DNA of 64,000 bases from Metabacillus indicus LMG 22858. GTDB lineage: Bacteria; Bacillota; Bacilli; Bacillales; Bacillaceae. The notes below the pieces were generated by a model. The model saw only the letters and a program-made list of their open reading frames with translations. It was not told the DNA's origin and ran no database searches. The position numbers and the translations under genes are program-made. Every line of letters begins with the position of its first letter. Positions within the stretch are counted from its first letter, which is position 1. The stretch covers positions 620,001 to 684,000 of the forward strand of contig NZ_JGVU02000002.1 in assembly GCF_000708755.2 (NCBI RefSeq). The letters are read 5' to 3'. Shown here in pieces: positions 1 to 64,000 of the stretch.

Positions 1-1903
1 GTGTATGAATTTGCGTCTCAGGTTTCACAGAAGCTGTTGACCGTTTAAAAGCAGTGACGGCCTCTTCCAAGTATTGTTCCCTCATCTTTTCTTTAAGCGG
101 AAGGCCTTCTCTAAGCGCAGGCTCATCTACTTGAATCATGCCTATGCCAGCGTTCTCTAACGCTTCAACTTCTGCTCTTATTGCAAGAGAAAGCTGATTT
201 AACACGGCTGCTCTTGGGACGTCGGATCTGACAAATGACCAATTTACTATCGTAACCGGCCCGGTCAGCATGCCTTTTACCGGCTTGTCAGTCAGCCTTT
301 GGGCAAACAGGGTTTCTTTTAATGTCATCGGCTTCTCAAAAAACACATCCCCGTAGATAACAGGCGGCCTTACGCAGCGTGAACCATATGACTGCACCCA
401 CCCATTTGAAGTGATGGCCATTCCTTCAAGTTTTTCTCCGAAATATTCGACCATGTCTGTCCGTTCGAACTCACCGTGAACAAGGACATCCAGCCCCAGG
501 TTTTCCTGGATATCAATCCACTTTTTTATTTCTCCTTCAATAAACTGAGAATAGTCCGATTCCGAGAGAGTTCCTTTTTTGTACTTCAGCCTTGCAGCAC
601 GCACTTCTTTCGTTTGCGGAAAACTTCCGATTGTTGTAGTCGGAAGCACCGGAAGGCTGAATTTTCTTTGCTGAGCCTCTTTTCTTTGATCTGCGCTCAC
701 TCTGTCAGTGCTGTACTCATCAAAAGAATCATCTACAGATTGCCGGTTTCTTAAGTCTGAAGCTGCAAGTTCTGATATCCCCTGATCATAAGCTGAAAGA
801 GTCTCTTCTTCAAAATTCATAAATTTTGTCAGCAGGGTGATTTCTTGCAGCTTTTCATCCCCGAATGCCAGCGCGTTTTTAACAAGAGGGTGTAAATTCG
901 TTTCGTTCTCTGCAGTTACAGGCACATGAATCAGGCTGCATGAAGGCTGAAGAATCAGCCGGTCTCTTCCGACCTTCTCCAGAATTCGGTTTACCAATTT
1001 GGCTGTTTTCTGAAGCTCTGCCTTCCAAATATTGCGGCCGTCGATGACGCCTGCCGCAAGCACCATGTCCTTTGGAAAACCGAATGCATTCAAATGCTCC
1101 AGTGTTTTGCCGCTGTCATGAACAAAATCAAGGCCAAGGCCGTCAACAGGCAGCTGAATGAGCTGTTCATATTGCTCTGGACATTCAAAGTAAGTTTGCA
1201 GAAGAAGTTTTGCGCTGCCTAACCCTTTTTTTATTGTTTCATAGATTTTTTTCGTTTTTTTCATAAAGGCTGCATCCGCTGCAGATGTAACGAATATCGG
1301 CTCATCTATTTGTATCCACTCTGCTCCCTCTTCTTCCAGCTCCTTGAAAACTTGAACATATAATGGGACGAGTTTTTCGAGAATTTCTACTTTCTTTTCC
1401 CCTTTTGAGAGGGCAGTGAGAGTCAGCGGGCCGACAAGTACCGGTTTCCCTATAATCCCGGCCTCATCCCTTGCTTCTTTATATAGCTCAAGCAAACGGT
1501 TACGGATAAGGCGGGGCTCTGTTCCGTCAAGCTCAGGAACAATATAATGGTAGTTTGTATTGAACCATTTTGTCATTTCTGATGCGACTTTGTCTTTGCT
1601 GCCCCTGGCAATCGAAAAATACGTTTGGAGTGATGACGGGTCCTGGTCCCTGAATCTTTCCGGAATCAGTCCGAACATAACGGCCGTATCAAGTACATGA
1701 TCGTAATAGCTGAAGTCGCCTACCGGGACAAGGTCAATCCCCGCCTCGCGCTGTTTGACCAAATGAGAGAGCCTGATTTTCTTCATATCCAAATGAAACT
1801 CCCGCTCCGTCAGATCTCCTCTCCAAAACGCCTCAAGAAGCTTTTTCCATTCTCTTTTTTCTCCAATTCTCGGATATCCAAGGTTTGAATTTCTCATTTT
1901 CAT
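1..1903 (-). CDS. metE: Cobalamin-independent methionine synthase MetE (3' end outside window)
   Basis: The last step of methionine synthesis: methyl transfer from 5-methyltetrahydropteroyl-triglutamate to homocysteine, in the cytosol and without B12. The reading frame opens MKMRNSNLGYPRIGEKREWK, the typical MetE N-terminus, and runs about 634 codons to the window edge; family members are about 760 residues. The last visible residues read VKPETQIHT, so the zinc ligands of the next HMC motif and the later Cys lie outside. The start at 1903 has a GGGGG ribosome site about 7 nt upstream. The gene sits behind a cobalamin riboswitch and terminator, so it should be switched off when B12 is plentiful. 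Identity is certain; only the C-terminus is unseen. Confidence 0.97.
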   Translation of the reverse strand, partial: MKMRNSNLGYPRIGEKREWKKLLEAFWRGDLTEREFHLDMKKIRLSHLVKQREAGIDLVPVGDFSYYDHVLDTAVMFGLIPERFRDQDPSSLQTYFSIARGSKDKVASEMTKWFNTNYHYIVPELDGTEPRLIRNRLLELYKEARDEAGIIGKPVLVGPLTLTALSKGEKKVEILEKLVPLYVQVFKELEEEGAEWIQIDEPIFVTSAADAAFMKKTKKIYETIKKGLGSAKLLLQTYFECPEQYEQLIQLPVDGLGLDFVHDSGKTLEHLNAFGFPKDMVLAAGVIDGRNIWKAELQKTAKLVNRILEKVGRDRLILQPSCSLIHVPVTAENETNLHPLVKNALAFGDEKLQEITLLTKFMNFEEETLSAYDQGISELAASDLRNRQSVDDSFDEYSTDRVSADQRKEAQQRKFSLPVLPTTTIGSFPQTKEVRAARLKYKKGTLSESDYSQFIEGEIKKWIDIQENLGLDVLVHGEFERTDMVEYFGEKLEGMAITSNGWVQSYGSRCVRPPVIYGDVFFEKPMTLKETLFAQRLTDKPVKGMLTGPVTIVNWSFVRSDVPRAAVLNQLSLAIRAEVEALENAGIGMIQVDEPALREGLPLKEKMREQYLEEAVTAFKRSTASVKPETQIHT

Positions 1904-1942
1904 TGCGGTTCCCCCGTTTTCATAGTTTCTCAGCTCTAAACA

Positions 1943-1974
1943 TGAAAAAACTCTCCTTTTTTAAAAGAGAGTTT
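1943..1974 (-). terminator. Riboswitch terminator hairpin upstream of metE
   Basis: On the minus strand an ACTCTC-type arm pairs with GGAGAGT and is followed by a run of T. It lies between the cobalamin riboswitch and the metE start, as expected for the expression platform of a terminating riboswitch. Confidence 0.8.
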
Positions 1975-2044
1975 AATGGACACAGCTAACTAGAGTTGAG
2001 ACACAACAAAGGTTTCAACATACCGCATCACCCTCCCTATTTCG

Positions 2045-2228
2045 CGTAGGCTTAAAGTGCATACGACAGGCAGGTCTCCTGGCTCTGGTTCGTTGCATGC
2101 TGCTGCCTTCCCATTCCATTGCAGAACAGTGGCTTCGTGCAGAATGCTCCCCATTACAGTGGCGCGACCGCACCGGATTTTCACCGGCTTCCCTTTTAAG
2201 CTTCCGCGTATAGCGTCAGCACCCATCG
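2045..2228 (-). promoter_or_regulatory. Cobalamin (B12) riboswitch controlling metE
   Basis: Read on the minus strand, the segment carries the conserved cobalamin-riboswitch blocks in order: GGGAAGCCGGTG with AAAATCCGG, then GCGCCACTGTAATGGGGAG, then the B12 box AGCCAGGAGACCTGCC (plus coordinates about 2067-2084). The terminator at 1943-1974 and metE follow. Known function of the family: adenosyl- or methylcobalamin binding favours termination, so the B12-independent synthase is made only when B12 is scarce. A weak sigma-A promoter (TTGCAA, 17 bp, TATTGT) lies at about 2263-2291. A 78-codon open frame across this stretch is an artefact of the riboswitch. Confidence 0.93.
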
Positions 2229-2311
2229 CTTGTCAACATATTATGAATATTTTTGTGATTGTTTTTAACAATAGCTGATGTTTTTCAATCTTGCAAGACA
2301 TTTCTTATTAT

Positions 2312-3091
2312 TCAGAAAGAAATTCCGATTACTTTCCATTTGGCAGCCTCATAAAATCCAAGCTTTTTATACAGTTCTCCTGCATCTGGATTGTTGTAGA
2401 ATAAATAGAGTTCTTTTTCATCTCCATAATCCCTGCATATTCTCGCAATGACTTTTGAGGCATATCCTTTTCTTCTGTATTTGGGAGGAGTTGCAACGCC
2501 GGCAATAACAGCAGTCTTCTCGTGATCTGTATAAATTCCTGCAGTTGCTGCCATCGTGCCGTTTTCCTCAAAGTAATAGACACTGAGTTTTCCGGAGAGG
2601 ATGCTTTCATACTGTTCATCCGCAAAAATTTCTTCACTCGGACCAGCCATTTTATATTCTTCTACCTGAATAAATAAGCGGTAAAGCCTGCGGCAATCCT
2701 CAAGACTTGTGATTTTGCAGACTTCGCCGGATATGCTGCCGGCTGCTCTATTATCGTATTTCATCATGACTGAGTCACTTTCAATCTCGGTTTTCACAAT
2801 CCTTTTAATTGACTCAATAAGCTCCTGTTTCCCGAAAATTCTCCTGATGCCTGTTTCCTGAATGACAGGAATAAAAGCCTCTACATCAGCAGGCATTACA
2901 GAACTGCAGCAATACATTTTATCAGGATAATTGATAAGCAAAGCCGTCAATTCAGCATCTTGATACTGACCGAAAACCCTGACCTGTTCATCTTTCAGGT
3001 CTTCTGCAATCAAAGCGTTTACATCATGGTTTTTATCTAAAAAAGCGACTGCCTGAGGATATTGATCTTGTTTAAGCAATTTTATCGCCAT
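2312..3091 (-). CDS. GNAT-family N-acetyltransferase with extra N-terminal domain
   Basis: A 259-residue protein. The C-terminal part, from about residue 150, is a GNAT fold: the acetyl-CoA loop reads VATPPKYRRKGYASKVI and the last strand/helix reads YNNPDAGELYKKLGFYEA. The first 130 residues form an unrelated N-terminal domain (start MAIKLLKQDQYPQAV). The substrate cannot be inferred. The start at 3091 is preferred over an upstream in-frame ATG at 3121 because GGGAG lies 7 nt ahead of it. It is a single gene, between the metE riboswitch and a divergent sensor kinase gene. Confidence 0.8.
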   Translation of the reverse strand: MAIKLLKQDQYPQAVAFLDKNHDVNALIAEDLKDEQVRVFGQYQDAELTALLINYPDKMYCCSSVMPADVEAFIPVIQETGIRRIFGKQELIESIKRIVKTEIESDSVMMKYDNRAAGSISGEVCKITSLEDCRRLYRLFIQVEEYKMAGPSEEIFADEQYESILSGKLSVYYFEENGTMAATAGIYTDHEKTAVIAGVATPPKYRRKGYASKVIARICRDYGDEKELYLFYNNPDAGELYKKLGFYEAAKWKVIGISF

Positions 3092-3204
3092 TTCGCATCT
3101 CCCGGGAAAAATTTTGGCCAATCTATAGAATATTCTAACATTCTCCGTCCATTTGATATATATTTTAATAGAGAAGAAATTTCACTATTTGGAGAATTAG
3201 GTGT

Positions 3205-4458
3205 GTGCCCATGGAAATGAAGGATGTACTGTTGAATTTATTGCTCGTTTTGTCACCGCTTCTCATCATCCAGTTATTGTATATGAGAAAAGAAACGAAC
3301 AAAAAAATGAACAAATGGCTGTTTGCCCTTCTTCCTGCGCTTGCCATTGTCTTCAGCATGCTGTATCCCTTTATGATTGATGGAGAGTTTTTCTTTGATT
3401 TCAGACGGATTCCATATGTTATGGGGCTTTTGTACGGAGGATATCCGCTTGGAATCTTTTTATTTATCGTCACAGTCGGAACAAGGGTGCTTATTGGCGG
3501 CAGCGGCATTTATCCGACAATTGTCATGGCAGGAATACTCGTTTTGTTTGTCCCGATGCTGTCTTCGTATTATTTGAAAAGCAGGCTGAGAATGAAGCTC
3601 TCTCTTGTGACTGCATTTGTTCTGGGTTCTCTGCTGTTATCGATTATCCAGATTGAAATGATGTATAAAACGGCTTTTCATCCATCGCATTATTTGGAGC
3701 TGATTATCTTTCACATTTTTGCAGCGGTCATCGGCACGATTTTGTTTGAAACAATCATTCAAAATTTTTATTTGCTGAAAAGGGTTATAAAAGCGGAAAA
3801 GCTTGAAGTTGTCAGCCATCTTGCAGCAAGTATTTCACATGAAGTGCGCAATCCCCTGACAACAACAAAAGGTTTTCTTCAGCTGCTCAGAGATGATGAA
3901 ATAAGCAGGGAGAAACGGGACGAATATATCAAAATCTCATTAGATGAATTGGACCGCGCTACGAATATCATTAAAGATTACTTAACCTTTGCAAGACCAG
4001 AGGCTGAACATCAAAATCCGATTTCCATACACAGCGAGCTGAAAAACTGCATGAACGTTCTGACACCGCTCGCCCAAATGGAAAATGTCCAGTTTAAAGA
4101 GGATTTCTGCGAGGAAGAGCTCTTTGTGCTTGGTGATTCGCTTAAATTCAAGCAATCCATCATCAATATTTTAAAAAATGGCATAGAGTCCTATCATGCC
4201 GGTGGCCTGATCCAGCTTTCTGCTGAAAAAGAAGATACATATGTAAAGATCACTATTTCTGATTTTGGAAAAGGCATGACGGAGGATCAGGTGCTGCGGC
4301 TTGGAGAGCCATATTTTTCTACGAAATCAAACGGTACTGGACTTGGGATGATGGTCACCTACAGCATTATCCATTCGATGAACGGGCATATTTATGTAAA
4401 CAGCGCACCTGGTCAGGGCACTGTTTTCCGGATTTTTCTGCCCCTTCATGTAAAGTAA
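3205..4458 (+). CDS. Membrane sensor histidine kinase, KinB-like
   Basis: A 417-residue kinase with five or six membrane spans in residues 8-190 (the 5TM type) and no large extracellular domain. A HisKA dimerisation domain follows, with phospho-acceptor His212 in SHEVRNPLTTTKGF, then an HATPase domain with N-box NILKNGIES, G1 DFGKGM and G2 GTGLGM. Membrane layout, length and H-box resemble KinB of B. subtilis, which feeds Spo0F in the sporulation phosphorelay. No kapB partner or response regulator is adjacent. The start is ambiguous: GTG 3205 has GGAG 10 nt upstream, ATG 3211 has AGGTG 7 nt upstream. A strong terminator follows. The KinB assignment is by similarity; target and signal are unknown. 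Confidence 0.82.
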   Translation: MPMEMKDVLLNLLLVLSPLLIIQLLYMRKETNKKMNKWLFALLPALAIVFSMLYPFMIDGEFFFDFRRIPYVMGLLYGGYPLGIFLFIVTVGTRVLIGGSGIYPTIVMAGILVLFVPMLSSYYLKSRLRMKLSLVTAFVLGSLLLSIIQIEMMYKTAFHPSHYLELIIFHIFAAVIGTILFETIIQNFYLLKRVIKAEKLEVVSHLAASISHEVRNPLTTTKGFLQLLRDDEISREKRDEYIKISLDELDRATNIIKDYLTFARPEAEHQNPISIHSELKNCMNVLTPLAQMENVQFKEDFCEEELFVLGDSLKFKQSIINILKNGIESYHAGGLIQLSAEKEDTYVKITISDFGKGMTEDQVLRLGEPYFSTKSNGTGLGMMVTYSIIHSMNGHIYVNSAPGQGTVFRIFLPLHVK

Positions 4459-4485
4459 GTCGTTCTGACATTGAGTTGCAAGCGT

Positions 4486-4519
4486 AAGGCCGGCCTCCCG
4501 CTTGGGTGACCGGCCTTTT
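4486..4519 (+). terminator. Intrinsic terminator between convergent genes
   Basis: AAGGCCGG pairs with CCGGCCTT across a 16-nt loop and is followed by TTTTG. It lies between the 3' ends of the kinase gene and the HAD gene, and can serve the plus-strand kinase. Confidence 0.85.
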
Positions 4520-4521
4520 GA

Positions 4522-5388
4522 TTATACTGTCTGCTTTGCATCCATTAATCGCTTAATCGCAAGCTCTACTCCATCCTGATCATTCGTGAGGGTGATATCT
4601 GAACAAATCGCCTTAATTTCCGGACGCGCATTGCCCATGGCAATGCTTTTTCCTGCTGCCTCAAGCATGGATTGATCATTCATGCTGTCCCCAATTGCAG
4701 CGGTATCTGCAAGATCTATCCCTAAATGGCCGGCGAGTTTCTTCAAAGCAATGCCCTTTGAGGCCAGTTTATGTTCAAGTTCAAAGTTATGGTCTGCCGA
4801 CGTAACCAAGGTAAGATTTTCACGGTCTTTAAACTTCTCCCATCCTGCGTCCAGCTTTTCCTGGTGGAATGAAAAGGCAAGAATATTATAAATATCCTCG
4901 TTTAAGATTTCCTTGAAGCTCTCAATAAAGACAAATCCTGACTGGCTGTACTGTTTGCTGGCAGCATGAAGGAGCTTTGAGCGGTCGGCTTCCCGATTTG
5001 CACTTTTGATCCGGTCTATTTCAATCGACAGAAGCTCTCTTCCGTGCTGCGGGGTGAAGATTGCATTTTGTCCGAAAACTTCATAGTAGTAGTCGTTTTC
5101 TTCAAGAAACTGCAATGCTTCTGCAGCCATTTCTTTTTCCATAGGCTGCGAATGAAACAGCGTTCCGTCAGGCTGGTGGATTGTCGCGCCGTTCGCAGCG
5201 ATCACCCAGGTTTTCACATTCGCATTCCTGAAAATTTCCATCACATCAAAATGAGCTCTCCCTGTTGCAATGACCACTTCGATCCCTTTTTCCTGCGCAA
5301 TTTTCAGGGCATTCAGGTTTTCCGCGCTCACTTTGTTTTCACTGTTCAAAAGTGTACCGTCAAGGTCAATCGCGATTAATTTTGTCAT
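4522..5388 (-). CDS. Cof-type HAD-IIB sugar-phosphatase-like hydrolase
   Basis: A 288-residue cytosolic phosphatase of the HAD IIB (Cof) subfamily. Motif I is DLDGTLL at residues 8-14 with nucleophile Asp8, motif II is VIATGRA near 40, the large C2 cap lies between about 85 and 190, motif III Lys is in the LASKGIALKKL segment, and motif IV is GDSMND near 237. Such enzymes dephosphorylate sugar phosphates, pyridoxal phosphate or flavin nucleotides; the substrate is not readable here. Its ATG overlaps the stop of the upstream DeoR-type regulator (ATGA), so the two are co-transcribed, pointing to a sugar-phosphate-responsive unit. Confidence 0.9.
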   Translation of the reverse strand: MTKLIAIDLDGTLLNSENKVSAENLNALKIAQEKGIEVVIATGRAHFDVMEIFRNANVKTWVIAANGATIHQPDGTLFHSQPMEKEMAAEALQFLEENDYYYEVFGQNAIFTPQHGRELLSIEIDRIKSANREADRSKLLHAASKQYSQSGFVFIESFKEILNEDIYNILAFSFHQEKLDAGWEKFKDRENLTLVTSADHNFELEHKLASKGIALKKLAGHLGIDLADTAAIGDSMNDQSMLEAAGKSIAMGNARPEIKAICSDITLTNDQDGVELAIKRLMDAKQTV

Positions 5389-6155
5389 GTTGTTTCCTCC
5401 TCGGCTACAAGCAGCTCTACATTGTTTTTATCAAGCAGATCTCTAAATGATTTATCAGGCTCTTTGTCTGTAATTAACAGGTCGATCTCATGCAGATCGG
5501 CATAGAGAAAAAAATCGGTCACTCCAAGCTTTGAATGATCGGCAAGTGCAATTACCTGACTAGCCTGGCTGATCATCTTCCTCTTTACCATCCCGTCCTC
5601 CTCGTGTGCTATAGATAATCCCCTTTCAGAGATGCCGACAACTCCAATAAATACTTTGTCCACATGATATTTAGAAAGTTTTTCAACGACAGATGATCCG
5701 TAGAGAAAGCGGTGCTCCTTCTGCAGTTCTCCTCCAAGGAGATGAATCTGAATCCCGGGCTTTGATGAAAGAATATCTGCCTGATTGATTGAGTTTGTAA
5801 TGACAGCTGCATTCGTGACATTCATAAATTCGGCGCATGCCTGAACTGTAGTGGAGGCATCAAGGATTATCCGGTCTCCTTCACGGATGAGACTTGCTGC
5901 TTTTCTGCCGATCAGCTCTTTTTCATAAGAAACGGTTTCAAGGCGGTTCTGATAATCTTTTATCTCTGTATGAGAGCTCGGCAGGATCGCTCCGCCCCGC
6001 GTCCGGATAATGAGCTTTTGCTCCTCAAGCTTTACGAGATCGCGCCTTGCCGTGTCCTTTGAAACATCATAATGCGAACAAATTTGATCAGCCGTAATTC
6101 GCTTATGTTCTTTTAAATAATCCAATATCGAAATCAAGCGTTCTTCCTGGTACAA
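5385..6155 (-). CDS. DeoR/GlpR-family transcriptional regulator
   Basis: A 256-residue repressor-type protein. The N-terminal helix-turn-helix (residues 1-57, core ITADQICSHYDVSKDTARRDLVKLE) is the DeoR signature. The DeoR C-terminal sensor domain follows from about residue 75, with VITNSINQA and the GVVGIS and ADHSK motifs that bind phosphorylated sugars in the family. It overlaps the HAD phosphatase gene by 4 nt, so regulator and enzyme form one operon. Three TATAAGT repeats upstream (6212-6260) may be its operators. The effector is not known. Confidence 0.92.
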   Translation of the reverse strand: MYQEERLISILDYLKEHKRITADQICSHYDVSKDTARRDLVKLEEQKLIIRTRGGAILPSSHTEIKDYQNRLETVSYEKELIGRKAASLIREGDRIILDASTTVQACAEFMNVTNAAVITNSINQADILSSKPGIQIHLLGGELQKEHRFLYGSSVVEKLSKYHVDKVFIGVVGISERGLSIAHEEDGMVKRKMISQASQVIALADHSKLGVTDFFLYADLHEIDLLITDKEPDKSFRDLLDKNNVELLVAEEETT

Positions 6156-6211
6156 ATGACCCGCCTCACTTTTCAGAAATGTTTGTAAAATAACACCGGG
6201 TTCAAACCTTA

Positions 6212-6289
6212 TATAAGTGATTATAAGTATTATACATCAACAATTCAAGTATTTATAAGTTTATACAATTTATTTTATGTGATTGTAAG
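6212..6289. promoter_or_regulatory. Repeated TATAAGT / GTGATTRTAAG motifs, candidate DeoR operators
   Basis: The gap upstream of the DeoR-type gene contains TATAAGT at 6212, 6222 and 6254, and the longer motif GTGATTATAAG at 6217 with GTGATTGTAAG at 6279. Regular repeats directly upstream of an autoregulated repressor gene are likely operators. No clear -35/-10 pair was assigned. Confidence 0.45.
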
Positions 6290-6328
6290 GGATATGCAAG
6301 TTTTAAGAGGGCGTTCCGGCAGGTATAC

Positions 6329-6368
6329 AAAAAGACGGCAAAATCATTTGCCGATTTTGCCGTCTTTC
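6329..6368 (-). terminator. Terminator of the siderophore operon
   Basis: Arms of about 15 bp (AAAGACGGCAAAATC and its complement) around a 7-nt loop, with T5 on the minus-strand side. It follows directly after the stop of the last siderophore gene. Confidence 0.9.
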
Positions 6369-6370
6369 TA

Positions 6371-8155
6371 TTAGATTATGATCGAAGCAGGCCTGACTGC
6401 AGAAAGCGGATTATTCACGCTGCCAAATTCAGAAGCGTGAGGTCTGTCGTCACCGTCACCATACCCATAGTCAATCATGCGGTTCCGGTTCAGACAAAGC
6501 TTTTTAAAAGTTGGCCTCAGGAGATCGAACAGTTCAAACCGGTCGTTCAGTTCAGGGAATTTTGCCTGATACGAGAGAATGGCATCCCTGAGCATGTTCC
6601 AGAAAACAGCTTCATCCAGTTCGCCGCTGCGGTGAAGAATGTCTGCAAAATATCTGAAGTGGCAAACGAACAAACCTGTAAAGATAAATTGACAGAGACC
6701 TTCCGGCGCTTCGCTTCTTAACACACTTCTCAGTTCCTCTGACAGGTGCTGAAGTTCAGGAAGCTTCTGGTCACTGATGTTTACATCGTCTACAAAATCT
6801 TTCACGGCCAGACGGTTCGGTTTACTGTCTTTCAGGATGAGCACTGTATTCTGTCCGTGCGGCGAAAAGACCGTTCCGTACTGATACAAATAATGAAGCA
6901 GCGGCGGAAGGATCACATCAAACATCTGTTTTATCCACTCTTCTGCTGTGAGGCCGGCCTTTTTCGCAAGTTCAAGAGCATAGGACTTACCGTCTTCACC
7001 GACATATAAAAGGGCCGCAAGAGTGATGGCCTCCTCCCCTTCCTCAAGAAATGAACAGAGGTTTTCTCTCCAGATAACCCCGAGCATCTCAAGAAATTGA
7101 TATGGTGCCCCGTTCAGATTCGAATAATCCGGATGGTCGTAATTCATGCTTGCGATCTCACCGGGCAGAACGACTTTGCACACATCCCGAAGAAAAGGGT
7201 CATTGTCCCTTATTCCCTGAATATGCCTGGTGATCTCAGGAGCCAGCACCACTCTCTCCGACGGGAGTCCTCTGTATACGAGAGTATTTAATATACTCAT
7301 TGGAAGCTTAACGTGGTGTTTCTTTTCGTCATCCATGTTGACAAAGGTGCGGATTGATTGCTGAGGCAGGTATTCGTCCTCCCCTTTTCCCAGATACAAG
7401 ATGTTCTGTTCAGCCAGCTCTTCAGCAAACTGCGGGACGAGCACATTGTCCCACTGCCATTCGTGCACTGGCATGAAGAAATAATCTTCAGGTTCAACAC
7501 CAGCCTCGCTCAGTCTCCGGTTGAACATTTCCCAAGCATTCAAACCAATTTCATCTTTTATTAAATGCTCATATTCAACTTCTTCAATAGAATGAAACGT
7601 GCCTTTGCCTTTGGAAACAGCAATCCAGTCCAGGCGCACAGCCTTTTTTTGTTCCGGGGCATAATGAAGGTAATCAGAATAGGAAAATCCGATTCGCCCT
7701 TTGTTGTATGTGATCCATGGATGCCCTGTCATCTCCCCTTCCAGCTCGGCATATCCCAGTTCAAGCAGGGATTCTGTCTGTCTGTGTTCCTCTTTTGCCA
7801 TAATGTGAACATCTGCAAGGAGTGTCCGTTTGTATTCTTCAATCAAATAAGCTGCTGTAAACGGCTTAATTCCAAGATCCTGCTGGATCATGATCAAGAA
7901 TTCGACCGCGCTTACCGTTTCCACCCATTGATTACCAGATTGGACTTGTATAGATTCTGGATTCACCCAATAGCTGTCCATCAATCTTTCTTCAGCTTTG
8001 AACCTCATTTTCTTCCCGCCTGAACATTCAAGATAATAATAGTCTTCCGATTTAACAGCAGCAATCATATCTTCATACAAAAACTCTGCAATCATTTTGG
8101 CGGTCAGCCGTTTATTTGCTATTTCCCAATGTTTCTTATTGATGTTCGCTTCCAT
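6371..8155 (-). CDS. iucC: NIS siderophore synthetase, IucC family
   Basis: A 594-residue IucA/IucC-family synthetase, the last gene of the operon (RhbF/IucC position). The family uses ATP to adenylate a citrate carboxyl and condense it with a hydroxamate amine; the IucC-type member adds the second arm to the mono-citryl intermediate. Visible family blocks are GHPWITYNKGRIGFS near 180, MPVHEWQWDN near 260, then LPMSILNT and SPHGQNTVLI (the FhuF-like C-terminal part begins near 470). The start at 8155 has AGGAGAG 8 nt upstream; an open frame to 8281 runs into the preceding gene and is not used. The gap to the monooxygenase gene is 13 nt. Confidence 0.93.
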   Translation of the reverse strand: MEANINKKHWEIANKRLTAKMIAEFLYEDMIAAVKSEDYYYLECSGGKKMRFKAEERLMDSYWVNPESIQVQSGNQWVETVSAVEFLIMIQQDLGIKPFTAAYLIEEYKRTLLADVHIMAKEEHRQTESLLELGYAELEGEMTGHPWITYNKGRIGFSYSDYLHYAPEQKKAVRLDWIAVSKGKGTFHSIEEVEYEHLIKDEIGLNAWEMFNRRLSEAGVEPEDYFFMPVHEWQWDNVLVPQFAEELAEQNILYLGKGEDEYLPQQSIRTFVNMDDEKKHHVKLPMSILNTLVYRGLPSERVVLAPEITRHIQGIRDNDPFLRDVCKVVLPGEIASMNYDHPDYSNLNGAPYQFLEMLGVIWRENLCSFLEEGEEAITLAALLYVGEDGKSYALELAKKAGLTAEEWIKQMFDVILPPLLHYLYQYGTVFSPHGQNTVLILKDSKPNRLAVKDFVDDVNISDQKLPELQHLSEELRSVLRSEAPEGLCQFIFTGLFVCHFRYFADILHRSGELDEAVFWNMLRDAILSYQAKFPELNDRFELFDLLRPTFKKLCLNRNRMIDYGYGDGDDRPHASEFGSVNNPLSAVRPASIII

Positions 8156-8168
8156 ATCTCTCACTCTC

Positions 8169-9476
8169 CTAAACCAGTTGTTTCTTTCCGGCAACATGTT
8201 TTGTTCCAAAGTGCTGAAACACATTTTTGTCAGACAGATCAAAAACCGCTTTTCCAGCAATGGTATTAATGATATGTGCATTTCTGTAAGCTCCGAGGCC
8301 GAGGTCAGGCGCTCCTACTCCGTGCGTGTGAAGCTCTCCGTTTTGAATAAATACACTGTGCAGAGCCCGGGGCGTGTTCATCTCAGCCTGATAGTCCCTT
8401 GAAATGACCGGGCGCCCTGCCTTGTCCCATTTCATAGCTCCGGCAAGCCTTTTAAATGCTTTAGGCCAGACGGTCTTGTAGCCCGTTGCTGCAATAACGG
8501 TATCTGCTGAAAGAACAAACGATTCAGCCTGCTCGCGCTGACAGCAGGCAAGGACGAGTTCCTCCCCGCTGTATGAAATATCTGTTACAGCCGTTTTAGC
8601 GAGGAGCTGAACTTCAGGCTTGCTTCCGGCAATTGTTCTTTCATACAGCAGGTTATATATTTCTGCAATCGTATCAGCGCTTATCCCTTTATAAAGAGAA
8701 TCCTGCGCCGGCACAATTTGATCCTTGAGATTCTGAGGCAGCTGATAAAAATAATCCGTGTAGTCGGGAGAAAAATGTTCAAGACCGAGTTTCGAATACT
8801 CCATTGGGAAAAAACCATCCGTTCTCGTCAACCAGTTCAGTTTATATCCGCCGGTCTCCTGACCTCTCAGAAGCTCAAGAAAAATCTCTGCAGCGCTTTG
8901 GCCAGATCCAATAACGGCAACAGATGATCCCATGTCTTCTTTTCTTCTGTCCATAAATTCAGAAGAATGATAAAGGTTCCTGCTTCCAGAAGCTGTCCAA
9001 TCCGGCATAGAGGGGGCACTTCCCATTCCAAGCACTACATGTTTTGTTAAAAATGTTTCTGTTTCACCAGTTAAAACATCCTCAACAATCACTTCAAAGC
9101 CAGCAGGATGTTCAGCTGCATCGATCACTTTTTTTCCGAACCGGCACGATGAAAGCTGTTCCGACACCCACTTGAGGTAATGGCTGTATTCTCTGCGCGG
9201 AATGTGAAATGACTCCAGAAAGTAAAAATGATACAAGCGTTTCTGCTCATGCAGGTAATTCAGAAAACTGTATTTGCTTGCAGGATTCGCCATCGTCACG
9301 GCATCTGCCATGAACGGGACCTGCAGAGTCGTCCCTTCAATTAACATGCCTTCATGCCATGAAAATTCGGGTTTTTGATCAAAAAACAGCGCTTCAATAC
9401 CCTCTGTTTCATCAAGCAGGGCTGCCATCCCAAGATTGAACGGACCGAGCCCTGCGCCAATTACGTCATAAATCAC
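8169..9476 (-). CDS. IucD/RhbE-like amine N-monooxygenase (FAD/NADPH)
   Basis: A 435-residue flavoprotein of the lysine/ornithine N-hydroxylase family. The FAD motif GAGLGPFNLG is at residues 8-17, the NADPH motif VIGSGQSAAEI near 190, and the family ATGY motif is TVIAATGYKT near 350. In this operon the expected substrate is 1,3-diaminopropane, hydroxylated at one nitrogen before acetylation. The start is GTG at 9476, inside the last codons of the acetyltransferase gene (11-nt overlap), with GGAGG 8 nt upstream. Substrate specificity is inferred from the neighbouring dat and ddc genes, not from active-site residues. Confidence 0.92.
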   Translation of the reverse strand: MIYDVIGAGLGPFNLGMAALLDETEGIEALFFDQKPEFSWHEGMLIEGTTLQVPFMADAVTMANPASKYSFLNYLHEQKRLYHFYFLESFHIPRREYSHYLKWVSEQLSSCRFGKKVIDAAEHPAGFEVIVEDVLTGETETFLTKHVVLGMGSAPSMPDWTASGSRNLYHSSEFMDRRKEDMGSSVAVIGSGQSAAEIFLELLRGQETGGYKLNWLTRTDGFFPMEYSKLGLEHFSPDYTDYFYQLPQNLKDQIVPAQDSLYKGISADTIAEIYNLLYERTIAGSKPEVQLLAKTAVTDISYSGEELVLACCQREQAESFVLSADTVIAATGYKTVWPKAFKRLAGAMKWDKAGRPVISRDYQAEMNTPRALHSVFIQNGELHTHGVGAPDLGLGAYRNAHIINTIAGKAVFDLSDKNVFQHFGTKHVAGKKQLV

Positions 9477-10017
9477 CGTTCATCCTCCGTTCAAATTCTT
9501 CTCTTGTACATACCATAAACAGCGCCTGTTTATCAGGGAGAGCAAGCTTTTTTTGAGGTGAAAAACCGCACTTTTTGAATATATGAATCATTTTTTCATT
9601 GCGGATGTCAGGCTCTGCGACAATACGCGCCGTTCTGCTGTCTGAAAACATTTGCTGCATGATGGTCACGAGCATTGGCGCTGCCAGCCCCTTTCCAAGG
9701 TAGGACGGGTCACCAAACAGCAGATGCACGCCCTGGTCAAAGGAAGCTGCCTCATAATACCGGCCGATTGGATCTTCCATTGCCCAGTATGTTTCAAAGT
9801 AGCTCATTTCGTTCCCGTTCACTGCGCCAATCCACAGTGTTTGATGTTCATCAGCAAGCAGCGACTTTAGATGTTTTGCATACAGACTGAAGGGGAAATT
9901 CTGCTTCCAGTAAGGGATCACGTGCAGCTCATGATGCCATTTGTGCAGCATGACGGCGTCTGTTTCAAAATCGGCCTTGCGGAAAGTGATATTTGTCTTT
10001 TCTGAATGCTGAATCAT
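9466..10017 (-). CDS. IucB/RhbD-like hydroxylamine acetyltransferase (GNAT)
   Basis: A 183-residue GNAT protein of the siderophore-acetyltransferase type. Family blocks are HKWHHELHVIPYW near 25-37, FETYWAMEDPIGRYY near 75, LLFGDPSYLGKGLA near 100 and VAEPDIRNEKMIHIFKKCGF near 140. It should transfer acetyl from acetyl-CoA to the N-hydroxylated diamine to give the hydroxamate. ATGA overlap with the iucA stop upstream and 11-nt overlap with the monooxygenase downstream indicate translational coupling. Confidence 0.9.
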   Translation of the reverse strand: MIQHSEKTNITFRKADFETDAVMLHKWHHELHVIPYWKQNFPFSLYAKHLKSLLADEHQTLWIGAVNGNEMSYFETYWAMEDPIGRYYEAASFDQGVHLLFGDPSYLGKGLAAPMLVTIMQQMFSDSRTARIVAEPDIRNEKMIHIFKKCGFSPQKKLALPDKQALFMVCTREEFERRMNGDL

Positions 10018-11798
10018 GATGATGCAACTGCCTCCTTTTTTAAAAGTGGATTTGCTACATTGACGTAGACAGACTGCGTTTCAAGCGGGCCGACAAGTTC
10101 ATCCAAATCGTGATAGCCAGTCATGAGATTCGCCTTGCAGGGCAGATTTTCTTTTTCAAGAAAGTTCTTGATCAGCTGCGATGGATGGTCCTCGGAAACC
10201 TCCCAACCTTCCATTTCCTCCCGAATGATCTGCAGCAGGCTTCGTTCGTCTGCGAGACCCGCCGTTCCAAATGCATTGACCAGACCAAACAAATGATTGA
10301 AAAAGAAATAATAGCTCAGTCTCTCATCTGCAACAGCATCTGAACAGAGTGTTTCACTCTTCTTACCTGCTCCGGCAAGATAGGATTCAAGGAGGGTCTT
10401 TCTAGATTCAGTGAAGTAAAAACCTTGATTATCCCTGTAATAGAATCGCTCTGGATATCCTCCCTTCAGCTGAACAATGCTGTTTTGCTGATGAGCTTCA
10501 AGCGCAATTCCCTTCTCAAGATACAGCCAGAGGACAGGCTTCATGGAGATAGCGAGGTACTTTTTCAGCCATTTTTCACTCACTTCATTTGCAGAGCGCT
10601 TTTCTGCAGCGGCAAGATTCCTGATTACACTAGAAAGTCTTGAAGAGCCTCTTTTCAGCCCGTCCTGGCATAAGGAAACAACGGCAGCTGCCTGATTTGC
10701 GTTCTCACCGTAAAAAGGATTTTCCCGAAGAATGACCTCAAAGCCGGTTTCGTTTCTGTCCGGCAATTTTAATGTTAAAAAGGCAGGATCATGCACAAAG
10801 CTGAAATTTGGAAACTTATCGGCCATTTCCTGCCCGAGGCGTGTCTCCATCAGTGCTTTCACTTCTGCCCCCCGTTCCAGTTCCTTCATTAAATTAGTCC
10901 GGACAGAATTCGTAATTTTGATGTTCAGTGAAAATTTCAGCATGAACGGGACATCCGGATGGTAAACCGTTCTTAATGAGGAGGTTGCATAGTAAGCACG
11001 TCCATGCTGCCCAAGGTTTTCTAAAATGCCCTGATCTGCAAGCTTTCTAATTTCAGCATCCTGCAGAACATAGTGAGCCTGCCATGGATGAAGCGGAAGT
11101 AATGCATACCCGTCCTCCTGTGCGTACTTGCTTTTAAACGCCTCTGAAATTTCAGGATCATCATTTACCATCTTCTTTATTTGCTGAATGGCTGAATGCG
11201 TAAGCAGGGATCTTGAGTAGGCTAAATTGGCAGGAGCCCTGAAATAGTGGAGCGGAAATGCCCCCTTCAGTTCAGGTGAATAGGTCCTGATATCCTCATC
11301 GCTCATTCCTTCCCTGCTTTTTGGCGCAGGGTGCAGGAGGTGTCCGAAAAGCAGTGCCTGCTCGGCCTCAAGAAATTGAAAATCAGTCCTGTACAACTCC
11401 TCTTCATCCGCTGATCTTTCGTAAATAAATTCCGCCATCAGCTTGCAGCTCTGTGAAATACGCTCAAGCAGATCGTTCTTTTTCCCGTCCTGCTCGCCTG
11501 TGTTCAATTCATCCAGCGTTTTCTCTGCAAAAGCTAAAAAGTCCATTTTTTCAGATTGATCATAAACAGCATGATTAAATAGATGTCTGCCAGTCTCTGA
11601 AACATAATCAACGGGAATGTAAAGCTCCTCCTGCTTCTTTTTAAGAGTCAGATGAAGCCATAATCCGGAATGGACGCTTGCAAGTTCTGATGGCGCATCC
11701 CCTGTGAATTTTCCCGTTCCGGTTTCTCTTATGTAGCAATTCAAATAGCTTTGCAGTGCAGCTTGTTCTGCAGCTTTCCTAGCTTCTTCTCTGTTCAT
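10014..11798 (-). CDS. iucA: NIS siderophore synthetase, IucA family
   Basis: A 594-residue IucA/IucC-family synthetase, third in the operon (RhbC/IucA position), expected to make the first amide between citrate and the hydroxamate amine. Visible blocks are LFGHLLHPAPKSREG near 150 (the GHPxHPxxK-type ATP site), LPLHPWQAHYVL near 235, TSSLRTVYHP near 270, FSLNIKITNSVRTN near 288, and EAHQQNSIVQLKGGYP near 430 in the C-terminal half. It is coupled to ddc upstream (ATGA overlap at 11795-11798) and to the acetyltransferase downstream (overlap at 10014-10017). Confidence 0.93.
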   Translation of the reverse strand: MNREEARKAAEQAALQSYLNCYIRETGTGKFTGDAPSELASVHSGLWLHLTLKKKQEELYIPVDYVSETGRHLFNHAVYDQSEKMDFLAFAEKTLDELNTGEQDGKKNDLLERISQSCKLMAEFIYERSADEEELYRTDFQFLEAEQALLFGHLLHPAPKSREGMSDEDIRTYSPELKGAFPLHYFRAPANLAYSRSLLTHSAIQQIKKMVNDDPEISEAFKSKYAQEDGYALLPLHPWQAHYVLQDAEIRKLADQGILENLGQHGRAYYATSSLRTVYHPDVPFMLKFSLNIKITNSVRTNLMKELERGAEVKALMETRLGQEMADKFPNFSFVHDPAFLTLKLPDRNETGFEVILRENPFYGENANQAAAVVSLCQDGLKRGSSRLSSVIRNLAAAEKRSANEVSEKWLKKYLAISMKPVLWLYLEKGIALEAHQQNSIVQLKGGYPERFYYRDNQGFYFTESRKTLLESYLAGAGKKSETLCSDAVADERLSYYFFFNHLFGLVNAFGTAGLADERSLLQIIREEMEGWEVSEDHPSQLIKNFLEKENLPCKANLMTGYHDLDELVGPLETQSVYVNVANPLLKKEAVASS

Positions 11799-13291
11799 CC
11801 GTTAATCCTCCCTGATTCAATTCTTCCAATTTCTTTTATTCGCTGCAGTATATGTGAGAGATCATCTGTTTTTACTAGAGGGTTTAACAGCGTAAATTTG
11901 AGACAGACGCGGTTATTCACTTTTGTCCGGGCAATAACCGCTTCGCCGTCATTAAGCAGCCTGTCCCTGATTCGGCTGTTAAGAAAATCCTCTGTTTCAC
12001 TTGAAAACCTGCCCTCACCCGTATATCTGAAAACAATTGTGCTCAGCTCAGGTTTATGCATTGGAGTAAACGCTCCATCACTCTTAAGCATCGTGTATGC
12101 CTCTTCTGCAAGGTAAAGTGTGCGGCAAATGATATCTGACCACTCTTTTTTACCGATAAGCTGAAACGATAAAAATGGTTTTAGGGCGTCAAACCTTCTT
12201 GTCGTCTGAAGAGATTTCCCGACCAGATTCGGCACTTCGTCTTCCTCTGGATTTAAGTAATCTGCATGGCGTTTCATATACGCAAATGAGCTTCGTTCTT
12301 TGACGAGAAACGCGCCGCAGCTGATTGGCTGATAGAACATCTTATGAAAATCGACCGTTATGGAGTCTGCCTCCTCAATACCGTTTAATTTATGTTTATG
12401 AAGCTCTGTCATGATGAGGCCTCCCCCATATGCTGCATCTACATGAAACCATAGGCCGTATTGTTTCGCGGCACGGCTCATTTCCATTAGAGGATCGATT
12501 GCTCCAAAATCCGTTGTTCCCGCTGTTGCGAATAAGGCAAATGGAAACTCCCCTGCGGTCCTCAGTTCCTTGAGCTTTTTGATTAAATCCTTCATGCACA
12601 TTCTGTGGGCATGATCCGTTCTAACCGGAACGACCGCATCCTCTCCGAGTCCCAATACGGCAGCTGACTGCTGCACAGAGAAATGAGCCGCATCCGAACA
12701 GAGAATTTTCAGCCGGTTCTGTTCCGGAGGGAGACCATGCTTTTTGACATCCCAATTCCACAGCTTCATGCAGGCATGCTCTCTTGCAAGCATCAGTCCC
12801 ATCAGATTGGATTGTGTTCCCCCGCTTGTCATGACCCCGTCACCTTCTGGGAGTCCAAAAAGGCGGCACAGCCCATCCATCATCATTTGCTCCACCATCG
12901 TTGCCGCCCCGCTTTGATCCCAGGAATCCATCGAAACATTTAACCCTGAGATCAGCGCTTCTGCTGCAAGGCCCGGCAGCATGGGCGGACAGTGAAGGTG
13001 GGCGGCACATGACGGATGATGAACCGAAATGCTGTGCCTCCCGACAGCTGCGTTCAGCTTCTGAAACAGCAGTTCAGTGTTCATTGCCTCGTCAGGATGC
13101 ACATTGGGGAAGTGAGATTGGATTGTTTCTTTTATATGCTGCGGCTCTGCCCCGCTAAAAGGTGTTTGTTCGAGAACAACAGATTTCAGTGTTTCCATTG
13201 CGTGATTCATGACTGACTGATATTCTTCAAGACTCTCCTTTGAGCTGGTCAGGAAATATCGGTCAAATGCCGTTTGTAAGCTCGTTGTCAT
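11795..13291 (-). CDS. ddc: L-2,4-diaminobutyrate decarboxylase
   Basis: A 498-residue PLP enzyme of the group II decarboxylases. The PLP lysine is Lys317 in VDFHKMFYQP, the ring-stacking/aspartate block is HVDAAYGGG with Asp285, and the substrate loop block TSGGTQSNLMGL lies near 155. Next to the aminotransferase that makes 2,4-diaminobutyrate, its product should be 1,3-diaminopropane, the amine of schizokinen and rhizobactin 1021. The gap to the upstream dat gene is 11 nt, with AAGGAG 8 nt ahead of the ATG. Glutamate or tyrosine decarboxylase is less likely given the neighbours. Confidence 0.93.
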   Translation of the reverse strand: MTTSLQTAFDRYFLTSSKESLEEYQSVMNHAMETLKSVVLEQTPFSGAEPQHIKETIQSHFPNVHPDEAMNTELLFQKLNAAVGRHSISVHHPSCAAHLHCPPMLPGLAAEALISGLNVSMDSWDQSGAATMVEQMMMDGLCRLFGLPEGDGVMTSGGTQSNLMGLMLAREHACMKLWNWDVKKHGLPPEQNRLKILCSDAAHFSVQQSAAVLGLGEDAVVPVRTDHAHRMCMKDLIKKLKELRTAGEFPFALFATAGTTDFGAIDPLMEMSRAAKQYGLWFHVDAAYGGGLIMTELHKHKLNGIEEADSITVDFHKMFYQPISCGAFLVKERSSFAYMKRHADYLNPEEDEVPNLVGKSLQTTRRFDALKPFLSFQLIGKKEWSDIICRTLYLAEEAYTMLKSDGAFTPMHKPELSTIVFRYTGEGRFSSETEDFLNSRIRDRLLNDGEAVIARTKVNNRVCLKFTLLNPLVKTDDLSHILQRIKEIGRIESGRING

Positions 13292-13302
13292 TGGTGTACT
13301 CC

Positions 13303-14655
13303 TTATACGAAACTTGGAATAAGTTCTTTTTCTGCTGCCACAGCTGCTTCATAGAAAAGCCCGCAAACCGTTTCAAGCTGTTCTTTTGTAATAATGAGCG
13401 GAGGAAGAAATCGGACAGTGCTGCCATGCCGTCCGCCAAGCTCGAGGATCAGGCCGCGTTTGAAACATTCCTGCTGAATTCTTTTAGCAAGTTCAGGATG
13501 AGCAGGGTAGCTTCCCAAAGCGTCAGCATCAGCCGTTTTATCCACGATTTCTGCACCAACCATGAGTCCAAGACCGCGCACGTCGCCAATACTTGATAGC
13601 TCCTGTTTCATTTGCTTTAACCGGAGCATCAGATAGTCTCCGAGGAGGGCTGCCTGTTCATCAAGTTTTTCCTGTTTAATAAACTTCATCGTTGCGGTTC
13701 CTGCTGCAATCGCCAGCTGATTTCCGCGGAATGTGCCCGAATGAGCGCCAGGGCCCCATTGATCCAGATCTTTATGATAGACGACAACTGCCAAAGGAAG
13801 CGTTCCGCCAATCGCTTTTGACAGGACCACCGCATCTGGTGTAATGCCCGAATGCTCAAAAGCAAACATTTTCCCGGTTCTTCCAAAGCCTGTCTGAACT
13901 TCATCCACAATAAGCGGAATATACTGTTCAGCAGTAATCCTCCGCACTTCTCTTACCCATTCATCAGGAGCAGGTATGGCCCCGCCTTCCCCCTGGACAA
14001 TCTCCATGACCATGCCGGCCGGCTTAACGATTCCAGATTCAGGATCATTCAGTGTCCGGTCAATAAAGGTTGAACCGACTGCAGCTCCTTCATCTCCGCC
14101 AATGCCAAACGGGCAGCGGTAAGAATATGGATACGGCAGGAAGTGCACATCAGACATTAAATTTTGAATGCTGGACTTGGGTCCAAGATTCCCCATCAGG
14201 CTGAGAGATCCATTTGTCATGCCGTGGTATCCGCCCTGAAAAGAAAGCATGCCTCCTCTGCCTGTTGCCGTTTTAACCAGCTTCATCGCAGCTTCAACAG
14301 CATCTGATCCTGAAGGTCCGCAAAACTGAATCTTTGCATTTTCTGCAAATGAAGGCGGCAATGCATTGTAAAGCTCTTCAACAAATTCCTCTTTCATGGG
14401 AGTTGTCAGATCCAGCGTATGCAATGGACGCTTCCCTTTTATCACATTCTCGAGTGCTTGGATCACAACCGGATGATTATGGCCAAGGGCAAGCGTTCCA
14501 GCCCCTGCCAGGCAGTCTATGTAGGTTTTATTTTCAACATCTTTGACAAAAATGCCCTCTGCCTCACTGATGGCGATCGGTAATCTGCGAGGATAGGATC
14601 TTGCATTTGATTCTCTTTTGTTTTGACTGTTTAAATAGAATTCATTTGTCAGCAT
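13303..14655 (-). CDS. dat: Diaminobutyrate--2-oxoglutarate aminotransferase
   Basis: A 450-residue class III PLP aminotransferase, first gene of the siderophore operon. Asp251 is in VDEVQTGFGRTG, PLP Lys280 in VVLSKAIGG, and the phosphate-binding block is GPSGSDAVEAA near 113-123. It converts aspartate semialdehyde plus glutamate to 2,4-diaminobutyrate. ATG 14655 is preferred (AAGGGTGA about 5 nt upstream) over an in-frame GTG at 14664. The promoter region carries two Fur-box-like sites. The order dat-ddc-iucA-iucB-iucD-iucC equals rhbABCDEF of the rhizobactin 1021 locus. Confidence 0.94.
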   Translation of the reverse strand: MLTNEFYLNSQNKRESNARSYPRRLPIAISEAEGIFVKDVENKTYIDCLAGAGTLALGHNHPVVIQALENVIKGKRPLHTLDLTTPMKEEFVEELYNALPPSFAENAKIQFCGPSGSDAVEAAMKLVKTATGRGGMLSFQGGYHGMTNGSLSLMGNLGPKSSIQNLMSDVHFLPYPYSYRCPFGIGGDEGAAVGSTFIDRTLNDPESGIVKPAGMVMEIVQGEGGAIPAPDEWVREVRRITAEQYIPLIVDEVQTGFGRTGKMFAFEHSGITPDAVVLSKAIGGTLPLAVVVYHKDLDQWGPGAHSGTFRGNQLAIAAGTATMKFIKQEKLDEQAALLGDYLMLRLKQMKQELSSIGDVRGLGLMVGAEIVDKTADADALGSYPAHPELAKRIQQECFKRGLILELGGRHGSTVRFLPPLIITKEQLETVCGLFYEAAVAAEKELIPSFV

Positions 14656-14675
14656 GATAATCACCCTTTTTCATT

Positions 14676-14690
14676 TGATAATAATTCTCA
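14676..14690. promoter_or_regulatory. Second Fur-box-like site in the siderophore leader
   Basis: TGATAATAATTCTCA matches the 15-bp Fur core TGATAATNATTATCA at all but one fixed position. It lies downstream of the predicted transcription start, between the promoter and dat, and could add repression. A weak hairpin (CGGC/GCCG) followed by TTTTTCTTTTT on the minus strand lies just upstream of it at about 14697-14726. Confidence 0.7.
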
Positions 14691-14748
14691 TTCTCATTTA
14701 AAAAGAAAAACGGCACTTTCGCCGCTTCAAATATCTGAATACACTTGA

Positions 14749-14778
14749 ATATTAATTGAAAATGATTATCAATGTCAA
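14749..14778 (-). promoter_or_regulatory. Siderophore promoter with Fur box in its spacer
   Basis: On the minus strand TTGACA (14773-14778) and TAATAT (14749-14754) are separated by 18 bp. The spacer contains TGAAAATGATTATCA (14757-14771), which differs from the Fur core at one position. Iron-loaded Fur would therefore block RNA polymerase directly, as for other Bacillus siderophore operons. Confidence 0.85.
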
Positions 14779-15031
14779 TGGAGTTTGGATGATTCAGTTC
14801 ATCCTGCCCAGATTTCAGGATTTGCTGTCTCCCTGAAATGGAGCCTTTTTCCTGCTTATTATCTGGCTTATACCTTCTATTAGGGTCATATAGCCCCCTT
14901 GGCTGAAAGATTTGCACAGAATTCAAGAACGGTTTATATAGTTAACATAATAATATTATTATCCTTTTCTTTTATCATGTGAAATTCCTCCCGCTCCTTA
15001 TGAATCATCTTAATATTCCGGTAATCATGTA
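14779..15031. other. Intergenic region between siderophore promoter and alkaline phosphatase promoter
   Basis: No gene supported. It holds a short A+T palindrome, ATAATAATATTATTAT, at 14947-14962. A 94-codon minus-strand frame at 14642-14926 crosses the promoter and both Fur sites and has no ribosome site, so it was not called. Confidence 0.5.
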
Positions 15032-15070
15032 TTAAATTTTAATTTACATACCTATCATACTCGGTTAACG
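15032..15070 (+). promoter_or_regulatory. PhoP-box-like direct repeats upstream of alkaline phosphatase
   Basis: Hexamers related to TT(A/C/T)A(C/T)A recur at exact 11-bp spacing: TTAAAT (15032), TTTACA (15043), ATCATA (15054) and TTAACG (15065). Tandem PhoP sites with 11-bp periodicity are the known Pho-regulon operator of Bacillus, activated on phosphate starvation. The identity of the following gene supports the call. Confidence 0.68.
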
Positions 15071-15114
15071 TTTAGCCGATATTCTTTACTTATACCAATT
15101 ATTCGGGAGGCTAA

Positions 15115-16764
15115 ATGATGACTTTAAACAAAAAAATCCTCGGCATTACCCTTGCCGGCACACTGGTAGCTGGATCCCTTGGATTCACGGCAGCCAACGA
15201 AAAAGCAGAAGCGAAGAAAGCAAAACCACAAGCTCAGAATGTAATTGTCCTTGTCATGGATGGCGTGAGTTCATCGACTACTACTCTTGCAAGATGGTAT
15301 AAAGGCGGTCCACTTGCAATGGATGAAATCCTGACTGGCGGCGTTCGTACATACTCAGCTGAATCTGCCATTACTGACTCAGCTCCTGCAGGCACTGCAA
15401 TGGCGACAGGAAACAAAACGAATGATAAGTTTGTCGGCGTACTGCCTGAAACCATTTCATCACCTGGCCTTGACAGTTCACTTGCTGATCAGCCGCACAA
15501 GCCTGTTGCGAATGTTCTTGAAGGTGCCAAATTAAGCGGCAAAGCAACCGGCATCATCTCTACCTCTGAAATTCAGCACGCTACACCTGCTGCTTTTTCA
15601 TCTCATGCTTCACACCGTGGTGAGTATGACAACATCGCAGAACAGCAAATCTATCAGGATATTGATGTTGTTTTAGGAGGAGGAAAAGATTCTCTGACAA
15701 CAGGCATGGCTAAAAACAGCCGGAAAGATGGTGAAAATCTGGTTGAGGTTGCTGAAGACAGAGGCTATGACATCGTTGAATCCCGGGAGGAGCTTTTAAA
15801 TTCGAGATCAAGCAAGCTTTGGGGGGCGTTCGCACCGGCTGCTCTTGCCTATGACATGGACCGTGAAACGACAAACCCGAATGAGCCGACACTTGCAGAA
15901 ATGACGAAAAAGGGAATTTCAGCCCTTTCTAAAGATAAAGACGGATTCTTCCTGATGGTAGAAGGAAGCAAACCGGACTGGGCTGCCCATGCCAATGATC
16001 CAATCGGCATGATCAGCGATACACTTGCTTTTGATGCAGCAGTTAAAGAAGCTCTTGATTTTGCAAAGAAAGATAAAAACACAATGGTTATCGCACTTTC
16101 TGATCACGGAAACAGCGGTATTTCAATCGGCAACCAGAATACAAGTGCAGACTACCCTTCCATCCCAGTCTCTGAGTACATTGATCCTCTGAAAGAAGCA
16201 GAACTGACTCTTGAAGGAGCAATGAAGCAGCTAAAGCCGGATCAATCAAACAAATTGGAAGTGGCAGCACTTTACGGTATTAAGAACCCGACTGCGGAAG
16301 AAACACAAGCGATTAACGACAGCAAGAATCTTGCGAAAACGCTGGTTGAGCTCCTTGCTGAGCGTGCCAACATCGGCTTTACGTCTGGGGGACATACAGG
16401 AGAAGACTTATTCATGTACTCGTATGGACCAGGTAAACCGGTTGGCTTTGTTGAGAACACTGACATTGCCCATATTACAGCTTCAGCCATGGGCTTTGAT
16501 TTAAAAGAGCTCGACAAAAAACTGTTTGTTGACGCAAAAACGGCATTTGAAGCTATGAGTGCAAAAGTATCTGTAAACGCTGAAGATAAAAACAACCCAA
16601 TTCTAGTTGTGAAAAAAGGGAAGACTACAGCTGAATTTCCAGTGAATAAAGATCTTGCCATTGTAAACGGCAAAGAAATCGAACTGGACAGTGTAACGGT
16701 TCAAACGAAAGACAGATTCTATCTTTCCAAGGACGCTGTCCAACTCGTTAAAAAGTCCAAATAA
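15115..16764 (+). CDS. Secreted alkaline phosphatase
   Basis: A 549-residue exported phosphomonoesterase. Residues 1-27 look like a Sec signal peptide (basic start, hydrophobic core ILGITLAGTLVAGSLGF). The catalytic core shows VLVMDG with metal ligand Asp49, nucleophile Ser89 in TDSAPAGTAMATG, the HATPAAFSSHASHRG metal-site block, SKPDWAAHAND, LSDHGN and SGGHTGED. The last 70 residues form an extra beta-rich module beyond the usual enzyme length of about 450-480, ending DRFYLSKDAVQLVKKSK; it resembles a copper-amine-oxidase-N-like module, but this is a guess. GGGAGG lies 4 nt from ATG 15115 and 7 nt from ATG 15118; either may start. PhoP-like repeats precede it. Confidence 0.93.
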   Translation: MMTLNKKILGITLAGTLVAGSLGFTAANEKAEAKKAKPQAQNVIVLVMDGVSSSTTTLARWYKGGPLAMDEILTGGVRTYSAESAITDSAPAGTAMATGNKTNDKFVGVLPETISSPGLDSSLADQPHKPVANVLEGAKLSGKATGIISTSEIQHATPAAFSSHASHRGEYDNIAEQQIYQDIDVVLGGGKDSLTTGMAKNSRKDGENLVEVAEDRGYDIVESREELLNSRSSKLWGAFAPAALAYDMDRETTNPNEPTLAEMTKKGISALSKDKDGFFLMVEGSKPDWAAHANDPIGMISDTLAFDAAVKEALDFAKKDKNTMVIALSDHGNSGISIGNQNTSADYPSIPVSEYIDPLKEAELTLEGAMKQLKPDQSNKLEVAALYGIKNPTAEETQAINDSKNLAKTLVELLAERANIGFTSGGHTGEDLFMYSYGPGKPVGFVENTDIAHITASAMGFDLKELDKKLFVDAKTAFEAMSAKVSVNAEDKNNPILVVKKGKTTAEFPVNKDLAIVNGKEIELDSVTVQTKDRFYLSKDAVQLVKKSK

Positions 16765-16766
16765 GC

Positions 16767-16805
16767 AAACAGCGGGCACATCAAATTGAATGTGCCCGCT
16801 GTTTT
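16767..16805 (+). terminator. Bidirectional terminator after alkaline phosphatase
   Basis: AAACAGCGGGCACAT pairs with ATGTGCCCGCTGTTT, with T6 on the plus side. It sits between the convergent alkaline phosphatase and thiE genes. Confidence 0.92.
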
Positions 16806-17447
16806 TTATTGAACAGATTTCAGTAATTCCTCCGCGGCTCTGTATGGGTCCCCAGACAGGCTGATGGCTGAAATCACGGAAACTCCATCCCCTCCTGCTT
16901 CTATAACAGCACGGGCGTTGAATGAGGTTATTCCGCCGATGCCGACAACCGGGATGGTTACCCCAGCCGTTCTTATTTCTTCAATCAAAAGTGTCCCTTT
17001 TACAGGTTCAGCATCTTCCTTCGTTGCAGTTGGAAATATGGGCCCTGCCCCAATGTAATCCGCACCATCTTTCATTGCCTTTTTCACCTCTGCCATCGTA
17101 TGGGCAGAAACACCCAGTATCTTGTTTCCGATTCTTTCTCGCACCTCGCCCGCATCAGTGTCATCCTGTCCAATATGAACACCGTCTGCATCAAGTTCGA
17201 CTGCAAGGTCAATATCGTCATTGACAATAAAGGGAACGGCATGCATTGCGCATATTTTTTGAAGGCTGCGCGCGAGCTCTCGTTTATCCATACCTGTAAG
17301 TGCATTCTTTCCTTTTTCACGGTATTGAAACATCGTGATGCCGCCTTTAACAGCATGGAGAAGCACCTCTTCAGGTTTGTTCAGGCAATTGGTGCTCCCC
17401 ATAATAAAATACAGATTCAGTTTCTGCCTAAGTATGCTGCTTTCCAT
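16806..17447 (-). CDS. thiE: Thiamine-phosphate synthase ThiE
   Basis: Couples hydroxymethylpyrimidine diphosphate with hydroxyethylthiazole phosphate to thiamine phosphate. The 213-residue TIM barrel shows GGITMFQYREKG (residues 34-45), IVNDDIDLAVELDADGVHIGQDD, GVSAHTMAEVKKA, DYIGAGPIFPTATK and VVGIGGI, all ThiE signatures. The start at 17447 gives the normal family length; a longer frame to 17507 lies mainly inside thiD. It overlaps thiD by 20 nt, so it is the last gene of the thiM-thiD-thiE operon. Confidence 0.95.
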   Translation of the reverse strand: MESSILRQKLNLYFIMGSTNCLNKPEEVLLHAVKGGITMFQYREKGKNALTGMDKRELARSLQKICAMHAVPFIVNDDIDLAVELDADGVHIGQDDTDAGEVRERIGNKILGVSAHTMAEVKKAMKDGADYIGAGPIFPTATKEDAEPVKGTLLIEEIRTAGVTIPVVGIGGITSFNARAVIEAGGDGVSVISAISLSGDPYRAAEELLKSVQ

Positions 17448-18255
17448 ATCGTCCCGTCCTTCTTTCCTGATACGCCCAATGATTCGTTGGACCGTGACCG
17501 TTTCCAAGCTTAAGATCTTCTTTTATCGCGGCATGAATAAAATCGGCTGCAAGCTGAACGGCATGTTGAACACTGCTTCCCTTAGCAAGCTCAGCAGTAA
17601 TCGCAGCGGCAAACGTACAACCTGTTCCATGTGTATTTTCAGTTGCAATACGATCATTTTCAAAAAAGAAGAATTCACTGCCGTCATAGAGCATGTCGAT
17701 CAACTGCTCTGTCTCATCTGCATGCCCGCCTTTGATCACCACATATCCTGCTCCAAATGCATGCAGCTTTTCTGCCGCACGTTTCCGGTCTTCAATTGTT
17801 TCGATTTTTATTCCTGAGAGAGCCTCTGCCTCAGGGATGTTAGGGGTAATAACAAGTGCGAGAGGCAAAAGATGAGTGATCAATGAGTCAATCGCTTCCT
17901 GCTGCAGGAGTGATGCCCCTCCTTTTGCGATCATAACAGGATCGACCACAACCTTTTCCCAGCCGAATCGTTTAATTTGGACGGAAACAGCTTCAATGAT
18001 TTCACTGCTGAAAAGCATGCCTGTTTTCAGTGCATCTGTTCCAAGATCTGTCCCTATCGCTTCTATTTGTTTCATAACCGCCTCTGCCGAAAGCGGGTAC
18101 ACGCCGTGCACGCCAAGCGTATTTTGAGCTGTCACTGCTGTTATAGCTGACATGCCAAATGCACGGAGCTCCTGAAATGTTTTTAAATCAGCCTGTATTC
18201 CTGCGCCTCCCCCGCTGTCAGAACCTGCTATTGTTAATGCTCTTGCAACACTCAT
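17428..18255 (-). CDS. thiD: Hydroxymethylpyrimidine/phosphomethylpyrimidine kinase ThiD
   Basis: A 275-residue ribokinase-fold enzyme that phosphorylates HMP to HMP-PP. The N-terminus [22 protein letters not shown] is the ThiD signature; [16 protein letters not shown] and the anion-hole block [13 protein letters not shown] follow. Its ATG overlaps the thiM stop by 4 nt. A close relative is the pyridoxal kinase PdxK, but the thiamine operon settles the role. Confidence 0.95.
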
Positions 18256-19061
18256 GCAAGCACCTCCTCAAGCTTTATGCGTTCTCTCAAATCTTTCGGT
18301 TCAAGATGATACAGTTCATTTAAAAACTCGATTTGAAAGCTGCCCGGTTCGAGTCTGTACAGCCTTTCTACTGCTGCTTCAGCAGCGCATCCATAGACAG
18401 CTGCAGCGGCAGCGGCGGCAAAAACATAGTCTTTTTCAATTGCACAAAACGCTCCGACAACTGAGCTTAACAAGCACCCTGTCCCAGTCACTTTTGTCTG
18501 AAGCTGGTGTCCGTTTTTGCAGCTGAATAGCCGTTCACCATCTGAAATATAGTCCGTTTTTCCTGTAATCACAACAACCGTCCTCAACTGCTTTGCAGCT
18601 TTAACGGCAAGCGCTGCAGCATCCCCTTCTCCTGCACCAGAATCGACCCCTTTTATTGCCCAGTTTTCACCTGCAAGACTTGCAACCTCTGCAGCATTGC
18701 CCCGGATTACGGCAATGTCCAGCTTTTCTGCAAGCATTTTAGCCGTCTCCGTTCTGTAAGGTGTTGCCCCTGAACCAACCGGATCTAAGATAACAGGAAC
18801 ATTGTGCTTATTGGCAGAAGCTCCGGCAATCAGCATCGACTCTACTATTCTTTCATCTAATGTACCGATATTCAGTACGACTGCACCCGCTATTTTTGCC
18901 ATATCCGCGACTTCTTCTTTCGCATAGGCCATGACGGGAGAAGCCCCAAGAGCAAGAAGCCCGTTTGCCGTAAAATTTGTCACGACCGTATTCGTTATGT
19001 TGTGCACTAGCGGGTTTTGTTCTCTTACATTCTCCAATACTAATTCTGCTTGAATGGACAT
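18252..19061 (-). CDS. thiM: Hydroxyethylthiazole kinase ThiM
   Basis: Phosphorylates 4-methyl-5-(2-hydroxyethyl)thiazole in thiazole salvage. The 269-residue protein opens with [13 protein letters not shown]-like block [19 protein letters not shown], then [40 protein letters not shown] and the phosphate loop [15 protein letters not shown]. The start at 19061 has GGAGGGG 8 nt upstream; the longer frame to 19145 runs into the riboswitch terminator. First gene of thiM-thiD-thiE, behind a TPP riboswitch, so the cell can salvage both thiamine halves here. Confidence 0.95.
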
Positions 19062-19083
19062 GATCGTTTCCCCTCCAATTATA

Positions 19084-19112
19084 AATAAGCACTTTGCCGC
19101 GGCAAAGTGCTT
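19084..19112 (-). terminator. TPP riboswitch terminator hairpin
   Basis: A perfect palindrome, AAGCACTTTGCC followed by its complement, just downstream of the TPP aptamer on the minus strand, with TTATTTAT after it. It is the likely expression platform; the short U tract makes the exact mechanism uncertain. Confidence 0.75.
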
Positions 19113-19126
19113 ACAGGTATCCCTAT

Positions 19127-19212
19127 AATCTCCCTGCGCTGGCATTATCCAACAGGTTCATCCGGTCTGCAGCAGTTAGCCGCACTCTCAGCCTGATTCC
19201 ACAAGCTCCCGT
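19127..19212 (-). promoter_or_regulatory. TPP (THI-box) riboswitch controlling thiMDE
   Basis: On the minus strand: GGGAGC, then CTGAGAGTGCGGC, GACCGGATGAACCTG, TTGGATAATGCCAGCG and CAGGGAG, in the order of the TPP aptamer. By family knowledge thiamine pyrophosphate binding turns the operon off. Confidence 0.96.
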
Positions 19213-19263
19213 TTTGTTATGTACTTTGTTTCAAAGTCTACCCGTACAAGGGAGATTTTGCAA

Positions 19264-20385
19264 CTATTTATCTTGGACAGCTGCTTTCTTTTTCTTAAGC
19301 TGGTTTTTTAGCAGAAGAATAAAAAGGAGCAGCAGCGGAATTCCGAATTGAAATGGGAGATGAATATATTTAGGAACGATTTCAAGACCGGTTTTCGTAT
19401 GCTCTACTATGCTTTTATCCATAAAAAAGGTGGATGCGAATCCAGCTGAAAGGACCCCGTATACGAGGTGATTATTTTTTACCCTGGGCATAATCTCAGA
19501 CAGGCTTTTTATAGCGGCATAGCAGAGAAGCACCACTTTTATAAACCCTACAAAGAAAAAAACAATGACAGAAAGGATTTCGATATGCTGAAAAAAATCC
19601 AGCAAATCAATCGTTTCGATTGATTTAATGAGGGGATAGGAAAAATAGACCGCAATTTTCGCCCCTAGCATGCCGATGATGGATTCTGTTATGACAATAA
19701 TAATGAGACCGCTGAATACAACAGCCATCCATCCTCTTTTAAGCAAATAGGACTGATTATTCACAGCGGGAAAAATCATGAGGAATGCAATCAGTTCTCC
19801 GAACGGAAACGTTATTTTTGCCGGAAAAACAGATCCTATCACGGACCTCCAGTCAGGCTTTATAAGAGGTAGAACATTTGTCCATTCGAACATTGGGTTC
19901 AAAATGGTTATGAGAGTGGTCACAGCAATCATCATAATACTTCCGAAAAAGAGCAATTCCGATACTCTTGCAATCGCCTCTAATCCTAATATGCACGCAT
20001 AACCTGCCAGCAGAATGAAAACAAAACCAATGACCCAGGTTTCAATGTTGTAAAAAAGGACCGTGCTGATGAAAAACTCAAAATCTTTCACTACTCTCAT
20101 ACCGATATAAAGAAAATAGACTGCGTAAAGGCAAATGAAACAAGTCCCTATGCACTTGCCGAAACTTGTCTTCAAAAGCTCTGTAAAGGTTTTTCTCCTG
20201 GGATCGATGCTGAGAATCCATATATACAAAAAATAAATGACTATACCTGCCGCCATGGCTATCATATTTACAAGCCAGGCTTCTTCCTCAGCATCTAAAC
20301 TGAGGCCTACTACCACTGTGCTGCCTAAAAGAAAAAGAACCATTAAGGAAAAAACCTGATAGGGAGTAATCTGCTGATTCATCAT
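19264..20385 (-). CDS. GerAB-type spore germination permease
   Basis: A 373-residue integral membrane protein of the APC superfamily with about ten membrane spans. Family features are the opening ITPYQVFSLMVLFLLGSTVV, the block FGELIAFLMIFPAV near 195-208 and a basic C-terminus. In the GerA receptor this B subunit binds the germinant or conducts ions in the spore inner membrane. It is the last gene of the A-C-B operon, 23 nt after the C subunit. The germinant cannot be read from sequence. Confidence 0.93.
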   Translation of the reverse strand: MMNQQITPYQVFSLMVLFLLGSTVVVGLSLDAEEEAWLVNMIAMAAGIVIYFLYIWILSIDPRRKTFTELLKTSFGKCIGTCFICLYAVYFLYIGMRVVKDFEFFISTVLFYNIETWVIGFVFILLAGYACILGLEAIARVSELLFFGSIMMIAVTTLITILNPMFEWTNVLPLIKPDWRSVIGSVFPAKITFPFGELIAFLMIFPAVNNQSYLLKRGWMAVVFSGLIIIVITESIIGMLGAKIAVYFSYPLIKSIETIDLLDFFQHIEILSVIVFFFVGFIKVVLLCYAAIKSLSEIMPRVKNNHLVYGVLSAGFASTFFMDKSIVEHTKTGLEIVPKYIHLPFQFGIPLLLLFILLLKNQLKKKKAAVQDK

Positions 20386-20408
20386 TCATCATCCTTTGCA
20401 TGAAAGGG

Positions 20409-21578
20409 TTACGGTATCCTGTTCACATCTCCAATATCTTCAATCTTCAAATCCACTTCTACTTCTACCGGTACCTCAGGATATAGTTCTTTCCACTTCT
20501 TGTTGATTTCCTGAAATTTATATGGGTTTCTCAAGTAGACTTCTTTTAGAAAGCCAATAAAGTCATTATTTTCTTCCTGACTTCTGGCAATCAGTCCTGC
20601 CATCTCACTCTTTAAGAATGCTTCAGTCTTTGATTCTAAATAAGGAAGATCATTCTTGTTGCAAGTGCTTTCAAACAATTCACCCTTCATCTTCCGTTTG
20701 ACTTGAAATGAGACCATTCCGTTATTGTATACTGGTTTTACGCTGGTTTTTGACTTTTTAATGTGTACGGTAAAAAAACCAGCTCCGCATTTAGTCTCAA
20801 TCGTCGCTTTTTTTGTATTGTTGGTAAAACCAAGAAAAATCTTGCTCTCATCCCTGCTTAAATAACCAGCAAGCTTGTCTTTTTTAAAATAAGCCATTCC
20901 GTTCAGGATCAAAAGTACCTCCGGCTCAGGTGAAGAAACGTTCTCTTGTGAGGAGCCTATCTCCTGATCACTGCTCAGAGTAACATAAGGAAGCGCTGTT
21001 GCTTTTATATTTCTGAGAAGATCGTTCATCACTTTAACAGGATATACACTTGCCGCAGATCCAAGATTTAATTCATTGCTATGGACAACGTCGTTGATTC
21101 TTTTAGAAGAGACTTTTTCTGCCGGGGTAATGGTCTTTAAAATTTTGCTTGCCGGATAATCTTTTGTGACCATAATTTTTATGCTTGAGGAAATCTCAGA
21201 TTCTGTCAGAAACAAGGCCAGTATCTCATGAATACCTTTTTCTCTTGCTGTTTGTTCTCCAATGACAATCAATTCGGCGCTGTCGAGAAAAATTTTCTTT
21301 GGATTGCGGTTTAGAATGTTTTTAACTGCCTGAGAAATGGTTCTGCCTGATTGCTGGTAGATAATTGAACCAGGAACTTCTCCTGCTGAATCAGGTTTAG
21401 CTGCAGTATTGATCATCTGAAGTGTTACCTCATACCCTTCATCACTGGTATCAATTCCTATCGCACTGACGATAGAGATCGATTTAATCAAAGTGTCCTC
21501 TACATTCTTTGAAATAACCACACTTGAACCAAGAGTAAGAATGACGAAAAATATAAGTCCCCATGCTTTTCTCTTCAT
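20409..21578 (-). CDS. GerAC-type germination receptor subunit lacking the lipobox cysteine
   Basis: A 389-residue GerC-family protein: hydrophobic export signal (residues 5-23), N-terminal domain with the family block IVSAIGIDTSDEGYEVTLQM, domain 2 near SSSIKIMVTKDYPASKIL, and the C-terminal domain ending YPEVPVEVEVDLKIEDIGDVN. Family members are lipoproteins with an LxGC lipobox followed by W. Here the equivalent stretch reads LTLGSSVVIS; codons are GGT TCA AGT, so there is no Cys. The protein may be unlipidated and held by its signal as an anchor. It sits 10 nt after the A subunit and 23 nt before the B subunit. Confidence 0.9.
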   Translation of the reverse strand: MKRKAWGLIFFVILTLGSSVVISKNVEDTLIKSISIVSAIGIDTSDEGYEVTLQMINTAAKPDSAGEVPGSIIYQQSGRTISQAVKNILNRNPKKIFLDSAELIVIGEQTAREKGIHEILALFLTESEISSSIKIMVTKDYPASKILKTITPAEKVSSKRINDVVHSNELNLGSAASVYPVKVMNDLLRNIKATALPYVTLSSDQEIGSSQENVSSPEPEVLLILNGMAYFKKDKLAGYLSRDESKIFLGFTNNTKKATIETKCGAGFFTVHIKKSKTSVKPVYNNGMVSFQVKRKMKGELFESTCNKNDLPYLESKTEAFLKSEMAGLIARSQEENNDFIGFLKEVYLRNPYKFQEINKKWKELYPEVPVEVEVDLKIEDIGDVNRIP

Positions 21579-21588
21579 CGCGTCCTCC

Positions 21589-23067
21589 TTACTTGTTTTT
21601 CAGCTGGTCTTTTTCTTCTTTAGTAAAGGTCTTCTTATTATTCAGCTGTTCATACATGGGTACCCTGAATGCAGCGTCCTTTTGATCTCCAGGCTTAAAA
21701 GGAGCAAACGGAGCAAGATAAGGCACCCCGAATGATCTTGATGAAGATAGCTGAAGCAGATAATACATGATTCCTGCAATAATGCCGAAAAACCCTAAAA
21801 CAGACGCCAGAAACATAAATACAACAGTCAACTTTTGAGAAACAGTCGCAAGAGAATAGACCGGAATGATGCTTGAAAAGATGTAAGAGGCACTTAATAC
21901 AACAAGCGTAAAAGGCTGAACAAGATAAGCTTCAACCGCAGATTGCCCAAGGACAATGGCCGCAAAAACAGTGACCGTAAACACAACGGATTGCGGAAGT
22001 CTAAGCGAACTTTCCGTAATAATCAGGATCAGAAAATAAAAGACGATGGTCTCAACTACTGTCGGAGCAGGCACAAGTTCCCTCTGTGTGACAATTCCAA
22101 CGAGCAGATTAGTCGGAATCAGACCTGGATGATAAATCGTAAACGCAATATACAGGGCTGGAAGCAGGATGGCTAAACAATAAATCAACATCCGTGAGAA
22201 CCTTTTTGCCATAATCTTTTTCGTCAAAAAATAATAATCATCCGGCGACTGAAAAAGCTGTACAAACACAGTCGGCAGCGTGACTACAAACGGCGTCCCG
22301 TCAACGATGAGAGCAATCCTCCCTTCCATAAGTTCACTGCAGACAACGTCCGGTCTGTCCGTTGAAAGAGTCAGGGGGAAAATGGAGTTTGAAGATTTTT
22401 GCAGCGTTTCTTCAAGATAATTCGAGTCAAGAATCACGTCCATTTTTATAGAGGAAAGCTCCTCTTTCAGCTCTTTTATGATTTCCTTGTCGGCTTTTCC
22501 TTCCATATAAATGATGCAGATTTTAGTTGTAGAATTGATTTCCGGTGACTCTATTCTTAGTGAAGGATTTCTGATCACCTTTCTGATTAATGCCGTATTT
22601 GAAGAAATATCTTCGTTAAATCCGATGTCGGGTCCTTTCAGAGTCCGCTGAGCTTTCGGGTTTGAAATACTCCTCTCAGGAAACTTGTCCGTTCCGGCTG
22701 TAATACAGCTCGACTGACCTTCTAAAAGAATGACAGTATTGCCAAAAAGCAGCTCATTTACTGCATCATTCATGTCTGTTGTTATCCTGGTGTCCTTCAG
22801 AGCTATAACATGATCCAGGAGGAAATCGACGGTATCATCTGCTGCCTGGGCCTTTTCTGCATCAAAGGAAGCAAGTGATGGAAGAATCAGCTCCTCCAGC
22901 TGTTTGTTTTCAACAATCGTGCTGATATATACGATTAAAAAAGTAAATCCGTTATTTTTCATTTCTTTAAATTTTAAATCCGAACTGTTACCCAGCTTCT
23001 CACAAATCAGCAATTTGCCGGCATGCAGGGATTGGGGTATCTTTTCAGGAGCAACCATTTTTGACAT
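21589..23067 (-). CDS. GerAA-type spore germination receptor subunit
   Basis: A 492-residue GerA-family protein. A soluble N-terminal domain (residues 1-285) carries the family blocks STDRPDVVCSELMEGRIALIVDGTPF near 240-265; the membrane half (290-440) carries VTQRELVPAPTVVE and SLRLPQSVVFTV, followed by four or five spans and a basic tail. It is the first gene of the receptor operon, in the order A-C-B known from gerK of B. subtilis. GAGGGA lies 8 nt from the ATG. A CATACTA sequence at 23090-23096 fits a sigma-G -10 element, but no convincing -35 was seen. Confidence 0.93.
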   Translation of the reverse strand: MSKMVAPEKIPQSLHAGKLLICEKLGNSSDLKFKEMKNNGFTFLIVYISTIVENKQLEELILPSLASFDAEKAQAADDTVDFLLDHVIALKDTRITTDMNDAVNELLFGNTVILLEGQSSCITAGTDKFPERSISNPKAQRTLKGPDIGFNEDISSNTALIRKVIRNPSLRIESPEINSTTKICIIYMEGKADKEIIKELKEELSSIKMDVILDSNYLEETLQKSSNSIFPLTLSTDRPDVVCSELMEGRIALIVDGTPFVVTLPTVFVQLFQSPDDYYFLTKKIMAKRFSRMLIYCLAILLPALYIAFTIYHPGLIPTNLLVGIVTQRELVPAPTVVETIVFYFLILIITESSLRLPQSVVFTVTVFAAIVLGQSAVEAYLVQPFTLVVLSASYIFSSIIPVYSLATVSQKLTVVFMFLASVLGFFGIIAGIMYYLLQLSSSRSFGVPYLAPFAPFKPGDQKDAAFRVPMYEQLNNKKTFTKEEKDQLKNK

Positions 23068-23124
23068 GCGCAGTCCCTCAATTTCAATTTAGTATGGATT
23101 AATATTCCTTAAATTCCCCTTGAG

Positions 23125-23163
23125 TATACGCAAAAAGGACCCCGCAGCATGCGGAGTCCTTCC
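23125..23163 (-). terminator. Terminator upstream of the transporter gene's 3' neighbour
   Basis: GGACTCCGC pairs with GCGGGGTCC (one mismatch-tolerant wobble) with T5 on the minus side. It follows the stop of the symporter gene and insulates the ger operon. Confidence 0.85.
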
Positions 23164-23173
23164 TTCCCATTAC

Positions 23174-24526
23174 TTATAACAGCTTCCAAACACCCAATAC
23201 ATCAAGCAATACAAGGAAAATGGCAATTGGCGCCACGTACCTCATAAGCAGGAACCACACATTGAACAGTCCTTTGGATAACGAAGATCCTTTAGAGAGC
23301 TCTTCATAAAGAGCTGATTTTTTCATTTTCAGCGGAACAAATATAGATATAAGCAGGGCTCCCACAGGCATCAGGATGTTACTGACCAGATAATCCGCCG
23401 CATCAAAAATGGATTTGCCGAAAATGCTTACTTCACTCCAGACCCCAAATGATAGGGCAGACGGTATACCTACTGCAAAGATAAGAAGCCCGATTGTCCA
23501 TGACCATTTTGTCCGTTTCTCAGCGTCTCCCTTTGATAACACAGATACAATGATTTCAAGCATAGAAAAAGCCGAAGTTAAGGATGCAAACAGGAAAAGC
23601 AGGAGGAATGCCGCAAAGAATACCATTCCAAATGCCATTTGATTAAATACGGTCGGCAGTACGTTAAAGAGCAGCACCGGACCGGCATCAGGCTTCAGGC
23701 CGAAGGAAAAGACGGCCGGGAAGATCGCAAGCCCTGCAAGAACAACAATAAAGATGTTCATTCCGACAATCGAAAACGCAGATTGAGGCAGATTGGACTC
23801 TTTTGATAAATAAGAGCTGTACGTTACCATAACGGACACACCTACACTTAGGGTGAAAAAGGATTGCCCCAGTGCTGCCAGAATGGTTTCCGACGTTAAT
23901 TTTGAAAAATCAGGCTGAAACAAAAAGCGGACTCCCTCCATCGCACCGTCTAAAGTAAGCGAACGGAAAATCAGTACGATAAACAAAAGAAATAAAACCG
24001 GCATCATAACTTTACTAGTGCGCTCAATTCCTTTTTGGACCCCTTTTGCAACAACCGCAATGGTTATTGCCATGAAGACAAAGTGCGCTCCGACGCTTAG
24101 TACGGGATCAGTGATCGTTTCCCCGAACAGCTGCCCATACTGCTCCTGACTGAGTCCGTTTAAATCTCCTGTCAGTGTTTTTACGAGGTAGAGAATAATC
24201 CATCCTCCAATGACACTATAAAATGACAGCAGAATAAAACAGGTTATCATTCCTAAATAACCGACAGAAAACCATTTTGTTCCCGGCGCGATTGCTTTAT
24301 ATGACTGGATCGCATCTTTCTGAGTGCTTCTTCCGACCGCAAATTCTGCCAGGAGCAATGGCAAGCCAAGCAATAATGTGAAGAGAAGGAATATAAAAAA
24401 GAAGGCTCCCCCTCCGCTGACTCCGGCTATATACGGGAATTTCCATATTGCCCCAAGTCCGATTGCTGATCCTGCTGCAGCTAAAATAAAACCCAGTTTT
24501 GAAGACCACTGCTGTTGTTCTCTCAT
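23174..24526 (-). CDS. Sodium-dependent amino-acid transporter (NSS/SNF family)
   Basis: A 450-residue LeuT-fold symporter. Span 1 carries the family sodium/substrate site [17 protein letters not shown] and is followed by [12 protein letters not shown]; about eleven spans are visible, as in bacterial MhsT-type members. Close bacterial homologues import hydrophobic or aromatic amino acids with Na+. A T-box leader lies immediately upstream and its specifier loop reads as a Phe codon, which suggests phenylalanine uptake. A terminator follows the stop codon. The substrate is inferred from the leader, not from binding-site residues. Confidence 0.92.
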
Positions 24527-24564
24527 TATGCACCTCTCATGATTGTGTCTTATATTAATGAAAA

Positions 24565-24815
24565 CGCAAAAAAGCCGCCCCCTGTGTGTAGGGGCGACTG
24601 TTCATCGCGGTACCACCCTAGTTGAGAATACTTCTTCTCCGGCTCTTAAGTCGATATCGGGACAACCCGCTCATTCCTTCCGTCAGGTCGAAACAAAAAC
24701 TCAGGGACCGAAATTCATACGCATTGTGTGTACTGACTTTCACCTAGCGTCAGCTCTCTATAACAGGGACAATGCGATTACTGTGTTTCCCATCAACGTT
24801 ACGCTCCATTAATTT
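24565..24815 (-). promoter_or_regulatory. T-box riboswitch (probable tRNA-Phe sensor) with terminator
   Basis: The minus strand carries the T-box proper AGGGTGGTACCGCG (plus 24606-24619), followed by the terminator GTCGCCCC...GGGGGCGGC and T6 (24568-24600). Stem I is closed by CGCATTGT/ACAATGCG. The opposite internal loop shows AGTA facing GAA, the usual loop-E pair, and the codon after GAA reads TTT (or TTC one base on); both mean Phe. The T-box UGGU matches a tRNA with discriminator A. Uncharged tRNA-Phe should allow transporter expression. Confidence 0.9.
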
Positions 24816-24880
24816 ATAGATAATTTAAACATCTCATGACTGCTGATGTCAACCTGTTTTTTTAAAAATGGAACCTGTCC

Positions 24881-25147
24881 TCACTCATCATATAGGTCAG
24901 GCTCATTAAAGACAGTCAGCACTTTTGATGCGCAGTTCAGCTTGCAGTCGAGGTTCCAGACGGTTTTTTTGAAGCATATTACTTCCGGGCTCTCAAGGTA
25001 AAACTTTAAGAGGACGTCGGCTTCGGCATCGATAATTGCATAATTTTCCCTGCTTTTGAACAGCTCAAAATCCTTGTGCATCACAAGCTTCCAGCCGTCG
25101 CTCAGCGGAAATTCCTTAAAATCCTTAGTGAACTTTTTCAAATTCAT
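24881..25147 (-). CDS. Hypothetical protein, 88 residues
   Basis: No family recognised. The small, roughly neutral soluble protein begins MNLKKFTKDFKEFPLSDGWK and has no signal or membrane segment; two cysteines lie close together near residue 68 in WNLDCKLNCAS. The start at 25147 is chosen because GGGGAGG lies 8 to 9 nt upstream; the frame extends to 25189 without a better site. It stands alone between the T-box leader and a candidate RNA gene. Confidence 0.6.
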   Translation of the reverse strand: MNLKKFTKDFKEFPLSDGWKLVMHKDFELFKSRENYAIIDAEADVLLKFYLESPEVICFKKTVWNLDCKLNCASKVLTVFNEPDLYDE

Positions 25148-25191
25148 GAAGCCCTGCCTCCCCTGCAATGATGTCATTTTAAAAATCATCC

Positions 25192-25220
25192 TTGTTTCTT
25201 TTCTTCATGCATGGTATATT
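25192..25220 (+). promoter_or_regulatory. Sigma-A-like promoter for the candidate RNA
   Basis: TTGTTT at 25192-25197 and TATATT at 25215-25220 with exactly 17 bp between them. Predicted start is near 25227. Confidence 0.6.
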
Positions 25221-25226
25221 ACTAGA

Positions 25227-25347
25227 GCGATGAGCTGAATTGTGTAAGTCGAAGAACATGCGGAACTTCCGCACACATGATGTGGCATGTGGTTCTTCGC
25301 CTCAATACGCAAGGAGACGACTGGTTTACCAGCGTCTCCTTTTCTAT
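25227..25347 (+). ncRNA. Candidate structured non-coding RNA, about 120 nt
   Basis: A promoter-like element precedes and a strong terminator ends this unit, and no plus-strand gene follows. The RNA can fold into a junction: CGAAGAAC (25250 region) pairs with GTTCTTCG, enclosing GCGG-AACTT-CCGC and CACAT-G-ATGTG hairpins, and ends in the terminator stem GGAGACG/CGTCTCC. There is no ribosome site with an open frame inside. No known RNA family was recognised. It could be a trans-acting small RNA. Confidence 0.5.
25310..25347 (+). terminator. Terminator of the candidate RNA
   Basis: AAGGAGACG and CTGGT pair with ACCAG and CGTCTCCTT across a 2- to 4-nt loop; TTTTCTATTTT follows on the plus strand. 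The minus-strand side lacks a T run, so it mainly serves plus-strand transcription. Confidence 0.85.
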
Positions 25348-25348
25348 T

Positions 25349-26014
25349 TTATTCCCCCTTGCTCTTGCTCAGCATCCATTTGTACAGCTCAGGATCATTG
25401 TATGCCTGGACCCATGAATCATGCTTGACCCCAGGATATGAGGTGAATGCTGCGGTTCCGCCCGCATGCCGGATAGCATTGACCATATCAACACTTTCTT
25501 TTATTGGAATCACGTCATCGTCTTCTCCGTGAAAAATCCAGACAGGGAGATCTTTCAGAAGGCCTGCTTTCTCAGGGCAGCCGCCTCCGCATACTGCAGC
25601 CAGCGCTGCGAATGTTTCCGGCATTCTTCCTGCTAGTTCAAAAGCTCCATATGCCCCCATGCTCATGCCCGTCAAATAGATGCGGCTCTTATCGACTCTG
25701 TAAGTCTCCACAACCTCTTCCAGCAAAGCTTGCGCCCCGTCGAGTTCCATAATCCAGTTCGACCTTCTCGCCGTGGATACCGGACATTGAGGAGCGAGCA
25801 GGATGAAGGGAAAATCTTCTCTGTCTGCCACCTCCGGAAGCCCTATTTTTCTGACGTCTTCAGGATTTGTGCCCCGTTCGCCCGCGCCATGCAGAAACAG
25901 AACTAGCGGCACTTCATCGGTCCCTTCTTCATATCCTTCAGGAAGCTTCAGTAAATATGATAGCTTTGCCTCAATTTTTTTCGTGATTGTTTTTTCAAAT
26001 ACTCCGGATTTCAT
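25349..26014 (-). CDS. Alpha/beta hydrolase, carboxylesterase/prolyl-oligopeptidase-like
   Basis: A 221-residue single-domain hydrolase without signal peptide. The oxyanion block is LHGAGERG (residues 41-48), nucleophile Ser118 is in GMSMGAYG, the acid is Asp in HGEDDDVIP (163-170) and the base His198 in VKHDSW. The layout is that of the phospholipase/carboxylesterase and PHB-depolymerase-like esterases. The substrate is unknown. It stands alone, with yidC2 upstream and the candidate RNA on the other strand downstream. Confidence 0.85.
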   Translation of the reverse strand: MKSGVFEKTITKKIEAKLSYLLKLPEGYEEGTDEVPLVLFLHGAGERGTNPEDVRKIGLPEVADREDFPFILLAPQCPVSTARRSNWIMELDGAQALLEEVVETYRVDKSRIYLTGMSMGAYGAFELAGRMPETFAALAAVCGGGCPEKAGLLKDLPVWIFHGEDDDVIPIKESVDMVNAIRHAGGTAAFTSYPGVKHDSWVQAYNDPELYKWMLSKSKGE

Positions 26015-26089
26015 CTGCTATAACCCCTTTTTTAATCATCTTCTACATACATTCTTCTTTTCATGGCCAAATCCTTTTTTGAACAGATG

Positions 26090-26126
26090 AAAAAAGACCG
26101 GAGATCAAAGTCTCCGGTCTTATCTT
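26090..26126 (-). terminator. Terminator of yidC2
   Basis: GACCGGAGACTTTGATCTCCGGTC hairpin followed by T6 on the minus strand, 20 nt after the insertase stop codon. Confidence 0.92.
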
Positions 26127-26146
26127 GAAGAATATTCGTTTTAGTA

Positions 26147-26977
26147 TTAAACGGGTGCTTCTGCTTTCCTGTTTCTGCTGCTGTCTGCATGAAACAATTT
26201 TTTCGTCAGGAGAGTCTGCAAAATGACAAACATCCCTCCGATGGTCCAGTAAAGCGGAAGAGCTGCCGGTGCTGTCAGCGAGAACATGCCGATCATGACA
26301 GGCGACAAATAGCTGAACATGGCCATTTGTTTTTTCTGCGCTTCTTCAAGACCGACGAGCGATACTCTTGCCTGAAGAAAATAGATGCCTGCTGCGAGAA
26401 GTGTCAGGACAAGGTTCGGACTGCCGAGGTTAAACCATAAAAAGGAATGCTGGGCAATTTCAGGCGTTCTCTGAATGGCATAATAAAACCCGGTTAAGAA
26501 CGGAAGCTGAATGAGAAGCGGCAGACATCCGCCAAGTGCAGCAAGCGGATTGATCTGGTGCTTCTGATACACTTTCATCGTTTCCTGCTGCAGTTTCGTC
26601 TTTGTTTCTGCATCTTTTGCTTTTTTCATTTTCTCCTGAATAACTGAAAGCTCAGGCTGCGCCTTTGCCATCTTCCCCTTCATGTGCATTTGGTCTTTCG
26701 ACTGTTTAAGGGCAAATGGAAGAAGAACGAACCGGATCATCAACGTTACGAGAATGATTGAAAGCCCGTAGCTTCCCTGAAACCATTCGGCAAACGTTTT
26801 TAAAAGCAGTGAAAACGGATAAACAAAATAGTGATTAAAAAAGCCCGGGGTAACGCTCGTTATTTCCTGAATGCCACCGGTGCCTGCCTGCTGGCAGCCG
26901 CTCAAAAGAATAAGCAGGCCTATTCCAAGCAGTGCAAGGAATACGTTCCGAGAGGTGAATGCAGATTTCTTTTCCAT
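26147..26977 (-). CDS. yidC: Membrane protein insertase YidC2 (YqjG-like)
   Basis: A 276-residue Oxa1/YidC insertase. The signal ends in lipobox LLSGC (Cys28). Five spans follow; the hydrophilic-groove arginine is in LMIRFVLLPF (near residue 82), and NPLAALGGCLPLLIQLPFLTGFY is the family block. Spore-former genomes usually have two copies: YidC1/SpoIIIJ next to rnpA and YidC2/YqjG elsewhere. There is no rnpA or jag here, so this is the YqjG type. In B. subtilis this copy is induced through the arrest peptide MifM, and a MifM-like leader ORF lies upstream here. AAGGAGGA is 6 nt from the ATG and sits in a hairpin. Confidence 0.95.
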   Translation of the reverse strand: MEKKSAFTSRNVFLALLGIGLLILLSGCQQAGTGGIQEITSVTPGFFNHYFVYPFSLLLKTFAEWFQGSYGLSIILVTLMIRFVLLPFALKQSKDQMHMKGKMAKAQPELSVIQEKMKKAKDAETKTKLQQETMKVYQKHQINPLAALGGCLPLLIQLPFLTGFYYAIQRTPEIAQHSFLWFNLGSPNLVLTLLAAGIYFLQARVSLVGLEEAQKKQMAMFSYLSPVMIGMFSLTAPAALPLYWTIGGMFVILQTLLTKKLFHADSSRNRKAEAPV

Positions 26978-27282
26978 GTAGATCCTCCTTGTTTTTCATT
27001 GAGTATGAAAGATTCAAGAAGGAAGCCGGACGGAGTATCATCTCCTGCATCATACCGTCTCATCTGCCTGATGATCCAGACAATGACCGCATTTGTTTCA
27101 TTTTGTCTCCGCTGTGAAATCAGTCTGTCTTTATGCTCATGCCTTACTGCCATTTTCATAGACGGGTGTTTTTTAAAGGACTGATCCAGCAGATAGCCGC
27201 AGGCAAAGATCGCCGCTACAGTAAAGAAAAGGCTGATCAGAGTCAGATACGGTGTAAGTTCGTGTGAAAACTCCATCATCAT
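26920..27282 (-). CDS. MifM-like leader ORF upstream of yidC2
   Basis: A 120-residue frame with AGGAGGTGA a few bases upstream (ATG 27282 preferred; ATG 27291 is only 3 nt from the site). Residues 13-32 form one membrane span, LTLISLFFTVAAIFACGYLL, followed by a basic cytosolic stretch. Near residues 66-82 it reads VIVWIIRQMRRYDAGDD, a Trp/Arg-rich stretch followed by acidic residues, recalling from memory the arrest region of MifM (YqzJ). The frame continues through the yidC2 ribosome site and overlaps the first 58 nt of yidC2. Membrane insertion of the span by YidC1 would relieve arrest. Homology is not proven; the context is the main support. Confidence 0.72.
   Translation of the reverse strand: MMMEFSHELTPYLTLISLFFTVAAIFACGYLLDQSFKKHPSMKMAVRHEHKDRLISQRRQNETNAVIVWIIRQMRRYDAGDDTPSGFLLESFILNEKQGGSTWKRNLHSPLGTYSLHCLE
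26983..27023 (-). promoter_or_regulatory. Hairpin that masks the yidC2 ribosome site
   Basis: In the minus-strand RNA, TCCTTCTTG (27015-27023) pairs with CAAGGAGGA (26983-26991), nine pairs with one G-U, covering the yidC2 Shine-Dalgarno sequence. An inner stem TTTCAT/ATGAAA closes the loop. The 5' arm starts 13 nt after the acidic codon GAT at 27037-27039 of the leader ORF, so a ribosome paused there would open the stem. Confidence 0.8.
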
Positions 27283-27370
27283 GTGCTGCATTCACCTCCT
27301 TTTATTACACTAAGTATAAACCTCATAAATAGAAAAAGAAAGCGGATGTCACTTCCATTGCATGGATGGG

Positions 27371-27413
27371 CAATAAAAAAGCCCGCCGGCTGGAAATTTG
27401 GCCGGCAGGCTCT
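27371..27413 (-). terminator. Terminator of the dinB-family gene
   Basis: GCCTGCCGGC pairs with GCCGGCGGGC around a 10-nt loop and T6 follows on the minus strand. Confidence 0.92.
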
Positions 27414-27415
27414 GG

Positions 27416-27874
27416 TTATCCTTTTTTTACATACAGCGGCAGTTCAGTATGCCCGAGGAGACGGGCATATACAAACAAGTTGCCTTTGTGGTTTACTTCG
27501 TGCTCAATTCCCATCTTCACAAGAGATGCACCGGTAGTCTTGAATCCAAAGACGTTTGTCAGATCAATCTCGCGTGAAAGCTCATCATCAGTGAGTGATT
27601 CCAGCAGCTGAACGGTTTTTTCCGTATAGAGTTCAACAGCTTTTAAAGGATCTGATTCCCGGACATCCTCTTTTTCCATCAGCGGTCCCGGGCTTCCTGC
27701 TTTGGCAACAGCCGTAAATTTGTACATGGAAGTTGCCATATGAACAGCCAGTTTCGAAGTCGACATAGACGATTCGGCAGGCTTAAAATCCGGATCATTG
27801 TTTCTCATAATGGAAAGCAGTTCAAGCGTAACAGCTCTGTGCGACAAAAAATGATTGATTAATTTCGTGTTCAT
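27416..27874 (-). CDS. DinB-family protein
   Basis: A 152-residue four-helix DinB/YfiT-type protein. The likely metal ligands are His in LAVHMATSM near residue 44 and two His in GIEHEVNHKGNLFVYARLLG near 125-130, the typical DinB pattern. The family includes thiol-dependent metalloenzymes; no specific reaction can be named. The start at 27874 has GGAGG 6 to 7 nt upstream. It begins 22 nt after the coiled-coil MerR-type gene and probably shares its transcript. Confidence 0.88.
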   Translation of the reverse strand: MNTKLINHFLSHRAVTLELLSIMRNNDPDFKPAESSMSTSKLAVHMATSMYKFTAVAKAGSPGPLMEKEDVRESDPLKAVELYTEKTVQLLESLTDDELSREIDLTNVFGFKTTGASLVKMGIEHEVNHKGNLFVYARLLGHTELPLYVKKG

Positions 27875-27896
27875 CGTTATCCTCCGCAGGTTAAGG

Positions 27897-29183
27897 TTAT
27901 TTAGCAAATCCCATAAACTGCTTCAGCATGGAAAGGCCGTATTTGCGGTCTGCACGTTCCTCTTTTTCTTTTTGCTGCTGTACGAACGCAAGAAATTTTT
28001 GTTCTCTCTGTTCAATATACTGTTTGGCTAGCTCACGTTCATACTTGACCTCATCATAGAACATTTCCCGTTCACTGTTTGCAGATTCATGGATTACGTT
28101 CAGTTTATCATGAAGAGATGCATAATGTCCTTCCGCAGCATTCATGTGTGCTTCCTTCATTTCGCCAAGCTTTTCCTTCAATGCGGAAAACTGGCTTTTC
28201 GACATCGTCAGCTGCGTTTTTGCATGTTCGTTTACTTTGTTTTGAAGGCCGGAGAATTGGCCCAACTGCACTTTCGTCTGTTCATCCATTTTTGACTGAA
28301 GTGAAGCATATTGTTCTTTTGCTGCCTGCAGCTGTGTTTTGGCCTGTTCATTAAGCTTAGTGTTCAAAGCAGCAAACTGGCCTTTTACGGCATTGAACTG
28401 AGCTTCCTTCTGTTCGTCAAGCTTTGTCTGAAGCGCTGCAAACTGGCCTTTTGATGTCTGTTGCTGGGATTTTGCCTGATCATTCAATTTGCTCTGGAGT
28501 GCTGTGAAATGGGTTTTGGCCGTTTTCATTTGGGCTTTTGACTGCTCATTCAGCTTATGATGAATCGCCGTAAACTGGTTTTTAGCGGCATTCAGCTGCA
28601 GATCCGTCTGTTCTTCGAGCTTTTGCTGAAGCTCTTCCATCTGCTCTTTAGCGGCACTCAGCTGGGCTTTTGACTGTTCATTCAATCTGTGATGCAGGGC
28701 GGCAAACTGGCCTTTTGACGTTTGAAACTGTGTTTTGGTCTGCTCGCCAAACTCCTGCTTGACCGTTTTCTTCAGCTGTTCGATTAACGACAGCTCCAGC
28801 TGGTCCATTTTCAGCTCAAGTATATTTATGTCCTGTTTTCCTTTTTCTTCAATCAAACTGAAAATCTCTTCAAGCGCCACTTTAATATTTTTCTTTGCAG
28901 AAAGTTCTGCATCCGGATCCAAAACGGCAGCTGAGGCTGCAGCGGCTTCACCTTTTCCGTTCATAGCAAGCATTTGGACAATTGTCTCATGATCGAGCTG
29001 GCTGTCCTTCATATGTTTAATTTTTCTCAGCATTTCAATATTTTCGGGCGAGTACACCCGGGCATTTTTATGATCCCGTTCGATTTCAAGAATGGCTGTG
29101 AACTCTTCTTCCCACATTTTTAAAATGTAGGAGGACTCCCCAAGCATGGAAGCTACCTTTGAAATACTTACCTTTTTAGACAT
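27897..29183 (-). CDS. MerR-type HTH protein with ten 22-residue coiled-coil repeats
   Basis: A 428-residue protein. Residues 1-75 are a MerR-like winged helix (VSISKVASMLGESSYILKMWEEEF, then ARVYSPENIEMLRKIKHMK). A short Ala-rich linker and a helical region (95-148) follow. Residues 149-364 are ten tandem repeats of 22 residues with consensus xKxQxxxxKxQFxALxxKLNEQ; the eighth lacks four residues. A charged helix closes the protein. The plan recalls RacA of B. subtilis (HTH plus coiled coil, chromosome anchoring), but the rod is far longer. It may bind DNA at one end and dimerise or bridge along the rod. No ligand-binding domain is present, so a classical MerR activator role is unlikely. Confidence 0.8.
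   Translation of the reverse strand: MSKKVSISKVASMLGESSYILKMWEEEFTAILEIERDHKNARVYSPENIEMLRKIKHMKDSQLDHETIVQMLAMNGKGEAAAASAAVLDPDAELSAKKNIKVALEEIFSLIEEKGKQDINILELKMDQLELSLIEQLKKTVKQEFGEQTKTQFQTSKGQFAALHHRLNEQSKAQLSAAKEQMEELQQKLEEQTDLQLNAAKNQFTAIHHKLNEQSKAQMKTAKTHFTALQSKLNDQAKSQQQTSKGQFAALQTKLDEQKEAQFNAVKGQFAALNTKLNEQAKTQLQAAKEQYASLQSKMDEQTKVQLGQFSGLQNKVNEHAKTQLTMSKSQFSALKEKLGEMKEAHMNAAEGHYASLHDKLNVIHESANSEREMFYDEVKYERELAKQYIEQREQKFLAFVQQQKEKEERADRKYGLSMLKQFMGFAK
28092..28739 (-). repeat. Ten tandem 66-bp coding repeats
   Basis: These encode residues 149-364 of the MerR-type protein; nine units are 66 bp and one is 54 bp. Each unit encodes two hendecads (22 residues), recurring KGQFAAL and KLNEQ. 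DNA divergence between units suggests an old, selected array rather than recent slippage. Confidence 0.88.
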
Positions 29184-29189
29184 CTAAAA

Positions 29190-29235
29190 CCCCGCCTTTT
29201 CTCATTTTTTTGTTGCCTACGTTTTCGAGGCGGGG
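29190..29235 (-). promoter_or_regulatory. Stem covering the ribosome site of the MerR-type gene
   Basis: CCCCGCCT (plus 29228-29235 complement) upstream pairs exactly with AGGCGGGG (29190-29197), which holds the GGCGGGG ribosome site 8 nt before the ATG at 29183. The loop is about 30 nt. Translation may be dampened or regulated. Confidence 0.5.
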
Positions 29236-29324
29236 ATAAGGAAAATCCTGCAAGTCGACAAAGGTTCCAAAATAAAGTCAACATTTCATGAATTGGGTTG
29301 AATTTCGGCATTTTCCGCGAATAA

Positions 29325-30098
29325 TTAAAATCCGTGAATCGTCATGCCTCCATCTACGAATAATGTCTGGCCTGTTATGTAGCTTGCTGCATCGGAGCCG
29401 AGGAACACGGCAGGTCCCACAAGTTCAGGCAGCTGCCCGATCCGCTTCAGCGGTGTTACGGCAAGAATATCAGAAACATACGCTTCATCCTGCAGGATTT
29501 TTTCAGTCAGTGGCGTTTCAAAATACCATGGCCCGATGGCGTTCACCTGTATGTTATCCTGACCCCATTCAAATGCAAGCACCTTTGTCATCTGAATCAT
29601 GGCTGCTTTTGTCTGGGCATACACAACACCTGTTCTCAGGGCGGTCTTGCCTGCGACGGATGAAATATTAATAATTCTTCCGCCTTTCCCGTTTTTCTTC
29701 ATCCACTCAGCTGCTTTTTGAGACATAAAAAAAGCAGATTTCATATTTGTACTTACAATCGTTTCCCACTCATACTCTGTCACATCAAGTGCTTTTGAAC
29801 GGATATTCATTCCGGCATTATTTATCAGAATGTCGACATTCATCTGCTGCGCCTCAAGCTCAGCAAATACACTCTTAATGCTTTCTGTACTCGTCACATC
29901 TGCAGGGAACGGGTAGGCTTTTCGGCCTTTTGCCCTGATTTCTTCTGCAGCTGCCTGCAGCTCTTCTTCTGTTCTGGAGAGGAGAATCACATCAGCCCCC
30001 GCCTCGGCATACCCAAGGGCAAGTGCGCGGCCAATTCCCCTCCCTGCACCGGTAATAAGTGCTGTTTTATTTTTCAGATCAAATGATGGCAGATTCAT
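29325..30098 (-). CDS. SDR-family oxidoreductase (gluconate 5-dehydrogenase-like)
   Basis: A 257-residue classical short-chain dehydrogenase. The NAD(P) motif is TGAGRGIG (residues 16-23), the structural motif NNAG lies near 92-95, and the catalytic residues are Ser in INISSVAG and Tyr/Lys in YAQTK. The C-terminus ends FVDGGMTIHGF. By overall pattern it is closest to gluconate 5-dehydrogenase / 2-deoxy-gluconate 3-dehydrogenase; the real substrate is not determined. It has no clear operon partner. Confidence 0.88.
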   Translation of the reverse strand: MNLPSFDLKNKTALITGAGRGIGRALALGYAEAGADVILLSRTEEELQAAAEEIRAKGRKAYPFPADVTSTESIKSVFAELEAQQMNVDILINNAGMNIRSKALDVTEYEWETIVSTNMKSAFFMSQKAAEWMKKNGKGGRIINISSVAGKTALRTGVVYAQTKAAMIQMTKVLAFEWGQDNIQVNAIGPWYFETPLTEKILQDEAYVSDILAVTPLKRIGQLPELVGPAVFLGSDAASYITGQTLFVDGGMTIHGF

Positions 30099-30217
30099 AA
30101 TTGATGCCTTCTTTCTCTTTTTCTTTCATTTTATCATAGAAGTTTGAGTTTTCAGGAAATGATGCTGAAGGAGTAGACGCATGTGAAATTTCTTTGCATG
30201 CAGAGCCTTTTCACACC

Positions 30218-30250
30218 AAAAAAAAGAGCTGCCTGATCTCAGGCAGCTCC
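30218..30250 (-). terminator. Terminator of the YtxH-family gene
   Basis: GAGCTGCCTGA pairs with TCAGGCAGCTC, followed by T8 on the minus strand. Confidence 0.93.
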
Positions 30251-30257
30251 CGTTTAT

Positions 30258-30827
30258 TTAGAATTTCCCTGCATTTGTGCCGGGGATTGACGTTTGATTT
30301 TGCGGTGTTTCCGGAGCTTTTTCTGTTTCAGACTCATTCCCGCCTGTCAGTTCAGCTCCTGCTTCCTTTACCTTGGAGCCGATGGCTGCAAGATCCTGCT
30401 GAGCATCCTTGGCCGTTGCCAGAGTTTCATTCGAAGCTTGAATGACATCGCTGACGTTGCCCTTTACATCTTCATTTAGGCGGTCATACAGTCGTTTCGC
30501 CTCGTTAATCGCATCTTTAAGTGAATCTGCTGCGGATTTAAACTGCGTGACAACCTGATTTTTAACTTCGCCTGGATTTTCTTTCACTTGAGTGAAAACC
30601 TCTGCAGAGGAATCTTTAATGCCCGCCGCTGACTTTTTCACTTGATTCCGCGTATTTTTATCAAACAATGTGACCAATCCGCCGATTACTGCTCCAGCGA
30701 GAATACCCGCAGCAAGTTTGCTGCCTTTCGACTTTGTTTTCACTTCCGGTGCTGCTGTTACAGCCGGTTGAACTGCTGTGTTTGTTGTTTGAAGCGTGTT
30801 TTCGTTCGTGCTTTGAATCGTCATCAT
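30258..30827 (-). CDS. YtxH-family general stress protein
   Basis: A 189-residue protein with a Thr/Ala-rich N-terminus, a short glycine-rich hydrophobic segment AAGILAGAVIGGLVTLF (residues 39-55) followed by KNTRNQVKKSA, and a long amphipathic helical region; this is the YtxH pattern. Function is unknown; family members are often sigma-B controlled, and a sigma-B-like promoter lies at 30863-30889. GGGAGG is 4 nt from ATG 30827 and 7 nt from ATG 30824, so the second may be the true start. Confidence 0.82.
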   Translation of the reverse strand: MMTIQSTNENTLQTTNTAVQPAVTAAPEVKTKSKGSKLAAGILAGAVIGGLVTLFDKNTRNQVKKSAAGIKDSSAEVFTQVKENPGEVKNQVVTQFKSAADSLKDAINEAKRLYDRLNEDVKGNVSDVIQASNETLATAKDAQQDLAAIGSKVKEAGAELTGGNESETEKAPETPQNQTSIPGTNAGKF

Positions 30828-30862
30828 GATTCCTCCCTGTAGATTAATGTCATATTGCGTAC

Positions 30863-30889
30863 ATACCCTTAATGATTTCTTTACGAAAC
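30863..30889 (-). promoter_or_regulatory. Sigma-B-like promoter of the YtxH-family gene
   Basis: On the minus strand GTTTCG, 15 bp, GGGTAT; the consensus is GTTTAA, 12-15 bp, GGGTAT. The -10 match is exact and it lies about 40 bp from the start codon. Confidence 0.65.
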
Positions 30890-30995
30890 ATCATTTTTCC
30901 TTCTGTTTATTCAGAATAATCTGTTCATTTTTAAAAATTATCAGTATACTTATTTAGAAGCACGAAACAAGTTGATGTAAATGGGAGGAACACAT

Positions 30996-32813
30996 ATGGA
31001 AAAAGTAATCGAAAAGAGATTATCCAGAACAGAGGTGCCGGAAGCACTGACTTGGAATCTGGAAGATTTATATGATTCTCACGCTGACTGGGAAAAGGAA
31101 CTCGCCGCAATCGAACATGATGCAGCTGAACTTGCAGCATATAAGGGCACTCTGGGAAATTCAGCCTCCTCCCTTCTTGCCTGCCTTGAAGCAGAGGAAC
31201 ATCTGTCTAAAAAGCTTGTCAGAGCGGGAACCTACATCAGCCTTCTTCAATCGGCAGATGGAACATGCCCTGATAACCAGGCGAACTCCTCACTGTTTGC
31301 AGCCCTGCTGTCAGGCGTTCAGGGAAAAACATCGTTCATTGAGTCAGAACTGCTCAGCCTTCCGGAGGAAACAATGGAAGCTTTTATAAGAGAAGAAAGC
31401 AGGCTCGAGCCATTTTCAAGAAAACTGCAGGAATTAGGAGAATTAAGACCGCACCGTCTTTCAGAAGAATCAGAGCGAGTTCTGGCTTCACTCGGCGAGA
31501 TTCACGGGGCACCTTACAAAATTTATCAGAACGCAAAGCTTGCAGATATGACATTTGAATCCGTCGAAGATGAAGACGGCAATCTTCTCTCGAATTCATT
31601 TGCACTCTATGAAGACAGATATGAATTTTCGTCAAATACATACGTTAGAAGAAAGGCCTACGACTCGTTTGTTTCTACTCTTAAAAACTACAAAAATACA
31701 GTCGCATCCGCCTATGCTGCAGAAGTAAAGAAACAGGTGGCCCTATCACGTCTCAGAAACTATCCGTCTGTAACTGACATGCTCCTTAAACCTCAGCATG
31801 TCACTAAAGAGATGTACAGCAATCAGCTTGATATTATTCAGGCAGAACTTGCTCCTCACATGAGGAAATTTGCTGCACTTAAAAAGCGTGTTCTGAAACT
31901 TGACGAACTGCGTTATTGCGATTTAAAAGCTCCGCTTGACACAGAATTCAATCCAAAAACAACGTATCAGGAGGCAAGCGACATCATCCTTGAAGCACTG
32001 GATGTAATGGGGCCTGAGTACACTCAGATCATGAAAAAAGCGCTGTCTGACAGATGGGTCGATCTTGCTGATAACGTTGGGAAATCAACCGGCGCGTTCT
32101 GTTCAAGTCCATATGGCGTACACCCGTATATTTTGATGACATGGCAGGATACGATGAGGGGTGCTTTTGTCCTTGCCCATGAGCTTGGCCACGCAGGGCA
32201 TTTCTATCTGGCCAACAAGCATCAGCGGATCATGAATACACGCCCTTCCACGTATTTCGTTGAGGCGCCGTCAACTCTTAACGAAATGCTGCTTGGAAGA
32301 CACCTGCTGAAAAAGACACAGGATAAGCGGATGAGACGATGGGTAATCCTGCAGCTTCTCGGGACTTACTATCATAATTTTGTGACTCACCTGCTTGAAG
32401 GCGAATTTCAGCGCCGGGTTTATGAATCCGCTGAAAACGGACAGCCAATTACGGCGAACATGCTTTCAAACCATAAAAGAGATGTCCTTTCATCATTCTG
32501 GGGAGAGGCAGTTACACTTGATGAGGGAGCATCGCTTACATGGATGAGGCAGCCTCATTATTACATGGGCTTATATCCGTACACGTATTCAGCAGGATTG
32601 ACAGCCTCAACACTAGTCTCTCAATTCATTGAAGATGAAGGAAAGCCTGCAGTTGACAGGTGGATAAATGTACTGAAATCCGGCGGAAGCAAAAAACCGG
32701 TCGAGCTCCTTAAAGAAGCTGGCGTTGATATGACCAGCCCTGACTCGATCAGACAGGCAGTCGCTTATGCAGGTTCACTGATTGAAGAACTGGAAGAAAG
32801 TTTTCTCTCTTAA
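30996..32813 (+). CDS. pepF: Oligoendopeptidase F
   Basis: A 605-residue M3 zinc metallopeptidase that cleaves short peptides in the cytosol. The zinc site HELGH is in VLAHELGHAGHF near residue 390, the third ligand Glu lies in EAPSTLNE about 25 residues on, and the PepF C-terminal block YYMGLYPYTYSAGLTAS is present. The length is usual for the family. The start at 30996 has GGGAGG 7 nt upstream; an in-frame ATG at 30981 overlaps that ribosome site and is rejected. A terminator follows. Confidence 0.95.
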   Translation: MEKVIEKRLSRTEVPEALTWNLEDLYDSHADWEKELAAIEHDAAELAAYKGTLGNSASSLLACLEAEEHLSKKLVRAGTYISLLQSADGTCPDNQANSSLFAALLSGVQGKTSFIESELLSLPEETMEAFIREESRLEPFSRKLQELGELRPHRLSEESERVLASLGEIHGAPYKIYQNAKLADMTFESVEDEDGNLLSNSFALYEDRYEFSSNTYVRRKAYDSFVSTLKNYKNTVASAYAAEVKKQVALSRLRNYPSVTDMLLKPQHVTKEMYSNQLDIIQAELAPHMRKFAALKKRVLKLDELRYCDLKAPLDTEFNPKTTYQEASDIILEALDVMGPEYTQIMKKALSDRWVDLADNVGKSTGAFCSSPYGVHPYILMTWQDTMRGAFVLAHELGHAGHFYLANKHQRIMNTRPSTYFVEAPSTLNEMLLGRHLLKKTQDKRMRRWVILQLLGTYYHNFVTHLLEGEFQRRVYESAENGQPITANMLSNHKRDVLSSFWGEAVTLDEGASLTWMRQPHYYMGLYPYTYSAGLTASTLVSQFIEDEGKPAVDRWINVLKSGGSKKPVELLKEAGVDMTSPDSIRQAVAYAGSLIEELEESFLS

Positions 32814-32821
32814 AGAAATCC

Positions 32822-32852
32822 AAAAAAGCTGACTGCGCGTCAGCTTTTTTTT
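32822..32852. terminator. Bidirectional terminator between pepF and recQ
   Basis: AAAAAAGCTGAC pairs with GTCAGCTTTTTT around TGCGC; both strands have T runs, and the two genes converge here. Confidence 0.93.
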
Positions 32853-32854
32853 GG

Positions 32855-34963
32855 TCAGTGAATGAATTCCCTTTTCACAATAGCAGCTTTAATCATAAAA
32901 TAGGTGACGTCACTTGGCAGACTTTCTTTTATAGGTTTCAGCACAGCTGTTCCGTGTTCGTCAATCGCCGCTTCTATCTCCCCGGCATATTCATCCGGAA
33001 CCCAGCTGTCCGTGTCGATATTCAGGCCTTCTTTTGCGCAGCGCAGCAGATGATTTTCAACTGTGACAGGAGACAAATCTCTCTTTCCGGCTATTTCTTT
33101 AACAGATAAACCTTCCTGATAAAGCTTTAGCGTATCAAGATGCGAAGATTCTTTTCGCTCTTTTTTTACGCGTCCGGGCTCTTCTTTTTCTGGAAGATCC
33201 TTTAAAAAGGCTGAAATCGCATCTGCAAAAATGCGGCCGTATTTTTGGTGTTTTACTTCTCCTACTCCCTGGACAGAGAGGAATGCTTCTTTCGTCTCAG
33301 GTTTCTGAAGACTCATATCCTTCAGCGTTTTATCCGAGAAGATAACAAACGGAGGAACATTTTCTTCTTCGGCCAGCTGTTTCCTTACAGCCTTAAGCAC
33401 AAGGAAAAGCTCGTCATCAGGAGCCTTTTGCACAATCCGTGTTTGCTCTTTTCTAGTAACAGTTTCCAAGCCTTTTAAAACCTGCAGCCCCTTCTCCTCG
33501 ATGATAAGCACCGGAAACTGTCCGCCTGTTATCGAAATAAACTGTTCTGAGGTCAGAAAATCAATAAATTCACTGACTTCTTTTGCTGTTTTATGTTTCA
33601 GGATCCCGTAAGTAGACAGCTCATGAAAGTTAAAATCCTTGATTTTTTTGCTGGATGAACCAGTCAGCACCTGGCTGATCATTGTCTTGCCAAATTTCTG
33701 CCCCATGCGGATCATACATGACAAGACCATTTGGGCTTCTTTTGAGACATCCTCGCTAGTCCGCTCATCTTTGCAGTTGCTGCATTTTCCGCATGGCTCA
33801 GCTGCTTCGTCCCCAAAATAGGACAGGATGTAGGATTGAAGGCAGCCTTCTGTGTAGCAAAAATCACGCATTTGATGCAGTTTAACGAGCTCTGAATGCT
33901 GTCTCTCCTTATGAAAGGATGATTGGTCGATCAAATACCGCTGAACCTGAACATCTTGTGCAGAGAACAAAAGGATGCATTCACTTTCAAGCCCGTCTCG
34001 GCCTGCCCTTCCCGCTTCCTGGTAGTAGCTTTCCATATTTTTTGGCATTTGAAAGTGGATGACATAACGCACATTTGATTTATTAATGCCCATTCCGAAT
34101 GCATTTGTTGCAATCATGACCTGAACGTCGTCATTTAGAAATAGATCCTGGGCACTGGTCCTATCTGCATCGCTCATACCACCATGATATTTCCCCGCCC
34201 TGATCCCCTTCTTTGAGAGACGTTCATACAGCTGATCTGCAACTTTTCGAGTGGCTGTATAAATAATACCTGTATCTTCACTGCGGCCGGCAATGTACTT
34301 CTCTAAAAAGGGAATCCTGTCCCCGTCTCTGCTTACGCGAAACGAAAGGTTTTCTCTTTCAAACCCAGTTACAGTAGTATGCTCACCCAATATGCCGAGA
34401 GTGCTGCAGATGTCTTTCCTTACCTGGGGTGTGGCGGTTGCAGTCAGCGCAAGAAAAACAGGGTTTGAAGGAAGGGCTGTTTTCAAATCCGTTATTTTTA
34501 AATAACTTGGACGGAAATCATGGCCCCACTGCGAAATACAATGAGCTTCGTCTACAGCGACAAGCGAAACGTCCATCGACGTGAGCTGCTCCATAAAAAC
34601 CGGGGATTCGAGTCTTTCAGGAGCAATATAAAGAATGGTATAAAGACCATTCCTTAAGTCTGCAAGCCTTGATGTTGTTTCCGAATGGGAAAGGGTGCTG
34701 TTCAGGAAGGTCGCTTTAATGCCTGCTTGGTCAAGAGAATCTACTTGATCTTTCATTAAGGAGATGAGCGGAGAAATGACGAGGGTAATTCCCGGCAGGA
34801 TCAGAGCCGGAATCTGGTAGCAGATCGACTTTCCCCCTCCGGTGGGCATAATGCCTGCTGCATGCTTTCTATTAAGGACATTTGTAATGATTTCTTCCTG
34901 TCCCGGCCTGAAAGCTGAATAGCCGAAATAATGCTTCAAATGTTCTTTTGCCTGATCTAGCAC
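32855..34963 (-). CDS. recQ: ATP-dependent DNA helicase RecQ with C-terminal HTH domain
   Basis: A 702-residue superfamily 2 helicase for DNA repair and recombination. Walker A is PTGGGKS, motif II is DEAHCISQWGHDFRP, motif VI QEAGRAGRDG. The RQC zinc site reads CYTEGC then CGKCSNC. An HRDC domain follows near 510-590. The last 100 residues form an HTH_40-like domain (HLDTLKLYQEGLSVKEIAGKR), making it longer than a minimal RecQ of about 590 residues. The start is GTG 34963 with GGAG 10 nt upstream; an upstream in-frame ATG at 35014 has no ribosome site. Confidence 0.94.
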   Translation of the reverse strand: MLDQAKEHLKHYFGYSAFRPGQEEIITNVLNRKHAAGIMPTGGGKSICYQIPALILPGITLVISPLISLMKDQVDSLDQAGIKATFLNSTLSHSETTSRLADLRNGLYTILYIAPERLESPVFMEQLTSMDVSLVAVDEAHCISQWGHDFRPSYLKITDLKTALPSNPVFLALTATATPQVRKDICSTLGILGEHTTVTGFERENLSFRVSRDGDRIPFLEKYIAGRSEDTGIIYTATRKVADQLYERLSKKGIRAGKYHGGMSDADRTSAQDLFLNDDVQVMIATNAFGMGINKSNVRYVIHFQMPKNMESYYQEAGRAGRDGLESECILLFSAQDVQVQRYLIDQSSFHKERQHSELVKLHQMRDFCYTEGCLQSYILSYFGDEAAEPCGKCSNCKDERTSEDVSKEAQMVLSCMIRMGQKFGKTMISQVLTGSSSKKIKDFNFHELSTYGILKHKTAKEVSEFIDFLTSEQFISITGGQFPVLIIEEKGLQVLKGLETVTRKEQTRIVQKAPDDELFLVLKAVRKQLAEEENVPPFVIFSDKTLKDMSLQKPETKEAFLSVQGVGEVKHQKYGRIFADAISAFLKDLPEKEEPGRVKKERKESSHLDTLKLYQEGLSVKEIAGKRDLSPVTVENHLLRCAKEGLNIDTDSWVPDEYAGEIEAAIDEHGTAVLKPIKESLPSDVTYFMIKAAIVKREFIH

Positions 34964-35055
34964 CTTAAAATCACTCCAGTAAACGTTTTTTCTTATTATT
35001 TTACATGGGATCATTCTTTCTGGCTATGAAATTGGCGAAAATCAACTTTTGCTGA

Positions 35056-35082
35056 AATAAAAAAAACTCCGTTATGGAGTTC
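35056..35082 (-). terminator. Terminator of the first ydjO-like gene
   Basis: AACTCC-ATAAC-GGAGTT with T8 on the minus strand, immediately after the stop codon. Confidence 0.85.
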
Positions 35083-35280
35083 TTAATATTTTTTATGGTT
35101 ATTAATGACTTCAAGTTCTTTTGTGCTTGATTTCATTTCGCTCTTGCAAAGCGGACAGACAGGAATCTCGCTTTCGCTGCTTTTGAAGTTGTCTCTGACC
35201 CAGCCTTTACAGCTGTCTGATGTGCAGATCCACACCTTCGTTTCTTCAGTAATAATTTCTTCAGGCTTTTTCCTGTACAT
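35083..35280 (-). CDS. YdjO-like cold-inducible small zinc-ribbon protein (copy 1)
   Basis: A 65-residue protein with the family pattern CTSDSCKGWVRDNF and CPLCKSEM, giving a four-cysteine zinc ribbon. YdjO of B. subtilis is reported as cold-inducible; its function is unknown. GGAGAG lies about 6 nt before the ATG. A second copy lies 250 bp upstream on the same strand. The leader begins at a strong promoter and contains a terminator-like hairpin, so expression may be set by read-through. Confidence 0.85.
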   Translation of the reverse strand: MYRKKPEEIITEETKVWICTSDSCKGWVRDNFKSSESEIPVCPLCKSEMKSSTKELEVINNHKKY

Positions 35281-35337
35281 TCATGACTCTCCTCTCTGAT
35301 CTTATCAATGTTTACAGAAAATCATAAACGTGATGAC

Positions 35338-35399
35338 AAAAAAAATTCACTGCTTATAAAAAGTACCCTTGACGTGATGACTCTTTATACCCAGTGAAT
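35338..35399 (-). promoter_or_regulatory. Terminator-like hairpin in the leader of ydjO copy 1
   Basis: In the minus-strand RNA, ATTCACTG (35392-35399) and TATAAAGAG pair with CTTTTTATA and CAGTGAAT (35345-35352), 17 pairs with a 2x2 internal loop, followed by U8. It begins only a few nucleotides after the predicted start and lies 58 nt before the ydjO copy. GTCATCACGT occurs in the loop and again just after the U tract. It is an attenuator or the end of a short RNA. Confidence 0.65.
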
Positions 35400-35410
35400 A
35401 GCGTCTTTTC

Positions 35411-35440
35411 ATTATAACAAATTTTTGCAGTTTTCGTCAA
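35411..35440 (-). promoter_or_regulatory. Sigma-A promoter upstream of ydjO copy 1
   Basis: TTGACG (35435-35440) and TATAAT (35411-35416) with 18 bp between them, on the minus strand. Predicted start is near 35404. Confidence 0.72.
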
Positions 35441-35500
35441 CAGACCCTCTTGCTGCAGCTCTGCTTTCGTCCAGCATGCCTGACCTTAACTAAAAGGAAT

Positions 35501-35522
35501 AGGCTGCCGTTATAGGCAGCCT
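35501..35522 (-). terminator. Terminator of the second ydjO-like gene
   Basis: AGGCTGCC-TATAAC-GGCAGCCT stem right after the stop codon; the following tract TATTCCTTTT is only moderately T-rich. Confidence 0.65.
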
Positions 35523-35526
35523 GCAC

Positions 35527-35736
35527 TTATTTACTGAAAGGATTATAATCCATTTTAATTTGGGGAAGTTCACGCACTTCTTCTGCCATAGTGCTTCCGC
35601 ACATCGGACATGACAGATCTTCCGTTGAAAAATCTTTTCTCATCCAGCCGTTGCAGGACTCGGATTCGCAAGCGTATACAGTTGTATCTTCGATGATAGT
35701 AACGGGCTCTTCAGCACCCTTTTTAGCAAAGTACAT
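35527..35736 (-). CDS. YdjO-like cold-inducible small zinc-ribbon protein (copy 2)
   Basis: A 69-residue paralogue of the neighbouring YdjO-like protein: MYFAKKGAEEP, then YACESESCNGWMRKDF and CPMCGSTM. Length and the C-terminal PQIKMDYNPF are closer to B. subtilis YdjO than copy 1. The start at 35736 has AAGGAG 8 nt upstream; the in-frame ATG at 35742 is too close to that site. A TATACT -10-like element lies upstream, but no hairpin attenuator like that of copy 1 was seen. Confidence 0.88.
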   Translation of the reverse strand: MYFAKKGAEEPVTIIEDTTVYACESESCNGWMRKDFSTEDLSCPMCGSTMAEEVRELPQIKMDYNPFSK

Positions 35737-35827
35737 GCGCATAACTCCTTTTTTTAACTAGTATACGCTTAAAATAGAATTTTATTTCTTTTTTTGACTG
35801 ATCATGCACTTTGTTTTAGTATGTGCG

Positions 35828-35860
35828 AAAAAACCGGATTGCGGCACAATCCGGTTTTTT
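35828..35860 (-). terminator. Terminator of the B12/kinase operon
   Basis: AAAAAACCGGATTG pairs with CAATCCGGTTTTTT; T runs occur on both strands, and it directly follows the kinase gene. Confidence 0.93.
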
Positions 35861-35861
35861 C

Positions 35862-36971
35862 TTATTTAACAGGGAGGGTAATGCTGAAAGCAGATCCATA
35901 CCCTTCCTCACTGATGACATCAATATTCCCGTTATTGGCTTTAACGATTTCCATGCAGACAGAGAGTCCGATGCCGGTTCCCTGTTCTTTTGTTGTGAAA
36001 AAAGGCTTAAACAGAGAATTCAGGGTATCCTGGCTCATTCCGATTCCGTTATCTTTCACCTGAATTACGATTTTGCCGCTGTCAAGCCTAGTCGTAATGG
36101 ATATGTTTCCGTTTTTTTTCTGCTTGCTGATCTGAATAGCTTCCATTGCATTTCGCATCATGTTCAGGAGTACTTGCTTCATCTGTTTAATATCAACATT
36201 CAGATAGACTTCCTCATCAATGATGCTGCACGTTAATTCGCAATTTGTCAGGATGGCTTCGCTTTTGCAGATCAGGACAATATCATTCAGAAGTTTGCTT
36301 AAAAGCACAGGCTGTTTCGTTTCAATCGGCGTTTTTGAATTATTGAGAAATTCGTAAATGATTTCATTAGCGCGGTTCAGCTCTTCAAGCGCAACATCGG
36401 CATAGTGCCCTTTTCCAATCTCAATTAAATGTGGCTTCAGGAGCTGCAGAAAACCTTTAACGCTTGTCAGCGGATTGCGTATTTCATGTGCGATGCTTGC
36501 AGCAATCTGACCTACGGTTGCCAGACTGTCCTGCTTAATGGCTATTTCTTTCATCTGCTGAAGAGACTTTTCGAGCTGTTCCTGTTTTTCCAGGAGATTT
36601 AAATTAGCATACAGCAAATCACCTTCAAGCGTTTTTACTGCCTGATAAATCTGATCGACACTTTCCTCTTTGTCTATGCAGAATATATGGATGAAATTTT
36701 TCCCCTCATATTGAATATAGACATCAAAAAGCGTCATCGGGTTTGACTTTGTTTTTAAATTCAGCTCTATTTTTGTAATCGACGGCGTGTCGAGAATAAA
36801 TTTTGCCGCTTTTTTCTTGCTACCGATTCCTACAACATCAAGAAAGTTTAATTCTTCATCGAAAATAGTAAACGTACATCTTGATACTGAAACAATATTC
36901 AGCTTTCTGTCCACCAGAAAGTAAGGAAATGGGATTTTATCATATTTACTTGCGATTAATTGCATTTCCAT
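35862..36971 (-). CDS. Cytosolic PAS-histidine kinase partnered with a B12-binding protein
   Basis: A 369-residue kinase with no membrane span. A PAS-like sensor domain covers residues 5-105, a coiled linker 105-148, then HisKA with His162 in SIAHEIRNPLTSVKGFLQLL, and HATPase with N-box MMRNAMEAI, G1 KDNGIGMS and G2 GTGIGLSV. The H-box resembles sporulation kinases that act through Spo0F; no response regulator is adjacent. The gene overlaps the B12-binding protein gene by 26 nt, with AAGGA about 9 nt before the ATG. The likely partnership, with B12 protein as input and kinase as output, is an inference. Confidence 0.9.
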   Translation of the reverse strand: MEMQLIASKYDKIPFPYFLVDRKLNIVSVSRCTFTIFDEELNFLDVVGIGSKKKAAKFILDTPSITKIELNLKTKSNPMTLFDVYIQYEGKNFIHIFCIDKEESVDQIYQAVKTLEGDLLYANLNLLEKQEQLEKSLQQMKEIAIKQDSLATVGQIAASIAHEIRNPLTSVKGFLQLLKPHLIEIGKGHYADVALEELNRANEIIYEFLNNSKTPIETKQPVLLSKLLNDIVLICKSEAILTNCELTCSIIDEEVYLNVDIKQMKQVLLNMMRNAMEAIQISKQKKNGNISITTRLDSGKIVIQVKDNGIGMSQDTLNSLFKPFFTTKEQGTGIGLSVCMEIVKANNGNIDVISEEGYGSAFSITLPVK

Positions 36972-37638
36972 GGCGTTCAGTCCTTGAATTAGAATTTTGA
37001 AGCCAGCTTGTCAGCTGGACTATGTTTTGAATCACCACGGTGTTTGGAGGGCAGTAATAATCGACATCAAAATCACTTGTCTGTTTTCCGCCAAGCATAA
37101 CAGTTGGGGAAAATGACAGATTCTGCAATTGCGAGACGTATTCAATAACAGCTGGAATATTTGAAACAAGACTGGTTGTGAATCCAATCACATCAGGCTT
37201 CCAGCGTTCGGCGTACTGACAAATGTAATCCATCGAAACATTTGATTCAATGCAGCATGCTTCCCAGCCAAATTCTCTAAACAAGAAAGAAGTCATAATG
37301 CCTCCGACCGCATGATCTTCATTTCTCATAGAAAGCAGCATAACGCGCGGTTTAACTGCTGCAGGCAGTGATAAATTGGAGTGTGTATGTATTTTTTCAA
37401 CTTTTTGGTAGTAATAGGTTGCAATCATCGATTTGCAGACAGCCGCTGCAACATATTCATCCGCTACTGTTGCGCGATTCATTTCCCAGAGTTCCAGTAC
37501 ATTGTCCATAGTATCTGATAAAAAGCCATACACCTCAGTGCTTGTCGTATCCGTTTCTAGCAGACTGTTCAATAAGCTCCACGAAAGGCCAAGTTCCCCA
37601 TCAATAAACAATTGACTCATTTCTTCTACGGGATTCAT
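36946..37638 (-). CDS. Stand-alone B12-binding protein, CarH/LitR sensor-like
   Basis: A 230-residue protein of two domains. Residues 1-85 form a helical cap with Trp51, nine residues, then Glu61-Tyr62, close to the W-x9-E-H motif that covers the upper face of adenosylcobalamin in CarH. Residues 95-215 are a Rossmann-like B12-binding domain with EDHAVGG; His109 should be the lower cobalt ligand (the usual motif is DxHxxG, here ExHxxG). There is no DNA-binding domain and no enzyme domain. The start at 37638 has AGGTG 6 to 7 nt upstream. It is translationally coupled to the kinase downstream. Likely a light or B12 sensor; a corrinoid methyl carrier is less likely without methyltransferase genes. 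Confidence 0.85.
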   Translation of the reverse strand: MNPVEEMSQLFIDGELGLSWSLLNSLLETDTTSTEVYGFLSDTMDNVLELWEMNRATVADEYVAAAVCKSMIATYYYQKVEKIHTHSNLSLPAAVKPRVMLLSMRNEDHAVGGIMTSFLFREFGWEACCIESNVSMDYICQYAERWKPDVIGFTTSLVSNIPAVIEYVSQLQNLSFSPTVMLGGKQTSDFDVDYYCPPNTVVIQNIVQLTSWLQNSNSRTERHGNAINRK

Positions 37639-37727
37639 AAAAATCACCTACCAATCGTTTGTATGTTTTTATCAGCCTGAGGACAACGGAAAAAGGATTG
37701 CGCAATATAAGATTGTTAGATTAAGCG

Positions 37728-37744
37728 TAACACATAACGTGTTA
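37728..37744. promoter_or_regulatory. Palindrome in the B12/kinase promoter region
   Basis: TAACAC-ATAAC-GTGTTA is an exact 6-bp-arm inverted repeat about 90 bp before the B12-binding gene. It is flanked at distance by AGATTGTTAGATT (37710) and its near complement AATCTTAACAATCT (37787). A regulator binding site is plausible. Confidence 0.4.
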
Positions 37745-37862
37745 AGTAGATACAACAATTCCTTCGTATTGCTAATTTTTCTGAAATCTTAACAATCTTT
37801 ACGCAAATTCACTCCGTTTTTGATAGAATGTAAGACATTCCACGACGAAAGGACTAACCTTT

Positions 37863-39053
37863 ATGACTGAAAAGCTCTATTATACTTCCCCAAAAACGTT
37901 TGAATGGCAGACGGAGATTGTCCGCTGTACAGTTATAGATGGGAGAAAAGCTGTTGTTCTCAAAGAGAGCGCCTTTTATCCTGAAGGCGGCGGCCAGCCA
38001 TCTGATATCGGGACGATCGCAGCGGTTCCAGTTCTTGATTTAATAGAAGATGAGAATGAACTTTACCATATTGTGTCTGAATATCCTGCAGGGATGTCTG
38101 CAAACTGCTTTCTCGACAGCCGCCGCAGAATAGATCACATGCAGCATCACTCAGGACAGCACCTTCTGTCGGCGGTGTGCCTTGAACTGTACGGTTATGA
38201 AACTGAAAGCTTTCATCTTGGATCAGAGACCGTCACGATCGATCTGAATACTCCGCACTTATCTGAAGATCAAATGACCGAAATTGAAAACAAAGCCAAT
38301 CACTATATCTTTGAAAATCGAAAAATCCGTACCTTTTTTGCCGGTTCAGATGATCTTAAAAACCTGCCGCTGCGAAAGGTTCCAGAAGTGGATGGACCCC
38401 TTCGCATTGTTCAAATTGATGGGATCGATACCTCAGCATGCTGCGGTACACACACAGCAGGAACAGGTGAAATTGGCCTTGTGAAGCTCTTGAAAACGGA
38501 AAAACAAAAAGGAAGGATCAGGCTTCATTTTATATGCGGCTTTCGGGCTCTGTCAGAGTTTCAGGAAGCACATAGACTTGTTAAACATACAGCGCGCTTT
38601 TTTCAATCCTCACAGACAGAGATCCCTGAGCGGCTCTGTTCAATAGAACAGGAAATGAAACAGCTGCACAAAGAATTGGAATTTCTAAAAGCTGAGAATG
38701 CTTTATTGCTAGCAGAAAAAATGAACAATGACCAGCCTGGAAAAATGGCAGCAGTCCTCAAAGAAAGATCATCGCTGAAAGACCTTCAGTTCCTGGCGGC
38801 AGCATTTCATGAAAGCGGAAAGGATATTGTCCTGCTGGGTTCGAAGAGTGAACACGCAGTTCTGTTCAGTCAAAAAAACAGCATTCATGCCGGCCATACA
38901 ATTAGAGAGTGCCTGAAAGCGTTCAGCGGCAAAGGCGGCGGAAGCGAAAATCAGGCACAGGCTAAATTAGCAGACAGCAATGAAACGGAATCATTCTTTC
39001 GAGCTATGAAAGAGCAGATCATACAAGCATCTGAGGATCGTCCGCTGAACTAA
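37863..39053 (+). CDS. AlaX-type alanyl-tRNA editing protein with DHHA1 domain
   Basis: A 396-residue trans-editing deacylase that removes Ser or Gly wrongly attached to tRNA-Ala. The AlaRS editing core shows AFYPEGGGQPSDIG (residues 37-50) and zinc ligands His96, His100 in HHSGQHLLS and Cys193, His197 in CCGTH. A coiled coil and a C-terminal DHHA1 domain (GKGGGSENQAQA) follow, the long AlaX form. The synthetase catalytic domain is absent. The predicted ribosome site is GAAAGGA, about 10 nt upstream. The stop overlaps the convergent SDR gene by 4 bp. Confidence 0.93.
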   Translation: MTEKLYYTSPKTFEWQTEIVRCTVIDGRKAVVLKESAFYPEGGGQPSDIGTIAAVPVLDLIEDENELYHIVSEYPAGMSANCFLDSRRRIDHMQHHSGQHLLSAVCLELYGYETESFHLGSETVTIDLNTPHLSEDQMTEIENKANHYIFENRKIRTFFAGSDDLKNLPLRKVPEVDGPLRIVQIDGIDTSACCGTHTAGTGEIGLVKLLKTEKQKGRIRLHFICGFRALSEFQEAHRLVKHTARFFQSSQTEIPERLCSIEQEMKQLHKELEFLKAENALLLAEKMNNDQPGKMAAVLKERSSLKDLQFLAAAFHESGKDIVLLGSKSEHAVLFSQKNSIHAGHTIRECLKAFSGKGGGSENQAQAKLADSNETESFFRAMKEQIIQASEDRPLN

Positions 39054-39787
39054 ATGCCAAATGTGTGACCGCCATTCACTGTAATCGTTTGTCCTGTTAT
39101 ATAAGCTGACTCATCTGACGCCAGAAAGGCAACCGTCTTGGCTAGCTCCTCAGGTGTTCCCATTCTATTAAGTGGAACGCCTGATTTATAGGCGGCAAGG
39201 TCATCTGCCCCAACATCACGATGACGCTCTACCGGAATAAAGCCCGGATTGACTAAATTAACCCGGATGCCGTATTCTCCGAGTTCACTTGCCCATGACC
39301 TGGTCATTCCTAGCATGGCTGATTTTGCCGTTACATAACTTGAAAAATGAGAGTTTCCCAGAGTTATGACTTCACTGCCGATATGTATAACTGAACCGTT
39401 TCTTTTTTGCTTCATTCCAGGCAGAACTTCTTTCAGCAGAAGCAGCGGAGCTTTTACGAAAAAGACAAGCTGGTCTTCGTAGTCTTTCCATGTTGCCTCT
39501 TCCAATGACAGCTCCGGCTGAGGACCTGTGGCATTATTAACAAGTATGTCATACGTCCTTCCCCCGGCTGCCTGTCTGATTCCTTCCTCGGAAGTAAGAT
39601 CTCCCTGGGCAAGATACGCTTTTCCCCCCTGCTCTCTTATCTGTGAAAGCACGTTCAGCGCCTGCTGCTCTGACGCAGCGTAATTCAAGTAAACTTCTGC
39701 TCCCTGGCGAGCGAGCTCCAAAGCAATAGCTTTTCCCAGTCCCCGGGAAGCTCCTGTCACCAGGGCAGATTTATTTGCTAAATTCAT
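39050..39787 (-). CDS. SDR-family oxidoreductase (FabG-like)
   Basis: A 245-residue classical SDR: cofactor motif VTGASRGLGKAI near residue 10, the NNAG position is NNATG, catalytic Ser in HIGSEVI and Tyr/Lys in YVTAK, C-terminus ITVNGGHTFGI. It resembles 3-oxoacyl-ACP reductase-type enzymes, but FabG proper is normally in a fatty-acid cluster, so the substrate is open. The start at 39787 has GGAGG 6 nt upstream. It converges on alaX. Confidence 0.88.
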   Translation of the reverse strand: MNLANKSALVTGASRGLGKAIALELARQGAEVYLNYAASEQQALNVLSQIREQGGKAYLAQGDLTSEEGIRQAAGGRTYDILVNNATGPQPELSLEEATWKDYEDQLVFFVKAPLLLLKEVLPGMKQKRNGSVIHIGSEVITLGNSHFSSYVTAKSAMLGMTRSWASELGEYGIRVNLVNPGFIPVERHRDVGADDLAAYKSGVPLNRMGTPEELAKTVAFLASDESAYITGQTITVNGGHTFGI

Positions 39788-39907
39788 GATATCCTCCAAA
39801 GCGGTCATATAGTATGTATTTCAAATGGTAAACACATCCAGTTTCAAGTATAATCTCAAAATCCGTAAGATTCAATTAATATAGCTTGCACCCCGAGGTT
39901 CGATTAA

Positions 39908-39944
39908 AAAGGCCAACTTTAAAGCAGTTGGCCTTTTTAATCGA
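39908..39944. terminator. Terminator after the methyltransferase gene
   Basis: AAAAAGGCCAACT pairs with AGTTGGCCTTTTT; T runs on both strands. Confidence 0.93.
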
Positions 39945-39950
39945 ACATAT

Positions 39951-40958
39951 TCAATCGGCTTTTGTGCCCCCATTGTTGACAAGAATGGCAAAATACCAGC
40001 CGCCTTCACGTATGATTGGTTTCAGGCTTTGAAGCCTCATGCCGGACTGTTTTGCAAGAGCATCCAGTTCTCTTTTAGTAGGAAGGGCGTACAAATTATC
40101 AAAAGCAGTAAAAAAACTATTAAAGACACTTGAAAACTGCTTTCCATGCTTCGGCTTTCGAATTGGCGTAATAATGGTAATCATTCCATTTGGAGAAAGA
40201 GAGCTGCTTAATCTGCTGATGACCTTCGGACGTTTTTCGGGAGAGAGATAGTGCAGCAGATTATTCATCATGATCAGGTCTGCTTTATTTTCCGGCGACC
40301 ATTCTTCAATATCCATACAATCAATTGAAATGTTTTTAAGCTCGCTGCAGCGATGGGCGGCTTCTTCTGCCACGTCCTTATTAACCTCAACACCTGTTAA
40401 TATTAAATCCGGAAAAGACTTGGACAGCTTCTGCATGTAGCCCCCGTGTCCGCAGCCTACATCCACAACCGTATGGATGCTGTTTTTCTTCAGGATCTGC
40501 ACAAGCTTAGGATAAGCCAGCTGTTCCAGCATAGCAGAGGTTTCTGCAACCGTTGCACCGTGCTGCTTATGATCAAAGGTCTGGCGTTCATCTGTTTTCA
40601 TAATGGAAGGGTAAGTCAACAGTGCGGGGATGTGCAGCTCCATCATTTCTTTCAGCAAAATGCCGACAGACTTTGGATCGCGCTTGCTGTCAGGCAGCAT
40701 AAAGCTTCTGGAGGTTTTAAATTTATTTCTAGGAACCTTTTTTAGATATTTAATAGAAACCCCCACTTCCACCCAGCGTTCGAGAATCTCTGTTTCTAGT
40801 GAATGACTTGCTGCAACCTCTTCAATCGTTTTTGGTGATTTGAATATTTCAAATAGATCAAGTTCATACCCGACATATGCGTGCCAGCTGTATAAAAACG
40901 GCAAGTTCTTCTTCATCCAGCTCCTCGCTTTGAAAAGCCTTACATATTCAGCAATCAT
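39951..40958 (-). CDS. SAM-dependent methyltransferase
   Basis: A 335-residue class I methyltransferase. Residues 1-80 look like a winged-helix dimerisation domain (KTIEEVAASHSLETEILERW) as in O-methyltransferases; the SAM site VVDVGCGHGGYMQKL is near 165-180, with VEVN and MNNLLHYLS later. It starts at the stop of the FAD monooxygenase gene (overlap at 40958; TTG 40961 is an alternative start, GGGAGG upstream). Oxygenase plus methyltransferase suggests tailoring of a small aromatic or quinone-like molecule, but no scaffold-making gene is nearby. Confidence 0.85.
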   Translation of the reverse strand: MIAEYVRLFKARSWMKKNLPFLYSWHAYVGYELDLFEIFKSPKTIEEVAASHSLETEILERWVEVGVSIKYLKKVPRNKFKTSRSFMLPDSKRDPKSVGILLKEMMELHIPALLTYPSIMKTDERQTFDHKQHGATVAETSAMLEQLAYPKLVQILKKNSIHTVVDVGCGHGGYMQKLSKSFPDLILTGVEVNKDVAEEAAHRCSELKNISIDCMDIEEWSPENKADLIMMNNLLHYLSPEKRPKVISRLSSSLSPNGMITIITPIRKPKHGKQFSSVFNSFFTAFDNLYALPTKRELDALAKQSGMRLQSLKPIIREGGWYFAILVNNGGTKAD

Positions 40959-42283
40959 CAACGGCTGTACCTCCCTTTCGCTTCCCAAGGATAATCATTT
41001 TCATACGTGAACATGTAGCGGGTATGCAAAAATTCAATATTCTGGATTGATCTCGCCGGCATCAGGCCGATCTGAATCAGCCTGTCCACAAACGATTCCT
41101 TCCAAATTCCAAGCCCCGAAATGTTAAGCATTTGCTTTGTATGAAGCTTTTCATCATCTGTCATCTGTTTGAGGCTTCTGTTTCTGAGTGAACCAAAGTA
41201 CCTGAATGGCTTTGAATAAGCGAGAGCTGACAGGTGGCTGAGGCTTAAAATGAAATCCACCCTTGATTTGCGAACTTTCTCATACCACTTTAAGTTATCC
41301 TGACTGTGTTCATTATGCCTGTACATCCAGCAAAGCAGCTCACCGAGGACATCTCCGTCCTGTATGGCAAGATTCATGCCTTCCCCTGCCATTGGATGCA
41401 CGCTGTGCGCAGAATCTCCGAGAATCGCCATGTTCCCCGACACATATGAATCTGCGTGGAAGTGTACGGGAATCATCAGCTGTATTTTTTTCCACTCCCT
41501 TAGTTCGGTCACATAGCCATTAAGCTCAGGACACAACTCAATATACTTGCTGTGAAGATGTTCAATGCCCTTTGACTTGAGGGACTGATAGGCACCTGAT
41601 TGGATGAGGTAAACCGTTCTGACTTCATTGTCGGGAAGGGGAAAGAGTCCGAGGAAAGCATGCGGCGTAGAGATGATCTTTCCTTCCGTCATATCTGCAG
41701 GCCTTTTGAACGTAACAGTTAAAAAGTGATGGTCATATGCATGCTCATTCAGGCTGACGTTCATCGCCTTTCTGACGTTGGATTTTCTTCCTTCAGCACC
41801 GATAAAATAATCAGCCTGAATTTCCGTTTCCTCTTTTCCTATTGATACAATCGCTGCGGAATTATCATTGAATGCCTTGAATCGTGCAGGCTGTATGTAA
41901 TGGAAAGAAGGAAACTTTTTGGCTTCTTCAAGCAGCAGTTCCTTTAATTTTTCATGGGGGATCATCAAAGCAAAATTGTACTTGCTCTCAATGATTCCGT
42001 AACGCATGACAGCTGAACCAAGCAATCTATATGAACCTTTCTTCCGTTTCATTTCATTCATTTCAATTTCATTGATTCGGTGTCCTGATCTGAGAACAGG
42101 CTCTGCTAATCCGAGAGCATCAAAGATTTCAAGACTTTTTGGCTGAAGCAGCTCACCTTTATATAAATGCGGGGAGCCCTTTGTCTGTTCTACCACGCAA
42201 ACATCTATCCCGCACTTGGCAAGCTTCAGAGCAGCGGTCAGCCCTCCAACCCCCCCGCCAATGACTAAAACCTGTGTTTTCAT
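40958..42283 (-). CDS. FAD-dependent monooxygenase (UbiH/PHBH type)
   Basis: A 441-residue flavoprotein. The dinucleotide motif VIGGGVGGLTAALKLAK opens the protein, the DG-type motif is YFIGAEGRKSNVRK near 165, and the second FAD motif GDSAHSVHPMAGEGMNLAIQDG is near 290: the group A aromatic hydroxylase signature. The start at 42283 has AGGCGG 7 nt upstream; in-frame GTG 42301 is less likely. It is coupled to the methyltransferase gene. The substrate is unknown. Confidence 0.9.
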   Translation of the reverse strand: MKTQVLVIGGGVGGLTAALKLAKCGIDVCVVEQTKGSPHLYKGELLQPKSLEIFDALGLAEPVLRSGHRINEIEMNEMKRKKGSYRLLGSAVMRYGIIESKYNFALMIPHEKLKELLLEEAKKFPSFHYIQPARFKAFNDNSAAIVSIGKEETEIQADYFIGAEGRKSNVRKAMNVSLNEHAYDHHFLTVTFKRPADMTEGKIISTPHAFLGLFPLPDNEVRTVYLIQSGAYQSLKSKGIEHLHSKYIELCPELNGYVTELREWKKIQLMIPVHFHADSYVSGNMAILGDSAHSVHPMAGEGMNLAIQDGDVLGELLCWMYRHNEHSQDNLKWYEKVRKSRVDFILSLSHLSALAYSKPFRYFGSLRNRSLKQMTDDEKLHTKQMLNISGLGIWKESFVDRLIQIGLMPARSIQNIEFLHTRYMFTYENDYPWEAKGRYSR

Positions 42284-42348
42284 CCTCCCACCGCCTTTCA
42301 CCTTTCATTTCCACAATTGGGAAACATTGAAACCGGTAAACTCTCTAG

Positions 42349-42658
42349 AAAAGCGGAATCAGCCGTTTAGCTCCGACAGGCAGAAAAGAAATTGACCAGA
42401 AAGGCCGGGTTTGCCTTTTTGGGCAATTTTGTTCTGACGGAGGAGTTGGCTGATGGAGCTGGACAATGCGAAAAGCGGAGCCGACTGTTCAGGCCTGGCA
42501 GGCAGATAAGAAATCACCGGAAAAGTCCGGGTTTGACTTTTTCGGTGATTTTGTTCTGACAGAAGGACTAGGAGGCGGAGCTGGACAATGTGAAAAGCGG
42601 AGCCGACTGTTCAACCCTTTCAGTCAGATAAAAAATCGCGTTATTCGCGCTTTTTATG
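42349..42658 (+). repeat. Three tandem units of a 122-bp hairpin repeat
   Basis: Units begin with AAAAGCGG at 42349, 42471 and 42593, exactly 122 bp apart; the third is cut short. Shared blocks are GCGGAGCCGACTGTT, the loop CGGGTTT, TTTTGTTCTGAC and GGAGCTGGACAATG. Each of the first two contains a long hairpin around CGGGTTT whose arms differ by paired, compensating changes (AAGGC/GCCTT versus AAGTC/GACTT). No coding frame spans it. The third unit has a different hairpin, AATCGCG-TTATT-CGCG. Confidence 0.9.
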
Positions 42659-42661
42659 AGG

Positions 42662-43078
42662 ATGCGTGTTGCCAGAATGGTACCCTTTATTCAGCCGTGA
42701 CCAATTTATAGGGTTGCATTTCGCATGAATGGTAACCTATATTTCTGCGACAGCGTTTTATAGGGATGCATTTTGACAATATGGTACCTTCTATTCAGCC
42801 GCAACCAATTTATAGGGTTGCATTTCGCCACTATGGTACCCTCTATTCAGCCGCAACCAATTTATAGGGTTGCATTTCGCCAGTATGGTACCCTCTATTC
42901 AGCCGCAATCAATTTATAGGGTTGCATTTCGCAAGAATGGTGACCTCTATTCAGCCGTGACCGATTTATAGGGCTGCATTTCGCCAGTATGGTATCCTCT
43001 ATTCAGCCGCAACCAATTTATAGGGTTGCATTTCGCCAATATGGTACCCTATGCTCACCCTCGAGCAATTTTTAAGGT
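42662..43078. repeat. Eight tandem 52-bp repeats in perfect register
   Basis: ATGG of the ATGGTACC core occurs at 42677, 42729, 42781, 42833, 42885, 42937, 42989 and 43041, exactly 52 bp apart without any indel although copies differ by point changes. Typical unit: GGTTGCATTTCGCC, then ATGGTACCCT, CTATTCAGCC, GCAACCAATTTATAG. GGTTGC and GCAACC can pair, with the GGTACC palindrome between. 52 is not a multiple of 3, so the array is not coding. Confidence 0.92.
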
Positions 43079-43141
43079 TCCATTTTCCGCAAGAGCGTTG
43101 AATCACCAGCAATTCATGAAGTCAATGCTCCATCCAAACAC

Positions 43142-43178
43142 AAAAAAACCCAAGACTGCTGTTAATAGCAATCTTGAG
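43142..43178 (-). terminator. Terminator of the GNAT gene
   Basis: AAGATTGCTATT pairs with AACAGCAGTCTT on the minus strand, followed by GGGTTTTTTTG. Confidence 0.85.
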
Positions 43179-43199
43179 TCAAAAAGTTGAACGGCGCTT

Positions 43200-44060
43200 T
43201 CACACTGCCCCTTGATCTGTAAATGAAATCATCACAGAATCCTGTATCGGCTTATAGCCTATCTTCTGATAGATGCTGTTCGATGTTGGATTCGACAGGT
43301 CTGTATAGAGAGTGCAGAATGAATAATCCTTCAATAGCTCACTGCTAAGTGCGGCAACGCAGCTGCTCGCATATCCTCTACCCCTGAATTTTTCCGGTGT
43401 GTATACAAGGGATACCGTTATGCCGTTTTTAGTTGCCCGTGATTTTTTTGCCATGGAAACAGGCACTCCGTCAACAGACCAGATGTAAACAGAGTCCTCC
43501 GCGAGAAATTTCTTCATTCTTTCTGCTGACTGGAGCGTCGTAATCGGAGGCTCGTTTGTAAACGTCATAAAGTCCGCCATCCACTCTGTTAAGAGCGGGA
43601 GGTGTTCAAGTTTTGCTTTTTGAAAGCTTCCTTCACTGCCTGCAGCAGGCTGCACCTCATGAAGCTGATAAATTTTTTGTTCCATCACAATGTCGGCTCT
43701 ACCCCCGGTCTGCACAGCCCACTCTTTGGCAAATCTCTCTGTCCAGTACCTTTCTCCGACAGCACCCGGTACAGAAACCCCTGCAGAGATCAGCTGACTG
43801 ACCATTTCAGCAATCAATCTTTCACTCATTACATCGTGATTATATGTAAGGATTAAATTATGAGGGGGTGTCATAAGAAGCGCTGACGCAACTGCCCCTT
43901 CTGTTTCCATCAGAGCCGTATATACCTCTGATGGCGGAACCGTCTTTTTGAAAACAGACAGAAGTCCGAGTGCCAAGTTATTCTCTGCTTCCTGTCTCAT
44001 AAGCAGCGGTTCTGATTTTTCAATGTACTTGCGGCGGTCTTTGTATTCTTTAAGCATCAT
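43200..44060 (-). CDS. GNAT-family N-acetyltransferase
   Basis: A 286-residue protein with an N-terminal helical domain (1-130) and a C-terminal GNAT domain: SLVYTPEKFRGRGYASSCVAAL is the acetyl-CoA loop, and LYTDLSNPTSNSIYQKIGYKPIQD the closing block. It is similar in plan, not clearly in sequence, to the GNAT protein at 2312-3091. The acceptor is unknown. AGGTGA lies about 6 nt from the ATG. It stands alone, bordered by the repeat arrays downstream. Confidence 0.85.
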   Translation of the reverse strand: MMLKEYKDRRKYIEKSEPLLMRQEAENNLALGLLSVFKKTVPPSEVYTALMETEGAVASALLMTPPHNLILTYNHDVMSERLIAEMVSQLISAGVSVPGAVGERYWTERFAKEWAVQTGGRADIVMEQKIYQLHEVQPAAGSEGSFQKAKLEHLPLLTEWMADFMTFTNEPPITTLQSAERMKKFLAEDSVYIWSVDGVPVSMAKKSRATKNGITVSLVYTPEKFRGRGYASSCVAALSSELLKDYSFCTLYTDLSNPTSNSIYQKIGYKPIQDSVMISFTDQGAV

Positions 44061-44129
44061 CCATTATCACCTCTAATCTTTTTATTAGATTCACCCCCCC
44101 GTATTTCCTTTAAAATTTATTTTTTTTAT

Positions 44130-44157
44130 AAAAAAACCCCGAGGCAAATCCCGGAGT
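44130..44157 (-). terminator. Terminator of the PLD-like gene
   Basis: ACTCCG pairs with CGGGGT on the minus strand, followed by T7; the stem is short with one G-U pair. Confidence 0.7.
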
Positions 44158-45597
44158 TTAGAAGGTTGTAAACCTGAAGAATTTCTGCAGAGCATAAATA
44201 CCCCTTTTGAATAGCGGCATGTCATCTCTGTATTTTTCAACATTCAGCGTATATTCTGCTCCGTCATTCGTCCAGAGTTTTGTGAAATACGCTTCCACTT
44301 CTTTCATAACATCCTCATTCTGAGGGGCGGAAATTTTCAAGTCATTCTCAAGATTAAGATCATCAAGATTTCGTTTTGTGAAATTCGCCGAACCGCTGAT
44401 GATCGTGGATTTCTTTTTCCCTTTAATATAAAGAAGCTTTGGATGATACTGTTCATTTGTTGTGTTATACCATCTGATACTCGCTTTGTTTTTCGTATCT
44501 TCCATCAGTTCTTCAGCAACAGGCCGGTTAGGCAGTCCGATTTTCTCCTGGCCGAAGGCATTTTGATTCGGATCAAGGATCATGTTCACCTTAACGCCGC
44601 GGTTAGATGCCTCAACGAGCGAGTTGATCACTTTTCTGTCAGCTAAATAAAACATACCCATCCAAATGACATCATTTTTTTCTGCAGCTCTGATTGACGA
44701 CAGCAAATGCTCATATATTTTCCCTTCAGTCAGCACCTGCACATCTATATTCCCTTTTTCATTACCTGACTCAGTGTACTCAGGAAGCTTGGGCCCTCCG
44801 GAATAGTCCGATACAGCCTGTTCAGATTCGAGTACATCTGCAATGACATTTCCGCTTACCTGAAAAGCTGTATTGGAATGAAACCCGCTGGCATCGTGAG
44901 GATTTGCGGACGAGACTATTGCTATTTTCTCCGTTGCGACCGCCTTTCTGTGATTTGCCTTTACATTAAAGAGCTTTAAATAAGACCTTACCGTCATATC
45001 AGGAGCTGTATCTCCAAACGGATTAGTCACCCAGCCTTTTCCTGACTGGCCGAACCATTGAAAAAACGTTCTCCAGACACTGGAATACAGCGGATTTGAA
45101 TCGCGGAGAGGCTCCATATCCGACAGAACGACATCTATGCCTGCATCCTTAAATGCTTCAAGCTCCTTTGATTTGTGTGACCCGTATGAGGTATTGATTT
45201 CATCTGTAATAAAGACAATCGGCATGTCGGGATTTTCTTTCTTTTTTTGAAGCAGCTTTTCTGTCAGCTGAGCACTGATATCGGGATATGATTCTCCCTT
45301 ATTGTAATAGCCGTTAAACAAAAATAAATCAATCACAACAAATTCTTCAGCATCATCAATCGCTTTAAGCACAGCATCAAATATCATCCGGTCTGATTTG
45401 ACCCTGTTTTCTTTCTGATACGTCAGGTCATATAAAAAATCGACGTCCTCCACCTTGCGGACTTTCCCTTCATACGAAAGACCGTCTGGAAGAGGCTTAT
45501 AGCTTTGATACATAACAGTACCTGTTAAAACAATAAAAATAAGCAGAATGACCAACAGGCGTTTCTTTTTATAGCCTGCAAATTTAGACCTTGACAA
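44158..45597 (-). CDS. Membrane-anchored phospholipase D-like protein with altered HKD motifs
   Basis: A 479-residue PLD-superfamily protein. An N-terminal anchor spans residues 12-30. Two PLD halves follow. The first motif reads NHRKAVATE, then SSAN; the second reads YHPKLLYIK, then SGSANFTKRN. The catalytic His and Lys are kept in both, but the Asp of HxKxxxxD is Glu in the first and Lys in the second. The relatives are cardiolipin/phosphatidylserine synthases and nucleases; which lipid or nucleic acid it uses is unclear. The start is TTG 45597, supported by GGGGGAG 6 nt upstream and by the signal anchor that follows. Confidence 0.85.
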   Translation of the reverse strand: MSRSKFAGYKKKRLLVILLIFIVLTGTVMYQSYKPLPDGLSYEGKVRKVEDVDFLYDLTYQKENRVKSDRMIFDAVLKAIDDAEEFVVIDLFLFNGYYNKGESYPDISAQLTEKLLQKKKENPDMPIVFITDEINTSYGSHKSKELEAFKDAGIDVVLSDMEPLRDSNPLYSSVWRTFFQWFGQSGKGWVTNPFGDTAPDMTVRSYLKLFNVKANHRKAVATEKIAIVSSANPHDASGFHSNTAFQVSGNVIADVLESEQAVSDYSGGPKLPEYTESGNEKGNIDVQVLTEGKIYEHLLSSIRAAEKNDVIWMGMFYLADRKVINSLVEASNRGVKVNMILDPNQNAFGQEKIGLPNRPVAEELMEDTKNKASIRWYNTTNEQYHPKLLYIKGKKKSTIISGSANFTKRNLDDLNLENDLKISAPQNEDVMKEVEAYFTKLWTNDGAEYTLNVEKYRDDMPLFKRGIYALQKFFRFTTF

Positions 45598-45671
45598 TAA
45601 AACTCCCCCTACAACAAAATAATGGCTTTCTTTATATCCCCTTTTTCATTGATACAAAAACCTTTAACAAG

Positions 45672-45700
45672 AAAATAGACCGCAGACTGGCTGCGGCCCG
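45672..45700 (-). terminator. Terminator of the YhcN/YlaJ-like gene
   Basis: GGCCGCAG-CCAGT-CTGCGGTC followed by TATTTTC on the minus strand. Confidence 0.85.
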
Positions 45701-45709
45701 TTCAATCAG

Positions 45710-46201
45710 TTATTTAGACTGGGGAAACATACGCTTCACCATTTCACCGAATTCATCTGCCAATCCTGAAACCGGCTCGCCGTTGCGGATTTTATCGCCG
45801 TAGTCTTTTACACGGTCAAAAAAGTCCGGATTCTCCGAAACAAATACATTGTCCAGGTTGCGGTCAGTTGATCTGACCTGATCAGCCACTTTGTTTTTCA
45901 GATCATCTGACAGCTTGCCTTTAGGATTTCCTTCCAGCATGACAGCGGCATAGGCCGTGTTATCAAGAACAATCACATTCGCGTATTTGATTTCTTCCAG
46001 ATCTGCCACTTTCTTTGCTGCATCGTCGGCAACATTCATGCGGTTTTCGCGGTTGTCATTGGTTTGTTCGTCATAAGTGACGTTCTTAAGCTCATTGTTC
46101 ATGATGTTGTCGTTTTCACGAGCATTGTTATCCATTCCGCAGCCTGATGCAATCAGGACAGAAAAAAAGATAGCTGCTCCAGTAAGGATCATATTTTTCA
46201 T
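45710..46201 (-). CDS. YhcN/YlaJ-family sporulation lipoprotein
   Basis: A 163-residue lipoprotein: signal peptide with lipobox IASGC (Cys21), an Asn/Asp-rich linker, and the YhcN/YlaJ domain from about 55, with ADDAAKKVADLEEIKYANVIVLDNTAYAAV as the family block. Members sit in the forespore membrane and are linked to spore outgrowth. GGGAGG lies 8 nt before the ATG. Single gene with its own terminator. Confidence 0.9.
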   Translation of the reverse strand: MKNMILTGAAIFFSVLIASGCGMDNNARENDNIMNNELKNVTYDEQTNDNRENRMNVADDAAKKVADLEEIKYANVIVLDNTAYAAVMLEGNPKGKLSDDLKNKVADQVRSTDRNLDNVFVSENPDFFDRVKDYGDKIRNGEPVSGLADEFGEMVKRMFPQSK

Positions 46202-46308
46202 TCAGCATGCCTCCCATTTTTTTCTTCATTTTATTTTCTGCAGTTGCCGACCGATTATGCAGGAAGACCAAAAATACTTAGACAAATCGTTTTTATGGGA
46301 GACAAAAT

Positions 46309-46336
46309 GAAAACCAGCCCCATCAAGAAGGCTGGC
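46309..46336 (-). terminator. Terminator overlapping the PAS-STAS gene's stop codon
   Basis: CCAGCC pairs with GGCTGG around a 10-nt loop holding the stop codon; TTTTCATTTT follows on the minus strand. Confidence 0.8.
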
Positions 46337-47114
46337 CGGTGATTTTATGGAGTGCATACCCTTTTTCTTTCCAGATATAAAAAATCCCCTGTTTAAAGGA
46401 TTGAAACGTTTTTACATTCAGTGTATATCCCTGATGAATGATATGCTGCACAAGCTTTGGGTTCATCCCCGCAAAGATGGATTCGGTCCCAATAAGCCGC
46501 AGGCCTTCTGCAATTTGGTTAAGATGAAACGCAATGGTTTCATCGAACGTCTCGCTAATGCCTGTAAAGTCGAAGATCATGTATTCAGCTCTCCGCTCGG
46601 CGGCTTCCCTCAGGATCTTCTCTTTCATTTTTTCCATTCTTTCTTCAGTCAGTGTTCCAGTCAGAGCGATCAAAAGAGCGGAGTCGAGTGCAGTCCCGAT
46701 GATGGGCGTATACATTTCCTCAAGCAGCGCTTTTCCCTCTTCTATCACATTTTCATATTCTGTGACATCACGCCATGTCAGGACAAATCCTGTCTGTTCT
46801 CCTTGAAGATTGGTCAGTTTGTCCACAACGATATTAGCTGTGAACCGGTTAAACAGCCTGATCTGGGCACTGTGAGGAAACGGACCGTTTTTAAGAATGT
46901 CATTTTGCTTTTTCCCATGAAAGTGCCGGATATCAAATCCGATGAATGCTTCAGGATCAGCCATTCCGGCAAGCGGCCCCACTTTTGAAAGAATCTCTTT
47001 TGCCGCATGATTTATCCAGATAATGCGGTACTCATCATCTGCAAAAATTAGCCCTTCCCCTATCCGGTCCAGCAGAGAATAAACATTCATATCCTCTAAA
47101 ATCGATGAACTCAT
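46323..47114 (-). CDS. PAS-STAS stress-sensor-like protein
   Basis: A 263-residue cytosolic protein. A PAS domain covers about residues 12-120 (GEGLIFADDEYRIIWINHAA, then WRDVTEYENV) and a STAS domain residues 140-255 (YMIFDFTGISETFDETIAFHLNQIA). The layout is that of YtvA/RsbR-type stressosome proteins, but the PAS lacks the GxNCRFLQ flavin-binding cysteine of LOV domains, so blue-light sensing as in YtvA is not supported. ATG 47114 is preferred to GTG 47120 by spacing from GAGG. A TATAAT -10 element lies upstream. Confidence 0.82.
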   Translation of the reverse strand: MSSSILEDMNVYSLLDRIGEGLIFADDEYRIIWINHAAKEILSKVGPLAGMADPEAFIGFDIRHFHGKKQNDILKNGPFPHSAQIRLFNRFTANIVVDKLTNLQGEQTGFVLTWRDVTEYENVIEEGKALLEEMYTPIIGTALDSALLIALTGTLTEERMEKMKEKILREAAERRAEYMIFDFTGISETFDETIAFHLNQIAEGLRLIGTESIFAGMNPKLVQHIIHQGYTLNVKTFQSFKQGIFYIWKEKGYALHKITGQPS

Positions 47115-47205
47115 TTTCACTTGCCTCTTCCCCCTAGAAGACTATTTTTCTGTATGTATTCACAATTATATCCTTTTCCACCATTTTGAAAAGAATAAAC
47201 GTGCC

Positions 47206-47253
47206 GAGGGGTCAGTCCCGCTGTGCGTTAACACACAGCGGGACTGACCCCTC
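47206..47253. repeat. Long perfect inverted repeat (20-bp arms)
   Basis: GAGGGGTCAGTCCCGCTGTG and its exact complement flank the 8-nt loop CGTTAACA. It follows the glucose dehydrogenase gene by 12 bp. There is no T run on either side, so it is not a standard terminator; a dispersed palindromic element or an mRNA-end stabiliser is more likely. Confidence 0.85.
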
Positions 47254-47264
47254 TTTCACCTTTT

Positions 47265-48065
<801 letters not shown>

Positions 48066-48920
48066 TTACCTTTTTGTATAGCCAAGCAGCACTCCGCCTC
48101 CGATAATCAGCACGCAACCGATAATAACAAGCACAATCTGCTTTTTTGTCTTTTTTTCACCAAGCAGAAAGATTCCGCCAAGTGTGGAAATGATGATCCC
48201 TGTCTGGGATAAAGAAAAGCTTGTGGCAACTCCGATTTTCGGAAGCGAGAGCAGCAGTCCCAGGTTTCCTGCTGCCCACATTAATCCTGTCAAAATGTTC
48301 CGCAGCGCATATTTATCAAACGGCTTGTGTCTCGCTGTTAGAATAATGGCTGCGAGCACCATCCCGATCGCCTGCGGCAAAATGGCTGCCCAGCCGTCAA
48401 TCTCAAAATAACGGATGATGATGACGTAGCCAATATACCCGATTGACGAAATGAACAAAATGAATAGTCCCCGCTTCAGACTCTTGCCGGCCCCTTCTTC
48501 ATCCTTCTGTCCAATGGAGGTAAATACTACTCCCGTAATGATCAGGAGGATAGCAAGGCTTCCAAGGATAACCGTCATTTTAGTGTCCCATTCTTTAAAG
48601 AGCAGAACGCCGAACAGTGTCGTCCCCAGGAGCTGCATGCCTGTTGAGATCGGCACGGTTTTGGATACGCCGATATGCTTGACACTGGCAAGCTGATTCA
48701 GCTGCCCGACCGTCCAGAAAATACCCGAGACAATTCCAATCGACCAGACAACCGGAGTGAGATCAGGAGTTGAAAAAAAGAACATAACAATGGAAAATAA
48801 AAACGCTCCTATTGTAATACCAAGTGTTTGGCTGTATGCATTACCGCCGAGCTTGACACTCACAAGGACAAGACTTCCCCACGCAACAGCGGGAATTAAA
48901 GCAAGCAATATTCCAATCAT
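48066..48920 (-). CDS. glcU: Glucose uptake protein GlcU
   Basis: A 284-residue GRP/RbsU-family transporter with ten membrane spans in two halves. Blocks are AVAWGSLVLVSVKLGG at the start, SGIFWTVGQLNQLASVKHIGVSKTVPISTGMQL-type motif near 65-95 (seen as IFWTVGQLNQ and VSKTVPISTG), and MWAAGNLGLLLSL near 215. It imports glucose without phosphorylation, which fits oxidation by the adjacent dehydrogenase. Upstream, CATAGTA on the minus strand could be a sigma-G -10 element, but the -35 is not evident. Confidence 0.94.
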   Translation of the reverse strand: MIGILLALIPAVAWGSLVLVSVKLGGNAYSQTLGITIGAFLFSIVMFFFSTPDLTPVVWSIGIVSGIFWTVGQLNQLASVKHIGVSKTVPISTGMQLLGTTLFGVLLFKEWDTKMTVILGSLAILLIITGVVFTSIGQKDEEGAGKSLKRGLFILFISSIGYIGYVIIIRYFEIDGWAAILPQAIGMVLAAIILTARHKPFDKYALRNILTGLMWAAGNLGLLLSLPKIGVATSFSLSQTGIIISTLGGIFLLGEKKTKKQIVLVIIGCVLIIGGGVLLGYTKR

Positions 48921-49098
48921 GATGATAATCCTTTCTACTATGTAGTCGTGCTGCTATTTGGACATTTGAAAGTATTATTTCCCCTTATGCGGAAAATAAC
49001 ACCGCCTGCCTTAGTTCATTCCACTAATAAGAAAAAATGAAACAGCAGGTTTATAGATCACGCCGTTTTTTTATACTGGATAAAAAGGAGGGTCAAAT

Positions 49099-49305
49099 GT
49101 GGAAGATGTTTTTGCTGAATATGGTGTGTGGGACCTCTATCTTAGAGACAGATACCCTCTTGAAGAATCAGGGATTTTCAAGGATGCTGATGCAGATGAG
49201 CTCAGAGGTTTTTTTGAAACGTTTGAGTACGATTCATATGAACAGTTTTCAACCCTCTTTCCGCTCTATTTATTTCTCAAAAAGAAGAACCGGCACTTTT
49301 GGTAA
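49099..49305 (+). CDS. Small acidic hypothetical protein, 68 residues
   Basis: No family recognised. The GTG start has GGAGGG 6 nt upstream. The product is acidic and aromatic-rich (DLYLRDRYPLEESGIF, then FFETFEYDSYEQF) without signal or membrane span. Its last codons and stop lie inside the terminator hairpin at 49281-49324. A longer frame in another register (49037-49375) lacks a ribosome site at its start and runs through the terminator, so it was rejected. Confidence 0.6.
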   Translation: MEDVFAEYGVWDLYLRDRYPLEESGIFKDADADELRGFFETFEYDSYEQFSTLFPLYLFLKKKNRHFW

Positions 49306-49324
49306 GATGCCGGTTCTTCTTTTT
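49281..49324 (+). terminator. Terminator overlapping the end of the small ORF
   Basis: AAGAAGAACCGGCA pairs with TGCCGGTTCTTCTT, followed by TTTTATATTT. Confidence 0.92.
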
Positions 49325-49368
49325 ATATTTATCAAACCTAAAAAAATTTGCATACAAAACCCTTATTT

Positions 49369-49418
49369 ATTGTAAATTTTGAATTTTTGATATATTATTC
49401 TATTTGTAACCGCTTACA
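49369..49418 (+). promoter_or_regulatory. Promoter with CcpA cre site for the aldehyde dehydrogenase
   Basis: TTGTAA and TATTAT (49392-49397) at 17 bp, followed at the predicted start by TGTAACCGCTTACA (49405-49418), which fits the cre consensus WTGNAANCGNWWNCA in its core. CcpA bound here would repress on glucose. A GACCTGC/GCGGGTC hairpin lies in the leader. Confidence 0.75.
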
Positions 49419-49510
49419 TAATGGCAGGAAATGACCTGCATCTTGTCGGCGGGTCTTCAGCACGATTTTCTACATAGGTTTTCACCACAAATATTTAGGA
49501 GGCTGATGAA

Positions 49511-50998
49511 ATGAGTCAAGCTACACTGAAGGCTGGAGAAAAACTGGAGAAATTTCTGCAGGGAAAGAAAAAACTGTTTATTAACGGGGAATTTGTAGAA
49601 AGCATTTCTAAAAAGACATTTAATACACCTAACCCTGCGACCGGAGAAACGCTCGCTTCCGTGTACGAAGGGGATAAAGCCGACATTGATCTTGCTGTAA
49701 AAGCCGCAAGAAGAGCGTTTGACAGCGGTCCATGGTCAAAAATGAGCGCGGCTGAGCGCAGCAGATTGATGTACAAGCTTGCAGACCTGATGGAAGCCAA
49801 TAAAGAAGAACTGGCACAGCTTGAAACATTAGATAACGGAAAACCGATTAATGAAACAACTAACGCTGATGTTCCGCTAGCGATTGAGCATATGCGCTAT
49901 TATGCCGGCTGGTCAACAAAAATTGTCGGACAGACGATTCCTGTCAGCGGACAATATTTCAACTATACAAGACATGAAGCATTAGGGGTTGTCGGACAGA
50001 TCATCCCGTGGAATTTCCCGCTGCTCATGGCGATGTGGAAGCTTGGTGCTGCTCTTGCAACGGGCTGTACAGTGGTCCTGAAGCCTGCTGAACAAACACC
50101 TCTTTCTGCCCTGTATCTGGCAGAGCTCATAGCAGAAGCCGGTTTCCCTGAAGGTGTTGTGAATATTGTACCTGGATTCGGCGAGACGGCAGGAGATGCC
50201 CTTGTCATGCATCCTGATGTTGACAAGATTGCTTTCACAGGATCAACACCTGTCGGAAAAATGATTATGGAAAAAGCGGCAAAATCGTTAAAGCGCGTTA
50301 CACTTGAGCTTGGAGGGAAATCTCCAAACATCATTCTTCCGGATGCTGACCTGTCAGCAGCAGTCCCAGGTGCGCTTACTGGAGTCATGTTTAACCAGGG
50401 GCAAGTCTGCTGCGCAGGCTCCCGCGTCTTCATTCAGAAAAAGCATTATGATAATGTCGTGGCAGACATGGTGTCGCACGCTAAAAACATCCGTCAGGGA
50501 GCAGGAATTGAGCCGGAAACACAAATCGGGCCGCTCGTTTCCGACGAACAGCAAAACCGCGTGCTGAACTACATCCAGCGCGGAGTCGAAGAAGGAGCCG
50601 AAATTCTGACTGGCGGAAGCTCACCATCCGAAAATGGATACTTTGTATCCCCAACGATTTTCTCTGCTGTGAAAGATGAAATGACGATTGCAAGAGAAGA
50701 GATCTTCGGACCGGTTATCGCCGCTATGCCTTATGATGATCTTGATGAAGTGATCAACCGCGCCAACCAGAGCGAATACGGCCTGGCCGCAGGACTCTGG
50801 ACCCGCGACATTGCAAACGCGCATTATGTGGCAGGCAAACTGAAAGCCGGAACGGTCTGGGTTAACTGCTACAACGCATTTGATGCCGCTTCTCCATTTG
50901 GAGGCTACAAACAATCCGGTCTTGGACGGGAAATGGGCTCGTATGCGCTCGATAACTATACAGAAGTAAAAAGTGTCTGGATCAATTTGCAGCGTTAA
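49511..50998 (+). CDS. NAD(P)-dependent aldehyde dehydrogenase
   Basis: A 495-residue class 1/2 aldehyde dehydrogenase (DhaS/AldH type). The Rossmann block [20 protein letters not shown] is near 167-186, FTGSTPVG at 242-249, general base Glu266 in LELGGKSPN, and the nucleophile Cys300 in [12 protein letters not shown]. It oxidises a range of aliphatic aldehydes to acids. AGGAGG is 7 nt before the ATG. A cre site at the promoter points to carbon catabolite repression. The substrate is not resolved. Confidence 0.93.
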
Positions 50999-51012
50999 AT
51001 GCTGGTATCCTC

Positions 51013-51057
51013 CCCTGCCCGCTTGAGGTCTTATTGCCTCATCGGGCATTTTTTTTG
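51013..51057 (+). terminator. Terminator of the aldehyde dehydrogenase gene
   Basis: TGCCCG with inner TTGAGG pairs with CCTCA and CGGGCA, followed by T8. Confidence 0.88.
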
Positions 51058-51077
51058 CAAGCATGCTAAAAGCCAAT

Positions 51078-51112
51078 AAAAAAACACCGCCTGATCAATC
51101 CAGACGATGCCG
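51078..51112 (-). terminator. Terminator of the DUF6501-like gene
   Basis: CATCGTCTG pairs with CAGGCGGTG (two G-U) on the minus strand, followed by T7. Confidence 0.78.
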
Positions 51113-51116
51113 CTTC

Positions 51117-51320
51117 TTACTTTTCCTCGAAATAATCTTTGTAAAAACCGCTTACTTTCCCATTATTGTCGATAACAAAGTAAAATTCTTCTGTTTCATT
51201 TTTCACTTCATATGTATTTCCCGCCGTTAACACCCTGTTGACCATATACTTCTCGGCGTTTGTATGTTTGCAGGTAACCGTTTTGATTGTTTCTCTGTTA
51301 AGCCAGTCCTGATGAATCAT
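51117..51320 (-). CDS. Small conserved protein, DUF6501-like
   Basis: A 67-residue basic-acidic soluble protein, MIHQDWLNRETIKTVTCKHT, then NAEKYMVNRVLTAGNTYEV and FYFVIDNNGKVSGFYKDYF. From memory it matches the small DUF6501 family of Bacillaceae, of unknown function. The start at 51320 has AAAGGAG 8 nt upstream; the frame extends to 51341 without a better site. Single gene with terminator. Confidence 0.78.
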   Translation of the reverse strand: MIHQDWLNRETIKTVTCKHTNAEKYMVNRVLTAGNTYEVKNETEEFYFVIDNNGKVSGFYKDYFEEK

Positions 51321-51438
51321 CCGTGATTCTCCTTTGCGCATTTTGACCTCATTATACTATAGAAATGTAAGTGCCGCCACCCGCTGAGTCATAACCTTCG
51401 CTCTCCGCGAATAGGCTGATGAAGATGAGGTGAAACAT

Positions 51439-53313
51439 ATGAACCTATTAAAACGGACTGAAGATGCAGTGCAAAAGCGGATATCAGAGCTCAGAGGCGT
51501 TCAAAGGCCGGATGGTTCCTTTCGCTTCTGCTTTGAGGGCGGACCTATGACTGATGCGTTTATGATCATTACGCTCAGATCCCTTGGAAATCAGGATGAA
51601 CAACTGATTGAAAAACTTGTCCGGAGGCTGTTAAGAATCCAGTCTGATGACGGCATGTGGAGACTGTATGAGGATGAACAGGACGGAAATCTGACAGCAA
51701 CTGTTCAGGCCTATACGGCGCTGATTATTTCAGGACACTTCACCGCTGCAAGCCCTCAACTTCAGCGTGCAGAAGCATTTATTCTCGCAAATGGCGGACT
51801 GTCTGACGTACATTTTATGACAAAATGGATGCTTGCCGTTAACGGACTTTATCCATGGCCGAAACATTTCAGATTTCCATTGTCTTACTTGCTGCTCCCG
51901 GCATCTTCCCCCTTAAGTATGTATCAGCTAAGTTCCTACGCAAGAATCCATTTTATGCCGATGATACTCGCCATGAATAAAAAGTATATCCATAAGGGAC
52001 TTGGAACAGCTGACTTTTCACACCTTTATGCATCTAAACCCAAATCAATCGACTGGCTGTCCCTGCACCGTGATGTGCGATCAGGCCCAAACCTTTTCTT
52101 GCAGACGATACGCTCCCTTGCAGCCTTTCCTGCCTATCTTCATAAATCTGGATATCAGGCAGCAGAAAGATACATCCTCGACCGGGTTGAAGCAGACGGA
52201 ACACTTTTCAGCTATGCAAGCGCCACGTTTTTTATGATCTACGGATTACTCGCTTTGGATTATAGTGAACAATCATCGCAAATCCAGCGTGCCCTATCAG
52301 GATTAAAATCGCTAATCTATAAAAAGGACGATCTTGCCACTCTTGAAAACTCGACATCCACTCTGTGGGACACAGCCCTTCTGAACTACAGCCTTCAATC
52401 AGCAGGTCTCAGCTGTCATGACCCGATAATTGCGGCGGCTTCTGCCTATTTGCTGAAAAGGCAGCACATCAAAAAAGCTGACTGGGCGGTTCATAATCCC
52501 AGCAAAGAAGCTGGCGGCTGGGGATTTTCAGACATCAACACAAATCATCCGGATAATGATGATACAGCTGCAGCTCTTCGGGCGTTAACACCTGCAGCAA
52601 TGTATGATCCCCTCATTTTTTCCAGTTGGAACAGAGGGACCTCCTGGCTGCTTTCCATGCAAAACCGTGACGGCGGTTTTGCTGCATTTGAAAAGAATAC
52701 GGACAGTGCTTTGGCTGCAATGCTTCCTCTTGAAAATGCAGGAGATGCTGCAGCCGATCCTTCTACAGCAGACCTCACAGGGCGCGTGCTTGAATATTTT
52801 GGATCGTTTGCCGGACTAAAGAAGTATCATCCTTCTGCAAAAGCTGCAATCAACTGGCTCAAAAGCAATCAGGAAGAAAACGGTTCCTGGTATGGACGCT
52901 GGGGAGTCTGCTACATTTACGGGACGTGGGCAGCCATTACAGGAATGAGAGCTGCAGGTGTATCTCCTAACAACGCATCCATTCAGAATGCCGTAAACTG
53001 GCTGCTGAGCATCCAAAACAGAGATGGCGGATTTGGTGAATCCTGCAGAAGCTGCGAGGTAAAATCCTATGTGCCTCTTGGATACAGCACACCGTCTCAA
53101 ACAGCGTGGGCGCTTGATGCCCTTCTCACCGTTCTTGATAAAGAGCATGAGGCTGTTCAGCTTGCCGTTAACCGGCTGCTGCAGCCATTTGATCAAAAAT
53201 GCGATGAATATCCTACCGGCATCGGTCTGCCAAAACAATTTTACATTCGCTATCACAGCTATGGCAGAATTTTTCCGCTGCTTGCTTTAAGTCGTTACCT
53301 GAAAATGAAGTAA
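51439..53313 (+). CDS. shc: Squalene-hopene / sporulenol cyclase
   Basis: A 624-residue class II terpene cyclase with the alpha/alpha barrel repeats. The protonating motif DNDDTA (DxDDTA) is at residues 372-377. QW repeats are seen at GGWGFS, QNRDGGFAAF, QEENGSWYGRWGV and QNRDGGFGES. Family enzymes cyclise squalene to hopene or, in spore formers, tetraprenyl-beta-curcumene to sporulenol. The neighbourhood has no hopanoid genes, so the sporulenol-type role is quite possible. ATG 51439 has GAGGTGA about 5 nt upstream; GTG 51430 is within that site. Confidence 0.92.
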   Translation: MNLLKRTEDAVQKRISELRGVQRPDGSFRFCFEGGPMTDAFMIITLRSLGNQDEQLIEKLVRRLLRIQSDDGMWRLYEDEQDGNLTATVQAYTALIISGHFTAASPQLQRAEAFILANGGLSDVHFMTKWMLAVNGLYPWPKHFRFPLSYLLLPASSPLSMYQLSSYARIHFMPMILAMNKKYIHKGLGTADFSHLYASKPKSIDWLSLHRDVRSGPNLFLQTIRSLAAFPAYLHKSGYQAAERYILDRVEADGTLFSYASATFFMIYGLLALDYSEQSSQIQRALSGLKSLIYKKDDLATLENSTSTLWDTALLNYSLQSAGLSCHDPIIAAASAYLLKRQHIKKADWAVHNPSKEAGGWGFSDINTNHPDNDDTAAALRALTPAAMYDPLIFSSWNRGTSWLLSMQNRDGGFAAFEKNTDSALAAMLPLENAGDAAADPSTADLTGRVLEYFGSFAGLKKYHPSAKAAINWLKSNQEENGSWYGRWGVCYIYGTWAAITGMRAAGVSPNNASIQNAVNWLLSIQNRDGGFGESCRSCEVKSYVPLGYSTPSQTAWALDALLTVLDKEHEAVQLAVNRLLQPFDQKCDEYPTGIGLPKQFYIRYHSYGRIFPLLALSRYLKMK

Positions 53314-53315
53314 AA

Positions 53316-53342
53316 AAGGAGCCTTTTCCTCAAGGCTCCCAA
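53316..53342. terminator. Terminator between the cyclase and the HhH gene
   Basis: GGAGCCTT-TTCCTC-AAGGCTCC; T6 follows on the minus strand and CAATTT on the plus strand. The genes converge here. Confidence 0.8.
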
Positions 53343-53396
53343 TTTCTATATTCAATATAGGCTGGTGACGCTGTAAGACTTCACTTAATTGCTGGA

Positions 53397-53690
53397 TTAA
53401 TCCGTTTTCTTAAATGATAAACCGGCCTCTTTCAATGCGCCGCTTAACTTTGGGATTGAACTGGGACCGACTCCATGCAGCTTCAAGATATCCGGTTCAC
53501 TATACTCTGACAGGCGCTCAAGTGAAGTAATACTGTTGCGTTCAAGAGCTCTCCTGGCAGGTGCACTTATCTTTGAAAGAAAATCACTTTCAATCTCTCT
53601 TTCTGATTCACATTTAGGGCAAGTTGGACAATCCGAGCTTTTAAAATAATTGTGGCCCTTTTTACAAGTCCTCAATGTTTTATCCGCCAT
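53397..53690 (-). CDS. Small zinc-ribbon plus helix-hairpin-helix protein (RpoA-CTD-like)
   Basis: A 97-residue protein. Residues 5-32 hold a zinc-ribbon-like set, CKKGHNYFKSSDCPTCPKC; residues 42-97 are a helix-hairpin-helix domain of the RNA polymerase alpha C-terminal type, with LERNSITSLERLSEYSEPDIL and HGVGPSSIPKLSGAL. Similar small proteins occur in many Firmicutes with no known role; nucleic-acid contact is likely. The start at 53690 is chosen by GGAGG 9 nt upstream. Confidence 0.8.
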   Translation of the reverse strand: MADKTLRTCKKGHNYFKSSDCPTCPKCESEREIESDFLSKISAPARRALERNSITSLERLSEYSEPDILKLHGVGPSSIPKLSGALKEAGLSFKKTD

Positions 53691-53740
53691 CGTCATTGAC
53701 CTCCATTTCACGAGAATCCTTTATTACCGGTTCAATCCTG

Positions 53741-54892
53741 TTAAAAGAAATCATTAAAAAACGCTTTTCTGTCCGGAATCAGCCGTTCGAGACGGGCTAT
53801 TGCCTCTTCACTGCCTTCCATTTCCCCAATTTCATAAAGATCCGACGGCCGCATATATCCAAATAAGGCTGCTGTCAGCGCATTAATGGAAAGGCTGATT
53901 TCGCCCTTATCAGCGTCTGTTTTCGTCACGTTTCCATCAGTAATCTCATACGTCCCATTGTTCCAGGGAGCATATTCATCCTTGATCGTGAGGACCGTTC
54001 GTTCTTGTGATGCAAATTCATAGTTTCTTAAAAAGGCTGCTGCATCTACAATTCTCGCCATAAAGTAAGGAGTCACTTCTGCTTTAATTCTTGGCTCTTT
54101 AAGTGAATAGAAAAGAGGATCACTTTCAAACGTAGTGATTTCAAGGTCTTTGATCATCGAATCATGCTGGCAGATGAAATTCCATAACCCTGTTCTCGCT
54201 GAAGGTGTCAGCGGAACAAATTCTTCCACAGTCATCTTGGAATCTTTCACTGCATATAGGAGATACCCTTCTGCCGCACCGTTTTCATTGTAATAGACTG
54301 CTGCATAGGTATCGTCGCTGTATATGGATTGCTGCCACCATCTTGTCTCCCTTTTCAGCATGCCAGTAAATCTCGAGGCGAACTGATCATAAACCTTCTC
54401 AATTTCTTCGGAATGGCCATCCTTTCCGGCATGACGCTTTACAGTTCCAAGATCCTGTTTTTTCATGACAAGACTCTCGGATTTTAAAGATGCTTTTAAA
54501 TAGCTGCTGAAAAGTTCCCACCCGTATTTCCGGTAAAAAGGAACGGAAAAGGGATGAAGCATGGAAATCGTATAGCCTTCATTTTTCATCGTCTCCAATA
54601 GGTCCGTCAGCATTTCCCGGACAAACCCGCTTCTGCGGTATTCAGGATATGTCGCTACACCGGCGACTCCGCCCATTTTTACTGTCCGTCCTCCGATATA
54701 CACCTCTAAAGGCAGCAAATGAAGCTTTGCTGCAAGCTCTTCTCCTGAAAAAACACCATACAGCTGATGATGTTTATCCATCAAATCCAGCCGTTCTTCC
54801 ACCTTCTCCTCAGGTACTTTGTACTGAAAAGCATATTCTGATAATTTCATTGCTTCTTTGTAATGCTCTTTTGTCAGCTTCACGACTGTCAT
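53741..54892 (-). CDS. Eis-family GNAT acetyltransferase
   Basis: A 383-residue protein of the Eis plan: an N-terminal GNAT domain with GGVAGVATYPEYRRSGFVREML near 70-90 and SVPFYRKYGWELF near 120, a second GNAT-like domain, and an SCP2-like C-terminal domain ending FFNDFF, whose C-terminal carboxylate is catalytic in Eis. Family members acetylate lysine or aminoglycoside amines at several sites; the natural substrate here is unknown. The start at 54892 has GAGGGG 9 nt upstream. It follows an SDR gene by 17 nt, probably one transcript. Confidence 0.9.
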   Translation of the reverse strand: MTVVKLTKEHYKEAMKLSEYAFQYKVPEEKVEERLDLMDKHHQLYGVFSGEELAAKLHLLPLEVYIGGRTVKMGGVAGVATYPEYRRSGFVREMLTDLLETMKNEGYTISMLHPFSVPFYRKYGWELFSSYLKASLKSESLVMKKQDLGTVKRHAGKDGHSEEIEKVYDQFASRFTGMLKRETRWWQQSIYSDDTYAAVYYNENGAAEGYLLYAVKDSKMTVEEFVPLTPSARTGLWNFICQHDSMIKDLEITTFESDPLFYSLKEPRIKAEVTPYFMARIVDAAAFLRNYEFASQERTVLTIKDEYAPWNNGTYEITDGNVTKTDADKGEISLSINALTAALFGYMRPSDLYEIGEMEGSEEAIARLERLIPDRKAFFNDFF

Positions 54893-54909
54893 CTTGATAG
54901 TCCCCTCTT

Positions 54910-55680
54910 TCATGATCGGATAAATCCGCCTTCTGAATGGATCGTCTGGCCGGTGACCCACTCGCTTTGCTCACTTGCCAAAAAGGCAATAAGCCTTGCA
55001 GCATCCTGTGGCTTACCAATTCTCCCTGCCGGGAATTTCAAAAGCAGAGAAGCCTTTATTTCATCAGTCATCCACCCTGTATCTGTCGGACCGGGATTCA
55101 CGGCATTGACTGTAATCCCCTTATGGCCGATTTCAGCCGCCAGCGTTTTTGTCATGTCAGGTATACACGCTTTTGTTGCAGCATAAGCAAGCTCACCCGG
55201 CATCGGGCCAAGCGACTGTCCGGAAGTGAGGGTGATCACTCTTCCTCCCCGTCCCCTTGTAAATCGCCGCGCAAACTCGGTGCTAAGCATGATTGGGGCC
55301 CGCACATTTAGGAGATAGTGACGATCCAGAATAGCTGATGTAAGTGTTTCTGCATCGCTGAAGACAGAGTATGCTGCATTATTAATAAGAATGGCTGCCT
55401 CGCCAAGCGTTCTCTCCGCCTCGTCAAACAGCATGGAAAAAGAAGCTGCATCTGTTAAATCAAGCTCCATGCTGGCGCAGCGGACTCCCTTTTGAAAAAT
55501 GCTCTCTTCCAGTTTTTCTATGTCTTCCTTTAATGAGCCCCATGGCTGCTCGGAATCATAAGGTCTGTAATAAGTAAAAAAGATATCAATGCCTGCCTCA
55601 GCAAGCTCCAGGCATATGGCTGCCCCGATTCCTGATTGTCTGCTTGCTCCGGTCACAATCGCCATTTTTCTGCTAGTCAT
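54910..55680 (-). CDS. SDR-family oxidoreductase
   Basis: A 256-residue SDR with a variant cofactor motif TGASRQSGIGAAI (two extra residues), NNAA in place of NNAG, catalytic Ser in TLTSGQSLG and Tyr/Lys in YAATK, ending SEGGFIRS. The longer glycine loop is typical of the FabG-like/bacitracin-type subgroup in Bacillus. Its function is unknown. AGGTGA lies about 6 nt before the ATG. It starts 14 nt after the S9 peptidase gene, so peptidase, SDR and Eis-like gene are probably co-transcribed. Confidence 0.87.
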   Translation of the reverse strand: MTSRKMAIVTGASRQSGIGAAICLELAEAGIDIFFTYYRPYDSEQPWGSLKEDIEKLEESIFQKGVRCASMELDLTDAASFSMLFDEAERTLGEAAILINNAAYSVFSDAETLTSAILDRHYLLNVRAPIMLSTEFARRFTRGRGGRVITLTSGQSLGPMPGELAYAATKACIPDMTKTLAAEIGHKGITVNAVNPGPTDTGWMTDEIKASLLLKFPAGRIGKPQDAARLIAFLASEQSEWVTGQTIHSEGGFIRS

Positions 55681-55694
55681 TCATTCACCTGCTT

Positions 55695-57482
55695 TTAGAG
55701 ATGCTGATTCAAGAAATCAGCAATTGCTTTGTATACAAGAATCTCATTTTCTTTTTTTGAAAATCCATGCCCCTCGTCTTCAAGCACGATATAGTCTGTT
55801 TTTCTTCCTTTTTGCCGCAATGCTTCTACAATCTTATCAGACTCTGCTTTGACAACACGGGGATCGTTTGCCCCTTGGATCACAAGCATCGGCTTTGTCA
55901 TGCCGTCAATATGGGTAATCGGTGAAAAATCAATCAGTTTTTCACGGTCGCGAACAGGATTGCCTACCCACTGATCCATTGCAGGCTTCCAGAATTCCGG
56001 TACACTCTCAATAAACGAAAAGAGGTCGCTTGGCCCGAAAATATCCACCACCGCTTTGAAGTAGTCAGAGTGACGCCCGTGCAGCAGCAGAGCCATATAT
56101 CCGCCATAGCTTCCGCCCATCAGAAAGATTTTTTCATTATCAGCAAGCCCTTCCCCGATCAGCCAGTCAATTCCGGCTGTCATGTCAAATCGCGGCCCAT
56201 TCCCCCAGTCTCCTTCGACCAGTTTTGAAAATGACAGTCCGTATCGTGTTGATCCTCTGAAATTGGGAGCAAAAATGCTGTAGCCGCTTTTCAGAAGATA
56301 TTGAAATAAAGCCCTGAACGCATTGGTCTCAGCAGATTGAGGACCGCCATGAGGCCAGATAATCATATGGTGGTTGCTTACATCCGCATGTGCCCTATAA
56401 AGAGAGGCTTCAATCGTCATGCCGTCAAAGGAGGAATAGGTAACCGTTTCCGGGTTCACCAAATCCTCCGGCGAGAGTCCGGGAACACCATGATTTGTTA
56501 TTTGGTGCCATGAGTGGGACGGCGTTCTGCTGAAGATATTCAGCGGCATAATAGCAGACTGTCCAAGGAGGAACAGCTTGCCTTCCTTTGTAATTTGCAG
56601 TTTGCTGATGCGGTCGGCAGGCACGTCAAGCTGCTCATAGGACTGATCTGACAAATCAAAACAATAGAGCTCATCTTTGACGCCTTTTTCTGCAATGATA
56701 TAAAACTTGCCTGTAAAAGAATCATATTTCAGAGTACTGCAGTCTTTCCCTTCAAGCTGCAGAACCTTTTCAAAACTCTTTGACGGAAGATGGAATTTTG
56801 CCAGATAGGAAAAGTCTGATTCATAGTTCGTCAGAAAATAGAATTCATCCTCAGATATGTAGACAGCATCACTCTGCGTATAAGAGACTTCACTTTCCGG
56901 TGCAGCGAGTATGTCTTCTCCGTCTTTTCTAACATAGAGGAGAGATGACGTATTGCTGAAATTCTTTATAAAGACAAAGCTTGTTTCTTGCGGTGATACA
57001 GCAAGCAAATAAATTGGCGCATCTGTGCCCTTATGCATCAGTTCCTCTTTTTCACTTTCGATTTCATAGCGGTATACTGCAAGGTTTGTTTCATGGCCAT
57101 TTTTAGTTGAAGTGTAATACAGCGATGTTTGGTCCTTTGAAAAAAACGGCTGCATATGCCGTTCTCCTTCGGCAATGCGCAGCGGAATCTGCGCACCTCC
57201 CTTTTTTGACAAGGCATAAAGCTGCGTATTTTCGTCCCCGTCCCTGTCAAAGCCTGCAAGGATAAATTCCGCCCGGCTGTTATAAGCAAGGCTCCCGCAT
57301 GCCTGGTTCACAGTTGTAAGAGGATATGGATAGTGGTTTGGAAGATCCATCGCCCACAGATTGTAATGGCCTCCGATATTTGTACTGAACACAAGCTGAT
57401 TGCCATCTGGCGAAACGATGAAATCCTGAATGGACAGCACGTTCAAAAATTGCTCAACATCCGGCTGTTTAAAAGTAATCAT
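55695..57482 (-). CDS. S9-family prolyl oligopeptidase-like serine peptidase
   Basis: A 595-residue peptidase: a seven-bladed beta-propeller of WD/TolB-like repeats (residues 1-320, for example FIVSPDGNQLVFSTN) and a C-terminal alpha/beta hydrolase domain. The oxyanion block is IIWPHGGP, the nucleophile Ser is in GGSYGGYMAL near 440, Asp in GANDPRV and His in DEGHGFSKKEN. There is no signal peptide, so it acts in the cytosol as an acylaminoacyl- or oligopeptidase. The start at 57482 has AAGGGG 8 nt upstream. Confidence 0.92.
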   Translation of the reverse strand: MITFKQPDVEQFLNVLSIQDFIVSPDGNQLVFSTNIGGHYNLWAMDLPNHYPYPLTTVNQACGSLAYNSRAEFILAGFDRDGDENTQLYALSKKGGAQIPLRIAEGERHMQPFFSKDQTSLYYTSTKNGHETNLAVYRYEIESEKEELMHKGTDAPIYLLAVSPQETSFVFIKNFSNTSSLLYVRKDGEDILAAPESEVSYTQSDAVYISEDEFYFLTNYESDFSYLAKFHLPSKSFEKVLQLEGKDCSTLKYDSFTGKFYIIAEKGVKDELYCFDLSDQSYEQLDVPADRISKLQITKEGKLFLLGQSAIMPLNIFSRTPSHSWHQITNHGVPGLSPEDLVNPETVTYSSFDGMTIEASLYRAHADVSNHHMIIWPHGGPQSAETNAFRALFQYLLKSGYSIFAPNFRGSTRYGLSFSKLVEGDWGNGPRFDMTAGIDWLIGEGLADNEKIFLMGGSYGGYMALLLHGRHSDYFKAVVDIFGPSDLFSFIESVPEFWKPAMDQWVGNPVRDREKLIDFSPITHIDGMTKPMLVIQGANDPRVVKAESDKIVEALRQKGRKTDYIVLEDEGHGFSKKENEILVYKAIADFLNQHL

Positions 57483-57589
57483 TATGTACACCCCTTAAAA
57501 AATCATTTCATGTTCTTATTCGACAAAAAGGAATAAATTCCTCCATCACATTAGTAAACGATAATTTTGTTATGTAAACCTTTAGACAG

Positions 57590-57612
57590 ACTAAAAGGCC
57601 CTTTCCAGGACC
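57590..57612 (-). terminator. Terminator of the RsbR-like gene
   Basis: AAGGTCC-TGGAAA-GGGCCTT followed by TTAGTC on the minus strand; short U tract. Confidence 0.7.
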
Positions 57613-58368
57613 TTATTTTTCCTTCGTTTGAATAAATCGTAACCCAGTCTGCAAATTGGAAAATGTTTGGATGCTGTCCATTGAAACACCGAGATTGATG
57701 AGAGTCTGGGCGATCTCAGGCCTGATCCCGACAATCATGCACTGTGCACCGAGGAGTTTTACCGCTTCAGCTGCCTGAATCAGATGATTCGCCACATATG
57801 TATCAACAACGGGAACCCCTGTTATTTCCATAATGACGTAACGGCATTGATAGGTTTTCACACTGTGGAGCAGATTTTCGATAATAACAGCAGCGCGTTC
57901 ATCATGAACCGCACCGATTAACGGAAGGATGCAAACGTCTTTTGAAATAGGGATAATTGGTGCCGAAAGCTCATTAATCATGCTGTCCTGTTTTCTGTAT
58001 GCTTCATGCCAGCAGTCCGTGCAAATATTCACGAGGTCGGCAATCATCGGATCAAACCAGCTGTCCGTTTTCTCATAGAGCTCATCTGCGATGGCCGAAT
58101 CTTCCATTGCCTCAATAATTGTGCGTTTAAATTGCTGAATGGACGCGACCAAATACTTTAAGCACTCTTCTTCCCTGAAGTGCCTGTCAATCCACTCTTT
58201 AAAGAACTGAACAGCTTCGTTTTCCGATTGGCTGATTTGACTGAAGATGATCTGGAACGTTTTCCGCTTATCCTCTTCCGTTAAAAAATTCGGGCTCGCT
58301 ACTTCACCTTCCCATTTCTGAAAAAGCAGCTCCTCGTTCCGGTTCATCATGTCAATTACTTGCTGCAT
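57613..58368 (-). CDS. RsbR-family stressosome protein
   Basis: A 251-residue protein: N-terminal helical non-haem-globin-like RsbR_N domain (1-125) and C-terminal STAS domain (135-245). The STAS part has the RsbR phosphosite blocks EITGVPVVDTYVANHLIQAAEAV and GIRPEIAQTLINLGV, each with the conserved threonine. Such proteins build the stressosome with RsbS and RsbT and control sigma-B; none of these partners is in the window. The start at 58368 has GGGGG 7 nt upstream. A sigma-B-like promoter lies in front, which suggests feedback. Confidence 0.92.
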   Translation of the reverse strand: MQQVIDMMNRNEELLFQKWEGEVASPNFLTEEDKRKTFQIIFSQISQSENEAVQFFKEWIDRHFREEECLKYLVASIQQFKRTIIEAMEDSAIADELYEKTDSWFDPMIADLVNICTDCWHEAYRKQDSMINELSAPIIPISKDVCILPLIGAVHDERAAVIIENLLHSVKTYQCRYVIMEITGVPVVDTYVANHLIQAAEAVKLLGAQCMIVGIRPEIAQTLINLGVSMDSIQTFSNLQTGLRFIQTKEK

Positions 58369-58401
58369 ATACATTCCCCCAACTTTCTTTGCTCTTGTAC
58401 C

Positions 58402-58428
58402 GTACCCTTTGCAGCCTCTCTCTCAAAC
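58402..58428 (-). promoter_or_regulatory. Sigma-B-like promoter of the RsbR-family gene
   Basis: On the minus strand GTTTGA, 15 bp, GGGTAC; one mismatch in each hexamer to GTTTAA and GGGTAT. It lies about 35 bp before the start codon. Confidence 0.65.
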
Positions 58429-58444
58429 GCTATGTACAAGCTTT

Positions 58445-59488
58445 TTAGTAAGGAAATACTAAATCTGTCTCGATTGTTCCTTTTATTTTCTTCAGGAAGC
58501 TGTCCCTTCCGTTCAGCCAATCTTTGAAGTCAATGGTAACAGGCTTCCTGTCTCCCCCTGCACCTATAAGGACCTGGAGTGTTTCAGGTACATATACTGC
58601 TGTATGAAGAGTTCCAGCCCAGTTGCCGTACTCTTTTTTGAATATTGCACCATCTGTACGGTTGAAAAAATCAAAAGCTTCTCTCGGGGTCAGCGCTCTA
58701 TGAAATTGCCCCTCGATTCTCTTCTTTCTTTGAATCGTTTCTTCAAGACGATGCCTGTTTTCAGAACGTTTATCACCCAGTTCAAAATGATTGGTGCAGG
58801 CAAGCTTATGTCCTTTTTTAATCTCAACGCCTTTGCTTGAAGCTTCAGCAATAGCCGCATGTCCTGACGAGTCATAGAGGGAGTAATTAAATGCGTGCCG
58901 GTGAGGTATTTCTTTCAGCAGCCAAATGGCTTCTTCGGTTGATTTGCACGTATCGAGCACCATTCTTGCAATGCTGCAGCAAATAAACCCGTCTCCAGGC
59001 TTCAGACGGTTCACAAAATGATAGCCGACCGCAAGACCTTTTTCATTCATACCGTCCATGCGTCCGATCATCCGTGTCGCAAACCCTATGCTTGCATAGG
59101 CGGTTTCCGGATGCCAGATTAAAAACCTGCCTTCGTATGTTTTCGGATGATAATCGTAATTTCTCGCATATATTCCATCCTGCATCAGTGCGCTGCACCC
59201 TGACTTTTTCCAGTCTCCCTGATAGCCGCTGTATTCATGGATGACATCTGCAAGAGGCCACTCCATCCCCTCAGATAGTCCTTCAAGCTCCAGCCACAAA
59301 CCTGGAGCAAAAGATTCCATAAGGCGCTTTGCCTCGCTTAATTCTGTGCTGTAGGACTTTGCAGATTTCACGCGTCTCTTTTTATGATTTTCTGAAAGTT
59401 TTGATCCCCTGTGTATCTTTCCCTGTTTCATGCCAAGGTCAAAATAAGTGCCTCTTCCCTGGATGATATCCACTTCAATTTTTGTCAT
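58445..59488 (-). CDS. C45-type Ntn hydrolase / acyltransferase-like protein
   Basis: A 347-residue member of the C45 family (acyl-CoA:6-aminopenicillanic acid acyltransferase and relatives). The nucleophile, freed by self-cleavage, is Cys98 in KKSGCSALMQDG, followed by IYARNYDYHP and, further on, GRMDGMNEKGLAVGYH and the block HAFNYSLYDSSGHAA. Bacterial members probably act on amides; the substrate is unknown, and beta-lactam synthesis is not implied. The start at 59488 has GGAGAG 8 nt upstream. It is divergent from the OYE gene. Confidence 0.88.
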   Translation of the reverse strand: MTKIEVDIIQGRGTYFDLGMKQGKIHRGSKLSENHKKRRVKSAKSYSTELSEAKRLMESFAPGLWLELEGLSEGMEWPLADVIHEYSGYQGDWKKSGCSALMQDGIYARNYDYHPKTYEGRFLIWHPETAYASIGFATRMIGRMDGMNEKGLAVGYHFVNRLKPGDGFICCSIARMVLDTCKSTEEAIWLLKEIPHRHAFNYSLYDSSGHAAIAEASSKGVEIKKGHKLACTNHFELGDKRSENRHRLEETIQRKKRIEGQFHRALTPREAFDFFNRTDGAIFKKEYGNWAGTLHTAVYVPETLQVLIGAGGDRKPVTIDFKDWLNGRDSFLKKIKGTIETDLVFPY

Positions 59489-59622
59489 ATCGATCACTCT
59501 CCGTTTCTCTATCATGAATGATTTTAAAAGGAGAAACAAATTCTAATGAGCAGATTTAATGAAATTGTGCTCCACCGCAAGTATCATGATAGATGTACGA
59601 AAACATACGGAGGTCGAGAATA

Positions 59623-60759
59623 ATGAATTCAAAGTATAAGCAGCTCCTTCAGCCATTTCAATTTGAGAATGGCGTTCAGTTAAAGAACCGGATTGTGATG
59701 GCTCCCATGACAAACTTTTCCTCAAACGAAGACGGCACTGTGACAAAAGCAGAAACGGATTACTATAGCCGCCGTTCAGGCGGACCCGGAATGGTCATTA
59801 CTGCATGCGCATATGTGACTCCAAGCGGAAAGGGCTTCCCAGGAGAATTCGGCAGTGACATTGACGACATGATTCCTTCTTTAAAACAGCTTGCTGAATC
59901 CATTAAAGAAAAAGGCGCAAAAGCCATCATGCAAATCTTCCACGGAGGACGAATGGTCCCCGCTGAACTGGTTCCAGGAGGAAATGTTGTGAGCGCAAGC
60001 GATGTGCCGGCCGAGCAGGGCCACCCATCGGGCGAGGCGCCTGTGCCCCGTGCTTTAACAATAGATGAGATCCACTCCATCATCGATGACTTTGGAGAAT
60101 CAACGCGCCGCGCCATCCAGGCAGGATTTGACGGCGTTGAAATCCACGGCGCAAATGGTTACCTGATTCAGCAGTTCGTATCGCCGCACAGCAATCGTCG
60201 CGAAGACGAATTCGGAGGTTCACTTGAGAAGAGACTTGCCTTTCCTCTTGCTGTAGTTGATTCCGTTAAAAAGGCAGCCGCCGAATTTGGAGATGAGAAC
60301 TTTCTTGTAGGGTACAGATTTTCTCCGGAAGAACCTGAAACGCCTGGGATTACGATGGAAGATACGCTCGCACTTGTTGATGCCCTGAAAGAGAAGAATC
60401 TTGATTATCTTCATATTTCATTAATGGAATACTGGTCAGCTCCAAGAAGAGGAATTGATGATACCCGCTCACGTCTTGAAATTATTCAGGAACGGGTTGG
60501 TGACAAACTTCCACTAATAGGTGTCGGGTCCATTTACACTCCAGAAGATGCAGTTAAAGCAATGAATACAGGGGTACCCCTTATTGCACTAGGCAGAGAA
60601 CTGATTATCGACCCTGACTGGGTACAAAAGATTGAAGAAGGCCGTGAAGATAAAATTGAAACCCGTCTTGATAAACAGGCACAAGATCGTCTTGTTGTTC
60701 CTGATCCGCTGTGGCAGGCGATAATAAACACACCGGGCTGGTTTCCTGTGAAAGAATAG
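59623..60759 (+). CDS. NADH:flavin oxidoreductase, Old Yellow Enzyme family
   Basis: A 378-residue FMN TIM-barrel oxidoreductase. Blocks are NRIVMAPMTNFSSNEDGTVT near 22-40, ITACAYVTPSGKGF, IMQIFHGGRM, the substrate pair HGANGYLIQQFVSPHSNRR near 180-200 and the FMN phosphate site GVGSIYTPEDA with ALGRELIIDP. It reduces activated alkenes or related electrophiles; its physiological role is unknown. GGAGG lies 9 nt before the ATG; an upstream in-frame extension to 59593 has no ribosome site. Confidence 0.92.
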   Translation: MNSKYKQLLQPFQFENGVQLKNRIVMAPMTNFSSNEDGTVTKAETDYYSRRSGGPGMVITACAYVTPSGKGFPGEFGSDIDDMIPSLKQLAESIKEKGAKAIMQIFHGGRMVPAELVPGGNVVSASDVPAEQGHPSGEAPVPRALTIDEIHSIIDDFGESTRRAIQAGFDGVEIHGANGYLIQQFVSPHSNRREDEFGGSLEKRLAFPLAVVDSVKKAAAEFGDENFLVGYRFSPEEPETPGITMEDTLALVDALKEKNLDYLHISLMEYWSAPRRGIDDTRSRLEIIQERVGDKLPLIGVGSIYTPEDAVKAMNTGVPLIALGRELIIDPDWVQKIEEGREDKIETRLDKQAQDRLVVPDPLWQAIINTPGWFPVKE

Positions 60760-60765
60760 AATGAA

Positions 60766-60801
60766 CACAAAAAGAGCATCTTTTGCAGATGCTCTTTTTT
60801 G
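60766..60801. terminator. Bidirectional terminator between the OYE gene and odhB
   Basis: AAAAAGAGCATCT-TTTGC-AGATGCTCTTTTTT; the genes converge and both sides are T-rich. Confidence 0.93.
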
Positions 60802-60849
60802 TGAAGTCTATATGGCTTTTCAGTGTTCAGGCTGATTCCGCTTTTCTTC

Positions 60850-62115
60850 TTAACCTTCAATCAGCAGCGACTCTGGATCTTCTAGAAGGTCTTTAATTGT
60901 AGCAAGGAAACTTACGGCTTCTTTTCCGTCAACGATTCTGTGATCGTAAGAAAGTGCAATGTACATCATTGGGCGGTTTTCCATTGTATCCTTATCGATC
61001 GCAACAGGGCGAAGCTGAATTTTATGCATGCCCAAAATTCCAACTTGCGGTCCGTTAAGAATTGGTGTTGACATCAGGGAGCCGAAAACGCCTCCGTTAG
61101 TAATCGTAAATGTACCGCCTGAAAGGTCAGCAATTGTCAGCTTGTTTTTCTGTGCTTTACCGGCAAGATCACTGATATCCCCTTCAATTTGGGCGAATGA
61201 CTTGCGGTCAGCGTCGCGGACAACCGGCACGACAAGGCCTTCAGGTGCAGAGACTGCAATGCCGATATCATAGAATTTTTTAAGGATCAGCTGATCTCCC
61301 TGAATCTCAGCGTTGAGAAGCGGGTATTTTTTAAGAGCTGCGATTACTGCCTTTGTAAAGAATGACATAAATCCAAGACGCACATCGTGCTGTTCGAAGA
61401 ATTTGTCTTTACGGCGCTTGCGGATGTCCATCACAGCGGTCATGTCCACTTCATTAAATGTTGTCAGCATGGCTGCTGTCTGCTGAACTTCCACAAGGCG
61501 TTTTGCGATTGTTTGTCTGCGTCTTGACATGCGCTCAACTTCTACCGGCTTGTCAAAAGAATCTGCTGTAACTGCCGGTTTAGCTTCAGGTTTAGGAGCA
61601 GCTGGAGCCTGTGGCTTAGCTTCAGGTGAATATGCTTCTACATCATGCTTGCGCAATCTTCCAAGCGGATCTCCTGATGGAACCTGGGAAAGGTCAATTC
61701 CTTTTTCCCGGGCAAGCTTGCGGGCAGACGGACTAGCAATCGGGCGCTGTGACTTCGCTTCCTGCTGTTCTTGCTTTACAGGTGCAGAAGGTTTCGGCTG
61801 CTCTTCCGTTTTCGCTTCTTGTTTAGGCTCTTCAGGTTTTGCCTCAGGAGCTTTTTGCTCATCACTTGCAGAAGCACCGCCGTTTTCATCAATCTCAGCG
61901 ATCACTTCACCCACTTGAACAGTGTCTCCTGAATCTTTAACAACATCTTTCAGCACACCAGAATAATCAGCTGTCAGTTCAACGTTTACTTTATCGGTTT
62001 CAAGTTCAACCAGATATTCCCCTTTTTCAACGTAGTCTCCCGGCTGTTTCAGCCATTGTGCGATTGTTCCTTCTGAGATGGATTCAGCTAATTCTGGTAC
62101 GATTACTTGTGCCAT
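60850..62115 (-). CDS. odhB: Dihydrolipoyllysine succinyltransferase, E2 of 2-oxoglutarate dehydrogenase
   Basis: A 421-residue E2 core of the 2-oxoglutarate dehydrogenase complex in the TCA cycle; transfers succinyl from lipoamide to CoA. The lipoyl domain (1-80) has Lys42 in ETDKVNVEL, a Pro/Ala/Glu-rich linker follows, the E1/E3-binding domain has [19 protein letters not shown] near 125, and the acyltransferase domain (190-421) ends with catalytic His in [10 protein letters not shown]. The start at 62115 has GGGAG 8 nt upstream. It begins 2 nt after the odhA stop, in the usual odhA-odhB order. Confidence 0.97.
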
Positions 62116-62117
62116 GA

Positions 62118-64000
62118 TCAAATTCTCCCTTCGTTTTTCCACGTCAATGCTTCAGTCACGATGCGTTCCTGATCTTTTTTATGAACGTTTGGATCTCCCT
62201 CTGCTGTTGAAGATCTTCTCTTTCTGCCGATATATTTCACTTTTGTCTGTACTGGCGCCACTTCTCTGAGTTCCGGTTCAATGTATGTCCATGCACCCAT
62301 GTTCATAGGCTCTTCCTGTACCCATACAATCTCTTCTAGAGCTTCATATCTGCCCAAGATGGCTGATATTTCTTTTTTCGGGAAAGGATACAGTTCTTCC
62401 ACTCTTACAAGGTGAATACTGTCAGCTTTGTTTTCCATTGCGTTCAGTTTGTCCGTTAAGTCTGTCGCAATTTTTCCGCTGCACAGGACAATGCGCTTCA
62501 CTTCTGAATGGTTCAGGCCGAGTCCTGGCTGTTCAATAACAGAACGGAATCCCCCGCCGCTCATCTCATCTATAGATGAAACAGTCTGTGCGTTACGCAG
62601 CAGGCTCTTTGGCGTCATGATCACAAGCGGACGCACTTCCTCGCGTTTGAGCAAAGCTGCCTGTCTTCTTAAAATATGGAAATATTGAGCTGCGCTTGTC
62701 AGGTTGGCAACTGTCCAGTTGTTTTCAGCCGCAAGCTGCAGATAGCGCTCAAGTCTGGCACTTGAATGCTCTGGCCCTTGTCCTTCGTACCCGTGAGGAA
62801 GAAGCATCACAAGACCTGATTTTTGTCCCCATTTAGCTCTGCCTGCAGAGATAAACTGGTCAAAGAAGACCTGGGCTGCATTGGCAAAATCTCCGTACTG
62901 TGCTTCCCATAGCACAAGTGTCTCAGGAGCAAAAACATTGTAGCCGTATTCAAATCCGAGAACAGATCCCTCAGAAAGCGGACTATTATGAACGGCAAAT
63001 GATACGTTTGATTTACTTAGTTTATGCAGCGGTGCATAAACATTGCCTGTCTCGCTGTCATGCAGGACAAGATGTCTTTGGGAGAATGTGCCGCGCTCGG
63101 AATCCTGACCTGAAAGGCGGATCGGTGTACCATCTTCAAGGATTGTTGCAAAAGCAAGCGTTTCAGCAAGTGCCCAGTCAGCCTTTTGCTCACCTGCAAA
63201 GATGTTTGCCCGGCGTTCTAAAATGCGCTTAAGTTTATCAAACACATGAAAATCTTCCGGCCATTTTACAAGTTCATCATTAATTCTGAGCAAAGCTTCT
63301 TTCTCGACAGCCGTTTCAATAGCCGGCAGCCCGTTGATAACGATTTCAGGAAGTTCTATATCATGTACCTGAGTGACTTTTTTAGAAGGCACTTTTTGGT
63401 ACGCTGCATCGAATTTATCCAGTACTTGCTGATCAATTTCTTCTATTTTTTCTTTCGTTGCATATCCTGCTTCTTCAAGCTTCTTCGCATAAAGAGCCCG
63501 CGCAGTAGGATGCTTTCGGATTTTTTCGTAAAGCTGCGGCTGCGTCGTCATCGGCTCATCCATCTCGTTGTGGCCGAAGCGGCGGTAGCCGATCAGGTCG
63601 ATCAGGAAGTCGCGGTTAAACAGTTTGCGGTATTCGATCGCCATTAAAACAGCTGCAAGACACGCCTCCGGATCATCTGCATTAACGTGAACGATTGGAA
63701 TTTCATATCCTTTGGCAAGATCACTTGCATACTTGGTGGACCTGGAATCCATGCTTTCTGTCGTAAAGCCGATCATGTTATTTGCAATAATGTGAATGGA
63801 TCCGCCTGTCTGATAGCCTTTCAGAGAGTTCAGATTCAGTGTTTCCGCAACAATTCCTTCTCCAGGAAACGCTGCATCCCCGTGAATGATAATCGCCATA
63901 GACTCTTTTTCGTCCTGTACAGGGTAGCCTGCTGTCTTGCGGTTATCCTGTGCGGCACGCGTATATCCCATGACAATAGGATCTACATACTCCAGATGGC
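62118..64000 (-). CDS. odhA: 2-oxoglutarate dehydrogenase E1 (5' end outside window)
   Basis: The thiamine-diphosphate E1 component; decarboxylates 2-oxoglutarate and succinylates E2. The frame is open to the window edge, where it reads [19 protein letters not shown], an internal OdhA sequence, so about 320 N-terminal residues are missing from a family length near 945. Visible blocks are [31 protein letters not shown] (thiamine diphosphate/Mg site), [13 protein letters not shown] and [13 protein letters not shown]. The internal ATG near 63971 is not the start. Co-transcribed with odhB. Confidence 0.97.

Follow-up and report, generated by a model that had tools for sequence, protein, structure and literature searches.

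The sequence analysed here (the window) is a 64,000-nucleotide stretch of Metabacillus indicus LMG 22858 (assembly GCF_000708755.2, contig NZ_JGVU02000002.1, positions 620,001–684,000, forward strand). Its minus strand carries yidC2, preceded by a short leader ORF that runs into it and by a hairpin holding the yidC2 Shine-Dalgarno (SD) sequence. The features, in window coordinates and in order along the minus strand, are as follows.

27295..27303, minus strand: leader SD, AAAAGGAGG (from the sequence; identical in the genus loci shown)
26920..27291, minus strand: leader ORF, 123 aa from the first ATG, 120 aa if the start is M4 (27282)
27190..27246, minus strand: predicted membrane span, residues 16–34, N-out/C-in by flanking charge
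27028..27102, minus strand: predicted arrest region, codons 64–88 with W72, D84, D85 and P87 (pooled pN/pS 0.21, alignments)
27028..27036, minus strand: predicted P-site codons of an arrested ribosome, T86-P87-S88 (suggested by modelled SD exposure from W+14/W+15)
27015..27023, minus strand: 5' arm of the hairpin, TCCTTCTTG, within the leader ORF (folding, 9 pairs)
26994..27010, minus strand: inner 6-bp stem-loop, TTTCAT...ATGAAA (folding)
26983..26991, minus strand: 3' arm of the hairpin, CAAGGAGGA, holding the yidC2 SD AAGGAGG at 26990–26984 (folding)
26920..26977, minus strand: out-of-frame overlap of the leader ORF and yidC2, 58 nt (sequence comparison of loci)
26147..26977, minus strand: yidC2, membrane insertase of 276 aa, presumed regulated gene (ORF list and family searches)
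26094..26121, minus strand: terminator-like stem of 11 pairs after yidC2 (terminator scan; four sites in the region, shuffle mean 1.9)

An earlier note on this DNA had described a 120-codon ORF with a strong ribosome site, one N-terminal membrane span and a Trp/Arg-rich stretch followed by acidic residues, reading through the yidC2 start, and this description is borne out. The length of 120 codons holds from M4; counted from the first ATG, which lies only 3 nt past the SD (27303–27295), it is 123, and as read from the sequence either Met could be the start. The span has a mean hydropathy of 2.15, with a net charge of −2 on its N-terminal side and +2 across the next 12 residues. It is followed by W72 and then by D81, D84, D85 and P87; the Trp/Arg-rich and acidic stretch, VIVWIIRQMRRYDAGDD, corresponds to residues 69–85 and ends at 27037. 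The hairpin spans 27023–26983 and begins, as claimed, 13 nt after D85, its arms forming nine pairs in addition to the inner stem.

A single further YidC gene is present in the genome (4.13 Mb, 22 contigs); it sits between genes that I take to be rnpA-like and jag-like; the rnpA/jag interval is the usual place of SpoIIIJ/YidC1. A promoter scan found no promoter-like site before the leader. The sequence of a terminator-like stem at 27338–27356 (minus strand, TGACATCC.CTTTCTTTTT) is found again in genus loci, immediately 5' of a TATACT box that precedes the leader. Rfam, at gathering score, has three matches in the window, all outside the leader/yidC2 locus: a T-box leader at 24587–24805 (minus strand, 120.8 bits), upstream of a presumably transporter-like 450-aa gene at 23174–24526 (minus strand); a BsrF small RNA match at 25227–25336 (plus strand, 86.7 bits), between minus-strand ORFs; and a cobalamin riboswitch at 2052–2241 (minus strand, 116.7 bits). 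A 428-aa ORF at 27897–29183 (minus strand), with what I take to be a MerR-like start, contains many repeats of the type KLNEQ(S/A)KAQ..AAK.QF.AL.

Distribution of the leader and of the overlapping layout

The earlier note had named a lack of conservation in related genomes as an argument against its reading; both the ORF and the hairpin are conserved there. The leader ORF is present in all seven genomes of the genus and in 16 of 80 family genomes (8-row profile, E ≤ 0.01), one of these 16 being a weak, partial match (G022, E = 0.007), and a single-sequence search recovered it from 11 of 60 relatives. The other six genus genomes have versions that are 57–95% identical to the window ORF. Named relatives with the same leader include Metabacillus idriensis DSM 19097, Peribacillus frigoritolerans F-D2 (record title) and Bacillus sp. 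PAMC26568.

Further loci were gathered from 40 genomes searched with Pfam and from 150 genomes of the order searched for YidC2. They gave 60 upstream regions, 20 from the Pfam matches and 40 among the best-scoring YidC2 matches listed, and because of this selection the 60 loci lean towards YidC2 proteins like that of the window. Four were left out: L080 and L081, which have an rnpA-like ORF upstream and look like YidC1, and L082 and L083, with possible leaders. A same-strand leader ORF lies at 54 of the 56 other yidC2 loci, chosen among the matches listed. Within the same listed matches, 41 of these 54 leaders end 9–37 nt before the yidC2 start and 12 overlap it by 37–131 nt; L100 is ambiguous, with an uncertain yidC2 start (one overlap value is 32 nt), and is labelled separate. 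Locus L089 has a different, multi-span ORF upstream in place of MifM, and L097 only a 41-aa leader fragment with a standard start; neither has a clear MifM, yet both carry the label 'separate' in the tree.

I then mapped the layout on a YidC2 tree of 68 proteins, in which the rows of 40 loci are stop-to-stop frames and may include residues before the start. The 23 overlapping rows comprise the 12 fetched ones, the genus loci and four earlier loci. All but one lie on one side of a branch with support 99/99, a side that also holds L089 and the YidC1 outgroup (on a long branch, its place unsure). The remaining row, L066, sits among separate rows, and its overlap arose independently. The overlap label needs three changes on the tree, against a shuffle mean of 19.1. 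The position of the leader stop inside yidC2 varies among the overlapping loci, and what is conserved is therefore a leader frame that stays open past the yidC2 start. By dinucleotide shuffles, the chance of an open leader frame in 13 lineages, if these were independent, is 6.1e-6, a figure which overstates the case because the lineages share ancestry and the loci were already known to overlap, and which is informative only since it is YidC2 sequence that defines the clade. The absence of in-frame overlaps with yidC2 was dropped as evidence, being true by definition (an in-frame leader would be a fusion). Neither a full-text literature search nor the main text of PMC10987492, where the word 'overlap' does not occur, yielded a description of an overlapping mifM, which is not proof of absence.

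The SD-masking hairpin

Folds were computed for 39 of 67 loci, arm swaps for 29 and synonymous recodings for 21, all picked by the author; the recodings used the codon usage of ten window ORFs, applied to every species. For the hairpin, masking and co-variation are stronger evidence than free energy. The leader fold is moderately unusual in energy (z −1.91; 9 of 200 shuffles as good), and 254 of 1000 synonymous versions of the window match it in stability. Folding of the leader RNA, which the earlier note had proposed as a check, gives a yidC2 SD that is 0.001 unpaired in the native fold, against a mean of 0.25 in recoded sequences, with 5 of 300 recodings as low. SD masking places 14 of the 21 overlapping loci in the top 5% of their recodings, and energy six; those outside by masking are L009, L012, L066, L075, L086, L087 and L088. 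In the full leader the SD is at most 0.25 unpaired at 35 of the 39 folded loci, comprising all 21 overlapping and 14 of 18 separate ones.

Co-variation of the arms was assessed by swapping them among the 29 loci. Native arms pair at −15.2 kcal/mol vs −11.2 kcal/mol when swapped, the native 5' arm pairs better than the foreign-arm mean in 27 loci, and none of 20,000 permutations equals the native total. A candidate outer stem, joining the arrest codons to the earliest codons of yidC2, is suggestive: native pairing beats swapped pairing in 13 overlapping loci (equalled by 212 of 20,000 permutations), with no signal in a control region (19,947 of 20,000) or in 14 separate loci (12,592). It is weak, and is kept out of the claim. 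The early yidC2 codons at 26956–26965 (minus strand) and in relatives read CTG(T/C)ATTC in 14 of 22 overlapping rows, and may be the partner of the arrest codons in this stem.

Relation to MifM

Among sensors of the YidC insertion pathway, MifM has been studied best, yet its arrest residues are poorly conserved. The leader ORF itself has no match in NCBIfam at E ≤ 1 or among the sequences of solved structures at E ≤ 10, and its sole Pfam match (SHP, E = 0.2) is likely due to chance. In the profile comparisons, Bacillus loci carrying the B. subtilis MifM motif stand in for B. subtilis MifM. The earlier note's proposal of a strongly diverged MifM gains support through intermediates: when the genome is searched with a profile built from 18 leader peptides of other genera (three are Bacillus MifM), the window ORF is the top match (E = 1.5e-11; next 0.10), and profile-profile comparison gives probabilities of 97.5 with the genus alignment and 99.2 with a wider alignment, both over nearly the full length. 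Direct comparison against Bacillus MifM alone gives a weak result, with a probability of 23 across 26 arrest-region columns. The putative homology thus rests on intermediates, helped by the identical gene position.

Conservation within this group is sparse, Trp being the only invariant column of the 18-leader alignment. Passages of PMC4423224 state that arrest in B. subtilis needs R69, I70, W73, I74, M80, N81 and D86-E87-E88-D89, with E87 placed against U2506. When the sequences are aligned on Trp, three of these ten named residues are identical in the window ORF (W73, I74, D86), which does not match the B. subtilis motif RIxxWIxxxxxMNxxxxDEED, and the position of the ribosome-contacting E87 is Thr. 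With only three of ten arrest residues identical, the claim is limited to a diverged MifM.

This motif does not enter into the definition of the catalogued family (PMC10987492). That 2024 census identified 572 MifM sequences across 592 Firmicutes genomes, by clustering and a charge filter (PMC10987492). The window ORF passes the charge filter of that paper (below −0.3 in a 5-residue window within residues 70–100), with DAGDD at residues 81–85 giving −0.6 by hand. It also has an N-terminal signal and a soluble part of at least 30 residues, as the census demands: 54 residues separate codon 88 from the span, here placed at 16–34 by hydropathy in place of the published predictors. The distance from the end of the span to W+14 is 52 residues in the window, and among the 38 loci whose Trp was scored it is 50–60 in 37; the published median MifM spacer to the arrest site is 54 (PMC10987492). 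As expected of MifM, the ORF immediately precedes yidC2, and the genome encodes a further YidC, the primary one.

The window shares with B. subtilis MifM, and with Bacillus loci of its type, the position before yidC2, the single N-terminal span, acidic residues 12–16 past Trp, an SD-masking hairpin and similar spacing (PMC4423224, PMC6037786). There are also differences. Where B. subtilis MifM has DEED, the window leader has DDxP. In addition, B. subtilis MifM has 95 codons and is described as stalling a few codons before its stop, and in five Bacillus-type loci (L070, L072, L074, L077, L078) the leader stops 27–33 nt before yidC2, whereas the window ORF runs 35 codons past codon 88 and overlaps yidC2.

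Predicted arrest site and proposed control of yidC2

Taken together, the locus is best read as a diverged MifM, an insertion monitor that would control yidC2 by regulated translation arrest; from comparative sequence evidence I put the probability of this at roughly 0.88. Such a system is of a known kind, and what the present analysis would add is an overlapping class tied to one YidC2 clade, together with a predicted arrest site. Arrest, its release by insertion and the control of yidC2 are predictions from this comparison.

Three lines point to a predicted arrest at codons 86–88, namely the end of protein constraint, the codon at which the SD opens and, by inference, the geometry of the acidic residues. 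The first comes from pN/pS, pooled over 15 pairs of six genus sequences; the pairs are not independent, and the segment borders were set after the alignment had been viewed. Values are 0.21 for codons 1–36, 0.28 for codons 37–63 and 0.21 for codons 64–88, and 1.24 for codons 89–98, where synonymous change is also lower (pS 0.25 vs 0.46–0.69 elsewhere). P87 and S88 are invariant within the genus, and the next invariant residue is L92. On these grounds selection on the protein fades at about codon 88, and selection at the nucleotide level seems to take over at the start of the hairpin.

For the second, I modelled SD opening by folding only what remains of the mRNA beyond +15, counted from the P-site codon. 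In this model the window SD is closed for P-site positions as far as W+13 and begins to open, partially (0.31 at most), at W+14/W+15, in agreement with the end of protein constraint. Opening is 0.26 in L004 and 0.54–0.60 in the other five genus genomes, and in four Bacillus loci it starts at W+15 or W+16. Half-maximal opening falls at W+14 to W+17 in 32 of 38 loci with Trp, the change being small in four of these (L067, L085, L107 and L112, maximum 0.19 or less). The exceptions are L066, L075, L076, L092, L093 and L096; the Trp of L076 used in the spacing and opening analyses is probably not homologous. As to the third line, B. subtilis MifM arrests with D89 (equivalent to W+16) to S92 in the P site, according to passages of PMC4423224. 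Should arrest require an acidic residue two positions ahead of the one in the P site, as with E87 and D89, then D84 or D85 would place the P site at codon 86 or 87.

The constraint also bears on whether any arrest need be invoked. Ribosomes crossing the hairpin could open it for yidC2 by plain translational coupling, without arrest or sensing, and the way in which the leader runs through the hairpin and overlaps yidC2 is indeed like that of coupled genes. Coupling needs no amino-acid constraint, however, and therefore the constraint on codons 1–88, and its absence from codons 89–98 of an ORF that extends to codon 123, count against it. So do the Trp that is invariant in the 18 leaders from other genera and the Trp and acidic pair that are invariant in the 8-row alignment, which includes the window. 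Moreover, the leader stop lies 37–131 nt inside yidC2 in the overlapping loci, so re-initiation at the yidC2 start is not favoured. I consider coupling improbable. Somewhat less probable still is a stable small membrane protein, for example a YidC2 partner, with the hairpin as a separate translation control: the conserved span and charged C-terminal part would suit it, but codons 89–98 are not constrained, and the nearly fixed distance from span to motif (37 of 38 loci) is as for a force-sensitive arrest. A chance ORF over a chance hairpin, as the modest fold z-score might suggest, is hardly credible in view of the conservation, constraint and co-variation.

Under regulated arrest, the switch would work as follows. 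When YidC activity is sufficient, the N-terminal span would insert N-out/C-in and pull the nascent chain, and a ribosome with a pulled chain would not be held near codons 86–88. It would translate on, out of frame, across the hairpin and past the yidC2 start; the hairpin would then re-form behind it and hide the SD of yidC2. If insertion falls short, D84-D85-x-P87 near the peptidyl-transferase centre and W72 further down the tunnel would hold the ribosome with its P site at about codons 86–88, and its leading edge would keep the 5' arm of the hairpin open, allowing yidC2 to be translated.

The DDxP motif belongs to a sub-clade of 12 tree rows (support 97/94). It occurs at W+12 to W+15 in 11 of these rows, namely the seven of the genus and L010, L011, L012 and L084; the twelfth, L086, has DDED. 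Off the tree, L164 has DDGP and L167 DDEH. L096, outside the sub-clade, also has Pro at W+15, followed by an acidic residue. MifM is stated to arrest without a proline at the A or P site in passages of PMC7897499, and by hypothesis a conserved Pro entering the A site would be a changed arrest chemistry. The same source describes a contribution of proline to arrest in SecM, ApdA and ApdP, in SecM at the A site (PMC7897499), and the window sub-clade, with Pro mostly at W+15, beside the predicted P site, resembles them in this. The gene downstream of these peptides is secA or secDF, whereas that of the window leader is a yidC; unlike them, the window leader has acidic residues before the Pro, and its sequence lacks a RAPP/RAGP motif. 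CliM of Clostridia and ApcA of actinobacteria are likewise leaders before a yidC gene, and CliM is described with an N-terminal span and an SD-masking stem-loop, as in the window (PMC13183943). Their reported arrest motifs, KYxIW for CliM (earlier named uC_KYxIW) and RAPG for ApcA, are unlike the window leader.

Two features look like those of a variant. One is an ORF that continues across the hairpin and beyond the yidC2 start; the other is that most of the sub-clade has replaced DEED by DDxP, with a predicted arrest near codons 86–88, where modelled SD exposure begins. A fuller proposal, speculative and with the odds somewhat against it, is that the YidC2 clade is under an overlapping MifM with two locks, the SD hairpin and a start codon swept by unarrested leader ribosomes. 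In the sub-clade the arrest motif would have changed from DEED to DDxP, with Pro entering the A site as in a MifM/SecM hybrid, and the hairpin edge would have shifted to match.

These loci amount to a natural series in which changes of the peptide motif seem to be accompanied by changes of the RNA switch, including a clade whose leader is read through the start codon of its own target. The series makes testable how an arrest peptide may drift without loss of function, and whether leader traffic may act as a second layer of repression.
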